DNA of 64,000 bases. It comes from Microthyrium microscopicum (Eukaryota > Ascomycota > Dothideomycetes > Microthyriales > Microthyriaceae). The DNA is taken from contig MU004230.1 in assembly GCA_010405405.1 (NCBI GenBank), forward strand, positions 1,509,744-1,573,743, written 5' to 3'. Under the pieces are notes generated by a model. The model made no database searches and had not been told where the DNA came from. It saw nothing but the letters and a program-made list of their open reading frames with translations. This document shows, in pieces, positions 1-64,000 of this stretch. The first letter of the stretch is position 1. Each line of letters begins with the position of its first letter. A program made the translations under genes and the position numbers.

Positions 1-2424
1 TGGCACTTGTGCTGAGGCAGACACTGGCGGAGGAGCGGCTTTGGCACCGCGTACCTCCCACGCATTATCTTCAAAGCCATCAACGAGCTTCTTTTGACTT
101 GGCTCCCCGGGAGTAGAGGCTGAAGCGGGGCTTTGGCTTGCCTCGCCAGTCTTTGGTTTCAGTGCATCAGCATCAACGGTATCTCTTGCTGGGTTGGAAG
201 GAGTTGGCCGTCTGTTGTTTCGAAGAGCGCCGCCTTCCTTGGTGAACAAGCCGGCAGCACCAGTAGCATCTGAGGGAGATGCAGCCGCTCTCGTTCTGCC
301 ATACTTGCTGTCTAGGTACTTCATTACTCGTAATATATCGCCCTCTTTGATGCCAAGTTTTCTGAGAAGCTCCGGGGTCACGTCCGGCATATTCTCTTCA
401 CCCATTTCGTCTCTCTTAAACGCCTGGGCATAGCGTTCGCAGACTTGATAATTGACGCCACACTGGAGGAAGAAATCGAACCAGTCGTAGTCTGGTTTCT
501 TCTCGACAGAGGCTCCTGCTCCAGGATCCTTCTGTGATCGTTTGCGTTTGACATCAGCGAGCGACCTTTCATCATCGAGAGATTGTCCAGTAGCTTTCTC
601 AACGTAATCCAAATCCACCGGAGACATTTTCTGGACGGGGACTGCTATCTTGACTCCGTTGATCTTGTGTAAGTGTATTTTACTATCCTTGAGACCGATG
701 AACTCCGCTTCAACTTTAAATGTGCCACTCTTATCAGTCCATGTCCGGACTTTTCTTGAATCAGGCACTAGAATCGTTAGTTATTCTTGTTCAAAAAGAA
801 TAGAAAGAAACATACTTGAGCGCTTTGATGAGGATTTCGAGTTAGTGTCTTTGCGAGATGGTGGCATGTCTGAAAGGCTACTCCCTCGTTCGGGTAGTTT
901 ATATCCAGGTCCGACTTCATCTTTTCTGGACGCTTCTCTTGCAAGTCGTTGCTCCTCCAGCCTATTCTGCTCTACAAAGGACGACTTGCCATTGCTTGAA
1001 CTTGCGCTTCTTCCTGCAGTTTGAGCTGTAGTAATTGTCCCAGTTACCTCGACATAACTGCTTGGAACCATTCCCTCCTTGCCATTTTTGCTTCTTTTTA
1101 CGAGCCACCAATCTTCGCTCTTTGTGTCATCCAATACGATGACTTCTTCATCAGTTTTGACGGACACTTCATCAGACGCGTTTGCTTTGAAATCATACAA
1201 AATCTTTCCCAGCTTCTGTGCGCCAGGACCAGTAGCAAATATGTCTCGTAGTCCTTCAGCTTTGACAGCGCCAGCCAGCTCTCCTAATGCACTGACTATT
1301 TCTTGCGCTGTTTCTTTGGCACCAGCGTGAAAATCAACACTCTTGGTTGGGCGAATTAGTTCCATGAAGACGTGCTTGCCTTCTATTGAGTAGTTGGTGA
1401 GTTTATCAGCAGACCACTCTTTGGATTCCTTGGATTCGCCCGAAGAGATCATAATCACTCCTTTCGCAAGGTCAATACCGAGGGTTATTGGTGTTTTTCG
1501 GCTTCTTCCTAGAGCCTCTACAATTTCGTAGATGTTGTATAGCCGGAATCCACCACGCGACATGGCTCGATTATCGTCAAAGCCCATTGATACCGCGCGG
1601 TTATGCGGAGGTGATGGCAGTACACCTTCACTACTTGCTGGCGACATCGGTTCCCTTATTGTAACGTGTTTCGACGGTCGACTTTCGCGCGACACGGCAG
1701 GAATGGAGGGAATGGCTGGGGAGGAGGGTTCCGCTGGACCAGTAGGTCGTCGAGGCAATCTTGGTGCTGGGGCTTCTTCATCTGATTCTTCTGGACTAAA
1801 TTGGACATGTTTTCGAGGAGGTAGAGGCTCACGTGGCGGAGAGGGATTTCTTCGAGATGCGGATGAGGACCCATTTGCTCTTGCTCCAATTATTCCCGCA
1901 AGAGCCGCAGCTGGGCTTGTCACGGATTGCATAGGACTCTCAGGTGGACTAGGCGAAGGAGCTCGAATTGTGAGGGGTGCACGCTGTGATTCAGGGGCTG
2001 GTCTGGCATCCGACACTGCACGAGGTCTAGTTGGCATCGGTGGTGGAGCTTCTTCGAGTTCAATGTAGTTTGCTGGAACAAATCCATATTCCCCTCTGAC
2101 GCCAACTAGTGTCCAGTCTTCATCAGACGTGTCGAATACTTCCAACACCGCATCTTCCGCAAATGAGAGCTCCTCGTCCGTTTGTCTTGTGTATTCGTAC
2201 AACGCTCTGGCTTTTCCAATGGCTTTGGTCTCTTCGAGATAATTTTCTGGCACTAGACCCTCTGGTTCATCTTCTTCATCAGATTGTGCCTTTTTCTTTA
2301 CCTTCCACCAGCCATCGTCGCCTTTTTCGACAATGCAAAGCAGATCGCCATCCTTGACGGTAAGCTCGTTGTCGTCTTGGGGCGCGTAGTCATATACTGC
2401 GCGATATACACCTATAAAGACCAT
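1..2424 (-). CDS. SLA1: Sla1, actin/endocytosis adaptor (3' part beyond window)
   Basis: This gene encodes the cortical-patch adaptor that couples cargo and clathrin to actin assembly (Sla1-Pan1-End3 complex). The first exon starts at 2424 and shows two adjacent SH3 domains (about residues 4-63, with GLVPENYLE, and 70-125, with GFVPANYIE). A Pro/Ser-rich linker follows, then a conserved block around 295-400, and a third SH3 at about 408-465 (EDWWLVKRSKNGKEGMVPSSY). An intron at about 768-815 (GTATGT donor) leads to the second visible exon. That exon begins with the SHD1 domain (KVRTWTDKSGTFKVEAEFIG) and continues into the SAM-like SHD2 (DYDWFDFFLQCGVNYQ). The domain order matches yeast Sla1, so the assignment is firm. 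The C-terminal repeat region lies left of position 1. The window's left edge truncates the gene. Confidence 0.95.
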
Positions 2425-3265
2425 ATTGGAGCCAATGGGTCACTGTGTATGTTATATCAGGACAAGGGGTGTCGGGGAAGCGTCTGGCTAGCTGAAAGTG
2501 GACCGTGGCCGCGGGTTCCGAGTGTCGGGTTGCCTGGCTGGTAAGGTAAATTGACGTTAAGGAGGTGAGCCGTGGTCAGTGCGAGTATCCAGGGAGGGAC
2601 CGAAGAGTAAATGTTGTAAGCTCGGTGAAGTGAGCAGACAAACTCGAAACGAGTTGAGCCAGGAATGACACGGCGTTGAGGAGCCAACTTTGGAGGTTGG
2701 AGGTCAAGGTTGTGAGATGGGTTGGGAGATGCTGCAGGTGTCGCTGTTCTTGGCAGCCACGGGCCACTGGCTCCTTCCTGTGCTTCCAGTCTCCAAAGCT
2801 TAACCATGCATGCCATGCTCTATTTTATTTTTGGGACAGTTTAAATCTAACTTCATATGACGTTTACAGGTTTGCTTCAGAAATAGGTTCATAGGTACAA
2901 TTACATGCGGCTGATATGCTTCCAAATTTGTATGGCAGTACTCTGCGATAAATACTCTGGCGCGACATCAATTGTTCGTTATCATCACAAATATGGAAAT
3001 GAAGAGTACGAAAAGTACGAGATAAAGCCTCGACAATAAATTGGCGATCAACTAAACAATGGCAGGCGTAAAAGCAAGCGATTTGCGTCTTCCCTTTGCG
3101 GTTCTCCATAACCAAGTCTTCTCCAAATCTTTACATACATAGCAGGCGACCGTTAAATCGGGGCGGTAAATGACTAAAAGTCCAAATCAATTCCAACTCC
3201 GTTATAATACGCAAACGTTGTGCGGCAGATGTGCGTTCAGTGACGATTTATCGTTCGAAGTTCGT
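2425..3265. other. Intergenic: SLA1 upstream region
   Basis: This gap lies between the SLA1 start and the end of the next minus-strand gene. Reading frames at 2457-2816 lie in SLA1's upstream region and have no recognisable domain. I see no gene here. Confidence 0.5.
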
Positions 3266-3731
3266 TTAACAACCTTCACAGCATTCGACACAGTCTAAAC
3301 AGATATTAGAATGTCCAGCAAAAACCAACTTCGTTAAAACTTACCAGCACAGCATTCACAGCCCTCTTCGCAAACGAAACAACAGCATAGACATGCGAGT
3401 CTACATAGTGTGTCAGTCTCGATGTTATGTCGAGTATAAAGTCAGCTACTCACAGTGAGCCAAGGCATCCTTTTCCTCCAGATGACTTTTGCTTTGGGAC
3501 TGGCCCTTGCTGATAGTTCATTTGCTGTTGCTGCGGGTAGTTCTGGGAAGGATACTGTCCCTGCGGTTGGGGAGGTCCATATTGAGCTTGATATTGGCCT
3601 TGCGGGGGATAGCTGTAAGATGATTAGAACGGTGAGTCGGTTCCAATTGATGTTGTCGCTCACGCTTGCTGGGGATAGTGAGGCTGTTGCCCAGGTGGTG
3701 GGCCTTGGTTATAATAATCTCCGGACGACAT
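3266..3731 (-). CDS. CYSTM-like cysteine-rich small membrane protein
   Basis: Four short exons (3731-3664, 3612-3454, 3400-3345, 3294-3266), each bounded by GT-AG, give about 103 residues. The N-terminus is Gly/Pro/Gln/Tyr-rich (starts MSSGDYYNQGPPPGQQPHY). The C-terminus is a dense cysteine module (GCLGSL, then LACLCCCFVCEEGCECCADC and further CxxCC residues). A Q/P/Y-rich head with a C-terminal Cys-rich hydrophobic module is typical of CYSTM (cysteine-rich transmembrane module) proteins, which are membrane associated and linked to stress responses. The exact function is unknown. The exon model is my own splice reading. The final exon of only 29 nt would be missed by simple ORF calling. Confidence 0.75.
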
Positions 3732-5903
3732 TGAAGGAATGCGCTGAAAGGCGGTGTATGTATGAAAGGTAATCTGATGTACCTGAGACGCGATTGAAAG
3801 TACTAATAATCTACAAGATGTACAAGATGTATAAGATGATGTAAGAAACAAAAACGTCGAAGAGGAGGAGGCGGCAAGGATGGGGACTGAGATCAGAATG
3901 CAAAACCAGTGGCGGCGGCGGTTGGAGTACTTTTGACGGGAAGAGCAGCAGACAGTGGCTTTATCTTGCGACAAGCGGAGCTGAATGGGTCAATGACTTA
4001 ACGCGAAAAGAGGCAGGGGATTACTGGCCGGGTTCCAGCCGCAGATGTGGCCGCTCTAACTTCTAAACCTCTCCACCCTCCGTTACATCCATCCATGAAC
4101 ACGGTCACGTTGTGTCCTATTTGAATCAAGTTTCCTCTGAGCACTCCTGATTTGCCTCAGTCTTAGTCGGCTCGCGCTAGCTGTGCGCCATCGCTCTCAT
4201 CCACGTATGAGTTGCGACATGTTTGACAGGGCTTCATCCATCCACACGACTACAGCCTCCGCACGTCTCTTTAGCACGAGCGATTGTTCTAGCAGTGTTG
4301 AATAAATCTACTCTCAAGCACTACAAGGCATTCCAACGGTACCCTTGAGACTTAACCATGCCACGCGGCAGGCTGGAGCTTAAATGGCTCAGTCTCATTG
4401 GCTGATCAATATATGGCAGACCAACTCTCCAACTGCAATATAAATGAACAGGCTTGCCGTCTTGCGTTTGCTGTCATACTTGCAAAAAGGTAGCATGGCT
4501 TTTTGCTCGAGGAAAATGCACTGCCACAGCTCTAGTACGAGTCGTCAACGACATCTAGTTGCCATTCGGTTGGGCATGTGCAAGTGGTCTATTGTGATCT
4601 AGATCTTCATACTACCTGGTAGTGTGCTCATGTTTTCTAATTCACAACACCATCTGCATGCCCAAGCAAGCATTGCAGCGCCTCAAAATTGAGATCAAGT
4701 TCACGAGAACCACCATCAAACACATCACCATTCAATATGCTGTGGATCTAAAGCTACATATACTTACAGTTGGGACTCGGAAGACATTATCGGTCTGCTT
4801 GTTTGAGTTGCCTCCGTTAGACTTACCGACATATAACAAAGCAGATTTTGTTGCCTCAATATATGGGCCGGGATCCTATCGTACCTACCCGGATATGTAT
4901 CTGTCCCTGATGATGAGAATTTGTCGCCCAGCAAGTCTTCCAACCGACATGTTGGACTTCCTGCCACATGCGTCGATCGCAACTCTGGCTCTGGCTGATT
5001 ATCACTAATTCTGCTTCCTTTGTTGGATGAGCCGAACGGGCGGTCTTGCAGTGGCTTTTGCTATGGTAATCAAGCATTCATCAAGGTCGAGTAGTGTCAG
5101 ACAGATCGCAGCACAGCACAGATGATATTGTCCATATGCCGATAATCTCCTACCACAGAAAACGATATGAGCTTCGGAGCTTGGATCTCATTCCATCGCA
5201 TGGCAGAATCTATATCTTCTCTTCTTCAGTACGTGTATAAGAAAGGATCAAATCAACGCTCATTGAGCTGCAATTATTGACGGACTGTTAGGTTTTATCG
5301 ATGGATTACACACCCGCTGACTCGATCAGTCTTCCTATCATACTGAATAACTTTTCTTGCTTACATCTTGTATTATAAGCTGATGGTTATGCTGGAACTA
5401 TGGTACTAGATCTGGCGCTGAAACTGTGTATGGCAGTATATCTCTATGACACCTGGCAGATATTATACCTCTTCACAATCTTCACTTTTGCCTACCACGG
5501 ACGCTGGGCATTCTTGTCATATGTATTGGCTATAGGCAACAGTTGAAATATATGTAACTATACTTGTGTAAACAGCTACTATAAGGCTACCTAAAACATT
5601 GCAGACCTGCATAAAGAATCTGGTATATCTATCCATAATATTAGCCTAAGATTCAAGTAGCAATTGACGTGATTGGCAGATTATGGACCATTTGTATGAA
5701 ATAGCCAGTGGTTTAAGTTATGTTACTCTATTCTCTCGAAGTTTCCCACTATCATATGTGCAGTGCATCTGTAGAAGTTTGAGCAAGGCTGAAGAATCGT
5801 GATGATTACAGGATATGATTGGTCAACTACCTACTGAACTACGGCCCGTTCGGCAACTTATTTAGCGCCCGCTTGCCGCCAGCCTTATAGCACACCCAAA
5901 TAG
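3732..5903. other. Gene-poor stretch, no supported gene
   Basis: About 2.2 kb holds only short unrelated frames (longest 128 codons at 4622-5008) with no domain, signal peptide or splice pattern I can support. The right end leads into an inverted-repeat element. A CG-rich patch near 5850-5880 faintly resembles that element's end and may be a remnant. Confidence 0.4.
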
Positions 5904-6104
5904 TTGACATAATAAATGGCACGCTCCTATCATATACGGAGGCTACCATTTGCTCTGCTTTGTATTCGAGTACTTAGGTTCCTCTTAAAATATTGACCGT
6001 TGGTTCTCCGTTAAATGCGCTAGGAATTAAGTCGCTGTGGCGTTATAGAGTGCGATGCAGACATCGTAGTTAATGGGAGTGCGCCATTTATCTTTTGTCC
6101 GGTT
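5904..6104. repeat. MITE family A, copy 1 (decayed)
   Basis: The left end contains AATAAATGGCACGCTCCTAT. The right end, reverse complemented, reads GATAAATGGCGCACTCCCAT. These match the ends of two other copies in the window (15506-15697 and 31697-31910). The interior is diverged but has the same size and the same GCTTT/AATTC blocks. It is non-coding and about 200 bp, with imperfect terminal inverted repeats. It lies directly upstream of a decayed coding fragment (6160-6390), the same arrangement as at copy 2. Confidence 0.7.
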
Positions 6105-6159
6105 GTACATCGTAGTCGGATTTCACTGCCTATTTGGTATCACGACTTAAGTCTCCGAG

Positions 6160-6390
6160 AATTCCGCATACATTGATCTTTCGTAGTTTCATGATGAACT
6201 TGAGAGACTCAAAACTACGGGCAACCGCCAGCATAGCAACAGCTGGACCTAGCAATACATCTGGTTTGGACGGTTACGAGTAGTATGACTCGGAGTATGA
6301 GTTGGCCTCGAACGAAGAAGAGCTAGACGAATATCTTAATCAGCTGCCATGCAGGATCGATTTGCTTGAAGATACCCGAATTCGTACGAG
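6160..6390 (+). pseudogene. Decayed 5' fragment of the GIY-YIG/C2H2 gene
   Basis: Translation of the plus strand gives AGPSNTSGLDGYE, a stop, then YDSEYELASNEEELDEYLNQ and LPCRIDLLED. This aligns residue by residue with AGPSNTSGLGGYDEYG ... DYESGLDEEDLDDYLDQLPC near the N-terminus of the gene at 13875-15310. Upstream, SKLRATASIATAGPS matches SKLAATSSAEGAGPS. The fragment carries at least one in-frame stop, has lost everything after about residue 75, and ends beside the OFD1 stop codon. It is an old truncated copy in the opposite orientation to the intact one. Confidence 0.8.
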
Positions 6391-6399
6391 CGCATAACA

Positions 6400-8361
6400 T
6401 CAATCTTCATCCCCTTCGTCATCGTCATCGTTAACGGCATACGCGCTCACCACATCAAATCGGTCGCCTGGTGCCGAAGCACTAACATACTTAACAAATC
6501 TCAGCAGGCCCCGATCTCTTAACACCACGCTCAGCGAATTCCAACTGGCTGGCATACTGAACAATACCCCATCATCTTCCTCTCCTTCGCTTGCGCGGTA
6601 AACTGCTGGGTCTGCCTTGTGCGACTTGCCTCTGTGACCAGTGCCCGTGTAGCTTGCTTCGGCTCCGCCCTCGCCGCCCTCAGGCTCATCATCATCTTCG
6701 CCAACCATATATACTTCATACCCGCCTACTGTTTCTTCGTCCTTGGACTCTGCGGGTGGTGGTGCATCGGCCGGAATACCATCCTCCTCATCACTGTCAT
6801 CTGCACCTAAGCCATCGCCACCCCAGCCTTCAGTCGGCGTGAGACCTAGGGCTAGTTCGAGTTGAGGCGAATCTTCATCGTAGCCTGACGCCAGGGTGTA
6901 GTCGTGACCGCGCCGGAAGCGACGAGCTAGGATGTCGCATTGCTGCAGATCTAGACCGGTAAAGAGATGTAACCAGCGCGTAAACAGTGGTGAAGGGAAG
7001 AGGGTGTCAAGGAGTAAATCTAGCGGCGACGCAGCCTTTGTGTCTGATGGCGGTGAAGTTGTGGCATGACGGAATAAGAAGCGGTGTTTGTGAGGTGGGC
7101 GCGCAATGTCTCTGTCGTTCGATGCGCCTCCTAGCGCTTGTGGGAGGGACGATTCAGCGGTGTCAAGTGACGTTATGTATTCTTTGAGTCTTGCGGCGAA
7201 TTTCGGGTGGAGAAAGTCTGTGAGTGTTGCGACGGAGTTTTCACGGAATGTTTCAGAGAGCTCTTCGAGGGCGTCGGGGACAAGGTAGCCTGGGTTGATG
7301 TATTGAACTAAGAAACCGAGTTCGTCTTCCGTCCAGTCCAGATCGTTGTCGGGGTCTTCTTCGGGTTTCTCGATAGGTCGCCAGCGGGTTTCGGGGAGGT
7401 CAAATTGGTCGGCTTTGCTTTGTTGGAGTTGAGTGAGAGAGCTCTTCTCCGCGAGCTTTTCTTCGAGACCTTCTTCATAGCCATCTTCGCCTTCTTGAGG
7501 GATGTGGAACCAGCCGCTGATGGCCATTCGTAAACGGCCGCCGTCTGTGCTATCGTCACCTTGGCCGGCTTTTCTGGCGTAGACTTCTTCAACGTCATGG
7601 AAACTGAGACCTGGTTGGATGGTGAAAAAACTGAGCTGGTTCCAGGACGGCGGTATTGACTTCGAGAACTCAGCACTTGGTACGACTACTTCTGTGCCAT
7701 CCTCGCCTTTCATGGTCGTTGTCGGATACAATCGTAATGCTCCACCCCACTCGGCCTGCCAAGGTTTATCGGGATCTGTAAGATAGAGGATATAACTCAG
7801 TCGCCGACTTCCAATCACATCATCATGGCAAAGAAGATGACATCCGGGCGTGTATACATTGATAGCCATGTCCGTCTTCTTTCCGCTCAATGGTCCTGAG
7901 TTTCCCACATGTGCAATCCACTCGCGAAAGGTCTTGGAGTATAGCGCGTCGCGGAGTTTGAGTAGAGAAGGAAGTCGCGATAAGAGTTTATCATCCAGTC
8001 CATCAAGATTGGCGAGATCGCCAGACTGATGAATCTTGTAAATGTCTGTTTCTTTAGGGGTAAAGTTGATCTGGTCGAGGACTTCGGATCGAACTGCGCG
8101 GAGGAGGGAGTCGTTCATGAGGTCTCGAATGACACCATGCTTATATCTACCAAAAAACTATCAATATGACAATCCAACTACTAAAGTGCCTGCTTAGCCA
8201 ACTTACGGCGCAGACTCAGCATAGCTGTCGGTATATCCGTCCAGCACAGCTTCTTCAAAAAGGCCCTGCCGAAAGTCGTCTTTCACCTGGCTCTCGCCAG
8301 TTGCTCTGCGTTTACCGGAAGCCCCATTCGCCTCGATTTGGTCATCCCCTTTTCGTTTCAT
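6400..8361 (-). CDS. OFD1: Prolyl 3,4-dihydroxylase Ofd1/Tpa1 (2OG-Fe(II) oxygenase)
   Basis: This is a 2-oxoglutarate- and Fe(II)-dependent dioxygenase of the Tpa1/Ofd1/OGFOD1 family, which hydroxylates a proline of ribosomal protein uS12. In fission yeast it also controls sterol-regulated Sre1 according to oxygen. Exon 1 (8361-8207) encodes a basic N-terminus starting MKRKGDDQIEANGASGKRR. A 60-nt intron (8147-8206) follows, then one long exon, giving about 633 residues. The metal site is visible: CHDD near residue 158 (HxD) and SFHDVEEV near 235 (distal His). The 2OG-binding Arg lies in RMAISGWFH near 258. The second, non-catalytic oxygenase-like half and an acidic loop follow, as in Tpa1. 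It is divergent from the FAD enzyme at 8612, sharing about 250 bp of promoter. Confidence 0.93.
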
Positions 8362-8611
8362 GGCTGGGCACGATTTGTAGCTTCAATTGGCGGACAAGTG
8401 GACGACAAGTTCAAAAAAAAGTTCCATGTTGCATGTGGGTAGAGCTGAAGCTTGGGCCCTTTGGCGGCCTGTGGTCGATCTTCAGCCTTATGTCAATGAC
8501 GCTACGGTTTTGAGTCTGTATATATTTCTAGACAGGAAGTTTATCCTTGAATTTTCGTTCCTCAAGCCGTTCCTGATCTGCACAAACCATTTCTGTTCTG
8601 CACAACCGACC

Positions 8612-10401
8612 ATGGGAAAACACAATCCGGATATGAAGAAAAAGGTGCTCGTTGTAGGAGCTGGGGCGGCTGGTAAGTGAAAGGCTTAATAAGAATCTGA
8701 GAAATTCAAACTAACAGATACGAGGGATGTCTTGTGCACAGCAACTTGCTGAGCATCCAGACAAATTCGAGGTCACTCTTGTGGAGGCTGTCGGCTATTG
8801 TGGCGGACAAGCCTTCTCTATTGACATAGATGAGAAGAAATTCGGAGCCAAATGGCTCAATCAGGGCGTTCAAGGAGGAAGTTTCATCTATCATCACACT
8901 ATGAGGATGTTTGAAAGAGTAGGCTTTAAAGCAGATCCAGTCAAGCTCCAAGTTGCTTTTGGCAAAGACGACACATTCTGGACAAATGTATACCCAACCA
9001 AGCTTTTGGCAGACAACGAGGAGAATATTCGCACTTTCAAAAAGATGTTGACCATCGTACACTGGCTGGAACCTCTCCTCGGACTCTTGCCTATCAAGCA
9101 CCTGGCCAAGCTTTTTTGGCTACCAACTTCTTTCACAAATTTCATCCTTTTACCCATGGTCGCTCTATTCTTGGGAACTGGAAACTACACTCCAGAGGTT
9201 CCAAGCATTATTTTGGAACGACTCTGTACTAGTCCAACCTATGGTATGTGGTACCCCCCGGACAAAGTCAGCGTTGCTTCAAATCTACCGCCCATGATAG
9301 TCTTCCCAAACTTGACCGAGTTCTATGGAGCTTGGCAAAAGAAACTGGAGAAAATGGGTGTGAAGATACGGCTGAATACGGAAGTCACCGAAGTGGTGTC
9401 GAGAGACAAACGAGGTGTTGTTGTCAAAATCAAAGGCAAAAACTATGATCAAAATGGCGGCAGTGACGGCGAAGACGCTGAAGGGGAGTCTAACAATTAC
9501 GACTCACCAGCGAAGTTTGAGTCATATGATGAGATTGTGCTATGCGTTCTGTGAGTAATGCCAACCAGGCGAATGAGATAGAAGCTAATAAAATAACAGT
9601 GCAGATACGGCAAAACGTATACTGGCCAAATCAGCTTCATTCACAGAGAAGAGAATTCTTGGATCTTGCAAATTCTCAAACGACATCACAGTTACACATT
9701 GTGATACAGAGTACATCAAACGCTATTACGAACATGCCTTCAACGAAGAGCAAGCTGTATCAACCCTTGGTGGCACCGATCAATCTGATAGGGTCAAATT
9801 TGCTCAAGAGAACTTCAAACCGATGTACCTAGTTCGCACAAACGAGGAGGAAGCTAGCAAACTCGACCTATGCTTCGACTGTTCCAACTACCAAGGCCAG
9901 TTCCCGCCTGACCTACCATTCGAGCAGCACATTTTCCAAACAATCTTCTTGAATCGAGAACGCGATAGCTACTTGTGGACGATCGATGAGATTGACCAAG
10001 ACAAGATCATTCAAAAGAATTGGTGGCATCAGCTGTGCCATTCATGGACTCATTATGCTCTCGTTGTGCCATGGCTATGGCTCATTCAAGGTAGGCGGAG
10101 GACGAGATTTGCTGCTAGTTGGACGCTCGTCAATGCGCATGAGGTCGCTTGTATCTCGGGTATCTCTGCTGCAGTCAATCTAGGTGCTGAATATCCCAGG
10201 GAGCTTGAGAGGGATAAGTTCGCCTTTTTGGCTTTTCGATTATACTATCTGTTTCAATATCGAAGCTGGTACTCCCGGAGACTTGAGAAGGGCGATGAAG
10301 GTGAAGGGCATGACTGGGCCACTGGATATAATGGCAGTGTCTATCAGGGCCCTGGAGTTTCTAAAGAGGAAAGAAGCATGTGGAAGGAGGAGCAGGCATA
10401 A
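8612..10401 (+). CDS. FAD-dependent oxidoreductase (amine-oxidase-like)
   Basis: Three exons (8612-8672, 8725-9550, 9600-10401) give about 562 residues. The N-terminus carries the Rossmann dinucleotide-binding motif (KVLVVGAGAAGMSCAQQLAE), which is completed only after splicing, followed by a conserved Glu at the end of the second strand (VTLVEAVGYCGGQAFS). The C-terminal part keeps HEVACISGISAAVNLGAEYP, which resembles the closing FAD-contact segment of flavin amine-oxidase/desaturase-type enzymes. The substrate is not predictable. Hydrophobic stretches in the middle (FTNFILLPMVALFLG) and late (HYALVVPWLWLIQ) suggest membrane association. No biosynthetic cluster surrounds it. The fold assignment is solid, the reaction unknown. 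Confidence 0.85.
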
Positions 10402-11143
10402 TACGATGACGATTCTTGGTATGAGAATGTAAATAAGTCAATTTTGGTTTTCAGTACCGTTCTTTCACCCCATATTCTTACTGGTCATGCGAATTGTCCA
10501 CAATGACTTTTCACTTCCATCAACTTGGCTGTTGTAATGGCCCGGGGAAAATCAGGTTTTGGAAGAACTTATCATGGTGGCAACTTTCATCATAAACCGC
10601 AGCAGAGTACAGATGCGGTACAGTTGATCCGAAGCAGGTGAGTTCCAGCTCTTTTCGCGCAGTCACGATTTATTTCTGTCCAGCAAAATCGTCTGAATAG
10701 CGTCAAAGGCAATCACAGCCTTGCGCTAGTAGTTAGCGGCCGACGTTACGCGGGCCGTTCCTGAGTCCACAGACTAGCGCGTTCAGGGGTCTGGAAACCC
10801 CAAGAGACAGCGATCAACTCGTGCTACTCAACTGTTAATACATCCGGTCCCTGCTCAATCCAACGCATTACCGGTATCTTACTCCACTTCATCTGCTCCC
10901 TTTACTTTGCCATCCCTTGTATCCTTTAGCAGAAACATCGGCGGTCAGCCTCTGTTGTTCGACTATCCTTTGGCGTCGCCTCATCTCTCGAACACGTTCG
11001 ATATCCTGGATTTCTATAGTAGATCCGATGCCATTGGCCCGAACCTTCCGTACAGTAGGTATCATGAATGCTGGTCAATACGATTTCGTTCCTTAGAGGA
11101 ACCTGATTGCGACCTGACGAACAGAGCTATCTACCTAGCCCAG
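10402..11143. other. Intergenic, no supported gene
   Basis: This stretch runs from the end of the FAD enzyme to the decayed membrane-protein gene. Reading frames here (for example 10907-11350) overlap the pseudogene in another frame and have no recognisable domain. Confidence 0.4.
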
Positions 11144-11815
11144 CATGTCTTTCTCAACATTGTATGCATCGATTGCCGCCTACGTCGAAGTTCGGTTCAA
11201 CCTATGATTCAGTGTCATTCTCATCGCGGTCTATGGTTGTGCTATTCGAAATCGAAGCCTGTTGTTGTTCGTGGTTCTTGGAGCCAGCGCGACTATCATC
11301 ATCTTCGACAAGACGTCTACTGCTGGCGAAATGACAAAAATCATGTGTGAGCTGCCCCTCGGCTTGGGCTCAGTACTGGCCTTCCTCCTTGCGAATAGGT
11401 CTTTCCAGACTAGGCATCTTTCTACCTTTACGGCCTACGTCAATTTTGCTGTGTATGGCAATATTCGCATGATGGCTTTGACTCCAGCAGGCGACACAGT
11501 TCGTGGCATGTGTAGCAAGGTTACCTGTGCTGCACTGTTTATTTGGATCGTTCAGCAGGGGTATGGAGTTAGATGAAAGACTGTCATGGTTCGAGATGGC
11601 TTGTTTGTGTTCACTGCTGTCAGCAAATCCTGGATCTTTGCACACGCGATTTACAGATTCGTTCTGTTGACATTACCATGCTTTGGATCCGGACACAGAC
11701 ATCGACTTCTAGAGTTGTATTCTTTGACTCTGACTTATGCTCTGTCAGCGACTTCAAGCCTTCCATTCCAGTGTTGTTTTACCTTCATATCATGGAGGCC
11801 GTATAGTAAGTAGGT
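11144..11815 (+). pseudogene. Decayed multi-pass membrane protein
   Basis: From the ATG at 11144 a frame reads MSFSTLYASIAAYVEVRFNL, one TGA stop, then FSVILIAVYGCAIRNRSLLL and further hydrophobic segments (LFVVLGASATIIIF, LPLGLGSVLAFLLANR, AALFIWIVQQGYG). It ends at a stop near 11576. A second frame directly downstream (11586-11813) continues in the same style (GLFVFTAVSKSWIFAHAIYR). At least one stop and one frame change break the gene, unless unseen introns remove them. The layout suggests a fungal integral membrane protein with about five or more membrane helices. I cannot name the family. Confidence 0.4.
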
Positions 11816-12320
11816 GATTATTACTGTTACGCGATAAAGCTGAGCCAATGCTTACTTTTGCAAGCCATAGGATATCAACAACGTTCAAGTCCAAGTCCAG
11901 ATGTTCCGAAGTATTTTACCTTCTTTCTTGAGATTATACCCCTGAAGTCAGGTTTGGGATATTTATTGATTTCGCTAGGTTCATGCAAGTCTTCCTGGCT
12001 CAGATCTCCCGAATCCAGTAATCTATTGTTTCTGGGCATTGATATGCTACCTTAAAATATAGCGACATGCCTATGATAGGGGTTTTACGCAGTATTCTTC
12101 ATCCTCTGCTATCAAACCAATATGAGATACGACTAGGTAATCGTCCTCGGGGCTCTTCTGGAGCACCATCCATCTGAATTCCTAGTAGCGATCAGTGATC
12201 TAAAACCAAGTTGTAGATAAGTAAGCTCAATAAGCCTTCTTAGGTACCTACATCACCACTGTACAAGCACTAATGACAGCTCTTTCTGTCTCTTACAATC
12301 ACTGCTCAATCGCTAGGAAC

Positions 12321-13305
12321 ATGTCTCCATTATTGTCTGCCTTTTGCCTAGCTTTACTTGGAATTGTCGCGAGCACGTCTGCTTGTCAGTTTCCTGATAC
12401 ACCTCTTTCCAGCAACATCACAGATGGCTTCAGTATTTACGTCCAGAACGCGTCGATTCCCGTCATTCATAACCGGGTCCTGAACTTCCGACCAAATGGA
12501 CTGGATATGCATTTGGTCTTGAGGCCAGCAGGCGAACCAACCAATGACACATTGTATCTACAAAATGGTCGAGTTATATACAACACTTTACACGCTGTGA
12601 TAGATCTCGAGGTACAACACCATCATCTTCACAGAATAGTGTTAAGCATAAGAAGAAAGCGAAGTGGCGGCTAACTGCTTCATAGTACGACCCTGACAAT
12701 AGCACTACCAAGATATTCATGACAGATCGTACCTATCATCCAGTTGGCATATTTCAACCTGTTTATGGCTGCAACCCCGAGACTGATGCGCTCCAAATCG
12801 AGTTGGAAGTGGCAACCCGCTTGACTGATCCACCGGTGAATGGCGGGAAGGTCGGCATAAGACGTGTGGTAGACACGTATGAGTTCCGATATTCTCCACC
12901 GGACAATTCATGTAAGTCCACTTCCATGCCCGGTTGAGAAGCCTCTACGGCTACGTACCAGTGCTACTTTGAGCATGAAGTCGAGCCCGTCATATACAGA
13001 GTCTAAAATGGATATCAACTAGTACTCACCCCCGAATGGCTATCCGTTACCCTGGTACTGTTCCGCAACGGCTAGAGCCCGATGCCACCGACTTCAAGTA
13101 CGGCTCATCAAAGCATCTCCAATGTCAAATCACCGGCCTCGAAACCGCCTATGGCTTTTACTTCATAGCTGCTCAACTGGTAGACCTCAATATAAAAGAG
13201 GACAAAGACAGGATGACGCCGCAGGAACTTGGAAGGAATATATCACTATTATTAGTGTCTGAATGTATTGTCTCGAGTCACTTTTCGCAAATATACTCCT
13301 TTTAA
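12321..13305 (+). pseudogene. Secreted protein gene, probably damaged
   Basis: The ATG at 12321 begins a clear signal peptide (MSPLLSAFCLALLGIVASTS, cleavage near ACQFP). It is followed by a hydrophilic domain with several N-x-T/S sites. An intron of about 75 nt after VIDLE (GTACAA donor, CATAG acceptor near 12686) joins to YDPDNSTTKIFMTDRTYHPV. A second intron probably starts at GTAAGT near 12912. The last coding stretch reads LTPEWLSVTLVLFRNG in one frame but LEPDATDFKYGSSKHLQCQI in another, which looks like a single frameshift around 13070. If so the gene is recently broken. No family is recognised. It could be an apoplastic or cell-wall protein. Confidence 0.5.
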
Positions 13306-13389
13306 TTCATAATTCGATTTAAACGACTGAACAACTGCTTCGCTCTTCATTTCAATGCGATTGAATAGCGCTAAAGTTACTGTTGATCC

Positions 13390-13919
13390 CTAAGAGAGCT
13401 CTTTTCCGCAGTATTGACAACTGCCACGACCTTCCTCGTCGCTTTCGGGCTTTATTGGCACGTCTTTTCATGTTCAAGAACATAGCTCGTCGCAAATTCT
13501 CTTTCGCAGTGTCGACACTTGATATTGCCTAGGTCGCCGTTAAGGATTTGCTGGTAGGTCCTCTCAAGGCAAGTTCTTCGAGGACAAAACAAACTGAGCC
13601 ATTCTGACGACTACTCCCTTCGAACACGATGGCTGCCATTGCACTTCTTAAAGAGCGACTGCTTTAATCCCCATCGTGTTCGATAATCTGATGCAAGTTC
13701 TACGACGTTGATGGGAATTAAAGCAGTCGCTCTTTAAGAAGTGTAATGGCAGCCATCGTATTCGATGGGAATTCCATCCAAAAGGCTCAATTATTATTTT
13801 GTTCCTGGAGAGGCAAGATATGTGCCCATTTGAGTGCTCCTTTCCACAGTGTCGACAAAAATTCAACATTTTCATCACGTTTTGGGTTTCCTGGCAGATC
13901 CTCTCATGGTGACTTCGAC
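13390..13919 (-). pseudogene. Disrupted C-terminal C2H2 finger array
   Basis: Downstream of the intact stop of the GIY-YIG/C2H2 gene, other frames continue the zinc-finger pattern. They read RSHHERICQ then NFCRHCGKEHSNGHISC (about 13919-13810), FCPRRTCLERTYQQILNG and IKCRHCEREFATSYVLEHEK (about 13600-13460), and SCQYCGKELS ending at a TAG at 13390. The frame changes near 13919, beside a repeated AGGT, and the array is interrupted by a palindromic module (13614-13771). The ancestral protein therefore probably had three or four more fingers than the present reading frame encodes. Confidence 0.65.
13614..13771. repeat. Palindromic module related to MITE family A
   Basis: The arms 13614-13675 and 13710-13771 are inverted copies. 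The 55 inner bases differ at only three positions, all C/T or G/A transitions, and about 34 bp separate the arms. The core CCCATCGAATACGATGGC plus GCTTTAATTCCCATC also occurs in MITE copy 2 (CCCATCAACTCTGATGGC and GCTTTAATTCCCATC). Weaker inverted similarity continues outward for some 20-30 bp. RNA or single-stranded DNA from here could fold into a long hairpin. It lies inside the zinc-finger tail of the neighbouring gene. Confidence 0.8.
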
Positions 13920-15310
13920 TAGGTAGGTACGTATAGAATCGAACTTATTGTTGCAGAATATAGATATCAACTGTACGTCACCATGTATACGACTATGATA
14001 GTCAAGGCCTTCTTGAGTCTTGCTTATCCAGTGGCATTGATCACGTTTGAAAGGCCTTGTAGTGCAGACCGGAAAATGACTTTGAGCCCTGAAGATTGTA
14101 GTAAAGGAGCGGCCACATCTATTAGGACAGAGAAATGCGCCGAGTCCTGGATGCTGGCGTGTAAAGTGGCGTTGCAGATGCTCTTGTGAATGCGCATATG
14201 CTCTACATAAACGACAAAGAAGGTGCTTGTCTGCCCGGAACTCATGGGACATCGCAATTGGAAGGGAGCGGTTCAATCCTCCAACCTCGATTTCTGGCAT
14301 GTCAAGGGGACGATTGCCCAGAGTAATCTTGCGCTGTCTGCGAAAGTTTTTGGAGCAAGTCTGGAAGCTTCGGAGGAGCACGATAATTATGGCTTCGTAA
14401 AGTTCGAGCCAGTGTGGCTCGTCGTGGTGGAGATCTACCGCAATGATAGAGAATTGCGGATCAATGCCTGCTTTAGCGAACTCCTTGTGGCAGTGGAGTG
14501 TATCTAAGTGGCTTGGAGAACGTCGTTCTAGCTCTAGATTTGCCTTATGGTCCTCGTCGCGGTCTACTGAATTCCATGTAGACCCCGTATAATTGAGGCC
14601 GTCGCGTTTTTGCGCAGATCTTCCATGGAGTCCGTAAATGCCTCTGAGTTCCAAGTCATCTGGTGGTGAGTCAAGGTATTCCTCAAAGTCCTCGTATGTG
14701 ATAGGCCGGTCAGTTTCCTTTCTAAGGACTTCAATGAAGCAGCCAAGTCCCTCAACAGCCCAATCCGCAAATGTTGCTGCTGGCAGCGAGCGAAGGAGGG
14801 GATCGAAGCGGCGGTGGATTTGTCGTCCAAGTCGATCGTTTTGATCAAGATCCTGGATCCATTAGCAAGAGTTTAACAAAGAGTAATAGAACCAACCTTT
14901 TGCATTCGAGATACAACCTCCAAAACTCGTTCCTTGCATCTCTCTTTTGTCGTATCACCAACAGTTTGCTTTCTGACCGTAAACTTGGTCACCCACTTTG
15001 TGATTCTCTGGTTCTCGCCATCTATTGAGATTCCAAGCTCTTCATCTGTCGACGGCGCAAATCGCTCTCCGGAGGGCTCCTCAAGCAAATCCATCCCGCA
15101 TGGTAGCTGATCAAGGTAGTCGTCCAGATCTTCTTCGTCTAAGCCTGACTCGTAGTCTGAGCCACTGTCTTGCTCCAAACCATACTCATCATAACCGCCC
15201 AAGCCAGATGTATTGCTAGGTCCAGCGCCTTCTGCGCTGGAGGTTGCTGCTAGCTTTGAGAGTCTTTTGGCTTCCGTCTCATCGTCGATAGAAAAGCCGT
15301 CGAGATCCAC
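13875..15310 (-). CDS. GIY-YIG nuclease-like / C2H2 zinc-finger protein
   Basis: Exon 1 (15310-14897) and exon 2 (14852-13875), with a 44-nt GT-AG intron, give about 463 residues. An acidic N-terminus (GLDEEDLDDYLDQLPC) and a helical segment (KERCKERVLEVVSRMQK) precede a GIY-YIG-like domain. That domain has RGIYGLHGRSAQKRDGLNYT with YTG as second motif, a His/Arg helix (SPSHLDTLHCHKEFAKAG), a candidate catalytic Glu in WLELYEAIIIVLL and a late Asn in GGLNRSLP. At least three C2H2-like fingers follow (LLCRLCRAYAHSQEHLQRHF, FLCPNRCGRSFTTIFRAQSH, FKRDQCHWISKTQEGLDYHS). The frame appears open, but the finger array is cut short. MITE copy 2 lies about 200 bp upstream and a decayed second copy sits at 6160. 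The fold call rests on motif spacing only. It may be an element-encoded endonuclease. Confidence 0.65.
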
Positions 15311-15505
15311 ATTGTTGGAATTGTGGTAGGGAGACTGAACTGGCTATAGCCAAGATGATGGAGGAGGCTCTTGAATTGATTGTTGAGCGGGCCCTTGAAT
15401 GGATTAAGGAGAGCGATGGGTAGCCAGCTGGATTGGCTCTTGGGTTGGCCGTAATGGAACTCAAAAGCTTCGAACCAGCTGGTCTATAGTGATGGAGCAG
15501 TATGT

Positions 15506-15697
15506 CAACGGCATGGCAAAATGAATGGCATGCCCCCATCAAATCTGATGGCGCCCAGACGCTACGGTCTATTATCGAGTGCTTTATTTGCCATAAAGGG
15601 CGTTCGGGTTAGGAATTTTTATCAGATACGATGGGAATTAAAGCACCTTTTGGTTAGCAGCGCTGGTGGTAGCCATCAGAGTTGATGGGAGCACGCC
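15506..15697. repeat. MITE family A, copy 2
   Basis: The left end reads CAACGGCATGGCAAAATGAA then TGGCATGCCCCCATCAAATC. The right end, reverse complemented, reads GGCGTGCTCCCATCAACTCT then GATGGCTACC. The inverted repeats are about 55 bp and imperfect. The outermost right end is missing compared with copy 3, so the element is slightly truncated where it meets the 3' end of TPC1 (stop at 15713). It sits upstream of the GIY-YIG/C2H2 start. Confidence 0.8.
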
Positions 15698-15712
15698 CTT
15701 GACAGAGGAGAT

Positions 15713-16723
15713 TCATGGTAATGCTCTTTTATTTTCCCACCATCTTAATCCATTGATCGCTCGTTCAAACGTCCACATGGTAACGGCACTTGTTGGCGCA
15801 GCTTTCACCAGCGCTACCGTTAAGCCACGGTACATGCCTCTTACTCCCTCGCGTTTCAATATCATCTTGATTGTACCCGACACGCCAGTATACTCTGGAA
15901 TATTGCGGTTCACATATAGCCCACGACTCGGACCTTGCACTTGCAACCGCTTGCGCACAGTATCGAGTGGATAGACTGCGGTCTTTGCTAGGACACTAGC
16001 CAGCACGCCCGCCAGTCCATCGCCCGAGCCCAAAGCCATCAAGGGCAACGACGTATTGGCCACAATGGGCTTGAATGTTTCGTACGCGGTAAAGAATAAT
16101 CCCATGTATGGAATGATTTGTACATTGGCGGCGCCGAGTCCGCGGAAGAAACCACGACGACCTTCGGTTTCTGCGATCTGGCGGATACCGCTAAGTAGGG
16201 AGGGATAGACTTTCTCAGTGCCTTGCGCAGCGAAACGTGTACGAAGTAGATCAAGCGGGTATGTGGCAGTTGTCGATATGGTGCCGGCCGTGGCTCCAGC
16301 AATGAACGAACATGCTGTCGGAGAAGGATGGAAAGGGAGGCTTGGTGATTCGAGTACTTCGTTTATGGTACGGTACGTGAGGAATTGGAGGGCGCCATAT
16401 GTGAGATATAGGCCTTCGGCAGGAATATTGCCTTTCCAGAATGCCTATCACAGTCAATTCTAGTTGCACTAGAGGCGAAGCTCTTCACGAACAGTTATGC
16501 CTTCTTCGCGTAGTATCTGGGTGACGGTGCGATAAATGCCGGAGTATGCTCCCGCACGACCATTTGGACGATTCAATGGATCGCTCAAAGAGTGGATTTG
16601 AAGCTGTAGACGGATCTTCAGTACGTCTAGGGGAGATATCACGAAGCGGCTTATTAAACCAGCAAAAGCGCCCGCGATCACGACTTGGACACGCGAGCCT
16701 TCATCTTTCAAGCGCTGGACCAT
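15713..16723 (-). CDS. TPC1: Mitochondrial thiamine pyrophosphate carrier Tpc1
   Basis: This is an inner-membrane SLC25 carrier that imports thiamine pyrophosphate for mitochondrial dehydrogenases. Exon 1 is 16723-16493, the intron 16445-16492 and exon 2 16444-15713, for about 320 residues. All three carrier repeats show the signature: [27 protein letters not shown] and [14 protein letters not shown]. Each is followed by the matching loop motif (ALWKG-type [34 protein letters not shown]). The opening [15 protein letters not shown] and the residues around the third repeat fit the Tpc1 subfamily best. Another nucleotide carrier is a less likely alternative. The ATG at 16723 is used because the upstream ATG at 16759 meets a stop at once. 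Confidence 0.9.
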
Positions 16724-16981
16724 CCGCCTTGATGGGACGTCTGCAGAAGAGGTGCTAGACTAAAGCATGTGTAAACAAACAGTACAATGGTTGATAAAAT
16801 AGACGATTCGATGATTGAAGATTAGAGTTTTGGGATAACGGTTGGACAATGATTTGTTTTGGAAAATGCACGGTGACGTCTAGACACGGCTAAAACCGGC
16901 ATGTAGTCGCTTGGGCCAATGATATCCGTACGGAGTAGAGCAAGGATGGTGTGTGTTGGTCGTGGCTTCCTCTCGCAAAGG

Positions 16982-17044
16982 ATTTGTAGGATGCAGGATT
17001 TAATGCGATCTGCACGGACCACTTGTGCTAAAATACTACTCCTC
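16982..17044 (+). repeat. Left terminal inverted repeat of the A/T island
   Basis: This is the left 63-bp arm. It matches the reverse complement of 24680-24742 at 61 of 63 positions. Composition switches to almost pure A/T immediately inside it. Confidence 0.85.
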
Positions 17045-20000
17045 AACCTACACCGCTATTTAGATATTTACATATAATTCCTAACTATTCCTTTACCTAT
17101 ATAAATTACGTCTCTATCGTATCAAAATTAATTTCTTATACTTAATCTCTATTATAATCTCTAAAAAAAATACTTCTAAAAGGTACTTATAGTTAGCCTA
17201 AATAGGATTATGTAAATACTACTATTACTAATCTTAGGGCAAATTAACTACTAGTACTTATCCTAAATCCTTATAGTAAAAAGAAAGCTAATACTATTAT
17301 AACTATAATATTAGTAAAAGGTAGACTACTATTAGAATTTATACTAAGATATTCTAGATATAAGTCTATATAGTCTTAATAAGTACTAGTGCCTTATAAT
17401 ATACTAATAAAGATATATAACCCTAGTACTAATATATTTACTATTAGACGTACTATTAATAACTAAGAAGTAGATAATATAGTTTAACTACATTAAATAA
17501 GTACTAGTATTAAGAAGCTAAGCAAGCTAGTAAGTAGAGAGAAGAAAGCTATAACTGTTCCTACTAGTATTAAGGACGTAGTTAATAATAATAATAACGT
17601 TAACTAAGATAATAATATTAATAAAGATATAGGATTTATAGTTATAAAGAAAAGTTTACTAAATAGGGCACTATTATTAGTAAAGGCTATAAAGGAGGAG
17701 TAAGCTTAATATACTTAAGAATTAGTAAAGATTTAAGAACAACTTTAAGTTACTACTATAATAGTAATAATAGTAATAGTAAATAATATTACTACTATAC
17801 TTATACTAGTAGTTATAAAGAATATAGTATTAACTAAGAATAAAGCCGCTAGAACTACTTAAGATATAGTTACTAGCCTAGAGGATAATAAAGTTAAAAA
17901 GAATAAAATTAAGTAGCTAAGTAAAAATAAGCTAGCTAAAGATAAAAGTAACACTATTATTAGTAATATAGACGATAATCTATTCTATTATAGTAATAAC
18001 CTTCTAGTATATAAGGTTAGTATTAAAATAAGAATATTTACTTAAAGTAGTTTAGTATTCTTTAAGAAGATAATACTACTAGTAGAGAGAAAGGACTTTT
18101 ATATTAACGTCCTTAAAGATAAGCTTTATAATATAAATAAACGTACTAAGGACTACTAATATACTATTTTAGCTATTAATATTAATTAGAAGTCTTTCTA
18201 TAAACGTTATATTAAAACCTATAGCTATATAGAAGTAATTATATACGCCTAATAGAATCTATAGATTAAAGCTATAGATTACTATTTTTAGAGTAATCTT
18301 AAGAGTAGTAACCTTTATATAGTTACTATTATTACTAAATTTAATCTAACTAATATTAAGAATATTATTACTTTAGCCCTAAAGCTTCTACTAGAGGGTC
18401 TAGAAGTATATATAGATTTACTAACTTACTATTTAAATACTATTACTAATTAATATAAGAATTATAGGCCTATTTATACTATAAAGGGATCTACTAAGGA
18501 GTAGATATTTAGAAAGTAGTTATATAATATTAACTATCCTAACTAGGGTAAACTATACTAAAAGGATCCTAAAACTAATACTTATTATAATATTACTAGT
18601 ACTTAATATTAGTAATAAGCTTTTATAATAAGTATAAGTAAGACTATAGAAGCTAATACTCCTTTATATCTAATTACTTTCTAGATAAGAACTTAGAGCA
18701 TAGTTAGTATTAAGCTTACTTCTAGGGGTACCTAGTTAACTATTCGTAATACCTTAAGTAATATATCTTAGGCTTAGTAAGAATTATAAGAATCCTTAGA
18801 GACTTAGTAACTCTAAGACTAGTAAAATAGGATTACTACTTAAGTTAATTATTAGGCTAAATAAGCTTAGGCTACTTAGAATACTACTAAACTTTATAAA
18901 GTAGCGTTAGACTAGTAAATAGACTATATAAAGCATAATTGCTAAGAGGATAATTAATAAGAATAAGATACTACTACTTATTAAATAGAGAGAAAAGAAG
19001 CTAAAAAAGAGGTTAGAGAATTATAGTAAGAATAGTACTATAAGCTATAAAGAATAATATTAGTATCTTAAATACGTTCTATTATACTTTCTTTTATTTA
19101 ACTTCTAATTTAACTTCCTCTAATATAGTAATAATTTTAATTGCCTTATACTATACTAAATACTAGGCTCTAGTAGATATTCTAATCTTATCTTCTATTA
19201 CTAGCCTTATATTATAGTTAACTTCTATTCTCTTTCCTTAGTTATAAATATTATATTATTATTTAGTATAATACTAACTTAGAATTATATAGTTATAAAC
19301 TTTCTACCTCCTTTTATTTCTTAACTATTATTAAATATAGATTATATTTTTTTTTTTCTTTTTATAGTTACGTTAGCTACCTTAGCTCCTTCTTCTCTAT
19401 AATTCTTATTTTAAAGTAGTAGACTACTAAGTTATTTATTTATAGGTAGCGCTAATAAATAACCTACTAGCTTAATTAATTCTAGATATACTAATATTAA
19501 GCTTACTAATAAGTTTTTCTAGTAGAAGATTTATATTAAGAAGGTCTATACTACTAGTTAGAAGAGGTACTACTATATAATTAGGTCTTATAAGTAGATA
19601 TTAATAGATATATAAGATAGTATAGTATAAATAATAGAGATTATAAAGCTATACGTAAAATATAACGTACCTAAGTAAATTATTAAGTTATTTAATTTAT
19701 TAATTTCTTAGTATTATATATAGATTAAAGAATAGCGTCTTAGCTATAAAACGATCTATATTTATAATAACTTAGAAACCTATAGGCTAGCATAAAAATA
19801 TAGTTAAGTAAGTAGTATAGAAGTCTAAATTATTACTAATATATTATTATATTTAAATTTAATAGGTATAGATTCTTTTTTATATAAAAACGATAAAAGA
19901 GATTATAGATTTATATCTATAATTTTTAGATCTTATTTCTACGCGTTAGTAAAAAAAGTTATACTTTATATTAGAGATTTTTAAATCTTTTTAATTACTA

Positions 20001-20921
20001 CTACTATTCTTTAACTATAATAAATATTACCTTTTTATTTTTTATTAGTACTTTAGATAGTAGTTTTTAATTAGCTTACCTTTATAGTAATTAAAAATAT
20101 TTAGTTTTAATAGAATAGTAGCTTAGTAATATTTATAATAAAAAATTATGCTAATCTTTACCTCTTTATAAATTCTTATAGTAATAAGAATTACTCTTAG
20201 AATCTAGTAATTATCTAAACTTACTTTAAAAATGCGTATATACTAATATTACTAGATTTATCTCTATTTACTAATATCTTAACGTATTTAAATACTACTA
20301 CTATTAATATCTATTTATAGCTAGATATAACCTATCTACTCTTCCTTATACTATTAGTATTTATCTACTTTACTATTATATAAGTAAATCTCTCTATTAA
20401 TAGTTCTATTATAATATAACTCTATTTCTTACTATTAGTAGTTTAATAATCTCTATACTAATACTTATTTATAAACTAACTTAGCTCCTTTATAATCTCT
20501 TTTTCCTAATACCTAAGTATTTATAGGTCTAACTATAGTATATTAAGTATTTATTAAATACTTTCTTAATGCTAAGTAGTATCTAGTTTGTTTTTATAAT
20601 ATTATTAGTAACTTCTTTACTTCTCTCTTAATACTAAGGTAATAGCCTAATTAGTATTAGATATTAGTACTTTATTACTACTAATCTAAATACTTCCTTA
20701 GTATCTAGTATAAGTATAAACTATTTATAAATAAAATCTTCTTAACGTAGTAAGTTTAGTACTAGAGGAGTATAAAATATATTTATTACTTACTATTCTT
20801 TAATTCTTCTTTATTTTCTTTATTTAATACTAAACTTTAGTACTATTAATAGCTAATATTATTACTTTATTACTAGTATTAGTATAGGTTTGCTAATTTT
20901 ATATAATACTACTAAAACTTA

Positions 20922-21070
20922 GGTTAATCTACTCTTAGTATATATTCTTATTCTATTTACTTTTTCTTTAGATTAACTTACTCTTTAGTATATATTTCTA
21001 TTTTATCTACTTCTTCTTTAGGTTAACTTACCCTTTAGTATATATTCCTATTCTATCTACTTCTTCTTTA
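20922..21070. repeat. Tandem repeat, three units of about 50 bp
   Basis: Three successive units share AGRTTAAYYTAC, then TTAGTATATATTC, then TATTCTATYTACTT, ending TCTTT. They lie within the A/T island and differ mainly by C/T changes. Confidence 0.7.
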
Positions 21071-21088
21071 GATTAACTCTCTCTCCTA

Positions 21089-21226
21089 GCTCTATTAGTT
21101 TGCTATTTTAAAGAAATACTATAAAAGGTTAAGCTCTACTAGTTTACTATTCTAAAGGAATATTATAAAAGGTTAGGCTTTATTAGCTTACTATTCTAAA
21201 AGGAATACTAAAAGAGCTAGGACTCT
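21089..21226. repeat. Tandem repeat, three units of about 45 bp
   Basis: Three units of the pattern GCTCTAYTAGTTTRCTATTY followed by TAAAGRAATAYTATAAAAGG follow the previous array. The third is more diverged. They lie within the A/T island. Confidence 0.65.
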
Positions 21227-23479
21227 ACTATTATTAAATTACTACTATTTAAAAGTAGTAAGAAGATTCCTAAAACTTTCTCTTTACTAGTGCGCGCCTT
21301 TACTATATTAAAAAATACTATCTTTTATATAGGACTCTAATATCTATACCTTTACTCCTATATTTTCTTTATATTATAAAAGTATATAGAAATAAAGGTC
21401 TTAGCTTATTAACCTTAATAATATTATTAAGGGAGTTAGAATTCTATACCTTTTAGCTCTTTTATCTTTAATAAAGTATTAAAGGCTATAAGGACTTTAT
21501 CTCTTTTAGTATTCTATTTCTATATTGTCTCTACGAATTATAAGTTAAGCTATTCTTTAGTATGTATTTCTTTAATATTATTAAAGCTATTAAAACTTTA
21601 TAGTATTATATTAAAGAAATACTAAAAGAACTTAGGCTATATTAGCTAATAGTTTTTATTTATACCTACTATATATATATATAAAAAAGAACTATTAATT
21701 AGTATAGAATAGTTATATAATATTACTTTTATTAGTAACTATCTTTAATACTACCTAAGTTTATATTATTATTATAACTAGCATTATTACCTTATCTTTT
21801 ATATATACTTTTAATATAAGCTTTCTTATTTATCGTTTCTCTTTACTAATTATTAACTAGATTATAGTTTACTTAAATTATTATCTTACTACTTAATCCT
21901 TAACTTAGTAATAGGCTTTAGCCTTAGGTAGTTATATCCTTTACTAGTTATATTTTATAGTAATTTACTTCCTTATTAATAGTTAAGTAGCACTATAAAG
22001 ATTTATAAAGTATTATTAACTTTTTCTTCTCTCTATTTCTTTTATAAACTACTTTATATAATTAAATCTTCTATATCTAAGCACTTTATATATTCTAAGT
22101 ACTTTATATACTTTATACCTTTATTAAACCTTACTAAATTATTTCCTCTTACTAATTCTTATTATAATAGTTTAGTTATTAATTAATACTCTACTTATAG
22201 GCTTTTTAGCTTTTAAAGCCTATTATAAGTAGGTAACCTATAATATAATCCTTAGCTTTAAAGATTAAGGCTTTATTCTTAATATTTCTAGACTACTAAA
22301 AGGTAGTATTTAACTTCCTAAGTCTTATATAAAAGGCCTTATATTTAGTACTATATATATAGTATAAACTAGTAGACTAATTATTATTACTATTAATATT
22401 ACTAATCTAATTATTAACTATATAATTAAATAGATTATAATTAATACTAATATAAGTTTATACTCTTAATTTACTATTCTTAGCTAATAAATATAGGATT
22501 TATAAGTTCTACGTTTAATTAACTATAAACCTTATTTAAGTTACCTTAGTAGTTACTATATACCTAGTAAATATAGCGTTAATTTATATCTTATTACTTT
22601 AAACGAAAGTAATATCTTTTTTAGTAAGTACTTTTTAAATAAAAACTCTATTATTAGTCCTAGTATCTAATAATTCTCTTTTAAGGCTACTATCCTCTAT
22701 AGTTAAGGCAACTTAAACTATAAATATATAAGTCTTAATAGATAGTATAATATTTACTAAAACCTCTACTACTCTATTCTTTAGCGTTATATTTAGTAAT
22801 AGTAAAATCTTTATAAATATATTAGTTATCCTAACTTCTAGGGTAGTATATACTTAAACTATATTTTATATAGTAATATTTTAACCTATAATAAGTATAT
22901 ATAGAATAATAATATATCTATTTAACTAAACCCTCCTATAGTATAAAAACTAAGTAAAATAATCTTTTCTACTACTAAAAATAACCTCTTAGGCCTACTA
23001 TAGTTCTAAAAGTATTAAATAGATACTAAAGGGTTAATATTATAGATTTTAAAGTCGTATAGATTCTTATTATTATTTTAATAGTTTTTATTTATATAAT
23101 TATATTCTTATAATAGAATTTAATATTAGAATAGTTAGAATAAGAATAAACTAAAAATTAAGGTCTAGATAATATAATAGCTTATTTTTAATTTATATTA
23201 TAATAATAAGATACTTAATATATTATTTTTAATACTAACTCTAACTTAAATACTAGTAATATAAGATATACTAAATTTTAATATCCTAACTTTAATATTC
23301 CTTTTAATCTATAGTACCTAATATCTAAATCTAATTCTTCTTATACTATTATATAAAATTATAAAATCTATATACTTCTATACCTTTATAATATATACTA
23401 TTAGCTATATACTAAAATTATTCTTTAGTAAAGTGATTATATCTACTTACTTTAATAGTATACTTTAAAAGTTTACTAA

Positions 23480-24560
23480 AGTTAGTAAACTTACTATGGT
23501 CTACTATCTAATTCCTCTTTATCTAAGCCTTTAATATACTAAACGTAAGCTTAATAGGATTAAAATTAGGTAAATATAGTAGTAGATATTAAATAATATA
23601 ATTAGTATCTTCTAATAACTCTTTAATACTTAAATTTATATAAATTGAAACGTTATTAAGGACTATAACTAATATTTAACTATCTTGCCTAATAAAGTAC
23701 TTTAGTATTATAAGTATAAGTTTAGTCTTAATTTATTTATAAAACTATTCCTTATTCTAGTATCCTAATTTAAAACTAATATAAGAAAGATATCCTTCTA
23801 GCATTATAGTAGTAATAATAGACTAAGTTTTTCTTTAAGTTAAGCTTTAGATATATTATAATAGTTCTCTAATTAGACTATATATCTTATTACGCTATTT
23901 AGTTTTTTTATTAAAAATAGATTTATTAAGGAATACTAGTTTATTTAATTTAAATTAGCTTATAAACTAGTAATATAATTAGTATAATTAATTATTTTAA
24001 GTATATAATATTTAGATAAGCTTTTTATAAGTCTACTTATGCTATACTAGTATATAAGATATTATAGATTATAAGATATTCTTCTTAATCTCTTACTATA
24101 ACTTAGTAATACCTTATTCCTTACTATAATATCTAGCTAAAGCTTAGTATTTACTAAAGTAGAGACTCCTTATCTTTAGTAGTAAGTTACTAAGGGTCGC
24201 TATAGGGTAGAAATTATAAAGGGCATATAGATCTATACTTATTAAGATTAGATTATAATTTATTAACTATTCTATAAGAATATTCTATAGACTTAGTAAT
24301 AGCTAAAGTAGTCTATTCTAAGCTACTATATTACTCTAACTTATCATACTATATCTTAGTTAGAGAGCGTCCTTTAGACTAATACTTTATTATTTATTAT
24401 TTCCTAGTAGCTAATATTAATTAATATATATATTAACTAGGTCTTAAAGGAGATATTAGCTTAGAATTACCTATAATTAGATTAGAAGCTACTTAATCTA
24501 ATTTAGGATTAGATATAGATAGGCTTATTATAATATCTATATAGATAAATCTAGGAAAAT
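23480..24560 (-). pseudogene. Tc1/mariner (DDE_3-type) transposase remnant
   Basis: The minus strand reads VLNNVSIYINLSIKELLEDT and then LYLPNFNPIKLTFSILK (about 23665-23530). These align with the family pattern of a catalytic DNASIH-like segment followed by YLPPYSPDFNPIE and FSxLK. The first catalytic Asp of this pair appears as Asn and frames are broken, both consistent with RIP. The upstream part (to about 24560) is too degraded to place domains, so its 5' limit is a guess. Confidence 0.55.
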
Positions 24561-24679
24561 TGCTACGCTAGGAGTAATAAAATATATAAAAATATATAAT
24601 TTATATACGATAGAGTAATTAAAATGCGTAGATAGAACGAGGTAAGATAATATATAGAATTAGCTAAATATTAAGTGTA

Positions 24680-24742
24680 GAGGAGCAGTATTTTAGTACA
24701 AGTGGTCCGTGCAGATCGCATTAAATCCTGCATCCTACAAAT
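24680..24742 (-). repeat. Right terminal inverted repeat of the A/T island
   Basis: This is the right 63-bp arm, the reverse complement of 16982-17044 with two transition differences. Confidence 0.85.
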
Positions 24743-25625
24743 GGCAGTTGCCCATTGCGCAAGGTCGTGGCTGCCCCTCATTGTTGATTGCCAGATTAGG
24801 AAGCGACGACTGGGAGGATGAGAACAACCTCGCAGATGGTGTGGTCAACGTTCTGCTTTTGGGCAATCTACCAATCTATATTCCCTATCATGGCTCTTCA
24901 AAAGCAATAATCTGCACTCGTTGTTTGCTCACTGAGCCTCAACTGCTTCCTGTTGGTTGATACTAACGTTAAGGGTCCATAAACCGCCTTGTTGGTTGCT
25001 GCAATTGTCGTCAAAGACATGGCTTTTAAACCCTGAACAACAAGATGTCGATGTATGTGGAGCAATATAGAGACCGTTATCTAAGTGTCTTCAGCTTTGT
25101 AGCACTAGGACCAACAAGTATCACGGGGATTTTTACAAGGGATTCTCCATGTTTGGGTTGTGCATACCTTGCATCAAATGGGCTCACAGGCTGTGGCATT
25201 ATTTCAAACAGGGAATCAAAGGGTCCGCGCAGCCCAGAACCCGCTGACCGTCTCACAGTCTCACCATCCAACCACCAAAGAGCATCATGTACCCAGGGCC
25301 CAAGCAAGGTCAGGTGGGGACTAATCTATTGATGTGACCACCGCCTTGCTTCAATCATTCTCTCCCTCAACTCTCTATCAACCACAACTCTCTTCGTTGA
25401 CCGAGTCTGCGTTTGTAGGGAACCTATCATACAGAATTCAATACTCGCGTCATGACTATTGAACACTAGCCCTCCTCTTTAGCGCTCATCTCCAATTATA
25501 CTTTGTCCGCTTGCAAGTTGCGATCTCCGTCGTCCAGATCGTTGCCTTCTTAGATCCTGGCCCACCTTTCAGCCTGTCAACTTGTCAACACCACGACGCT
25601 ATCGTGATATCTGTCAACTGTCACA
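24743..25625. other. Intergenic: upstream region of the tail-anchored protein gene
   Basis: Normal base composition returns here. The last 300 bases are pyrimidine-rich, with CTCTCAACTCTCTATCAACC-like words typical of fungal 5' leaders. No gene is supported. Short frames at 24709 and 25045 look fortuitous. Confidence 0.4.
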
Positions 25626-27035
25626 ATGTCTCACCCATTGAGGCCGCTCTCTACAGCCCACTCCAACATGTCTCAGCCTTCCAATCATCCACCCAGTTCC
25701 TCAAGATCACGTCCAGATGGTAAGTTGTAGGCCCCACCGAATGCGCCTTCCAACCACCTCTATCCGCAACCCAACTTTTATGTATACCTTGTACTTCATA
25801 CTATTCCGTTCAAATCCTTCTCTTCTGCGTTGCCTCAAATACTCGTCATGGCGTCCGCTATTCGAACTGCCTCCAGCATGTACGCTGACCGCCCACAATT
25901 AGATTCATGGATCGAAGTCTCCTCTCGTCCATCCTCATCATCCTTATCGTCTGTTGCAGATGAGATCATAACCACCGGACTACGTGTCCGACAAGATCCT
26001 ACAATCCCGCGACGAAGACGAAGACTACGTCGTTCACTCCCCGATAACGCTCGGCTTGGCACCCAATCTACCTCACGAGCTGTGACAAGTAGCCAAGAAG
26101 AATATGATGAAAGTGATAGTGAATCCGACCAAGTTCTCTCATCGTCGAACGAAGCTGTGCGATCAGAAGTGCGGGGAAGTCAAAGAAACGCGCCAGCAGA
26201 CATGACAACAAGCACTTCATCTCGCGATGCATATGCGTCAGGTGAAGACGAATATGACGACAACGATAATGCTACTGCAATCGGAACCACTGGAGGCTCT
26301 GCATTCCGACCTCAGCCCAACGCTTTTTCTCATCCACCATTATCCCGAGCAGCGTCACATTCGGTCCCGAATCAACGACCGGCCCGCTCAGCGTACCAAA
26401 GACACTCTTATCAGTCTCAGCCGCAGCATTCACCCTTCAACGCTATTGCTCCATCTCATCAAGTCGATCATGATGCTGCCTTGCGAGCCAGTCTGTCAAC
26501 TCTTCTTTCGTATGCTGCAGCAACGCGCAACATTCCCAAATCTGGTGGTCAAGGTTCCCAGGTACCCCCACCAAACTCTAATCGCATTGATACCACCACT
26601 ATAGGCTTGGTGCCCGAGTCCGTTGCATTAGGAGGCATGGGCCCTTCTACTGTCGAAGAGCAATCTGTCTTGTCCGACAAGGGCAAGCGGAAGGCTGTCA
26701 CTGCCACTGCTACTGGCACCACTGCTCGGAGTAGCAGCAAAGATCGAAGGGCGGCCAAGAAACAACGTCGAGGAGTTTATCCAGTCAACGCCATCTCTGG
26801 ACTTGAAGAGGTCTCTCCAACTCTATTGACCTGGGTGATGGGTGCAGGTATGCTTGTGCTCGTATCAGCAATTTCGTTCTCCGCCGGATATGTCGTCGGT
26901 CGCGAAACGGGACATGCGGAAGCAGCAACAAGTATGAGCAGCGCGGGCGCAAGTGTCGTCAAGCGAGAACTCGTTGCTGCCAAAGGTGGAGGACTCGGTC
27001 TGCGAAGAGTTGCCGGCGCTGCTGTGGGAGCATAA
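25626..27035 (+). CDS. Tail-anchored protein with Atg8-binding-like motif
   Basis: Exon 1 (25626-25719) and exon 2 (25903-27035) give about 408 residues. Splicing creates the acidic segment DDSWIEVSSRPSSSSLSS, an aromatic-x-x-hydrophobic WIEV motif flanked by Asp and Ser, as in LIR/AIM sequences of selective-autophagy receptors. A basic RRRRRLRRSL patch, a long low-complexity Ser/Gln/Pro region and a helix (DAALRASLSTLLSYAAATR) follow. Near the C-terminus lies one membrane segment (LLTWVMGAGMLVLVSAISFS) with about 55 residues after it. The sequence shows a single-pass membrane protein with a cytosolic LIR-like head. An organelle-phagy receptor role is my inference, and no family is recognised. 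The single ORF from 25830 uses an ATG inside the intron and is not preferred. Confidence 0.7.
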
Positions 27036-27756
27036 TTGGAGTCTTTCAACTCGGTTGAAAAAATCACCACAACGAATAGCCGCATTCAAGCGGCCATTTC
27101 TTTTGGTTATGGAGGGCTACAGGCTCCGTCATGAATAACGAAGTAGACGACACGAGATAATATGGTTGTCTCGGGGCAATGAGTAACGACGGGATATGAT
27201 GGGATGACGGGATCGTGACTAACCGCTGGAAAGGCAATGAGGAGTTGTGACGAATGCGAGAAAGAGGATGAGGAACCCAAAGCTTACCTTACAATTACCA
27301 TTCATCACCTGCATCCCTTAAAAGAACAGTATCATCACATCAGCATCGCCATTCAGCATACAGCATATTCATCAATGGCGCAACTACCTCTACCTTTCTA
27401 CAACATCATCTATAATACACTGGGCAACGCTCTGAATTTTTATGTTTCATGCGATGTAGAAGCATATTTTATACCACATGTCATTGATCTTCGATGCGTT
27501 CACGATAGCAATACTTTAGCATAACCAATTTGGCTGTCGTTCTTAGCTGGTTACTTCTAGGTTACTGGGTAGTATGAATGAAGTCAATGGTTATTAGATA
27601 ATCTCGCTCGATGCTTTGTGAGGTGCTATCGATTTATCAAAATGCTTCTACATTTAAGAATGTATACCCAACCAGCATGACGGCCGACCGGTACACTATC
27701 AAATTGTATGTTGCCATCCTAAACAAAATCAAATTGGTAATTCCTATCCAGCACTC
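27036..27756. other. Convergent intergenic region
   Basis: This is the space between two convergent genes. I see no domain-bearing frame, RNA gene or repeat. Confidence 0.4.
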
Positions 27757-30134
27757 TCAATACGCCCGTCGTCTTCTGGTCCGTCTTGTCGGAGGCGCCT
27801 CCCCATTATCCGGGTTCAACTGCGGATCTACTCGTCTTCCCTTCTGATCAAACCCTTCATCCTCCTCCAATCCGTCATTCCAACTATGCACTGTACAAGT
27901 GCCCATTGAGCTGCCCCAACCATTCCACGCCGTCGCTACAAGATTCTATTAGCCAAAACGCCCTGTACATTGAGAATGAGAAAGTCTTACCAGCGATCAT
28001 AGGCACATTCGGATGCCAACTAACATCACGAATAACCGTATGATAACCCCCACCCCAATGATAAGAATGGTCATCATCGTCATCCTCGCGATCCTTCAAG
28101 AACTCCGTCGCTTTCCCCACATCAATCGTCTTGGCTAGCGTCGCATCCATATTCCACACATACACCTTTCCATCCTGGCTCCCACTATATACATATCTAC
28201 CATCCGCACTTCCCTGTGGCGCAAAATGGCATCTAATCAACGTTCTCTCTACCCGATGGCCTCTAAATGTTACTAAGGAGGAGTCCTTGGGATGTGGTTG
28301 CCAGTTGGTAAGATCGTAGTCGCCAGATCGGTAGTCCCAGGATTGGGAGTAGGCGGTGGAGTCGACTGAGCGCGCGGATTCGGGAGAGGTGCATTTGCGG
28401 ATATCCCAGAGTTTGCAAGTTTGGTCTTTCGAGTTGGAGAGGAGATGCCGTCCGTCGTCTTTGGAGTCGACGTAGGTTACGCCTTCGACATGACCGAGGA
28501 ATACGCCGGCTGGACGGCCATCGGAGAGAGAACGTCGATCCCAGACTTTGACGGTGCAGTCGTCGGAGCCGGAGTAGAGGATATGTGGACTAGTACTGTC
28601 ACCGTAGCAGACGGCGTTGACGTCCTACAATATTCAATTAGTAAGCAATGGAGGATGGTTGTGGGATTCTGGCCTACATCGTGATGAGCCTGTATCTGAA
28701 GTATACTTTGATTGCGTTCAATGTCAAAAACGTAGACGCTGTTATCGCCAGTGCCGGCCACGATTTCGCGTCCGTCGCCGGAGAAGCGGACGGAGTAGAC
28801 GGAGAACCAGCGGCCATAGTCTCGATGTCGTCGTGGCACGCCTGATCCAAAACGAGATAGATCGAGAGGCTGGGGAGTACTTTCTGCGTCGCGATCTACT
28901 GATGCTAGGCAAACCTAGATGATGTTAGAATGCTCATTTGTTGCAGTGCGAATTACCATACCATATGCGTCATTGAGCTGTAGACCAAGTGCCGATTATC
29001 AGGACTTAGACTTGCATCTGTCAAAGTCCATTGGCCATACGGCATATCCAAGCTCTTGTAGTATTTCCAATCATATGGATTTGATGTATCGTACATCCGA
29101 ACTTTGAAATCTTGACTACACGAGAAGAAGAATGTACCATCCGCAGAAAACTGCCCAGAGTAGCATCGCTGAGGATATTGAATGATCATGTCCGCAGGAT
29201 CCTCTGGATAAAAGTTTTGTTTGAGCAGAGACGAGTTGACCTTCTCCCGACCCCAGCCTGTCGAGCCCAGTTCTCTATCTAGAATTCGACGAGCATGTTT
29301 CTTAGTCTGGTTGATTCGACTTTGACGCCGCTCAGGATGACCAAAAGTTCCAGACTCTACCAAATCGCGACCAACTGGGTTTGGAACTGGTTCTAATGGT
29401 GGAGCTTCTCGTCGCGGTCGGCGTCGGGAGTACAGGTACCTATGCTCTTCTTCATCGTCATCGTCTTGTACAACGCCGCGTTGTAACGTTCCAAGAGTGC
29501 GCCTAAAGCTGCCTCCCACGCCTACGGTGTTTATCAGCCGTAAGAGTTGATTGCGGGATACTAACAAAATGTGAGCTCTTGATCAAGGAGACATATGTTG
29601 AGACTTACGCAGAAGTGGTGTTGTGTGTGTTGTCGCAGCTGGAACTTCTTCATCACTGTCACTTTCTTCCTCCTCGTCTTCATCAGAATCTGAACCTGAA
29701 ATGTTTAGTGATCTGATATCTCGCAAATATAAAGTCAAGTCAAACCTTCTCCAGCAATTTCTTCTTGGATGATCTCGGTGAGCAATTCGATCTCACCAGC
29801 ATCTGCATCGTCGAGATCAAAATACTCCTCATCGTTACCCGAATCTGGTGCTTCCTCTACTAACGAATTAGAGTTTCTGCTGTGTGACTGGGCGACGCCC
29901 GGTGTGACCAAAGCGCGTTTAAAGTTTAAACATACCATACTCATCATCGCTCTCATCAGTAACATAATCAACATCTCGTTGGTTTCGCAATGGGACGTAA
30001 TCGGGGTCATCTTCATCAATATCCATATCGTCATCGGTTTCGTACAAGCTGGCCGTACCAGGCTCGCTTGAGGTTGCTCTTGCGCCAACCGACGACGCAC
30101 TTTGAGAATTACTGGTACCTGGAGCTGCACTCAT
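27757..30134 (-). CDS. DCAF11/WDR23-like WD40 protein
   Basis: Seven exons (30134-29936, 29859-29746, 29695-29609, 29560-28962, 28914-28678, 28624-27991, 27935-27757), all GT-AG, give about 682 residues. The N-terminus is acidic with Asp/Glu runs. A conserved linker (LLRLINTVGVGGSF, then QRCYSGQFSADGTFFFSCSQ) leads to at least six WD40 repeats, among them DDVNAVCYGD...LYSGSDDCTVKVWD and ESTPQPLDLSRFG...AGTGDNSVYVFD. The segment ending SSLVTFRGHRVERTLIRCHF is a hallmark of the DCAF11/LEC14B family. Family members are substrate receptors of CUL4-DDB1 ubiquitin ligases. That role in this fungus is inferred. The C-terminal tail is basic (TRRTRRRAY). Confidence 0.88.
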
Positions 30135-31696
30135 TTTGCCTTGGTATTGCAGTATCTTTGACCTATGTTGCGGTATATATGGTCTCAGCGGGGTGAGTTG
30201 GTGGTTTGGTACGGTACATTGATAGCGGACTAGTGGCGTTTACCGCTATATCCGGTAATTAGAGGGGATTTCACCTGAAGAAGTGAGGTGAAACTTTAGG
30301 GTGGTTTATGCTTGCGGTTAGCCGAGGTCAGCCTTGTCTTCAGCCTTGCTCACTTACCAGAGTGACTTGTAGGAGTATTACTGTATCAGACAGTCGGCGA
30401 ACACCACCGGAGTGAGAGATGAGTTTAATTGCTTGAAAAGTTTCATGTGGAATATACGTCACAATGAGCTTTGCATCATACATTATCTGCGAAAGCATTT
30501 TGTTGATTGGAAGAAAAGTCGATTGAGAACCTACCCGGATTGCATCAGCAAAATAGTAACATAAAAGCTACTATGCTGAGTTGAAGCAGGAGTAGAGTGC
30601 TGAAGTTGTCCTACAATACATCAAGGCGAACAACACACAACAGGCGAGCCAAAACCTACCTCCCTATGAGCTGATCCAGCAAACACTTCCTGCCGACCCT
30701 CCAACAATCGCAGATCATATTACGCATATTATGACAGTCAATTTCCAGGATTCATTCATGAGGGCATGTTTCAGCTTGACTTTGTCAAGTTGTAGACATA
30801 TAAAACTGGGGAGCCTTACTTGCTCGCAATGCGCCGACTATTTTTATTATCAAGTACTACGTTTTCCTCTAATTCCAGCGGTCAGGAAAACCAACTGTCC
30901 TTACCTCCACCTTGTGCACTTTGAGTTCGAGTGCGCCATCTACTTAGTTACCCAGAAACACCATTTAAAGCGACTTCAGGTGAATTAGTGACATGGGCAG
31001 GAAATACTCTACTGTTTATAACATGCGATGTCAGCCAGCAAGTGGATGAGCGCGTCGCTTATTTGTCCAGCGATTATGACGCTTCAAAAGCCTTCCTACT
31101 TACCGAGCAAGATGGTAGCTTTGCTCTTTTCTCAGCCTTTGACTGTTGTGTTTATCATGGGTTCTATATGCCCTTCAAGGCATTGGAAATAACTTTCTCG
31201 CTCACTAAATACCTGGATGTCACAAGAAAGACGACCGTCTTTCTATATGAAGGGCGATGGTAATCATGGACCGCTTTACTGGGTGTTCTCTATGACATTT
31301 GATATAAATACCTTATACAATATCTCTCAGATGTCAAATACAATGGGAAATCTGGCAGCTTTATATGCGTAAGTTATAATGGGAACATACTGCTCTATTT
31401 CTTATTCCACGAATCAAAAGCTTTCCAGTTTATTGAATACGATGGGAACATTGTGAGTTTTTCTTTAATGAGAGGGCTTTTTGTTGCTATCAACTCTTCT
31501 GTTCCGGTTTGTCAAATGCTCTCAGTCCGATCTAGCTTTTTAAAACAACCACTTATGTATCGACTACAATGAGATATTTAAGTGATACTTATGAAGAGAA
31601 GCTGATAGGAGCGATCAAGACCATGAACCATCCAGCACTTTACATCCCTTGTGATTTGTAAAAGGTCTGAGTATGTTATGGGATACTATAGGTAAC
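30135..31696. other. Intergenic, no supported gene
   Basis: Short frames at 30731-30988 and 30931-31263 are without recognisable domains or splice structure. Near 31445 a word ATACGATGGGAACATT resembles the core of MITE family A and may be a stray remnant. Confidence 0.35.
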
Positions 31697-31910
31697 CAAC
31701 GGGTTGGCAAAATAAATGGCGCGCTTCCATCAACCTTGTTGGCTCCTAGATGCTACGCTCTTTTATCGAATGCTCTACTTGCTATAGACGTTGTTTAGAA
31801 TCGAATAATTTATCGAATACACTAGGGAATTCTAGCACCTTATGCTTAAGAGCGTTGGTGGCAGCCATTAGAGTTCATGGGAGAAGGCCATTTATTTTGC
31901 CATGCCGTTA
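31697..31910. repeat. MITE family A, copy 3 (best preserved ends)
   Basis: The left end CAACGGGTTGGCAAAATAAA, then TGGCGCGCTTCCATCAAC, pairs with the reverse complement of the right end, TAACGGCATGGCAAAATAAA then TGGCCTTCTCCCATGAAC. The terminal inverted repeats are about 50 bp. The word GTAAC stands on both sides (31692-31696 and 31911-31915), a candidate 5-bp target-site duplication. It is non-coding and 214 bp. Confidence 0.8.
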
Positions 31911-34683
31911 GTAACTTAGCACTATTTCTTTATAGCAGCTGATGGTTTCCATCAGCTGCTTTAGTTATCAAGTGCGCTATTAGTTAATGAACAGAATACA
32001 AATCTACTAAAGTCAGATTGTAGAATTAGGTAAAACTAGCACTCTGTATCTCTCTAATATAAGTAGAAACTTTGTTCGATATCATAGATACTGGAGAATT
32101 CTCTCGATATACTATCTGGTCACGCTCAGAGACCGGTTAGTGCTTAACAGCCGAAAATACCGCCCCCTTTGAGTTAATTCATACAATGTTAATCCTAAGT
32201 CTCCTATCGATATCTCGAATGGAAAACTCCGCGGCAGGCTGGTGTTAGACATGAGTAATGTTACCTTACGAGAAGAGAGAGCGCTGAGGCTCTACGTGCT
32301 TCATACACTCCGATTTTGCATCATACATGACCAAAAAAAAGGCCGATATCTATTTCTGACCGCAACCTATTCAACACAGCTCTTTGGATCAAAAAAAGAA
32401 GTGGTAGATGTTCTCTCCCGCCGGGAATTGAACCCCTGATATGATGTTAGTTATAACTCAGGAGGGCGGATGTAGAAATCTTACGGGTCTCGAGCGAATT
32501 GCAGCCCTTGCTAGGGTTTGACAAGCTCATATACTAGCCACTGATTGGTGTTAGCTATTGAACACTAGACAGAAACGGCTAGGGTTAGGGCGAACCTATA
32601 CTACGGAAGAGATATATGAGTTAAACTCATTGTAGTTTTCAGATGAAATTGGTGAAGGAATATTTGCCAACATCGGTAAATATACAACAACAACACATCC
32701 CTAACTACCTCATTTGATTTATCCGCTGCAGCCAAAAGCTACAGCACAATAAACCTTTTCACAGCTACTTGATACAACTAACAGGTATCATTTACTCGAG
32801 CCAAGCAATTATCTAATTGACGGGATACAGTAGACTCAATCTTCACAATAAGTAATCTCTCGATGTTTGACATAGTAGGCTATCTGAGCGTACTAACTAG
32901 GTAGTAACAGGTAAGAGTAGAGCACGGCATACTATGGGCCATCAATCTTGAAATTCCACATCATGTAGCCAAAGCATAGAGTTGGAAATCATTTCTAGGT
33001 ATGTATTGATGAGTTGCAAAAAGTGCTTCTTAAGTACGGCTTACATTGTTTTGAGCACAAACAAATCCCAAGGGCACAAGTGGAAGTAGATTGAAGTACA
33101 AAAGTGCTTCCAAAATGCTCTTTGTTTGAGAGGCACGAAATGCATTCTTGGTGGTGAGCTTCAGAAGATTAACGAGTCTGCTTGATTTCCTTTTGAATTT
33201 TGTAATTCCTACATAACATTGCTTGAAACTAATGGAATTCTATCTTAACGTTTCGAATAAATAGGTATTTAAGAGTTTTCTAGGTCTGAATATCCTGTGT
33301 TGCGACCAAAAGAAAAATTAACTGAAGTTCTAGTAGCGTGTGCCCATCAGCTTCAAAGGCTACCACGAAAGCTACCAATAAAAGGGGCTATGATTTCCAT
33401 TGCCTCCTTTAAATCGTACCAGTCTAAACGCTCGTTATGGCTCTGAACGCTTTCGATCCCAGAGCTTGTTGTGAGGGAGCCATCGAAGTCGATGGGAACA
33501 CCGCTTGTAGTCGCGAATATCGCACGATCATCTTGCCAATCTATAGCCCATTCAATGGAATCAGAGGCGCTGTTCCTTTCAAACTCCTATAGCAAAGTGC
33601 GTAGTCGATGGGTATATCGTCTAAATTTCTCACTCATTCTAACCCTAGAGAGAGTAGTACTGAAGACTGTACTGTAATGTGATATAAACCCATTTACCTT
33701 ATGAAATGAATTGCAAAGTTTCAAAGTCCGACTGGCTTTCTATACAGTCATAAGTTGCTGTTATAGTCAAAACAACTATGCTCGGCTGTAGAGACAGAGA
33801 CAGTACAAATCGAAATCTCCAACACATCACGACTTGTTAGACTGAGAATTGAGCCTACGTCTCTTGCTTGACGAGACCGACACGTTTGCCAATGAACAAA
33901 CCAATGGCCAAACTTTATGGAATGATCGCATAAAGCGCTATACTTGCCATGTTATATTATGAAGACGGTATACTCTAAATTTCATCGCAATCAATGGACC
34001 ACCTGCAAACTAGAATTCGATACCTCCTATGACAGTCAAGATAATGGGCTTCACGCCAGATACGTTCTCAAGAGTTGCCAGCTTTCTAGAAGCTCGCGGT
34101 GGTGATTTGGCAAGTTTAGATAGCGAGCCATACTTCGCACCAGGAAGATAAAGTTTGTTTGATTTTCAATAATCATTCGCTATCAATTGTATCTCATCCA
34201 TCTTCATCGCTACAGCCCAACCCAAACCAGCCGAACGCCACGCAAATCACACCCAAAAATCCTTTACGAACTCCAAGAGTTCGCGATGCAAAACTCAACC
34301 AACATAGCCATACAAGTATGAAGGTGGAACACAAGACACGACAAAAGCTAGAGAGGGAATGCACTTGGCTTGCCATCCAGGACATTTTTGGAACAAAAAG
34401 GTCAATGGGATATAATTCTAAAAGATAAGAAGAAGATAGAAATGAAGGCACACCACGAACAATGGTATAAAGTGGTATGAAACAGTCTTACACTCTAACC
34501 CGCTAGAATCGTTGACAAGATACGAATCGAAGAATCGCATTGATAAAAAGATGGTAGAGAAACCAACGAGGATATGCAAAATTCGTTCATGCATAAGGGA
34601 GATGGCTAGAAAACAAGGCTTGATCGTGACATAGAAAAAACGCGCATAGTGTGAATGCGCGAGGAAAAAAGGAATTGATAGTT
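31911..34683. other. Gene-poor stretch
   Basis: No coding region is supported over about 2.8 kb. A tRNA-like 3' half lies at 32411-32470. A MITE-like scrap (GAGCCATCGAAGTCGATGGG, near 33477) resembles the right end of family A. The last 500 bp are probably the 3' region of the FHA protein gene. Confidence 0.4.
32411..32470 (-). pseudogene. tRNA-like 3' fragment
   Basis: The minus strand reads GGGGTTCAATTCCCGGCGGG, which resembles a T-arm (TTCAATT loop) followed by a 3' acceptor strand. Only three T-stem pairs form cleanly, and I cannot find a matching 5' acceptor strand or a convincing anticodon arm upstream. It is either a decayed tRNA or part of a tRNA-derived SINE. Confidence 0.25.
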
Positions 34684-36965
34684 CTATCGTTCGCCTCTTG
34701 ACATCTTGTTCACCAGTGCCATGACCGCCACGCCTATCAAAACTACACTCATTGCAGATAAATATGGCGCTGCTTGCACAAGTTGACCTTGCGCATGCTT
34801 CATGGTCGTCCCTCCGTCGCCTGTGCGTGGTAGAAAAGAGTGTGACAGATGGCCATTTGAATAAGAAACTGATTTTGGTTTGATGGTTTCGTTGTTGTGA
34901 TCCGAATAATCAATTTCCCTTGAATGGTTGGCGACTTGATCTGCTTCATCTTCCGTTGAACTATCAAATTGGGAGATTGCTCGCCCATCTCGCTTCTGGG
35001 TCTCACGCTTTCGTTCTTTACGTTCCTGGCGGTCTTGTTCTTCTTTTCGAAGCTTTTGCACCATCTCCATCAAGCCCACTTTCTCTTTCCGTTCCTCATC
35101 ACGCTCTTTCTCGGCATTCTCCTTCTCTAGTCTCCACTTCTCAGCCATTTCCTTCACTTCTTGGAACTCGACTAACAACAAGTCCAGCCGTTGTTTTAGC
35201 TTGTCAGTGGTAGTTTCTGTGGAAACCTTATTTCCCACATCGGAGCTGGCTTCATCTTCGATAGGTGTTGTTACACCTTCTGAGCCTGTGAGGTTGGGAG
35301 GTCCATTGGCCTTGGAGGTATTTTGTTCTAGTTGCCTTGCTCGGGCCTCAGCGTCTTCTCGTTTCGTTCGCTCTAATACAAGTAGATCTTCCATCTCCCG
35401 GCACCTCCTGCTTTGGCTTTCTAGCTCTTTCTTGGTTAACGCCAATGCTTCAGAAAGACTCGCGAATTGTGACACTGTATTGCTATCCAATCTGAGGGAG
35501 CCAGATGAAGACCCATTAGGTAACTTTGGTCGTTCCGTATCTGACCGTTTTAGGCCTGAAAGGTTTCCAGATAGTTCGGGCTTTTCAGGAAGCGGAGCTT
35601 GTGGCGGAGGATTTGGTGGGTCGCAAAATCGTGGTTTTAAAGGTGGATCCGTGAAAGAAACCGGTGGTTTTCTTGAATCGACGGGTGATCCAGGACCTCC
35701 TGGTGCGGGAAGTGATGGCTCCTTTGACGGGGGTGGTTGAGTTGCATTTAGCAGAGAGTCAAGAAATTGACTTGATCGTTGTAGTTCAGTAGCCTGTTGT
35801 TGGGCCAATTTGTATTCAACCTTTAGGTTTATTAGATACATTCCGAACGTAAATGGTGAAAACTTACAGTTAAGCGTTTGATAACGGCATCCATATTAGG
35901 TGGCTGCAGGAAAAATGGAGGCCTTTGAGGAGGTGCATTATTAGGTATAGAACCTGGAACGTTGCTCATCTGATTTCGCATGGGCATCAGATCGCTCTGA
36001 CCTGATTTTCGCCGCATGTGACCCATTGCTTGCATCATTTGAGCTTGATGGCTATTTGGATCCATCTCACTACCAATGTTGAGATCAATGAGTGCATTTG
36101 AGCTCATAAATCCGGCATGCTCAACTCTCGCAGCTACTTTATGGTGAACAACAGTCTTCTGGTCCTCGCTAACAATATCGATGCCCAACTCAAGCATATC
36201 TTGATCTCTAAGCTCATGAGGGTCGGAATCTTTGTTCTCTTGCGACAATCGGTGACCATTGACAAACGTGCCGTTTGAAGATTTGATATCTCTTATCCAT
36301 ATTTTGCCATTCCTGTCTGCCCATACTTCGGCATGTGATCTGGACAAGACTTTTGAGTCAAAATAGCCATTGTATTGGGTAGGGAGGCTTTTGGCGTTTG
36401 TCTGCCTGCCGATCTTAATGACATCTGGAAAAAAAGGAACGGTAATAGTTTTGCGCTCGAATGTTCCATTCATAGGCGTGAGATAGAGAACTGGGGTAGT
36501 CTCATTAACAGTACTCCTCACTCCATTAGTCTGTGAGATTGACTGGTTCTGATTCAAAACTGGTCCAGGGGCTTGAAGTGCTGATATTGCCGAGGCAGCT
36601 GATGGTCCAGAGGAAGATGTCATTGACTGTGTTCGCGCGGTTGATATACCGGCTGTGGGTTCCGCTTTGGCCATCGGCCATTGATATCTAGATGGCCGTT
36701 TTCTTGCCTGTGAATCAGCGCTAGAGGCCGAGTTTTGTGGTACTGATCCAGTTGAGGAAACAGAAGCTGTAGAGGTGGAGGAAGCGACAGAAGATAGCGA
36801 AGACGAGGAATTTGATCTTGTTGCGGTTTTTCTGGGTTGCATGAGCATTCTCGACACTTCGTCGGCACTCATGGCAGGTATTCCGTTAGGTGGAGGGTTG
36901 GAGGAACCCCATGCCGATCTAGTGTTGAGATTCTGAAAATTCGGGGGAGGGGCAACAGCCGTCAT
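34684..36965 (-). CDS. SLMAP-type FHA protein (STRIPAK; Far10/Vps64/PRO45)
   Basis: Exon 1 (36965-35868) and exon 2 (35820-34684) give about 744 residues. A Ser-rich N-terminus precedes an FHA domain (about residues 155-260) with IKIGRQTNAKS, the phosphothreonine-binding LSRSHAEVW and IKSSNGTFVNG. The second exon carries a Pro-rich region and a coiled coil (KLKQRLDLLLVEFQEVKEMA and a charged K/E repeat). A C-terminal membrane anchor (YLSAMSVVLIGVAVMALVNK) ends at SRGER. FHA plus coiled coil plus tail anchor is the SLMAP architecture, PRO45 in Sordaria and Far9/Far10 in yeast. It anchors the STRIPAK phosphatase complex at ER, nuclear envelope and mitochondria, controlling cell fusion and sexual development. 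Confidence 0.9.
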
Positions 36966-38285
36966 GAAGAAGGCGGTTGAGTGTTGACAAGTAGCGCGGT
37001 TTGTGGTGATGATAGTAAATGTATGTCTCCAGAAAACGCGTCACTCCAATGAAAAGGTGACGTGCAGTCAAAACTGGCAACAAATGACAATGACGACCAA
37101 TATGGGCCAGCTAATCACATCCAAAGTATCAATCGCCGTAGGTAATAAAGGGAGCGGTGTAGAAGAAGCAATGGGGCGGCTTGTATAGAGTGACGAGTGT
37201 CGTGTGCTGGGGTTGGAGGGTGCAAGTGCAACGTCGAAGGGCGAGGTGACAAACGGCGGGTGGATGAACGGGAGTAACAAGAGCTGGCTATGCGAACCTC
37301 GGAGGGAGATGCAGGGAGGTAAGGGTGTTTGCAGATGGGTGAAGGCGAGGGTAGGGTGGTCGGGGATGAAGATGGAGAAGAAAAAGGATGCGATGATCAG
37401 TAAAGTGAAGTTGAGAAGCGTGGTGGTGTGGATGGAAGAGTGCCAAGACCCAAGATTTGTTGAGGAAACAGCGACCCAGAATGCAGGCAGGCACGGCAGA
37501 AACTCCAGGGCGGCGCCTACTTTGAAGGGAAGGAAGCCGGCCTGTGCATTCGTTCCTGCCAGTCTTCCCCTCAGCCGCCTCTGTCCTTCCACTGGCTAAT
37601 TGGGAGCCGCTGGAATCTGATAGTGCACCACCAAATCTGTCCCAATTTCTCCTTGAAGATGGAGAGCCTTGTTCCTGTAGACTTGCACAAACTGCAATCT
37701 CGAGATAGAAGTGTGTTTGGGATGACAATGTATTATGCTCCGTTTGTCTGGTTTGACCTATGGTTCATTGGATCAGACAGTGTTCGACTACTGCAATGAC
37801 AAAGCCTTTTTCTCCAGTCGCGCTTGTCCACATGCCGTATGTCGGCTGCCAGCGGCCACTTGACAAAATAGTGGATCATGTACATCAACTGCTTTTGGTG
37901 TTCACTGAAACTGCAAAAGGAGACCACCAAACCGTAAACGATATCGGATATTTTGTCTACTTTTCAGATGAAACATGCGAAAATAAATCTCCATATATCT
38001 TGCTATAAACGTGGGCATCAAGGTGCCCACAAATTTATCTTATTACTTCTTTCTCAGCTTAGAGTAATGAAGCATCTACAGTAGAAGATGAGATGGAAGT
38101 AGCAAGATTACATAACCTTGTAAAACAAGCTAGCTTAGAGTGCTGCGTAATTACACTCCCAACCTGGCTAGCTCATCTCCTCACCACTTCATGCTCTCAA
38201 AAGCTCCGAAGCTGCTTTTATTCTTTGCGCAAAAGCTGTAAATAACCTCATCAGCTACTTCATTACTGAGTAAACTCCTTCAACC
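36966..38285. other. Divergent intergenic region (FHA gene / MGR2)
   Basis: A minus-strand pyrimidine-rich stretch at about 37070-37590 probably is a long promoter/5' leader of the FHA gene. Its 174-codon hydrophobic frame and the opposing 131-codon frame have no homology I recognise. No other gene is seen. Confidence 0.4.
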
Positions 38286-38742
38286 ATGCCGCCTATGCCA
38301 GTCGGCCAAGGCCAACCACAAGGCCAAAGTACCATGCAGAAATGTATGGCATCTTACCATCATCCGGTGCATCTGCTAACAACGCAACAGTAACGATGGG
38401 AGCTACCATGGGTGGCAGTACGTCTCTTACAAGCCTACATCGACTCGTATATTAGCTAACGCATACTTCCCAGCCGTCGGACTGATTCTCGGATTCATAT
38501 ACGGCAGCTACGCGATCATAAAATTCGGCCCGGGTCCTAATGGAATGATGCGAACAATGGGGCAATACATGATGGGAAGTTCGGCTACATTTGGCTTTTT
38601 CATGGCCATTGGACATACGATTCGGACGGATTCCCATCGAGCGGCGTTTGAGCGATTCAGACATGCGGAGCGACGACCTATCATGCTTCCTGCCGATTTC
38701 AAATACCCGGATGATCAACGGTCGAAAGCAGACAAGTCGTAA
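38286..38742 (+). CDS. MGR2: Mgr2, TIM23 translocase subunit (ROMO1 family)
   Basis: Three exons (38286-38343, a 27-nt micro-exon 38391-38417, 38474-38742) give 117 residues. The start is MPPMPVGQGQPQGQSTMQK. Then come two membrane helices with the glycine-rich family core (TMGATMGGTVGLILGFIYGS, then GPGPNGMMRTMGQYMMGSSA and TFGFFMAIG). The end is RRPIMLPADFKYP. Mgr2 is a small inner-membrane subunit of the presequence translocase. It gates lateral release of proteins and links TIM21 to the core. The family's Gly-zipper and GPGP-G-R motif are intact. The micro-exon makes this gene easy to mis-annotate. Confidence 0.93.
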
Positions 38743-39216
38743 CCATATTGGAATGATTGAGAAGGAAACAATGAGAAGAGATGATAACAGCAGACCAATG
38801 AAGGTTGCTGGGCAAGAGTGACCAGTGTATTATAATGAGGAAGGCTACGCATACAAAGCATGATGCGAAAGTCTGGAATTAAAAGTAGCCAGAATGAGCC
38901 TAAAAGATATTGCAGCAAATCTATACCCATCCATTACTCTAATATTGCTTGGTATCAGTTGAATATACACTATATACAAGTTGTGCAAGGGGATCATTGT
39001 GATATTGAGAGGCATATTTGCCTTCTTTTCTCCTGCCATGGTCAGGCATCCTCTCTTCATCAATGCATACCTCAATTGCCATTCGTGCCGTTAGGATTGT
39101 TACTTTCCAGAAGCTAGCGCCCTCTGTTCGACAAGGTAAACCCAATGTCGAGTCTAGACTGTTCCCGTGTCATCTGAGATTCGTCGTGCTATCTTCGTCC
39201 TGTAGCAAAGTATTCT
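38743..39216. other. Convergent intergenic region
   Basis: This is the space between MGR2 and LIP2 3' ends. Only fortuitous short frames are visible. Confidence 0.4.
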
Positions 39217-39999
39217 TCAAGAATTATCTTCTTCCATCTCAGCAATCCTAACCATCTCATCCCTCTCTGCTCCCTCCACATCCTCAACACCATCAACGCC
39301 ATCCAACCTTCTCGCCAACACACCTACAAGCCTCCTCCCTACGCCCTCAACATCCACCCCTTCAACACCCTCACCCACCAAACTCGCACTCCTCATCCCC
39401 TCAATCCCACACGCCACAATCCGATCAAACCAGCCCAAATCAGTTGCCACATTCAGCCCCACCCCATGCACCGTCACGTGTCTCCTCATATGCACACCCA
39501 CCGCCGCAATCTTCCTCTCCTCACCTTTCTCCCCCGTCCACACGCCCACATCATCCGTCGTATACGCCCTCACCCCATACGCTTTACAAGTCTCAATAAC
39601 CGCATCCTCCAACAACCGCACATAACACCTTGGACTCAGCCCATGCGCACGTAAATCTAGAATTGGATACGCAACAAGTTGGCCCGGCCCATGAAACGTA
39701 GTCTGGCCGCCGCGCGGAGCATAGTAGAAGTCGGCGCCAGTGGCGCGTAGTTCAGCGATGGCATTTGGTGTGAGACGATTGGTGGATCGCAGGCCGGCGG
39801 TGTAGGTTGGAGGAGGGGAGAAGGTGAGGATTGTTGGGGCGGGCGGCGTGGAGGGCGAGTGAGTGTTGGGATGGGCGCCAAGGGTGCGTTGTGAGAGGGC
39901 GGCTTTGTGGGCGAGTTGGCGGGAGACGATTTGGGATTGTATGTGCGAGGCGGTTGGGTAGGAGAGGAGAGTTGGGATGTGGATGTGTCGGAGTTTCAT
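39217..39999 (-). CDS. LIP2: Octanoyl-[protein] transferase Lip2 (LipB family)
   Basis: This enzyme transfers octanoate from mitochondrial acyl carrier protein to the H protein, the first step of lipoate synthesis. A single exon gives 260 residues, within the usual range. Family motifs are in place: YYAPRGGQTTFHGPGQLVAY, the catalytic lysine region RKIAAVGVHMRRHVTVHGVG and the catalytic Cys in VACGIEGM. The N-terminus (MKLRHIHIPTLLSYPTASHI) can serve as a mitochondrial signal. Codon third positions are strongly biased, so the coding strand is rich in G and the plus strand in C. The C-terminal 40 residues are a Val/Gly/Asp/Glu low-complexity tail not typical of the family. Confidence 0.93.
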   Translation of the reverse strand: MKLRHIHIPTLLSYPTASHIQSQIVSRQLAHKAALSQRTLGAHPNTHSPSTPPAPTILTFSPPPTYTAGLRSTNRLTPNAIAELRATGADFYYAPRGGQTTFHGPGQLVAYPILDLRAHGLSPRCYVRLLEDAVIETCKAYGVRAYTTDDVGVWTGEKGEERKIAAVGVHMRRHVTVHGVGLNVATDLGWFDRIVACGIEGMRSASLVGEGVEGVDVEGVGRRLVGVLARRLDGVDGVEDVEGAERDEMVRIAEMEEDNS

Positions 40000-40542
40000 G
40001 ATGGTGGATGTGTGGTTGGTGGCGACGGTGGGTTAGATGGGTGGGTTCGAGAGTTGGGAGTTGGGAGGATACATTATGCTTATGAAAGAGAACAAGAGAA
40101 AATCATGGTAAATTTGGCATGTTGGTGGTTTGTTGGTCGAGCACTCGAGATGGGTTGAAGGTCCAATGCCGTTGTCTGGAGGAAGAAGTTGAGTTGGTTG
40201 GCTGGCCAATCAGGTCGCTTGTCAAGCACGCATAAGGCTGAAAGACCTGAATGCTGTTGGGTTGGTTATGCACTCTTCCTGCTGAAAATAGTATGAGCTC
40301 ATGTAAGGTACAGACACTTCCATAATTTCCGGATCAAACAGGTCTCATTTTAATACTATTCTGATTGGTGATATCGAGATACAAGTCGTATATAAGAATG
40401 TCGCCAAGTCTCTCAAATGCTGTTTTCAACAACCAGCTTCTCAACCTCCAGCGAAAACATACAACGATATACCTTCACTCATTACGCTCATTAAGTTCTC
40501 AGTCTTTCCAATCTTTCCAGCAAATCTTCACAGTCCATCACC
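40000..40542. other. Divergent intergenic region
   Basis: This is the shared upstream region of LIP2 and the secreted protein gene. The last 120 bp are pyrimidine-rich with CAATCTTTCCAGC-type leader words. No gene is seen. Confidence 0.4.
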
Positions 40543-41225
40543 ATGAAGTCAATCATCAGCATTGTGATCCTCACTGTCCTGACCGGCAGCATTCAAGCAG
40601 CGCCCTGTTCAAGCGAAACGACAGGGGCAGCTCCATCAGGTGTTTTTCCCTCCAGTATCAACCCGCCTATCTCCAAAGTTACAGGAATGCACACGGGCTA
40701 TGGACCGATGCAGACTTCGGAACCATGGACGCACTCCTTGCAGCCTTCCGGTTACGGGCACTCCAAGAAGGCTCACCCTTACTACAAGTCAGCAGAAGCT
40801 CATTGCGATATGGATAAATCTAAAGGGCCTGAAGAGAGCAAGAGCATGCACCACAAAACTCATTCGGCTTCAGGCCATCATAAGCCAAGTGCCAGTGCTG
40901 AGTCTGGTGCTATGCCCGCGCCGACTACCAGTGTCGAGTCTGGTGCTATGCCTGCGCCGACTGCCAGTGCAAGTGCTGTAAGTCTCTCTTCTTAAGATGT
41001 TCAACTTCTAGACTTGAGTCACTAACTACCCTTCACCAGTCGCCTGAGCCATACCAGAGCCTAGCAGGAGCGGAGCCGTCTAACTCATATACATCCACCG
41101 TCGTTGTCACCACGTACAGTACAGCCACCGCTACCGCTTTGGTTGAAAGTGTCTCACCGGCTGCTCCTGCAGCCTCGACCATGTCCACTTCTGTGGTGCC
41201 TATTATACCTGTGTCTGTTGTCTGA
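40543..41225 (+). CDS. Small secreted Ser/His/Pro-rich protein
   Basis: Exon 1 (40543-40977) and exon 2 (41040-41225), with intron GTAAGT...ACCAG, give about 206 residues. The signal peptide is clear (MKSIISIVILTVLTGSIQA, cleavage before APCSS). The mature part is low complexity, rich in Ser, His, Pro and Thr, with a duplicated ESGAMPAPT unit and a His/Lys-rich stretch (KSMHHKTHSASGHHKPS). It lacks a GPI signal and has few cysteines. It is probably a cell-wall or extracellular protein. The His-rich part might bind metals, which is a guess. No family is recognised. Confidence 0.75.
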
Positions 41226-41968
41226 CTAGTGTATGCGACAGGTATACCTACTACCGCTTCGATGTTCAACCTATAGGTTGTCAACACATAGTCCTCGGAC
41301 AGAAATGAGATGTCAGGGTAGCGAAATCGGCTAAGTTGTGCTGGAGTTTATGGAATGCTCTTTTCAAATTGCTTCTCTACGCATGTTTGTAGTTTAGATG
41401 GGTCCTAGAATAAAAACAAATTACTGAACATTGTGTTCAATCTCAGTCTGGAAGCTCTGATTTGTGTCGTATTCATTCCACATAAAATACCCTACGTATT
41501 CTATGGCAATAAAAACACTCGATGATAAGGAAGTAAATAAATAGTAGATATCGTGGCCGACATCAAAAATTGGAAACTTATCTTGAAGTTAAGGGGTTGC
41601 CGGTTTATCGCAGGTACTGATATGCTGATACCGGTATATCTATCGAATGGGACAAGGAAGACAAAGTCTAGTAAACATTTTGTAAAACGTGGTCGGAAAA
41701 GAGCTTAGCGACTATTAACTTAGGAACATTAGGAAGTCTGGTAGCGTACCAAGGCACAGCCAAGTTTATGAACCCGTGCAAGCGCGTTGCATCTTAGGTA
41801 AAGTGGGCGGGCATAGGGCATTTTCCATTCGCTGTACTTTTGGATTTTCCATCCCAACTTCATCATAGATCGCAGAAAAGCATCTTCACTGTAGTTTGCC
41901 ATCCGTTACATACAACCATCCATGATAAAAGAGCTGGGAACTACTCGGAAGAAGCTTTTGGCACGGCC
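41226..41968. other. Intergenic region
   Basis: This stretch lies between two plus-strand genes. No gene or repeat is seen. A frame open from 41840 reaches the next gene, but its N-terminus is not protein-like. Confidence 0.4.
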
Positions 41969-43551
41969 ATGATATCTACCATCTATGGAATCTTTGCTTT
42001 AATTTTCATCAACCAAGTTTGCTGCGCAAGCTTTCGGGAACTTCCAGACGTACCAAAGTCCAAATGGATACGTAGAGAGGAAGCACCGGCGGGTAGCAAA
42101 GCCACCCGGCTATTCGTCTCATCATACGAAGGAACTGTGACGACTGTGGAGCTCACACTATCTGATGCCTCTACCTTTTCAAAGCACCCTGCCTTGACGA
42201 TACACAAAACGGCTTCCAACGAGGACTGTGGAGACTCGCCAACCTGGTTAAGCTGGGATTCGAAGCGTCGAACTCTGTACTGCTTGAATGAACAAATTGA
42301 CACCTCGAAGGGTCGTGCTGCCACGCTGACGCAGTATAACGTGGGCTCGGATGGTCAATTCAGTGATAATAAAATTCGACCAACGTTTGCTGGAGGACCT
42401 GTACATGGAGTAGTTTTCCACCCGATAGGAGAAGATGAAGAAGATGAGCCATCTTATGCTGTTGCTCATTATGCACCTGGTTATTTCACGAGCTACGATC
42501 CTCACTCTCGGGTTCGTGGACGTCTCAGTTTAGATGTTGGGCCTCCTGGACCTACGGAAAGGCAGCAAGAGCTTGTATCAAGTGGACATCAAATCATATT
42601 AGATCCTGGAAAGCAAGGTGAGCTGACTTCGGATTCGCACGATGAACATACCACGGCATCACTCATGAGCAACGAAAGTTCCACACTGACAAAGAACAGG
42701 ACAGGTACTTGTACCGGATCTAAGTCAAGATTTGGTGCATATATTCCAATGCACTCGGGCTGATTGCTGGCGGAAGGGGACTGTGGCAATGCCTCCTGGT
42801 ACTGGACCTAGACACGGTACCTTCTGGATCAGTCCAGATCGCAAGAAAACGTTCTTCTTTATTGGCGGTGAAATCTCCAATTTGATCGAAGGATACTCAG
42901 TGGATCGATCTGAGGACGGTAGTTTGAAGTTCACGCATGTATCGACCACCAATGCTGTTCAGCTTCCAATGCAAGAAGAATTTGCCTTGGCTGAGATTGC
43001 AGTTTCCGTAAGTGACACTCTTGACTCAACCTGATCGAAAGAAGAATCTCACGTCGTGCTCTAGCCCGACAATGCCTTCCTGATAGTGTCAAATCGAGGC
43101 AATAATGCCACCAGTGTCGATGTTTGCGAGGTTACTGGACCGCGATATGCTTGCGAATCAGCCCAGTCTGACACGATCGTGACCTTTGCCCTTAACGGAA
43201 CTGGTGTGTTGACGTCTGGACAGACGTGGCCATCAGGTGGTGTAGCTCCTCGGGCGTTTGCATTAAATCGAAAGGGCGATATCATGGCTGTTGGTACAAA
43301 AGCTGGTGAGTCTGCTCTTATCCAACAACGCCAGTGAATGTTAACCTTCCCAAGGCCTTGTTCTGCTGGAGCGCAACGTGTCAACTGGCAAGCTGGGCCA
43401 GATTATGGCGGATCTCGACTTTGATGATCAAGTAACCGGGGTGGTTTGGGATGATTCTTTGATGAATTATCCATCTCGGGCTTCGAAAGTACCAGCATAC
43501 CAGCGCTTTTGGCAGAGGTATCTCACTAAGCGATTAAGACGCGATTGGTGA
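41969..43551 (+). CDS. Secreted lactonase-fold (7-bladed beta-propeller) protein
   Basis: Four exons (41969-42617, 42730-43007, 43065-43305, 43355-43551) give about 454 residues. The ATG at 41969 is chosen because it starts a good signal peptide (MISTIYGIFALIFINQVCCA). The body has the 6-phosphogluconolactonase/3-carboxy-cis,cis-muconate lactonizing family pattern: RLFVSSYEGTVTTVEL, GGPVHGVVFHP, the GTGPRHGTFWISPDRK strand with Arg-His, FALAEIAVSPDNAFLIVSNR and GVAPRAFALNRKGDIMAVG. Members hydrolyse sugar lactones or muconolactones. Being secreted, this one more likely acts on extracellular carbohydrate or aromatic lactones. The substrate is unknown. Confidence 0.85.
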
Positions 43552-44015
43552 TTTAACTGAGTATTATCCCTTGTCTTCTGGAAGTAGATTGAATGATTGA
43601 AACGCCATTTTCACAAATCCACTGGAAATTGAAGTGTTCCGCAAATTGATTTGATAGTAAGCGGAATCGCGTTATAAATCAAATATTCGTCGAGAAAAGG
43701 AGAGGTTGGTGGATGGGAGCTGGAGGATTTAAGGAAGGAACAATGAAGCCCTGCGGCAAGTTCCGCGAACGACTCCCTGTGCCTTCAAATTGATTGACAA
43801 GACACGTTCGCTTTCTCAACCATCCCGACCACGCTCACTTTTCAGCCCATCCCATCCAACAAACCCCTCCTCAGAGAGTGAATATATCGCCTTGCCTGAT
43901 TGACCTTCTACGGTATTCACTTCAGTCTCGTTTGAAATCTTTATAGCCAAAGCCTGGCCTCTTTCTCTACCCGTCCTTCGTCTGCCTAACCTACGATCAA
44001 CCCCTAATCATCAAA
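43552..44015. other. Upstream region of the PRA1 gene
   Basis: Its last 150 bp are pyrimidine-rich leader-like sequence. No separate gene is visible. An ATG-bearing exon for the frame at 44513-45277 was sought here but none was convincing. Confidence 0.4.
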
Positions 44016-44540
44016 ATGTCTAGAATCAGCATTCCCTTAGACGTCGTCACGTCGCGCCTCAATTTCTCAGAGCGATTCGGATCTGTCAGTAATATACGAT
44101 CCAACTTCGGAAACTTTCGATCCCTTTACGAGTTCTTTGATGTAAAGCGCATCTCCAAGCCTGCGAACCTCGCGGAAACTCAAAGCCGCCTGAACTACAA
44201 CCTGTCATACTTCTCATCCAATTATGCCGCCATCTTTGCGATGCTGGGTATTTACGCCCTACTAAACAATTGGTGGCTCCTCTTTTTCATTGCCCTCCTC
44301 GTTGGCGGCATGTACGGCATTGGTAGACTACAAGGCAACGACCTAGTTATTGGCAACTGGCATGCAACAACCACACAACTTTACACCACCCTTGTAATCA
44401 TTGGCGTTCCTGTCTTCTTCATGTCATCACCCTTCATGACCGTTTTCTGGCTCCTTGGATCTAGTGCATTGGTCATTCTCGGTCATGCCGCCTTTTTGGA
44501 CAAACCCATTGAGTCGGCTTTTTCCGAGGAGGCGGTCTGA
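44016..44540 (+). CDS. YIP3: PRA1/Yip3 prenylated Rab acceptor
   Basis: This is an intronless 174-residue protein of the PRA1 family. These four-helix membrane proteins of ER/Golgi help load prenylated Rab GTPases. Visible are the conserved pre-helix region (LYEFFDVKRISKPANLAETQ, then RLNYNLSYFSSNYA) and two helical hairpins (IFAMLGIYALLNNWWLLFFI; QLYTTLVIIGVPVFFMSSPF and VFWLLGSSALVILGHAAFLD). The stop is TGA at 44538-44540. Its last nine codons are overlapped by another open frame (44513-45277). Confidence 0.92.
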   Translation: MSRISIPLDVVTSRLNFSERFGSVSNIRSNFGNFRSLYEFFDVKRISKPANLAETQSRLNYNLSYFSSNYAAIFAMLGIYALLNNWWLLFFIALLVGGMYGIGRLQGNDLVIGNWHATTTQLYTTLVIIGVPVFFMSSPFMTVFWLLGSSALVILGHAAFLDKPIESAFSEEAV

Positions 44541-45277
44541 GAGGTGTTCGGCCGCGAGCTCCATACGCGAAGCCCCGCCGGCGGGGAAGATCACCTTGGG
44601 ACGATAATGGGTATTCTAGACTGCAAGAATTGAATAGCGACGAAGACGAAGATTACAATCGCGAATTGGTGCGCAGACGACGGAGTGGGGTGGTTCCAGA
44701 CAGGCTATATTTTACGGACGAACTGAATGCGCTTCAATATCAGGTACGCGAAGACGAGGAGGAGGATGACGAAAGCTCGAGCGAGGCGAGCTCCGAGGAT
44801 ATCGATATTGAGGAAGTTGCGCGCAATGCCATTGCTAGAATTGAGCGAGCCAAAAGAAAAGGCAAGGAAAATGTCCGCCTCACGCACCAGGAGATCGAAG
44901 CTTTACAAGTTCGCCGCACACGATCTCGCAGACAAGAAACACCCACCGACTCCCCCGAACGTGATTCACCAACCGGACAGCCGCGTAAGAGACGTGAGAG
45001 GAACACTCGACAGGCCTGGACACGACGAAGGTCGCAGCCCCAATTTTTTTCGGGTACACTGGCACCTGCAACTCGTAGCTCGTCCAATGTCTCGACTGCC
45101 AGTTCCTCAAAGGCCTCTTCAAGGAGACGCAAACCAAGAGAAGATTCGCCGCCACCACCAGCGGAGGACGAAGGGTACTATTTGACGACTTATAATCCAA
45201 GACGAGTTCGTGGCTCGGCTAATCCTGCACATCGGATATCAAGCGCTCCTGCTGCTGGGCCTCCATATCCTTATTAG
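44513..45277 (+). CDS. Basic/acidic low-complexity coding frame lacking an ATG
   Basis: This frame is -1 relative to PRA1, is open for about 254 codons, and contains no methionine codon at all. It reads RGVRPRAPYAKPRRRGRSPW, then ELNSDEDEDYNRELVRRRRS, a Glu/Ser-rich block (EDDESSSEASSEDIDIEEVA), an RS/KR-rich nuclear-protein-like part (RRRKPREDSPPPPAEDEGYY) and the end AAGPPYPY. Composition and periodicity look like true coding sequence, so it must get its start from an upstream exon, from PRA1 by splicing or frameshift, or the gene is broken. It may be a nuclear protein. No domain is recognised. Confidence 0.6.
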   Translation, partial: VGFFRGGGLRGVRPRAPYAKPRRRGRSPWDDNGYSRLQELNSDEDEDYNRELVRRRRSGVVPDRLYFTDELNALQYQVREDEEEDDESSSEASSEDIDIEEVARNAIARIERAKRKGKENVRLTHQEIEALQVRRTRSRRQETPTDSPERDSPTGQPRKRRERNTRQAWTRRRSQPQFFSGTLAPATRSSSNVSTASSSKASSRRRKPREDSPPPPAEDEGYYLTTYNPRRVRGSANPAHRISSAPAAGPPYPY

Positions 45278-45570
45278 TCTTTTCATTCTCATCCATGTAT
45301 TTATTGTTTCCGGCGTTCTATTGCAGATAGATGGCATGAAATGCATTTTCAATGAATCGATTACCTATTGAGAATATCCCACTAGTTGTACAACTATGCT
45401 AAGCGCCTAGGTATGCTTTTTGTGACGGTATACCAAAGTGCCTGCTCTCCAATAGCCCGAGCCTACTACCAACAGACCACCAGTCTCAGCATCGCGTAAA
45501 ACGATGTCCCAGTGAGGCAGAATGAAATTGCATGTTTACTAAGATTCTCAGAAGTTGATCATACTAGGTG

Positions 45571-46735
45571 CTACATGTTTGACCTTACCGGTTCATCATC
45601 AACATCATCATACAAGGATCCGCATCGCGCAAATATCCAATTGGCAACATCATCCGCGTACGTCTCCTTATCCGGACTGGGCTCAGCATGCACTGTACAT
45701 CGTTAGCATCTATCTCATACCATCGAGGACTATCGTGATACATACACTTATGAAACCAGCCATCGTAAATCTTCAGCTCCTTATCGTCCTTGGCGTGTAG
45801 TCTTTTATACACGCGCTCTGTGCCAGTGTAGTCGCACACACCGTCTTTATTTCCATGGCTCAGCCATATTCTAGTTTTGCGTCCTTCGCCTGCAGTTCTG
45901 CCAATACTAATCTTACCGGTGTCAAGAGCACTTGCGCGGTCGAGCATGTTGGAAAGACCTTGTAATGTTGCCGTGTCATGGCAAAGCTCGTCGTCAACAA
46001 AGGCTTTTTGCACTGCTGGATCACGACTAAGCAGCTTTTCATCCAGCTTGACTTCCATCTGGCGGCCTGGCAGTATCTTGCCTGCCAAACGACCTAATGC
46101 TACGGTAATAGGATTTGGCTATTATTGTTTAGCTTCACAACCCCCTTCCTCTCCCACAAAGTCATGATGAACATACCTTAGTAGCCGCATGAAGCGCAAT
46201 AAACGGCGCCTCCACCAAATATCCTCTGATCCGGATTCTCGTCTGCACCGGCGCATACGACGCCCAACATAGCACTTCTTGGCCACCCATCGAATGGCCC
46301 ATGAGGAACATGGGCACATCGCCTTTAGTAGGTAGTTGTTCTTCCACAAACCTGTTGATATCTAGTAGCACCCTCATAGTTGGGCCGGTGAGGCCGCGCT
46401 CGGCAGGCTTGGTCACGGAACGACCCCAGCCGCGTTGATCAAAGGAGCGAACTTCAATGCCTTTGCCGGCGAGTGTGGGGAAAAAGTCGCCATAGGCATT
46501 GCCTGAAGCGGTCAGCGAGGTCCTTAGAACGCATGAGGTTGGTCAGGGCTTACAGTGATCGCTGAAGCCGTGGACAAAGAGAAGGATGGCTTTGGGTGTG
46601 TCCGCAGTCTGGAGTGCGTTAGATTGTGGAACGTTGATGGAAAGAGTGTTGAGAATATACCTTCCAGGTTTTTGTGTAAAGATTGATTCCTGCTTCGACG
46701 TTCACAACGCCCTCTTCGGTTTTGATATCCGCCAT
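45571..46735 (-). CDS. Monoglyceride-lipase-like alpha/beta hydrolase
   Basis: The start at 46735 (MADIKTEEGVVNVEAGINLY) leads through several short introns. Visible elements are the oxyanion loop (AILLFVHGFSDHC), FDQRGWGRS, the nucleophile elbow MGHSMGGQEVLCWAS, and the Asp region LSHGNKDGVCDYTGT. After the last intron (45693-45745) comes the catalytic His in WFHKLHAEPSPDK. The protein ends YDDVDDEPVRSNM. This is the serine aminopeptidase S33 / Yju3 monoacylglycerol lipase pattern, which cleaves monoglycerides on lipid droplets and membranes. Without the last splice the frame would lose the catalytic His, so the spliced model is preferred. Confidence 0.87.
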
Positions 46736-49700
46736 AATTGCAGGGTGTGCACCTGAATATGGATACTGAGCTTATATATATGAGCCAAAAATCGCACTTA
46801 TATTGTAATGAAATGCTGGCACAGAACCATGCGAAGCTAGATATCTGAAAGAAGTAGAAATGTCGTGGCTTCGAGGAGCTGAACTGGCCATATATTCACG
46901 TGTAAAATGAAGCCGAATCAGATCCTGTAGAGCTTCTAATGAGGACTAGCGCGCTGCAAAACACTAGCTTCATCCCAGATCCTGGTAAGTATTATGTACC
47001 TCTGCTGCGCGTTCTGCCATACCCCAGGCTAGAAAAAAGCTCTAAAAAAGTAGGGCTCGTTCGAGTATGCTGATTGGCTAGTATTCGGATGTTCTCCCTT
47101 GACAGCCAATAATAAACGCCCTTTGGGTCTGTCGAGAGCGAGGACTGGCAATTTTCCAGCCTGGGTATGGCAGACGGCGCAGCAGAGGTATGCCCACATT
47201 TCCATTTTCTGGTTCTTTGGAACATGGAGCTTTCCTTACATCCCCTAGAATCTATACACATACATCGCGTGCCTATATCAAGAAAGAGAGCCAGTGATTT
47301 GACGAGAATTATTCGCGCGCGGGCGACGTTATTGGCGACAATTTGTAAAGTTCCTCTTCAACAAAGCTAAGCAAGTTTGGGTCCACTAAGATGGCTTGAT
47401 AAGGCTGAACAAGGCTGAATACCCAGTTTTTGACCTGCGAGGCTGCTACGTGCAAAAACGTCACGCACAGAGACAAATAGCGATAGAATAGTCAAATATA
47501 TGATCATTAGTTTTTTCTAAGTCTAAAGAAACTCATAAATCCATGCGGCCTTGAACATCATATCTTAGTTCTTTTCATCCATGTCGATTCGTGAGGTTCG
47601 CAAGGTGAGGCAAACCACTCGCAAGCTCCATCCCTCCGTAGCTTTGTTCGTATTATTTTCCGTGGTTTGACCCAGATCCAAAAAAAAAAAAACAATATTA
47701 CCCTTAAATACAGGCGTCAATGTGATCTTTGCTGGTGGATCATAGGATGTTCTGCATGTCATCAAAATCCACCTGTGCCATCCTCTTAGATCCTGGCCAA
47801 GAAACTCGACTGTCGCAAATCCTCTGGTCTTGAGGCACTTTTCCTAACTCCGCGATAAAATGGTTGTTCCTTACATGCAAACCATCTGTCGATTGGCTGA
47901 AGTTCTTGCATATTGATAATCGGTGTCCAAGAACGTCCTCCACCGTTGACAACAACGTGGGGTGGAAAAAGTTTTTCATCTTGCATTGGGGAGAATTGAT
48001 CTCCAATGTACAAGAGGGCGACCTCCATCTCGATATAATTAGAATCCTGATGAGGCCGCGCTGTTTGTGGAGCTTGATCGACCGTGGGGGTTGAGGGTGG
48101 GGGCGCCATCGTATAGACGTCCACCTCTACTTCAGTTCCTTGCATTGTTCTCAAACTCCTATTTTGAAAGTAAGTGAAGGCGTATGGCTTGGAGTGAAGA
48201 AATCTACCAGTATTCTGAAACCTCGTCGTTGTCTTCAGACTTACTGTTGCTGAGTGCTGTCATTACGAGCCACACGCGTCTCATGAAACACATTGCTGTG
48301 TCTTGAGGTTGAAATTGGTAGAGGAGGCAGAACTTGTATTGTAGGAAAAGGTCTCGCTTTGAGAGTACGAGCTGAATGTTAGAGTCAAGTCATGAATTTG
48401 AGCTTAGGAAAAACTTCTGGATTATATGTCTAAAGTAGAGATTCGTAGAGCCTCAACAAGCATATGTGCGCCCGCCCTAAACGTCTCCTGAACCTTGAGA
48501 ATTAGGGTGGGAAGACCACATACTGTGCCTTTGATTCGACAAATGAAAGGCAATGACCAGTGCGAAATCCACGATCAGGGCGTAGCAACTGGCTTGCAGG
48601 ATAAATCATGGGCACCAGCTTTCTAGCCAATACTTCACACAGCAGATACAATGTCGGAGCCTGGCAGAAGAAGCTGCTGTGGGGTTTGTGCAACGTTGGT
48701 ACTTCCTTCCTCAATACCAGATTGGAGATCGACTTTCACTCGTTCTGGCTTGTCTCGAGCTTGGGGAATACACTGAGAATCATACCGGGGATGCCACGTC
48801 AAAAATAAACAAATCCTGAATCATGAAGCTTTGGCTTTCTCACTACATGCAGTAATATATAACCAATGCATTGCAGGTATCAAGACGCGATTGACTATTG
48901 GAACAAGAAAGTTGAAAGAGTAAAGCTAGAGAATAATAGTTCATCGAACTCGCTCCTGCAAATAGGGTCCGTTGGTATCGGTGTGGATAACGAGAAATGT
49001 GCTATAGCACCTCAATCGACCAAAATATCCAAAGAACGTCTAACAAGTAAAGCCATTCAAGAACAAGTAAAGCCATTCAAGAGCACTTGGCCGTCCACAA
49101 GCAGAACCCATAGTTCGGCCACATAAACAGGAACAGGGCCAGTAACGGGCGTTGTGAGGTTACGCCCTGGAAAGGTGTCGTGCGAGCTCGCCCCTTTTAG
49201 CAACGGTACGTGGGGTGGGTGGTATTGATGCAAAGGTTGAGAAATGGATCACAGTCTTCAGGAATATCAGGATGCTCTTCGTCAGCCATATTGGAAGTAT
49301 GGCATGACATTCGACTTGCAAGTGAACTTGGTCCCTCCAAAAAAGAAAGTAGATGCATAAGCTTTTGTAGCTTCGTTTTATGCCACTTGGTATGGATCCA
49401 GTGCTCTGTAAGCGCGGGGTTTTGTCGTCTGCTGAACATTGACGTACATCGAGAGTCCGATCGAAAGAAGTGATTGCTTTTCTTACGTCTTGAACTAAGC
49501 CAAAGTTGAACCTTTCAATGCAGCTGGATGTTAAGGAGTACTTTGGTACCTAGTCCCGGAAAACAACTTGAACATATGTGGTATTTTCTGAGATCCAAAC
49601 ACGCGGTAGGCACATATTGGTATGTTGATCATTATGGCATTGATCATATCAACCAAATTCCAGATATCTGTGCAAATACCGCCGGCGGCGTTTTACTAAA

Positions 49701-50315
49701 TCAAACCAACAGACAGTATTAATACTCGCCGTCGGGATGACATCGAGTTACTGCCCAAACGGCTCCCCAGATATGCTGCATTACTTTACACTGTCTTAGG
49801 AAGCTCGGCTGCCATTGGATCGTGCACAGTGCATCATGCACGTCGATTCTGCCTTACATCGTCCGAGAAGTCAGAGTGGCCGCCCTGTCCTCAAATTATC
49901 TGCTCCGATAGAAATTGTTTGCTAGGAAGCTATCCTAGAACAAAAACCAGTTCTTGTATGGATGACTCTGAAACAAGAAGGATCATGGCTTGCTGAGACA
50001 AGGACCAAATGCTTCCAGATGCATGGACTGCCAGGATTCAGGGAGAGTAGGCTGTGATCATCAGCATCGCCGCACATGCTCGATATGCTTCAAAAATCCA
50101 AAATCAACTAAAGGGCCAGCCAGATTTTTGGAGTCAATTGTGAGTTTTCGATGAATGTATCACACATGTGGTGACAGTATCTAATTGATTCCGTGTGATG
50201 GATACTTCCTTCCAATCCATTTACACCATATCTCTTCAACCCTCTGGTATCGAACATGGCAGAGTAGCCAAAGCATAATATAAATCCAACATCCTCAACC
50301 CCACATCTTTCCAAA
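46736..50315. other. Gene-poor stretch (3.6 kb)
   Basis: No gene is supported. A 122-codon minus-strand frame at 47786-48154 (starts MRTMQGTEVEVDVYTMAPPP) and an 86-codon plus-strand frame at 48866-49126 have protein-like composition but no domain or intron structure. The latter contains a tandem GTAAAGCCATTCAAGA duplication. The stretch may hold old gene remnants. Confidence 0.4.
47786..48154 (-). CDS. Hypothetical short frame, doubtful
   Basis: A 122-codon frame contains VALLYIGDQFSPMQDEKLFP and RWFACKEQPFYRG. The composition is protein-like, and a second frame overlapping it (47740-48006) is also open. I recognise no family. It could be a fragment of a decayed gene. Confidence 0.2.
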   Translation of the reverse strand: MRTMQGTEVEVDVYTMAPPPSTPTVDQAPQTARPHQDSNYIEMEVALLYIGDQFSPMQDEKLFPPHVVVNGGGRSWTPIINMQELQPIDRWFACKEQPFYRGVRKSASRPEDLRQSSFLARI

Positions 50316-52328
50316 TCACAGCGCTTCCTGTTTTGGGACTATCGGACTTACTTCCTTTTCGTCCCGAGCTGGTGCATGCAGCCCCTGACCACGCTCCGTA
50401 TCCTTCGCCTGCGCCTCCGCCACGGCCCCATTTACTTCTGGCTCTAACGGCTGTTGGTGCTGTGGAGTCTCCCTTTCAAACTCCTCTGAAGTCCGCATAC
50501 CCTCTGATTCGTTCGGTCTTGGAGGTGGCAGATGGTCCCCATCGCCCTGCGAAAAGGCCCGTCCGCGCTGCTCAAATCCGTGGGGGTACATGACCTTCAT
50601 AAGGCGCTCCGTCGTCTGGTTGCGCATATCACGTTCGTCAAGCGGCTCTTGTGTCGATATGACCGACTCGCGGCGCGGCATCATTACATCGGACGGCGAG
50701 CGCTCGTCCTGCATTTGGCTGGTGCCGCGCGAGTACGCCTCGGGGTTGGAGTAGCTGGGCGACATTGCTGTGCCGCCTTCGCTGTGACGGGCTCCTTCTT
50801 TGCGGGCGTGCACTTTGCGTAGGTTGGCGGCACTGCTTTGGCTGCGCATGTCGGCCTTGCCGTCTTTGCGGATTAGGACGCCGTCGGCGTTGCGGATGGG
50901 TTTGGTGCGTGTCTTCTTGGTGTGGGCATATGGATCTTTGGGTAGGGCGGATATAGGGACTGCGCTGTTGATTGAGTCGCGGCGATCACTGGCGTATACA
51001 CTCTCAGTGGTGATGGCATAGTATTGTCCATCTTGCCCCTGTCGCATCATTTGTCCTTGTCCGTCGACTAGAACTTGACTTGCGGGATGATCTGGCCAGC
51101 CGGTTGCCATGGCTGTACGAGTGTCCGGATGGGCGTATTTCCTAGGTCGGCCTCCACGGCCACGTCCTCTGCTCGCGGATGGCGGTGTGTTACCGGTTGA
51201 ATGATATGCTGGACCTGATACCGTTCTTTGTACATGTCCATCGTCCATCACGTCTTGTACCTGGGATTGAGGCAGGTATCCAGATGTCGATACAGATTCG
51301 CCTGATTCGGTTCGGTACCGCACGGGTTCTTGTGCAATTTCTTCAGTCTCTGCTCGAGGTTCTGGACGAGGGCGGGTGTCGATAGGTGCAGGAGCAAGTT
51401 TCGGTCGTTTAGGCGAACTGTTCATTGTGATATCCGTGTGCGAACGTTTGTTAGTCTGGTTTACAGTAGCCCAACCCGCTGGTTGCTCGAGTTGATGCGC
51501 ATGCGGCCGTCTTTCAACGGCCTGAACTTGATGTGGATATTGAGGCGCCAATCTAGGTGGTTGCTGCTGTTGTTGTTGTTGTTGCTGTTGCTGTTGTTGC
51601 TGCTGATGTTGTTGATGTTGTTGATGCTGAAGCTGTGCGATACTAGGAGAAGCTGCTTGTGCTACGGCTACTGATGGTCGATGAGCTGATGCACTTGGGA
51701 TGTTCTCCCGGTTTGGGAGAGCACTCGAGAGAGATACATGTTCTTCCACCTTGAAAACCCTTCTTTTCAGTAATTGAATATCCATTTCCATGCTATCGAC
51801 CTTATTAGCCTTCTCCGAGACCGCTGAAAGGTTTCTCGAAAATATTTCCAACGTCTGATCATCTAGCCTTTCGCCCGACGGCATGACATTATTTGCCGTG
51901 GCGGCCAATTGTTGGCGAAATATGGTAAGCTGGTTGGCGACTTCGGCATTAAGCCGTTCCATGTTTTCGACATGTAAGCGAGAAACTTGTTGAATTGCTT
52001 CTTCTAAGTGCCGAATATGGTCCGTCGTCTTCTTGAGGTCTCTTGCATTCGCTTCCAGTGACGCTCGGTTGAGGTTGACTTGGGTCTGAATCCTGTCGAT
52101 GGCTTCGAGTTTGACCTCTATGTGGTTAAAGGATTGAGAATTGACTCGTCCATTTGGCTGATGAATAGGCTGAGAGTGAGTGGAATGTGTTGTATGGGAC
52201 GAGGTAGGAATATGTGGTGGATTCTGAACAGCCGAAACTCCAGGCATGGCTCGTCGTTCTTTGTCTGGCGGTGTTTGGTTGCTTTGTTGCCGATAATCCT
52301 CTGTTGTTGTTTCCATACCAATAGACAT
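50316..52328 (-). CDS. AT-hook, polyglutamine nuclear protein
   Basis: The frame is open from 52424, but its first ATG is at 52328 (MSIGMETTTEDYRQQ), giving about 670 residues. An AG acceptor-like site just upstream (GACAG near 52434) suggests a spliced 5' leader or a further exon. Visible parts are a coiled coil (about residues 75-200, with HIRHLEEAIQQVSRLHVENM and VDSMEMDIQLLKRRVFKVEE), a Gln tract, and an AT-hook (SRGRGRGGRPRKYAH). A conserved-looking basic block (TRTKPIRNADGVLIRKDGKA, then MRSQSSAANLRKVHARKE) and an acidic Gln/Glu end follow. The AT-hook points to binding of A/T-rich DNA, hence chromatin or transcription. The basic block is the best candidate for a conserved fungal domain. 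Confidence 0.75.
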   Translation of the reverse strand: MSIGMETTTEDYRQQSNQTPPDKERRAMPGVSAVQNPPHIPTSSHTTHSTHSQPIHQPNGRVNSQSFNHIEVKLEAIDRIQTQVNLNRASLEANARDLKKTTDHIRHLEEAIQQVSRLHVENMERLNAEVANQLTIFRQQLAATANNVMPSGERLDDQTLEIFSRNLSAVSEKANKVDSMEMDIQLLKRRVFKVEEHVSLSSALPNRENIPSASAHRPSVAVAQAASPSIAQLQHQQHQQHQQQQQQQQQQQQQQQPPRLAPQYPHQVQAVERRPHAHQLEQPAGWATVNQTNKRSHTDITMNSSPKRPKLAPAPIDTRPRPEPRAETEEIAQEPVRYRTESGESVSTSGYLPQSQVQDVMDDGHVQRTVSGPAYHSTGNTPPSASRGRGRGGRPRKYAHPDTRTAMATGWPDHPASQVLVDGQGQMMRQGQDGQYYAITTESVYASDRRDSINSAVPISALPKDPYAHTKKTRTKPIRNADGVLIRKDGKADMRSQSSAANLRKVHARKEGARHSEGGTAMSPSYSNPEAYSRGTSQMQDERSPSDVMMPRRESVISTQEPLDERDMRNQTTERLMKVMYPHGFEQRGRAFSQGDGDHLPPPRPNESEGMRTSEEFERETPQHQQPLEPEVNGAVAEAQAKDTERGQGLHAPARDEKEVSPIVPKQEAL
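51567..51630 (-). repeat. CAG/CAA microsatellite encoding polyglutamine
   Basis: A run of mixed CAG/CAA codons encodes about 16 consecutive Gln, preceded by three QHQ-type units (LQHQQHQQHQ). The mixture of codons slows slippage, but length variation between strains is likely. Confidence 0.85.
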
Positions 52329-54302
52329 TGACGCTCTCCAGCCAACTTCAGTACTAATAAGATGATCCCCTGGAGAGTTCTGGAGTTCACAAACGAGATC
52401 CGGGATTGAGTACTTCAAAGCCACTGCGGATCTGTCGTAACGAATGGTCAGTTAATGGACATTGACATACTTGAAGCATGAACATTTCAACGATGATGCA
52501 TCAAAGATATGCTCAGAAAGCTCTTTCAAGGAAGCAGTACATCGAAGGAGTCTGCCTTGGGTAATGCTGTGATTCAAGAGACGAGTGTCTGCAAGTAGGC
52601 TTCCGCTTATGGCAACGGGCGCTTGCGCAAGATGCAGTTTGACAAACCACAACTCGGTCAAATACTATGGTTGCCTTTTCGCGCTTGGCTTTTTGAGGAA
52701 TCGAATCTGGTTGACAATGGAAAGGATGTGTATAGCGTCGGATGAATAACAGTAATTCGTATCTGAAGATAGCAGGGGGACTTATGTCCTAGTATCCCCA
52801 AATGCCTTCTTTATTTGGAATAAAGCTTGCCTTAGTCCAAACGACTAGACGAACAAAGGAAGGGTTCTAAAAACAGACTGACTACTTACGTGTACTAAAG
52901 AATCAAGTCGGGCTGCTGATATGGAGGCTGTGCATACGAAGCCAAGGGCTGAGAGCATTGGACAGATGAAGAGAAGAAAACCTGCAACTAGTGTCAGATC
53001 TGATCTGATTGAAGAAATGAAGAGTCTTAGATCTAGTCGGGACTGTTTATGTTTACCTTTTTGGTGTTCCCCAGACTGGAAGATGTTGTATTAATAGACA
53101 GGGGGGAGGCGGTGTATATTGAATCAGTAGTACTCTAGTTGGGGCCACTCTGGGGTAATGAACCAGTGACTGAGACTTCAGTTGACACTTTGACGCTTTG
53201 AAAGCGCGGGAGGTAGTAAATAGTATTAAGGTAGATACTAAGTAAGTGAAAAGTAGGCGGGCAATGTATAAGGATAAATGGAAAGCAGTGGAACATGCAT
53301 GTGCAGAGCCAAACAAACAGGGCAGGAGAAGGTCGGGTATTTGTCCGACATCAAACAGCAATAGGCAAGGGCTGATAATAGATATAGGATTAAAGTGCAG
53401 GAATGGGAAGGCAATAAGCACAAATAGTGCGTGATAGGCGTGTGAAGAGCGTAAAAATGGATAGCACAGCCAAGTATGGCGCTGGTGGATTTAATTAGTC
53501 TGCCGCGCTACAGCCAAAAGACTGCGAGATGTGGCCGTCTAGCTGTTTCACTTCGCCGAAAGCTCCCATTCATATTCTACCTAGAGATGAATAAAATCAA
53601 ATCCAAGGCGCCAAAGCTAATTAAAATGCCTAACCTCCCTGTCTGTCTTGCTCAAGGTCAGGAGGATATCGCGATTCGGCGAAACAGAGCTCTTAGACCT
53701 GGCTGGCCTGGATCAGGTCTCTATGCCATCCTAGCACTAGCCGTCTACTTTTCACAGCTTACCATCTCTCTTATGCTATTTGCTACTACTTCTACTAAAC
53801 GGAATCGACCGCTTGCAATAGTGGATGATGGAGGAGGCGATCCTGATAAATACGACGATGATCCACCAACTTCCGCTTGAGCCTTGAGAACAGTACACTC
53901 TGAGCACTGAGAAAGTAGAGCGGCGTTCAGCTTTCAACCAATCGAGTCGACCCCCTATTCGCATTGGCGTTGTCTCTTCTGCCAATTACTGTCGCGTAAA
54001 TTATTGCGCGATTACCTCTGGGCTTAAGACCCACTGTATCAGTGGCTAGAATTAGGAAATAGGTCGGTCATTAGGTCGCCTTCGGAAAGCGTGGTCATCA
54101 GCCCATAACTTACCAGACAATTTTATCTTTGCAATCCAACCATTCAGCAACCAGAAACCAGCTGTTAGATCGCGCTATCTTTCCTTTTTCTGGCTGATTA
54201 ACTTTGCAACAGCTCCTAGTTTTTGATATTAGTCCTGATTCATCATCAACTCGTCCACTCATTGTTCTTCCATAACACCAAAAGTCTGAAAATGCAATGC
54301 AA
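52329..54302. other. Upstream region of the AT-hook gene; no other firm gene
   Basis: It probably contains the 5' leader and promoter of the AT-hook gene. A 134-codon plus-strand frame (53476-53880) with one hydrophobic segment is listed separately. Several pyrimidine-rich minus-strand frames look fortuitous. Confidence 0.35.
53476..53880 (+). CDS. Hypothetical 134-residue protein, doubtful
   Basis: The frame has a basic N-terminal half, one potential membrane helix (GLYAILALAVYFSQLTISLM) and an acidic tail (DDGGGDPDKYDDDPP). No family is recognised, and there is no supporting splice structure or leader. It may be a fortuitous frame. Confidence 0.25.
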   Translation: MALVDLISLPRYSQKTARCGRLAVSLRRKLPFIFYLEMNKIKSKAPKLIKMPNLPVCLAQGQEDIAIRRNRALRPGWPGSGLYAILALAVYFSQLTISLMLFATTSTKRNRPLAIVDDGGGDPDKYDDDPPTSA

Positions 54303-54658
54303 TACCGAAAACTTCTGTTGAAACGCAACATGCTAGCGTGCCTATTTGGATCAGAGAAGGCTTTTTGGCTTGCGCTAGAAGGGGCAAAAGGGGTCATGAA
54401 GGGTGTTAACAGGGATAATTCTATTCTGAATGTGGATTACTTACCGTATTAACTTCTTCAATAATCCTTATAAAAGCGGATAGAGATGTAAGAAAGGCTT
54501 GAGGGAAACTCCTTTCGAGCCACTGAAGGGCCCTTAAATAATAAGCCCCTACAGGGGCATGCTGCAGCCACCAACAGGGGCAGCGCCCGCTGAATTTAGT
54601 GGCACTGCGACCCAAATAGGCACGCTAGCATGTTGCGTTTCAACAGAAGTTTTCGGTA
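54303..54658. mobile_element. Mariner-like MITE with perfect 47-bp inverted repeats
   Basis: 54303-54349 (TACCGAAAACTTCTGTTGAA ...) and 54612-54658 (... TTCAACAGAAGTTTTCGGTA) are exact reverse complements over 47 bases. Both ends stop at TA, so the element can be read as a TA target duplication around CCGAAAAC...GTTTTCGG, the Tc1/mariner rule. The 262-bp interior is non-coding. Identical arms suggest recent insertion or strong selection. Confidence 0.75.
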
Positions 54659-56095
54659 CGAGGATTCCCGGCTATATTTTCACATTCCCCACAAGGTCAC
54701 TGAGCGAGTTTGTTTATAACAACTCCACTAAGATAGTATCTAATAGGGTTTAGATGAGCCAAGTTTCGGAGATTACTATTGATGGCAGCACCGTATTGGC
54801 TTAAACTCCCCTTTTAGCTAATTCTAATGCTAGGCGGCGAGAACTAGTATCATGGCTGCGGCAAAGCCTTCAGACCCCGTTTTCGCCGTCTCAGCATCAT
54901 GTTTCGTTTCTCGTTTTGGGCGCATATGGCGCTGCAGTGCTGACATGATCTCCCTACTTCATTCTTCATATTCCATCGAATACGTTGTTGTTCGCGCTCT
55001 TCAAAAGTCAATGTTGTTGAACGTATGAAGTTGTTGATCCGCAAGCACAGGCACTGAGGCAGTTGTCAGACGACATAACATATAGCAAATTGCGTTAAAC
55101 ATTCGGCAAATAGCTTCAAGTAGGCGGCACTGTAGATTGCAAGACTCAAAGACAATCTCAGTTTAGATGAACATATGGCGCCTTCGCCAGCCCACACCAG
55201 ATAAGGTGAAGGTTGCATTCTTTCGTATATTATTGATACAGCGCAGGGATCGCTGAATGTCTAATGTGGTTCAGGGCTTGTCTTCACTTGTACAACAAGT
55301 AGTTGGCAATTAGATTAAATATTCGTTCGCACGTAGTAGACTCTAATAGGGCCGACCTTATGCAGATCCTGGACAGTGTTACCTGCAGGTCTGATGTATT
55401 GGTTCAAGATGTGAACTACCTGGTAGTTCGAACTGTCCGGCCGTGAGAATTGGCACAAGGAGTTGGGATTTCCGAATTGTCGTAACTTTATGGTTTGATT
55501 CAAAATTCTTAATTCTTGCGTTGTGGTTAAAAGAATCGTTGGATATGCTAAGCGGAACTGTCACTGGTGAACATCATGGCGTCTTTTCTCAGCCACAACT
55601 GCCTCTGGGTCAGACTGAGTTTCCTAAGAATAGCCTTGCCTTTGATTACGATTTGCGAAAATGCTCAAGCTATTTCGGGTGTTTCATTGCAATAGGGGTT
55701 CGCAAATCAAGAACCTTGTATTATCATTTTTTGATCCTTTGGCAAAAGTGTTAAAATCACGCGTCAAGTTAAAAGTCCATTGTGCATTTACTGAGATGGG
55801 TGTTGAAACTATTGGTTGTACGAAGTGTGCCCAAGTTTTGTATCACAGGGATTCTATGCCCTGTACAGCATAACAACTCAAATATCGCGGCTGTTTTCCT
55901 GCATAATGTTGGCGCGTATCCGTGCCTCCTCTCAGGATTGACGTATCAGAAGTCGTACGGATCCTTCGAGTGATATGCAGCAAGCCCGATCCTGCACTAA
56001 AGCAATGTCTCGCCGCTCAAAAGACGCTGAAAACTCAGGCCAGAATCTCATTCGACATGTGGACTTTCGATATTCTTCGAGCTACCAACATGAAA
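54659..56095. other. Intergenic, no supported gene
   Basis: Short frames of 60-100 codons (for example 55443-55754) have no recognisable domain. I see no RNA gene. Confidence 0.35.
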
Positions 56096-58225
56096 TCATG
56101 ATTCACGCTGTGAGGCGGGCTTTACAGTTACAAATCCTAATGCTTCTCTGGCACGTTGGCACTCTGACCGCAATGCCTTCTCTTCGTGTTCGGTCCATCG
56201 CACACTCAACTCGTCCCACTTTTTGACCTTGTATTCCCGCTTGAATTGAGTATGCTGCTGTCGCAAGCGGTGGAACTCACGCTGATCACATGCCCCGGTA
56301 TACACAATGAATGTTGTATGTGCAGGCAAGCTTGCATAAATCGCGGATATAGCCTTGACAGTTTCATCAACTGCCTTGCCAAGCTGTGCCGTCGAGGGAT
56401 CTGAGTTGGCTGCAGTTGGGGCGTCACTTGGATCACCACCTTCGCGATCTGGTGTCCGATCCCATGGACGAGTACGCCAACCTCGGGCCTGCTCAAGACC
56501 ACGAAGGCGACCCCAAATGAAGTCGGCACCTCCGGGAATGTCTTCTGATTCGGTTGAAATTGCGGCTGTGATAGTCTCAACAACTTGCAAGTCAGTCATG
56601 CATTTAACAGACTTGGTTGCATAGGCGCCATAGTTATTTCTGGAGTCATCCCAGTCGACGTGCATAGTCTTCATGAGAACCTGCTCTGTTTCTTCGTCAA
56701 CATGTACGCTAGATGAGCGCGGGGATCGCGAAATGCGCCGGTATAATGGCTCATCATTGGAATGCGAGACCCATTGTTCACCTTTCTTGCACTTGAGTTT
56801 CACAAGATCCAAAACAGCGAGAGCATCCTCAACACTGTTATGGCCTTGTGGTCCTTTGTTTTGGATTTCACGATCCAAGTACTTCTTGGCAAGAAATTTC
56901 AGAGAGCTCTTGAATGGTGGCCCTTGAGGATGAGGATAGAGAACTGAGGTGTCAATGATGAAGGGATGGGTCATCTTCAAGGCATTAAAATCAGAATTGA
57001 GGGAATGTCCAACGATGACCGTATCATGATCAATCATATCCTTCAACTTGACTTGAATGTCTTCAAGAGTAGTGGTTACAGGTTCTAGCATCTCTTTCGT
57101 GATGCCAGAGTACTGGGTCAGATAATCTGTGATTGTGTTTGGCGGCTGGACGAGCTCATCAAGAATAACTGAGCCATCCCAGCCAATTACACTGATTCTA
57201 GTCAGCTCAAACTGCTTGTCGTATGTTTGGCACATCTCGCAATCTATAGATATCACCGTTTTACCGCCTGTCAAGTCCAAATCAGTCGGGTTTTCTATAG
57301 CTTTGCCATCAGCTGCGTGATCCTCCAATGATCCACCACCATCCTTAGGACTTGTGGTAGTGTCCAACCAGCCATCGGAAGGAAGACTCTTGCTTTGCTT
57401 GCGCCGCTCGAGGGCAGCCTCAAGCTCTGCTTCTGACTTGTACACAGAGGGATGAACAACATATTCATTCAATTCGAGTTCCTCTTGAGTCATGATAAAG
57501 GTCGTGACTGGTGTTTGTTTATCCGGCCAATTGCTAGACTGCACTGGCTTTGGTCCCTTCAGCTTTTTTTCGTCCTGAGTCTTTGGAAGAGGGCTAGACA
57601 GGAAGGCTCTCGACGAGGAAAATATGAGACCTATTTTGTCGTCTCCTGGAGCTCTAAGTGGCCACCGTTGAGTGAAGATTGCGGCGAGTGGCCGCAGTGC
57701 CTCAGGTAGCCTATTTTGGTCCAGTTTTGAAGGATAATAGTCATCAGGCTGAATTCCAGAGTATGCCTTGCGAACTTTTCGAGATGGCTTGGTCTCGCCA
57801 TTCTTCATTTCCTCGGCACTTTCAGATAATGGAAGCTGACCATTAAACATATCTGCCTCCAGTCCAGGAACCATTAGTACCACAGCCTTCTGCATTTGAG
57901 TGCGATTGGAGATAGCAGCCCAAGTAGGAGCAGGGCCGTCAGCTAAAAGGTATAGCACGAGTGACTGAAAATCTCTAATTTTGAGAAAATTTTGTAGTCG
58001 TGCATTTGGAGAGCTAGAGATTGTGGAAGGTCGGTTTGGATCCTGAAGTTTCTGTTTCTTGTTCTTTTTGCTTCTCTTTTCTTTGCGCGTTACCGTTTGC
58101 CATCCTTCATCATTTTCTTGATGGACAGAAGAACCTTGCGCGCCAGTGAGGGATGATTCCTCGAGCGCGCCAAATTTGTTGGTGTCGTCGCCCAAAAGAG
58201 CGTCCAAGTCACGTTTCTGCCCCAT
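56096..58225 (-). CDS. REX1: RNA exonuclease Rex1 (DEDDh)
   Basis: This intronless 709-residue protein is a DEDDh 3'-5' exonuclease that trims the 3' ends of 5S rRNA, tRNA and 5.8S/25S precursors in the nucleus. The N-terminus is basic (EGWQTVTRKEKRSKKNKKQK). A long fungal-specific region includes KAYSGIQPDDYYPSKLDQNR. The catalytic domain (about residues 325-480) has all ExoI-III motifs: TVISIDCEMCQTYDKQFELT (DxE), VIVGHSLNSDFNALK (Asp), and GPQGHNSVEDALAVLDLVKL (His and Asp). The C-terminal extension is variable. It is divergent from the HAD gene at 58487, with about 260 bp between starts. Confidence 0.9.
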   Translation of the reverse strand: MGQKRDLDALLGDDTNKFGALEESSLTGAQGSSVHQENDEGWQTVTRKEKRSKKNKKQKLQDPNRPSTISSSPNARLQNFLKIRDFQSLVLYLLADGPAPTWAAISNRTQMQKAVVLMVPGLEADMFNGQLPLSESAEEMKNGETKPSRKVRKAYSGIQPDDYYPSKLDQNRLPEALRPLAAIFTQRWPLRAPGDDKIGLIFSSSRAFLSSPLPKTQDEKKLKGPKPVQSSNWPDKQTPVTTFIMTQEELELNEYVVHPSVYKSEAELEAALERRKQSKSLPSDGWLDTTTSPKDGGGSLEDHAADGKAIENPTDLDLTGGKTVISIDCEMCQTYDKQFELTRISVIGWDGSVILDELVQPPNTITDYLTQYSGITKEMLEPVTTTLEDIQVKLKDMIDHDTVIVGHSLNSDFNALKMTHPFIIDTSVLYPHPQGPPFKSSLKFLAKKYLDREIQNKGPQGHNSVEDALAVLDLVKLKCKKGEQWVSHSNDEPLYRRISRSPRSSSVHVDEETEQVLMKTMHVDWDDSRNNYGAYATKSVKCMTDLQVVETITAAISTESEDIPGGADFIWGRLRGLEQARGWRTRPWDRTPDREGGDPSDAPTAANSDPSTAQLGKAVDETVKAISAIYASLPAHTTFIVYTGACDQREFHRLRQQHTQFKREYKVKKWDELSVRWTEHEEKALRSECQRAREALGFVTVKPASQRES

Positions 58226-58486
58226 GATAACAAGCGATTACGAAGATGGAAATGAAGAGCGAGCGAATGGTACGTGTTCCTCGACTGAATGGACCGATGG
58301 AAATTGTTGATGAATTTTGTCAGAGCTTGAAGAAAATAATTGAAGACTTCCAAGGTTGATTTGGTGTTGAACTTAGCGCAATAGGGTTAGGGCGATGCTG
58401 GTCGCCCCCACGTAATCGAGAGCGTCGCGAGTCTAAAGTTTGGTCGCGATCTTGAGGTTGGGCTGCTGAAGGATAGCAACTCATAA
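58226..58486. promoter_or_regulatory. Divergent promoter REX1 / HAD hydrolase
   Basis: These 261 bp separate two divergent start codons. I see no strong TATA box. A GGGTTAGGG word occurs at about 58385. Confidence 0.4.
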
Positions 58487-59814
58487 ATGGCAACTTTAAA
58501 GACTAGATACAGTATTCTACTTCATCAGCAGGCTCGAAGGAGATGGTGTCAGCCGAATGCGCTAAGAGCGTGCTCACGAAGTCTGCAGACTTCGACATCA
58601 GATCATCATCCATCAGACTTTGCGTTTGCTTTTGAGTAAGTTATCTCAATTCATCCCATGGTACAACCATTGCCATGAAACTTACGATGTTCAAGTATAG
58701 ATGGTGTGCTTTTGAGGAGTCATGATCCTATTCCGGGTGCAAGGGAGGCGCTCTCTTTCCTACAAGCCCAGAAAATACCATTTATCCTTCTCACAAATGG
58801 AGGTGGAAAACACGAGAGTGAAAGAGTAGCGGAGCTAATGGATAAGCTCCAGATTCCGTTAGACACTAGCATGTTTGTCCAGAGCCACACGCCTTTTGCC
58901 GATCTAGAACAGTACAAAGACAAGACCATTTTAGTTGTTGGCGGCGAAGAAGACAAATGTCGGCATGTTGCCAACGCTTATGGATTCAAGTCCGTCGTCA
59001 CTCCGGCCGATATTATGGTACAGTATCCATCAATATGGCCGTTTTCAAGCCAATTCCTGGACTATTATCAGGAGACCGCAGACCCTCTTCCTAGTCCCAT
59101 TGATGCGGCCAATCCAGAAGGGTCACTGAAAGTCGATGCTATCTTCGTTTACAACGACCCAAGGGACTGGGGACTAGATGCAACCATCATATTAGACCTT
59201 TTGCTTTCGCGGTCTGGAATTATGGGTACCGTGTCCCCGAAGAACAACAATCCGGATCTTCCAAATAGAGGCTATTTGCAGGAAGGGCAACCTCATCTGT
59301 ACTACTCGAACCCAGATCTGTGGTGGGCAGCAAAGTTTCATCTCCCTCGACTTGGGCAAGGCGCATTCAGAGAAGCTCTAGAGGGATTGTGGACTGCTGT
59401 TACAGGGGGCGAGAAGAAAGGTGTCACTCTTCAGAAAACATTGATAGGAAAGCCGTACCATATGACTTACGATTTTGCGGAGCGAAAATTGATCAAGCAT
59501 AGAGAGGATCTATTCTCTGGTACAGAAACGAATCCGCTAAGGCAAGTGTATATGATTGGTGATAATCCAGGTATGTCTCGCTTGTCAAATGCTAGTGACT
59601 TCAAAAACTGATAAATCTAGAATCCGACATCCGTGGAGGCAACTCATTTCGCAGCCCGTTGGGAACAAAATGGTCCACTATTCTGGTCAAAACAGGAGTT
59701 CATCAGACCGGTCACCCAGCATGGGAGCCTACAACCATCACGAAAGATGTTTATGAGGCGGTGAAGTGGGCACTCCATAGGGAGTCATGGCCAGTAAGCC
59801 CTCAAAGAAATTGA
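58487..59814 (+). CDS. CECR5-type mitochondrial HAD-superfamily hydrolase
   Basis: Exon 1 (58487-58635), exon 2 (58696-59570) and exon 3 (59621-59814) give about 405 residues. The N-terminus (MATLKTRYSILLHQQARRRW) is a plausible mitochondrial presequence. Splicing completes HAD motif I (FAFAFDIDGVLLRSHDPIPG). Motif II is in PFILLTNGGG, and the terminal acidic motif spans the last splice (YMIGDNPESDIRGGNSF). This matches the class IIA HAD family of human CECR5/HDHD5 and yeast YKR070W, a mitochondrial phosphatase-like protein of unknown substrate. Calling only exon 2 would lose motif I. Confidence 0.9.
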
Positions 59815-59894
59815 GTGGACATGGCAGCAAGACACGCTCAAATTCTACCTGTTCATACATCTAATATCCTATCTCGAAACCTGTACACTAAAGA

Positions 59895-61775
59895 TTATAG
59901 AGCATCAAGCACTGTTTTTGTCATTGCCAAAACCTTCTCTTCTTCCAGGCGGCGAGCAATGAGCTGCAGACTAATCGGCATTCCGTGGATGTTTTTAGCG
60001 TTGTCTATTAATGTTAGCAAAGCAACGGAACAATACTGACATACGGACACAACTCTCGAATTTCCGCGCACTCTTTTCCCAAGGATTGGTCTGATGAATA
60101 ATTGGCGTCAAGCTCATGATCGGCAGTCAGACCAGTTGGGAAAGACACTGCAGAATAGTCGAGTACGTTCCAAACTCCTTTACACACTATGAGTTGCCTA
60201 TTGTTCGAAGGCAAAGGTTTCACTCACCGGTGTATCCCACGTATTTGAAATAATCGTGTTCAACAGCAGCATATGGCGTGGTCGGCGCTAAATGCAGTCA
60301 GTGTCTCTGCATGAATTAGTTGCATTAGCAAGGCTCACCAAGAATCGCGTCTAATCCTGCCTTTACGAGCCTGTCGAGGTATTTAGCTCGCCATAGGGTT
60401 CTTTCCAGCTGAAGCTGCCACATATCATGGACGCCCAGCTCCGAAGCGTCTTTATATGCCATCATTTCGGGACGTATTGGCTCTTCGACTGGTGCTAGCA
60501 GCTTCTCAACAGATCTCCCACCATCAGCAAGGAAGAGCTTTCCCTACGATAAGTCAGCCGGGTTCAAGATAATAAGGAGAAGAAGACATTACAAGAATGG
60601 TCACGAGCTCTCCGTGTCCAGTGGGCGCCCAGTCAACTACCTCATGTCCAGCGGCTTTGAGCTTCTTGACTGTCTCATGGAGAGCGCGGGTAATGGGCGG
60701 TGTAGGTGTTACTACTCCGTCATCCCAAAGAACTCCTATCTTGAGCTTTTTAGGGCTTGTTACTTTTCGCCATTCCAAGGGTATCATTCCTGGGTCTAAA
60801 TTCCACGGTTTGCATCCTACCACGCCTTTGCAATATAACTCTACATCCTGAAGAGTATGAGCAAGAGGTCCATTCACACTTTGTACTGCCTCCTGGCCGG
60901 CCAGGCCGCTTTGGGTTCCTATTGTTGGAAAGCGGCCGTATGATGGCCGGAGAGTGACGAGACCTGTCATTGCAGCAGGAATTCTCAATGATCCCCCTGG
61001 ATGTTGATTAGAAATTGCGAGATTGGAAAGAAAGTACATACCGATGTCAGATCCAACACCTGTAGGACTACCGCGAAAGGCAATCAGGGCAGACTCTCCT
61101 CCTGAGCTACCTCCAGATGTGAGTTTCCTGTTGAGAGGGTTTACTGTTCTCCCAAATAGGTTATTAACTGATTCTGCGATCATCATTGCAGTTGGCACGT
61201 TCGTTTTCACGTAGAGCACTGCTCCAGCAGCCTTCAAGAGATCCACCAGAGGACTGTTTGTAAGTGCCGGAGTGTTTGCCAGAGATACGAATCCCAAAGT
61301 GCTGTCTTTTCCCTCGTAATGAAAATTGTCTTTAAGAGAAATGGGCAGTCCATGAAATGGCCCTTTCAGCTTGCCGGTTTGTTTATAATGCTCATCCAGT
61401 TCTTGTGCATCTTTCAGGGCACTCTCAAACATGGTTTCGGAGAGGCAATTTGTCTGGAATATCTGTCAAGCTCCTTTCATTGAGGTTACACATTTAGCAT
61501 ACCAATTGATGAGCTGCGGAGGCGGCCTTGCAGAATGCCTTGGTGACATCCAAGGATGATAATGCTCCAGAAGCCAACTTATTTAGAAGTTGTTCGACTG
61601 TTTGGCCAGTGATTTCCAACTCATTCTCTGTAAACCAACCGGAGGTTTTCTGGAAGGATGACACATCCAGAACATCATCGGCTGGCTTGATATGATCTGG
61701 AATCCTCCACTCCTGAGGTATGGATTTGAGTAAAGATGCTCTTTTCGACGCCGCGATTTCTTCCCATTTGGCCAT
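59895..61775 (-). CDS. Amidase-signature enzyme (acetamidase/general amidase type)
   Basis: The start at 61775 (MAKWEEIAASKRASLLKSIP) leads into about six exons, ending at TAA 59895. The amidase signature is complete: catalytic Lys in GPFHGLPISLKDNFHYEGKD, the Gly/Ser loop LTSGGSSGGESALIAFRGSP (cis-Ser), and the nucleophile Ser in GSLRIPAAMTGLVTLRPS, which is reached only after an intron inside the GSDIGGS motif. The N-terminal EWRIPDHIKPADDVLDVSSF and C-terminal HGMPISLQLIARRLEEEKVL are typical of fungal acetamidase/gmdA enzymes. These hydrolyse amides to acid plus ammonia for nitrogen use. The natural substrate is unknown. It is convergent with the HAD gene, only 80 bp apart. Confidence 0.9.
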
Positions 61776-62486
61776 GCTTAGCAGAGTTTTGACTTCAAAA
61801 CTTGCAGGCAGCTGTTATGTTAGCTTTCGGCCACCATTGTAAAGTGAACGGAGCGAAGCATATCATTTCGCATAGGAGATAGGCGGGAACAGTGGGGTCA
61901 GCGTGCCTATAACGGCTCGTTATTGCCCATTCAGGTCACAGCGTCATCAGCTAATTTCCAGTACTACTATCTACATTCCATCCTCACCAATTCGAAAAGG
62001 AGGATATTGATTCCAACATAAATGGATCTCGTCAGGTGAGCCTCAAGCAGTCAGTGACAGATCCAAAAACCCCGCAAACAGTCGCCTGCATCATTTGATC
62101 TGTTTAGTCCCGGGAGCATGAATGATATTGTGCACTTTCCAGAAATTGCCCACTTATCACCTAGTAGTACATACTAGTAGTACATAGTGGTATGATTACA
62201 ACACGTCGTCGACATCGATTCGAGGCTATCCTGTCAAATTCTTCTTAAGATTGCGGTACAGCTGCTGTGAAGAATGCTCCATGTTGATCCACTAATTCAG
62301 AATCCGAATGTCGAACTGCTTTGTGATCAGAGCTGATATCAAATTTATCACTCCTGTTCCAGCACGAGATACAGGCAGATATAGCAGCTCTTCAACGCTA
62401 ACCTAGCCTGGGCCATGAGAGTCTTGACAGTAGCCTAGTTCAAAATCGAAAAGATCTTGTTTATTCAAACAGACATGGATCTAATG
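61776..62486. other. Intergenic region
   Basis: This includes the promoter of the amidase gene. A 13-bp word CTAGTAGTACATA is tandemly duplicated at 62161-62186. No gene is seen. Confidence 0.4.
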
Positions 62487-64000
62487 CTACCGACCACCAG
62501 ACTCTTCTTCCTCATCCTCATCATCACCAAGCAAGCCTGTAGCAAGATTATCCACACTTCCATTCTCATTAGCCATCATATCCTCTCGTCTGCCCAGCTC
62601 TTGGGCTTGACGACCATTCAGCACTAGCCATATATCTTTCTTCGTCATGAGACCGCGTAATGTGCCCTTGTCCGTGAATAACACGTACCGCAAACCCAGT
62701 TTCTGGAACATGCTGACAGTGAGACCAAAGTTGGAGTTGGCATTGAGAGTTATTGGCGTCTGATCCATCCACGGCCGCAAGTCGAGGGTCACTGATGGAT
62801 CTGCGAGTGGTTGATGGATGAAATGTGCTTCTGTTTCGTGGGGAAGGGCGCGCGAGAGTGCGACTTGTAGAGCATAGTTGAGTTCGGTGCGGGATACGTA
62901 GCCGAGCAGTAGTGCATCGCGTGGGTTGTCGATGATGGGAAAACCGCGGAAGGGCTGTGTGTTGAGGAGATCATTGAGAGATTGGATGGTGTGGCCCGTT
63001 GCTGTAATTACAACGAGGTCTTCGATGCGGGTCATGAGGTGGTTTGTTGGTACATCCGGTGCGGTGGCAGCTTCGTCGCGATTGTCGAGAAAGGGGTATC
63101 CTTTGAATTGGATCCAGGATTCGTAGACACCAAGAGGTGAGATGGCATCGCCGACCCATTTACTGATGAGGACGGCGATCATGATGGGGAGGACGTAGGT
63201 GAGGGCGCCTGTGAGTTCGAACATGATGACTACGATTGACACGGTCATTCGCGTTGCTCCTCCCAGGGCTGAGGCGGCGCCAATGATGGCGTAGGTTCCT
63301 GGTGTAATGCATTGTATGTCTGGCTCGCAGGATCTAAATATGAGCCAGTTTGGATGGGCTGCTTGCCAGATTTCGAATATCAGGCCAACTGCTCTTCCAT
63401 AGAGAGCACCTATTGCCATTGAAGGCAAGATGATGCCCGCTGGTATTTGCAGTCCAAATGTGAGCGCAGCAAGGAAGAATCCGAGAATAGCGGCTACGAT
63501 TAGGAGGGTGACAACTCCAGTGTTGGCCCTTCCCTTTAGGCATAGATCCAATTGATCGTCTACTATGTCAACACATTCGGCGAACAAAGTATAAACAAGC
63601 TCTGAAGCTTGAGCTCGCATGAACTTGATCGGGTAGTTTATGAGAGCAGTAATCAATGCCACTATGGTTACCTCTACTTGAGGATTCTGGAGATAGCCTC
63701 GGGTTTTTCTCCATTCTGCGATTCGCATGTTGAGCTTTATGAATAGACCTCCATAGAGGCCACCTAGGACTCCGAGAATTGCAAATGGTATCATTTCAAA
63801 GCCATGCCAACCACTATGATATGTGACTTGGTATAACACAAGCTTGCCAGTTCGAAATGGATTGAAAGCTTGTAGTGTGACTGCTGCTATCATAGCACAT
63901 ACGAAGCTTTGCCACATCGTCTTGTCTGGGAAATAATAGGATAATTGCTGTGACGCTATCAATAAATGTTTAGAGGGTCATGATAAATGCTTACTTCAAG
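62487..64000 (-). CDS. CLC chloride channel/transporter (5' part beyond window)
   Basis: The C-terminal two thirds of a CLC protein, about 490 residues visible. An intron lies at the window edge (GTAAGC donor near 63994, acceptor near 63960). Membrane helices carry family motifs: FGLQIPAGIILPSMAIGALY (anion-selectivity loop), GTYAIIGAASALGGATRMTV and VVIMFELTGALTYVLPIMIA. Two CBS domains follow (IEDLVVITATGHTIQSLNDL; PITLNANSNFGLTVSMFQKL), and the protein ends in an acidic tail. Fungal members (Gef1-like) acidify Golgi/endosomes and supply copper-enzyme maturation, or act at the vacuole. The gating-Glu region lies outside the window, so channel versus exchanger cannot be decided. Confidence 0.92.

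Follow-up and report, generated by a model that had tools for sequence, protein, structure and literature searches.

A nuclear gene of Microthyrium microscopicum that likely joins a GIY-YIG-like nuclease domain to C2H2/C2HC zinc fingers

A preliminary description of a 64-kb stretch of DNA (the window) noted a frame of 463 residues in which the motifs of a GIY-YIG nuclease precede zinc fingers, and which appeared to be framed by MITE-type repeats. This raises the questions of whether the frame is a genuine gene, whether it carries a GIY-YIG domain, and whether it belongs to a selfish element or to a family of host genes. The window comes from Microthyrium microscopicum (Dothideomycetes; C1:1509744-1573743), whose assembly comprises 36.9 Mb in 20 contigs. 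Coordinates given without a contig or locus name are positions in the window.

Gene structure and surroundings

The gene is real, nuclear and spliced. Transcribed from the minus strand, it corresponds to NCBI BT63DRAFT_13392 and has a 44-nt intron between its two exons:

14897..15343, minus strand: exon 1, an open frame with an acidic segment and then the beginning of a putative helical segment
14853..14896, minus strand: intron, 44 nt, GT...CTAAT...AG
13875..14852, minus strand: exon 2 with stop (coding 14852-13878, stop 13875-13877)

A spliced frame of about the size first described is indeed present, the correction being that its strand is minus. The NCBI model (P0001, whose residue numbers we use) has 391 amino acids and begins at an internal Met at 15094. 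We doubt this start because the protein homology of exon 1 to a paralogue and to a relic at 6.2 kb, both described below, extends upstream of Met 15094, and because the paralogue has Ile at the position of the NCBI start. The model is probably too short at its N-terminus, and both paralogues likely have an upstream exon that bears the true ATG. The neighbours scanned are ordinary host genes, encoding an Ofd1-type 2-oxoglutarate oxygenase, an amine-oxidase-like protein and a mitochondrial carrier, and Rfam gave no match at its gathering threshold. An AT-rich block of ~8 kb (17001-25000; GC 0.17-0.31 per kb) also lies beside normal genes, and positions 17300-17900 show a RIP-like bias (TpA/ApT 1.93; CpA+TpG over ApC+GpT 0.09) that the GIY-YIG family does not share.

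Identification of the GIY-YIG-like domain

14256..14642, minus strand: GIY-YIG-like domain (P0001 137-265; GIY, YTG, R164, H168, E211 with E219 as the alternative, N260)

The motif spacing that first drew attention to the frame was confirmed, with GIY, YTG, R164, H168 and N260 all present. The GIY box (137-139) and the YTG box (154-156, Thr replacing Ile) stand close together, as they do in the GIY-YIG superfamily. R164 and H168 fall at Y+10 and Y+14, which is the I-TevI spacing, and the 47 residues from R164 to E211 compare with 48 from Arg to Glu in I-TevI. The Glu had been placed in LYEAI; that residue (E219) exists and is kept in the paralogue, but two alignments favour E211 (HDEPHW) as the Glu column, and it too is retained there. 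The paralogue has CVY in place of GIY and shares YTG, Y139, Y154, G156, R164, H168, E211 and N260 with the window copy; the first Gly of GIY is variable among viral domains too.

Curated libraries were blank for the domain: Pfam, PHROGs and NCBIfam gave no GIY-YIG match to the window gene. The HMM check proposed in the preliminary description was negative at library sensitivity, the gene failing to reach the PF01541 cut-off. Over the whole genome PF01541 found one place, on C11, which we read from its sequence as an SLX1-like gene. We call the window domain GIY-YIG-like on the basis of motif and model and do not count it as a PF01541 member.

Other comparisons gave a different picture. A loose GIY/YIG/R/H pattern, drawn up to allow the Thr of YTG, matched 38 of 41 viral GIY-YIG domains and 0 of 150,200 shuffled ORFs. 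Among 1502 ORFs of the genome it picked out only the paralogue and the window gene, the latter three times because loci overlapped, and it missed the SLX1-like ORF that was among them. A narrower pattern matched none of 200,000 shuffles of P0001. With a profile of 41 viral members the two fungal domains scored 13.8 and 9.5 bits, the best of 5000 shuffles of each reaching 7.5 and 7.3; the full window protein (10.8) scored above the SLX1-like ORF (9.7), and one dehydrogenase-like ORF of 760 reached 9.8. A 10-member viral profile gave the two domains 10.7 and 7.2 bits, with best shuffles of 7.3 and 5.0 in one run (3000 each) and of 10.6 and 10.3 in another (5000 each), where the dehydrogenase-like ORF (9.9) also exceeded the full window gene (7.8). 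Since the shuffles of the smaller profile varied between runs, we placed weight on the 41-sequence profile and on the pattern. Probabilities from hhalign were low, equally good shuffles numbering 0 of 400 and 1 of 1000. When the domain was aligned, unforced, with 26 viral domains, residues Y139, Y154, G156, R164, H168 and E211 fell in invariant columns and N260 in a nearly invariant one; 3 of 300 shuffles in the matched control reached the same number of conserved columns.

Structure prediction, also proposed earlier as a check, gave two answers. With viral GIY-YIG rows borrowed into the alignment, the model showed three strands with flanking helices and had I-TevI as its best match, whereas the AF2 model from the two fungal sequences alone (mean pLDDT 34.7) was uninformative on the fold. 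The best matches in a sequence search of the PDB were finger proteins (best E 0.0094).

Because spacing and pattern, profiles, alignment and model agree, though the library HMMs are blank, we consider it likely that a GIY-YIG domain and C2H2/C2HC fingers occur in one protein. The original interpretation is upheld in this form by the motif spacing, the conservation in the paralogue and the alignment-guided model, with the qualification that library HMMs miss the domain. The blank result from three curated libraries, and the failure of the model once borrowed rows are left out, would also fit an orphan finger protein in which the motif arose by chance; the pattern, profile, alignment and model results speak against this, and we regard it as improbable.

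The zinc-finger array

14151..14216, minus strand: C2H2 finger 1 (P0001 279-300)
14064..14129, minus strand: C2HC finger 2 (P0001 308-329; by pattern and by the paralogue alignment)
13983..14045, minus strand: finger 3, first Cys replaced (FKRDQC here, FKCDQC in the paralogue)
13396..13874, minus strand: out-of-frame remnant of the remaining array (pieces 13857-13813, 13520-13437 and 13422-13396)

C2H2 fingers do follow the nuclease-like domain, as had been claimed, with two good fingers and one broken finger in frame. The array of the window copy is broken after finger 2: finger 3 is damaged and the frame then leaves the array. The match that defines the last remnant piece (13422-13396) covers 9 residues and is no better than chance. 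The pattern CxxC..HxxxH/C picks out two fingers in P0001; the paralogue has six by this count, and Pfam zf-C2H2 gave E 0.083 there, short of its cut-off. The fingers are of mixed C2H2/C2HC type with long and uneven linkers, which makes tethering appear likelier than the reading of one long site.

A small family in the genome

A protein search of the genome identified the paralogue at C1:2279200-2280081, with 54% identity over query residues 9-303. Its exon 1 is homologous to that of the window gene, an intron-like gap coincides with the window intron, and its exon 2 stays open for 512 residues and contains a long finger array. A fragment of the family also lies in the window itself:

6203..6373, plus strand: exon-1 relic (171 nt; one TAG; 57% amino acid identity with window exon 1 in an alignment of 63 columns)

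What had been called a dead sister copy at 6.2 kb is a relic of the same family with one stop, but it extends only to an exon-1 fragment; we found no GIY-YIG or finger part alongside it. Upstream of the paralogue, at 6498-6788 of the paralogue locus (L003), a tandem relic with two TGA stops matches paralogue residues 236-330, in the finger array, and represents what is left of the array of a third family member. A DNA search with the tandem relic revealed no further copy, and a 7-residue GLNRSMP match near it (E 3.2) was left out of the counts. In total we found two catalytic-domain genes and two fragments, all on C1.

Over the GIY region the paralogue and the window copy share 63% identity. 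Its 131 codons differ by 0.34, 0.18 and 0.63 at positions 1, 2 and 3 (dS saturated), while finger residues 275-369 (93 codons) differ more evenly, by 0.37, 0.40 and 0.52 (dS 1.29). With a dN of 0.53, against 0.29 for the cutting domain, the array is the more rapidly changing part. From the codon-position differences in the GIY region, the cutting domain looks constrained since the duplication. The window copy has kept its catalytic motif residues and lost most of its array; the paralogue has kept a long array and has CVY for GIY. Finger proteins are mostly regulators, and the decaying window array and the CVY of the paralogue could both be accommodated by a GIY-YIG-derived protein that binds DNA without cutting it, in the manner of a transcription factor. 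Set against this, Y139, Y154, G156, R164, H168, E211 and N260 occur in both copies, an argument of modest weight at 63% identity, and we give a non-cutting protein little credence. RIP was considered as the cause of decay and rejected, the gene, the array remnant and the relics showing no RIP-like bias above the window average.

Searches for homologues returned only the window gene itself for the window protein (E <= 0.001, 701 candidates), nothing for the paralogue (3856 candidates) and only the domain itself for the domain (E up to 10, 98 candidates); the family alignment run against viral contigs gave 35 pattern matches, none of them confirmed. The homologue negatives are weak, because the paralogue search omitted P0001 in spite of long identical stretches. 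Since no relatives were detectable in these searches, the distribution weakly suggests a gene of the conflict or surveillance type rather than a conserved repair enzyme. In a survey of the superfamily, the terminal Asn separates the UvrC/homing-enzyme lineage from Slx1, whose family lacks it (Dunin-Horkawicz et al. 2006, PMC1564403); the presence of N260 therefore points to the homing-enzyme/UvrC lineage and not to Slx1. This residue counts against a host nuclease of DNA repair or recombination like Slx1 or ANKLE1/LEM-3, as do the SLX1-like gene already in the genome and the lack of a detected relative elsewhere, which would be odd for a repair enzyme, with the caveat that the searches are weak. 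The constraint on the GIY region and the nuclear, intron-bearing gene would suit such an enzyme; on balance we think it quite unlikely.

Repeats around the gene

13574..13812, no strand assigned: MITE A copy in the array remnant (flanks GCAAG at 13569-13573 and 13813-13817)
15506..15698 (end approximate), no strand assigned: MITE B copy, ~0.2 kb upstream of exon 1, without its right end
5905..6105, no strand assigned: diverged B-like repeat upstream of the 6.2-kb relic

MITE A is about 236 bp long, with ends like CTCTCGAGGGACAAAATAAG and 5-bp target duplications identified by eye (GCAAG in the window, ATATG at locus L012); a search for it, with 40 of 48 candidates scored, yielded 84 matches in about 40 genomic places. 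MITE B has a length of 213 bp, with ends CAACGGCATGGCAAAATAAATGGCG and target duplications of 5-6 bp, also by eye, and its ends gave 98 forward and 96 reverse matches against 0 in a backward control. At up to 6 mismatches, B ends were matched at 15506 and 31697 in the window and at 6281 in L003. The repeat at 31697-31910 is a complete family B MITE with a GTAAC target duplication, and weaker pieces lie near 33.4 kb. The two families have an identical 16-nt inner motif (13710-13725 and 15630-15645) and similar ends, and may use related transposases.

The preliminary description had a MITE upstream and a related palindrome in the tail of the gene. Both repeats are real, B upstream and A downstream on the gene strand, but they belong to two different families, and no single inverted repeat flanks the gene at its two ends. 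We read the MITE A copy as an insertion into the gene because it sits between two finger remnants. The supposed framing did not survive closer analysis: neither repeat bounds the gene, the downstream one being inserted in the array and the upstream one truncated. An element framed by MITEs was rejected, A and B differing in family and A having its own target duplication inside the array remnant. Three of the four family loci (the window gene, the 6.2-kb relic and the tandem relic, which the family B repeat at L003 6281-6493 adjoins) have a B or B-like copy close by, a nearness that possibly reflects local abundance only, the window being rich in such copies anyway. Comparison of window 13000-16200 and 5700-6700 with L003 3000-8000 revealed no shared flanks outside exons and repeats, and the spacers from the B-type repeat to exon 1 at the window gene and the 6.2-kb relic have nothing in common (global alignment score -2.5).

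Neither explanation offered at the outset, a selfish element with repeat-defined ends or a host family hitch-hiking with MITEs, finds support here, the repeats being widespread and independent, A lying inside the gene and flanks being unshared. Our reading is that the repeats are bystanders that helped to break copies. A selfish element could instead be of the homing kind, its fingers choosing a site that is cut and into which repair copies the nuclease. Its domain is most like those of homing endonucleases, and the copies and fragments sit at unlike places; however, the copies compared have no common flanks, ends or target duplications, the intron is retained, the adjoining repeats are independent and widespread families, and the two copies with a catalytic domain that were found, like the two fragments, all lie on C1. 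We judge such an element unlikely.

Proposed function and history

We think it rather probable that BT63DRAFT_13392 is a nuclear gene for a GIY-YIG/finger nuclease, one of a small host family that is in partial decay and has to date turned up in this fungus alone. The protein would consist, in order, of an acidic N-terminal stretch, a helical segment (predicted only by a very poor model), the GIY-YIG domain and a C-terminal C2H2/C2HC array. The fingers would keep the protein attached to DNA or chromatin, and its GIY-YIG domain would nick or cut a strand nearby, using Tyr139, Tyr154, Arg164 and His168 and a metal on Glu211, catalytic roles that we presume to carry over from I-TevI. The family would spread by ordinary DNA-level duplication, with the intron kept, and some copies would decay; the window copy has lost most of its array through frame disruption and the insertion of MITE A. 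The role that we favour is that of a nuclease for conflict or surveillance, restricted to this lineage and decaying in part. A homing cycle might operate, but the copies compared show no boundary evidence for it. A bolder reading, to which we assign a low probability, sees here a natural zinc-finger nuclease, in which the finger array would direct a nuclear GIY-YIG enzyme to particular genomic sites. It could then act as a selfish gene of the homing type or cut DNA in defence of the genome. Should the nuclease cut at the sites that its fingers bind, the locus would offer a small, testable case of a selfish-type nuclease domain turning into a host gene or decaying.

Comparison with known systems

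GIY-YIG domains, finger arrays and GIY-YIG domains fused to DNA-binding modules are all already known, and GIY-YIG domains recur with many partners. The Figure 1 legend and the accessible part of Table 1 of the 2006 survey name no C2H2 array (PMC1564403). A full-text literature search for GIY-YIG with C2H2 or zinc fingers returned genome-editing reviews only; in the portions of the fungal literature found, GIY-YIG meant mitochondrial homing enzymes, and none of the literature matches listed had GIY-YIG with a finger array in a fungal nuclear gene.

Like the window protein, I-TevI (1ln0) has GIY, YIG, Arg, His, Glu and then Asn in this order and spacing, with DNA-binding modules after the nuclease domain, one of which is a Zn-finger according to the survey (PMC1564403). 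It differs in that the window gene is nuclear, spliced and outside a group I intron, and that the window protein has ~34 more residues between Glu and Asn, a C2H2/C2HC array as its DNA-binding part and an extra N-terminal part. The same survey describes the endonuclease of Penelope-like elements as a eukaryotic GIY-YIG (PMC1564403). Pfam revealed no reverse transcriptase on either exon of the window gene or of the paralogue. Like the window protein, Penelope-like endonucleases have Zn-binding residues linked to the domain; the fingers of the window protein are C-terminal, however, and the CxxC that Penelope-like endonucleases carry between GIY and YIG is absent between its two boxes.

SLX1 is likewise a member of the GIY-YIG superfamily in the fungal nucleus and has a Zn-binding C-terminal part; the window protein is set apart by its terminal Asn and by the separate SLX1-like gene at C11. 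Proteins of the T5orf172/MUG113 type belong to the GIY-YIG clan and are also encoded in fungal nuclear genomes. In this genome T5orf172 matched above the Pfam cut-off at C6:1361837-1362130 and C12:1222707-1222994, unlike the window gene, which has no PF10544 match. Engineered zinc-finger or I-TevI fusion nucleases combine a cutting domain with a finger array. The window protein is natural and has uneven linkers, in contrast to a TGEKP-linked array; if its nuclease cuts at finger-bound sites, it would be a natural counterpart to engineered zinc-finger nucleases.
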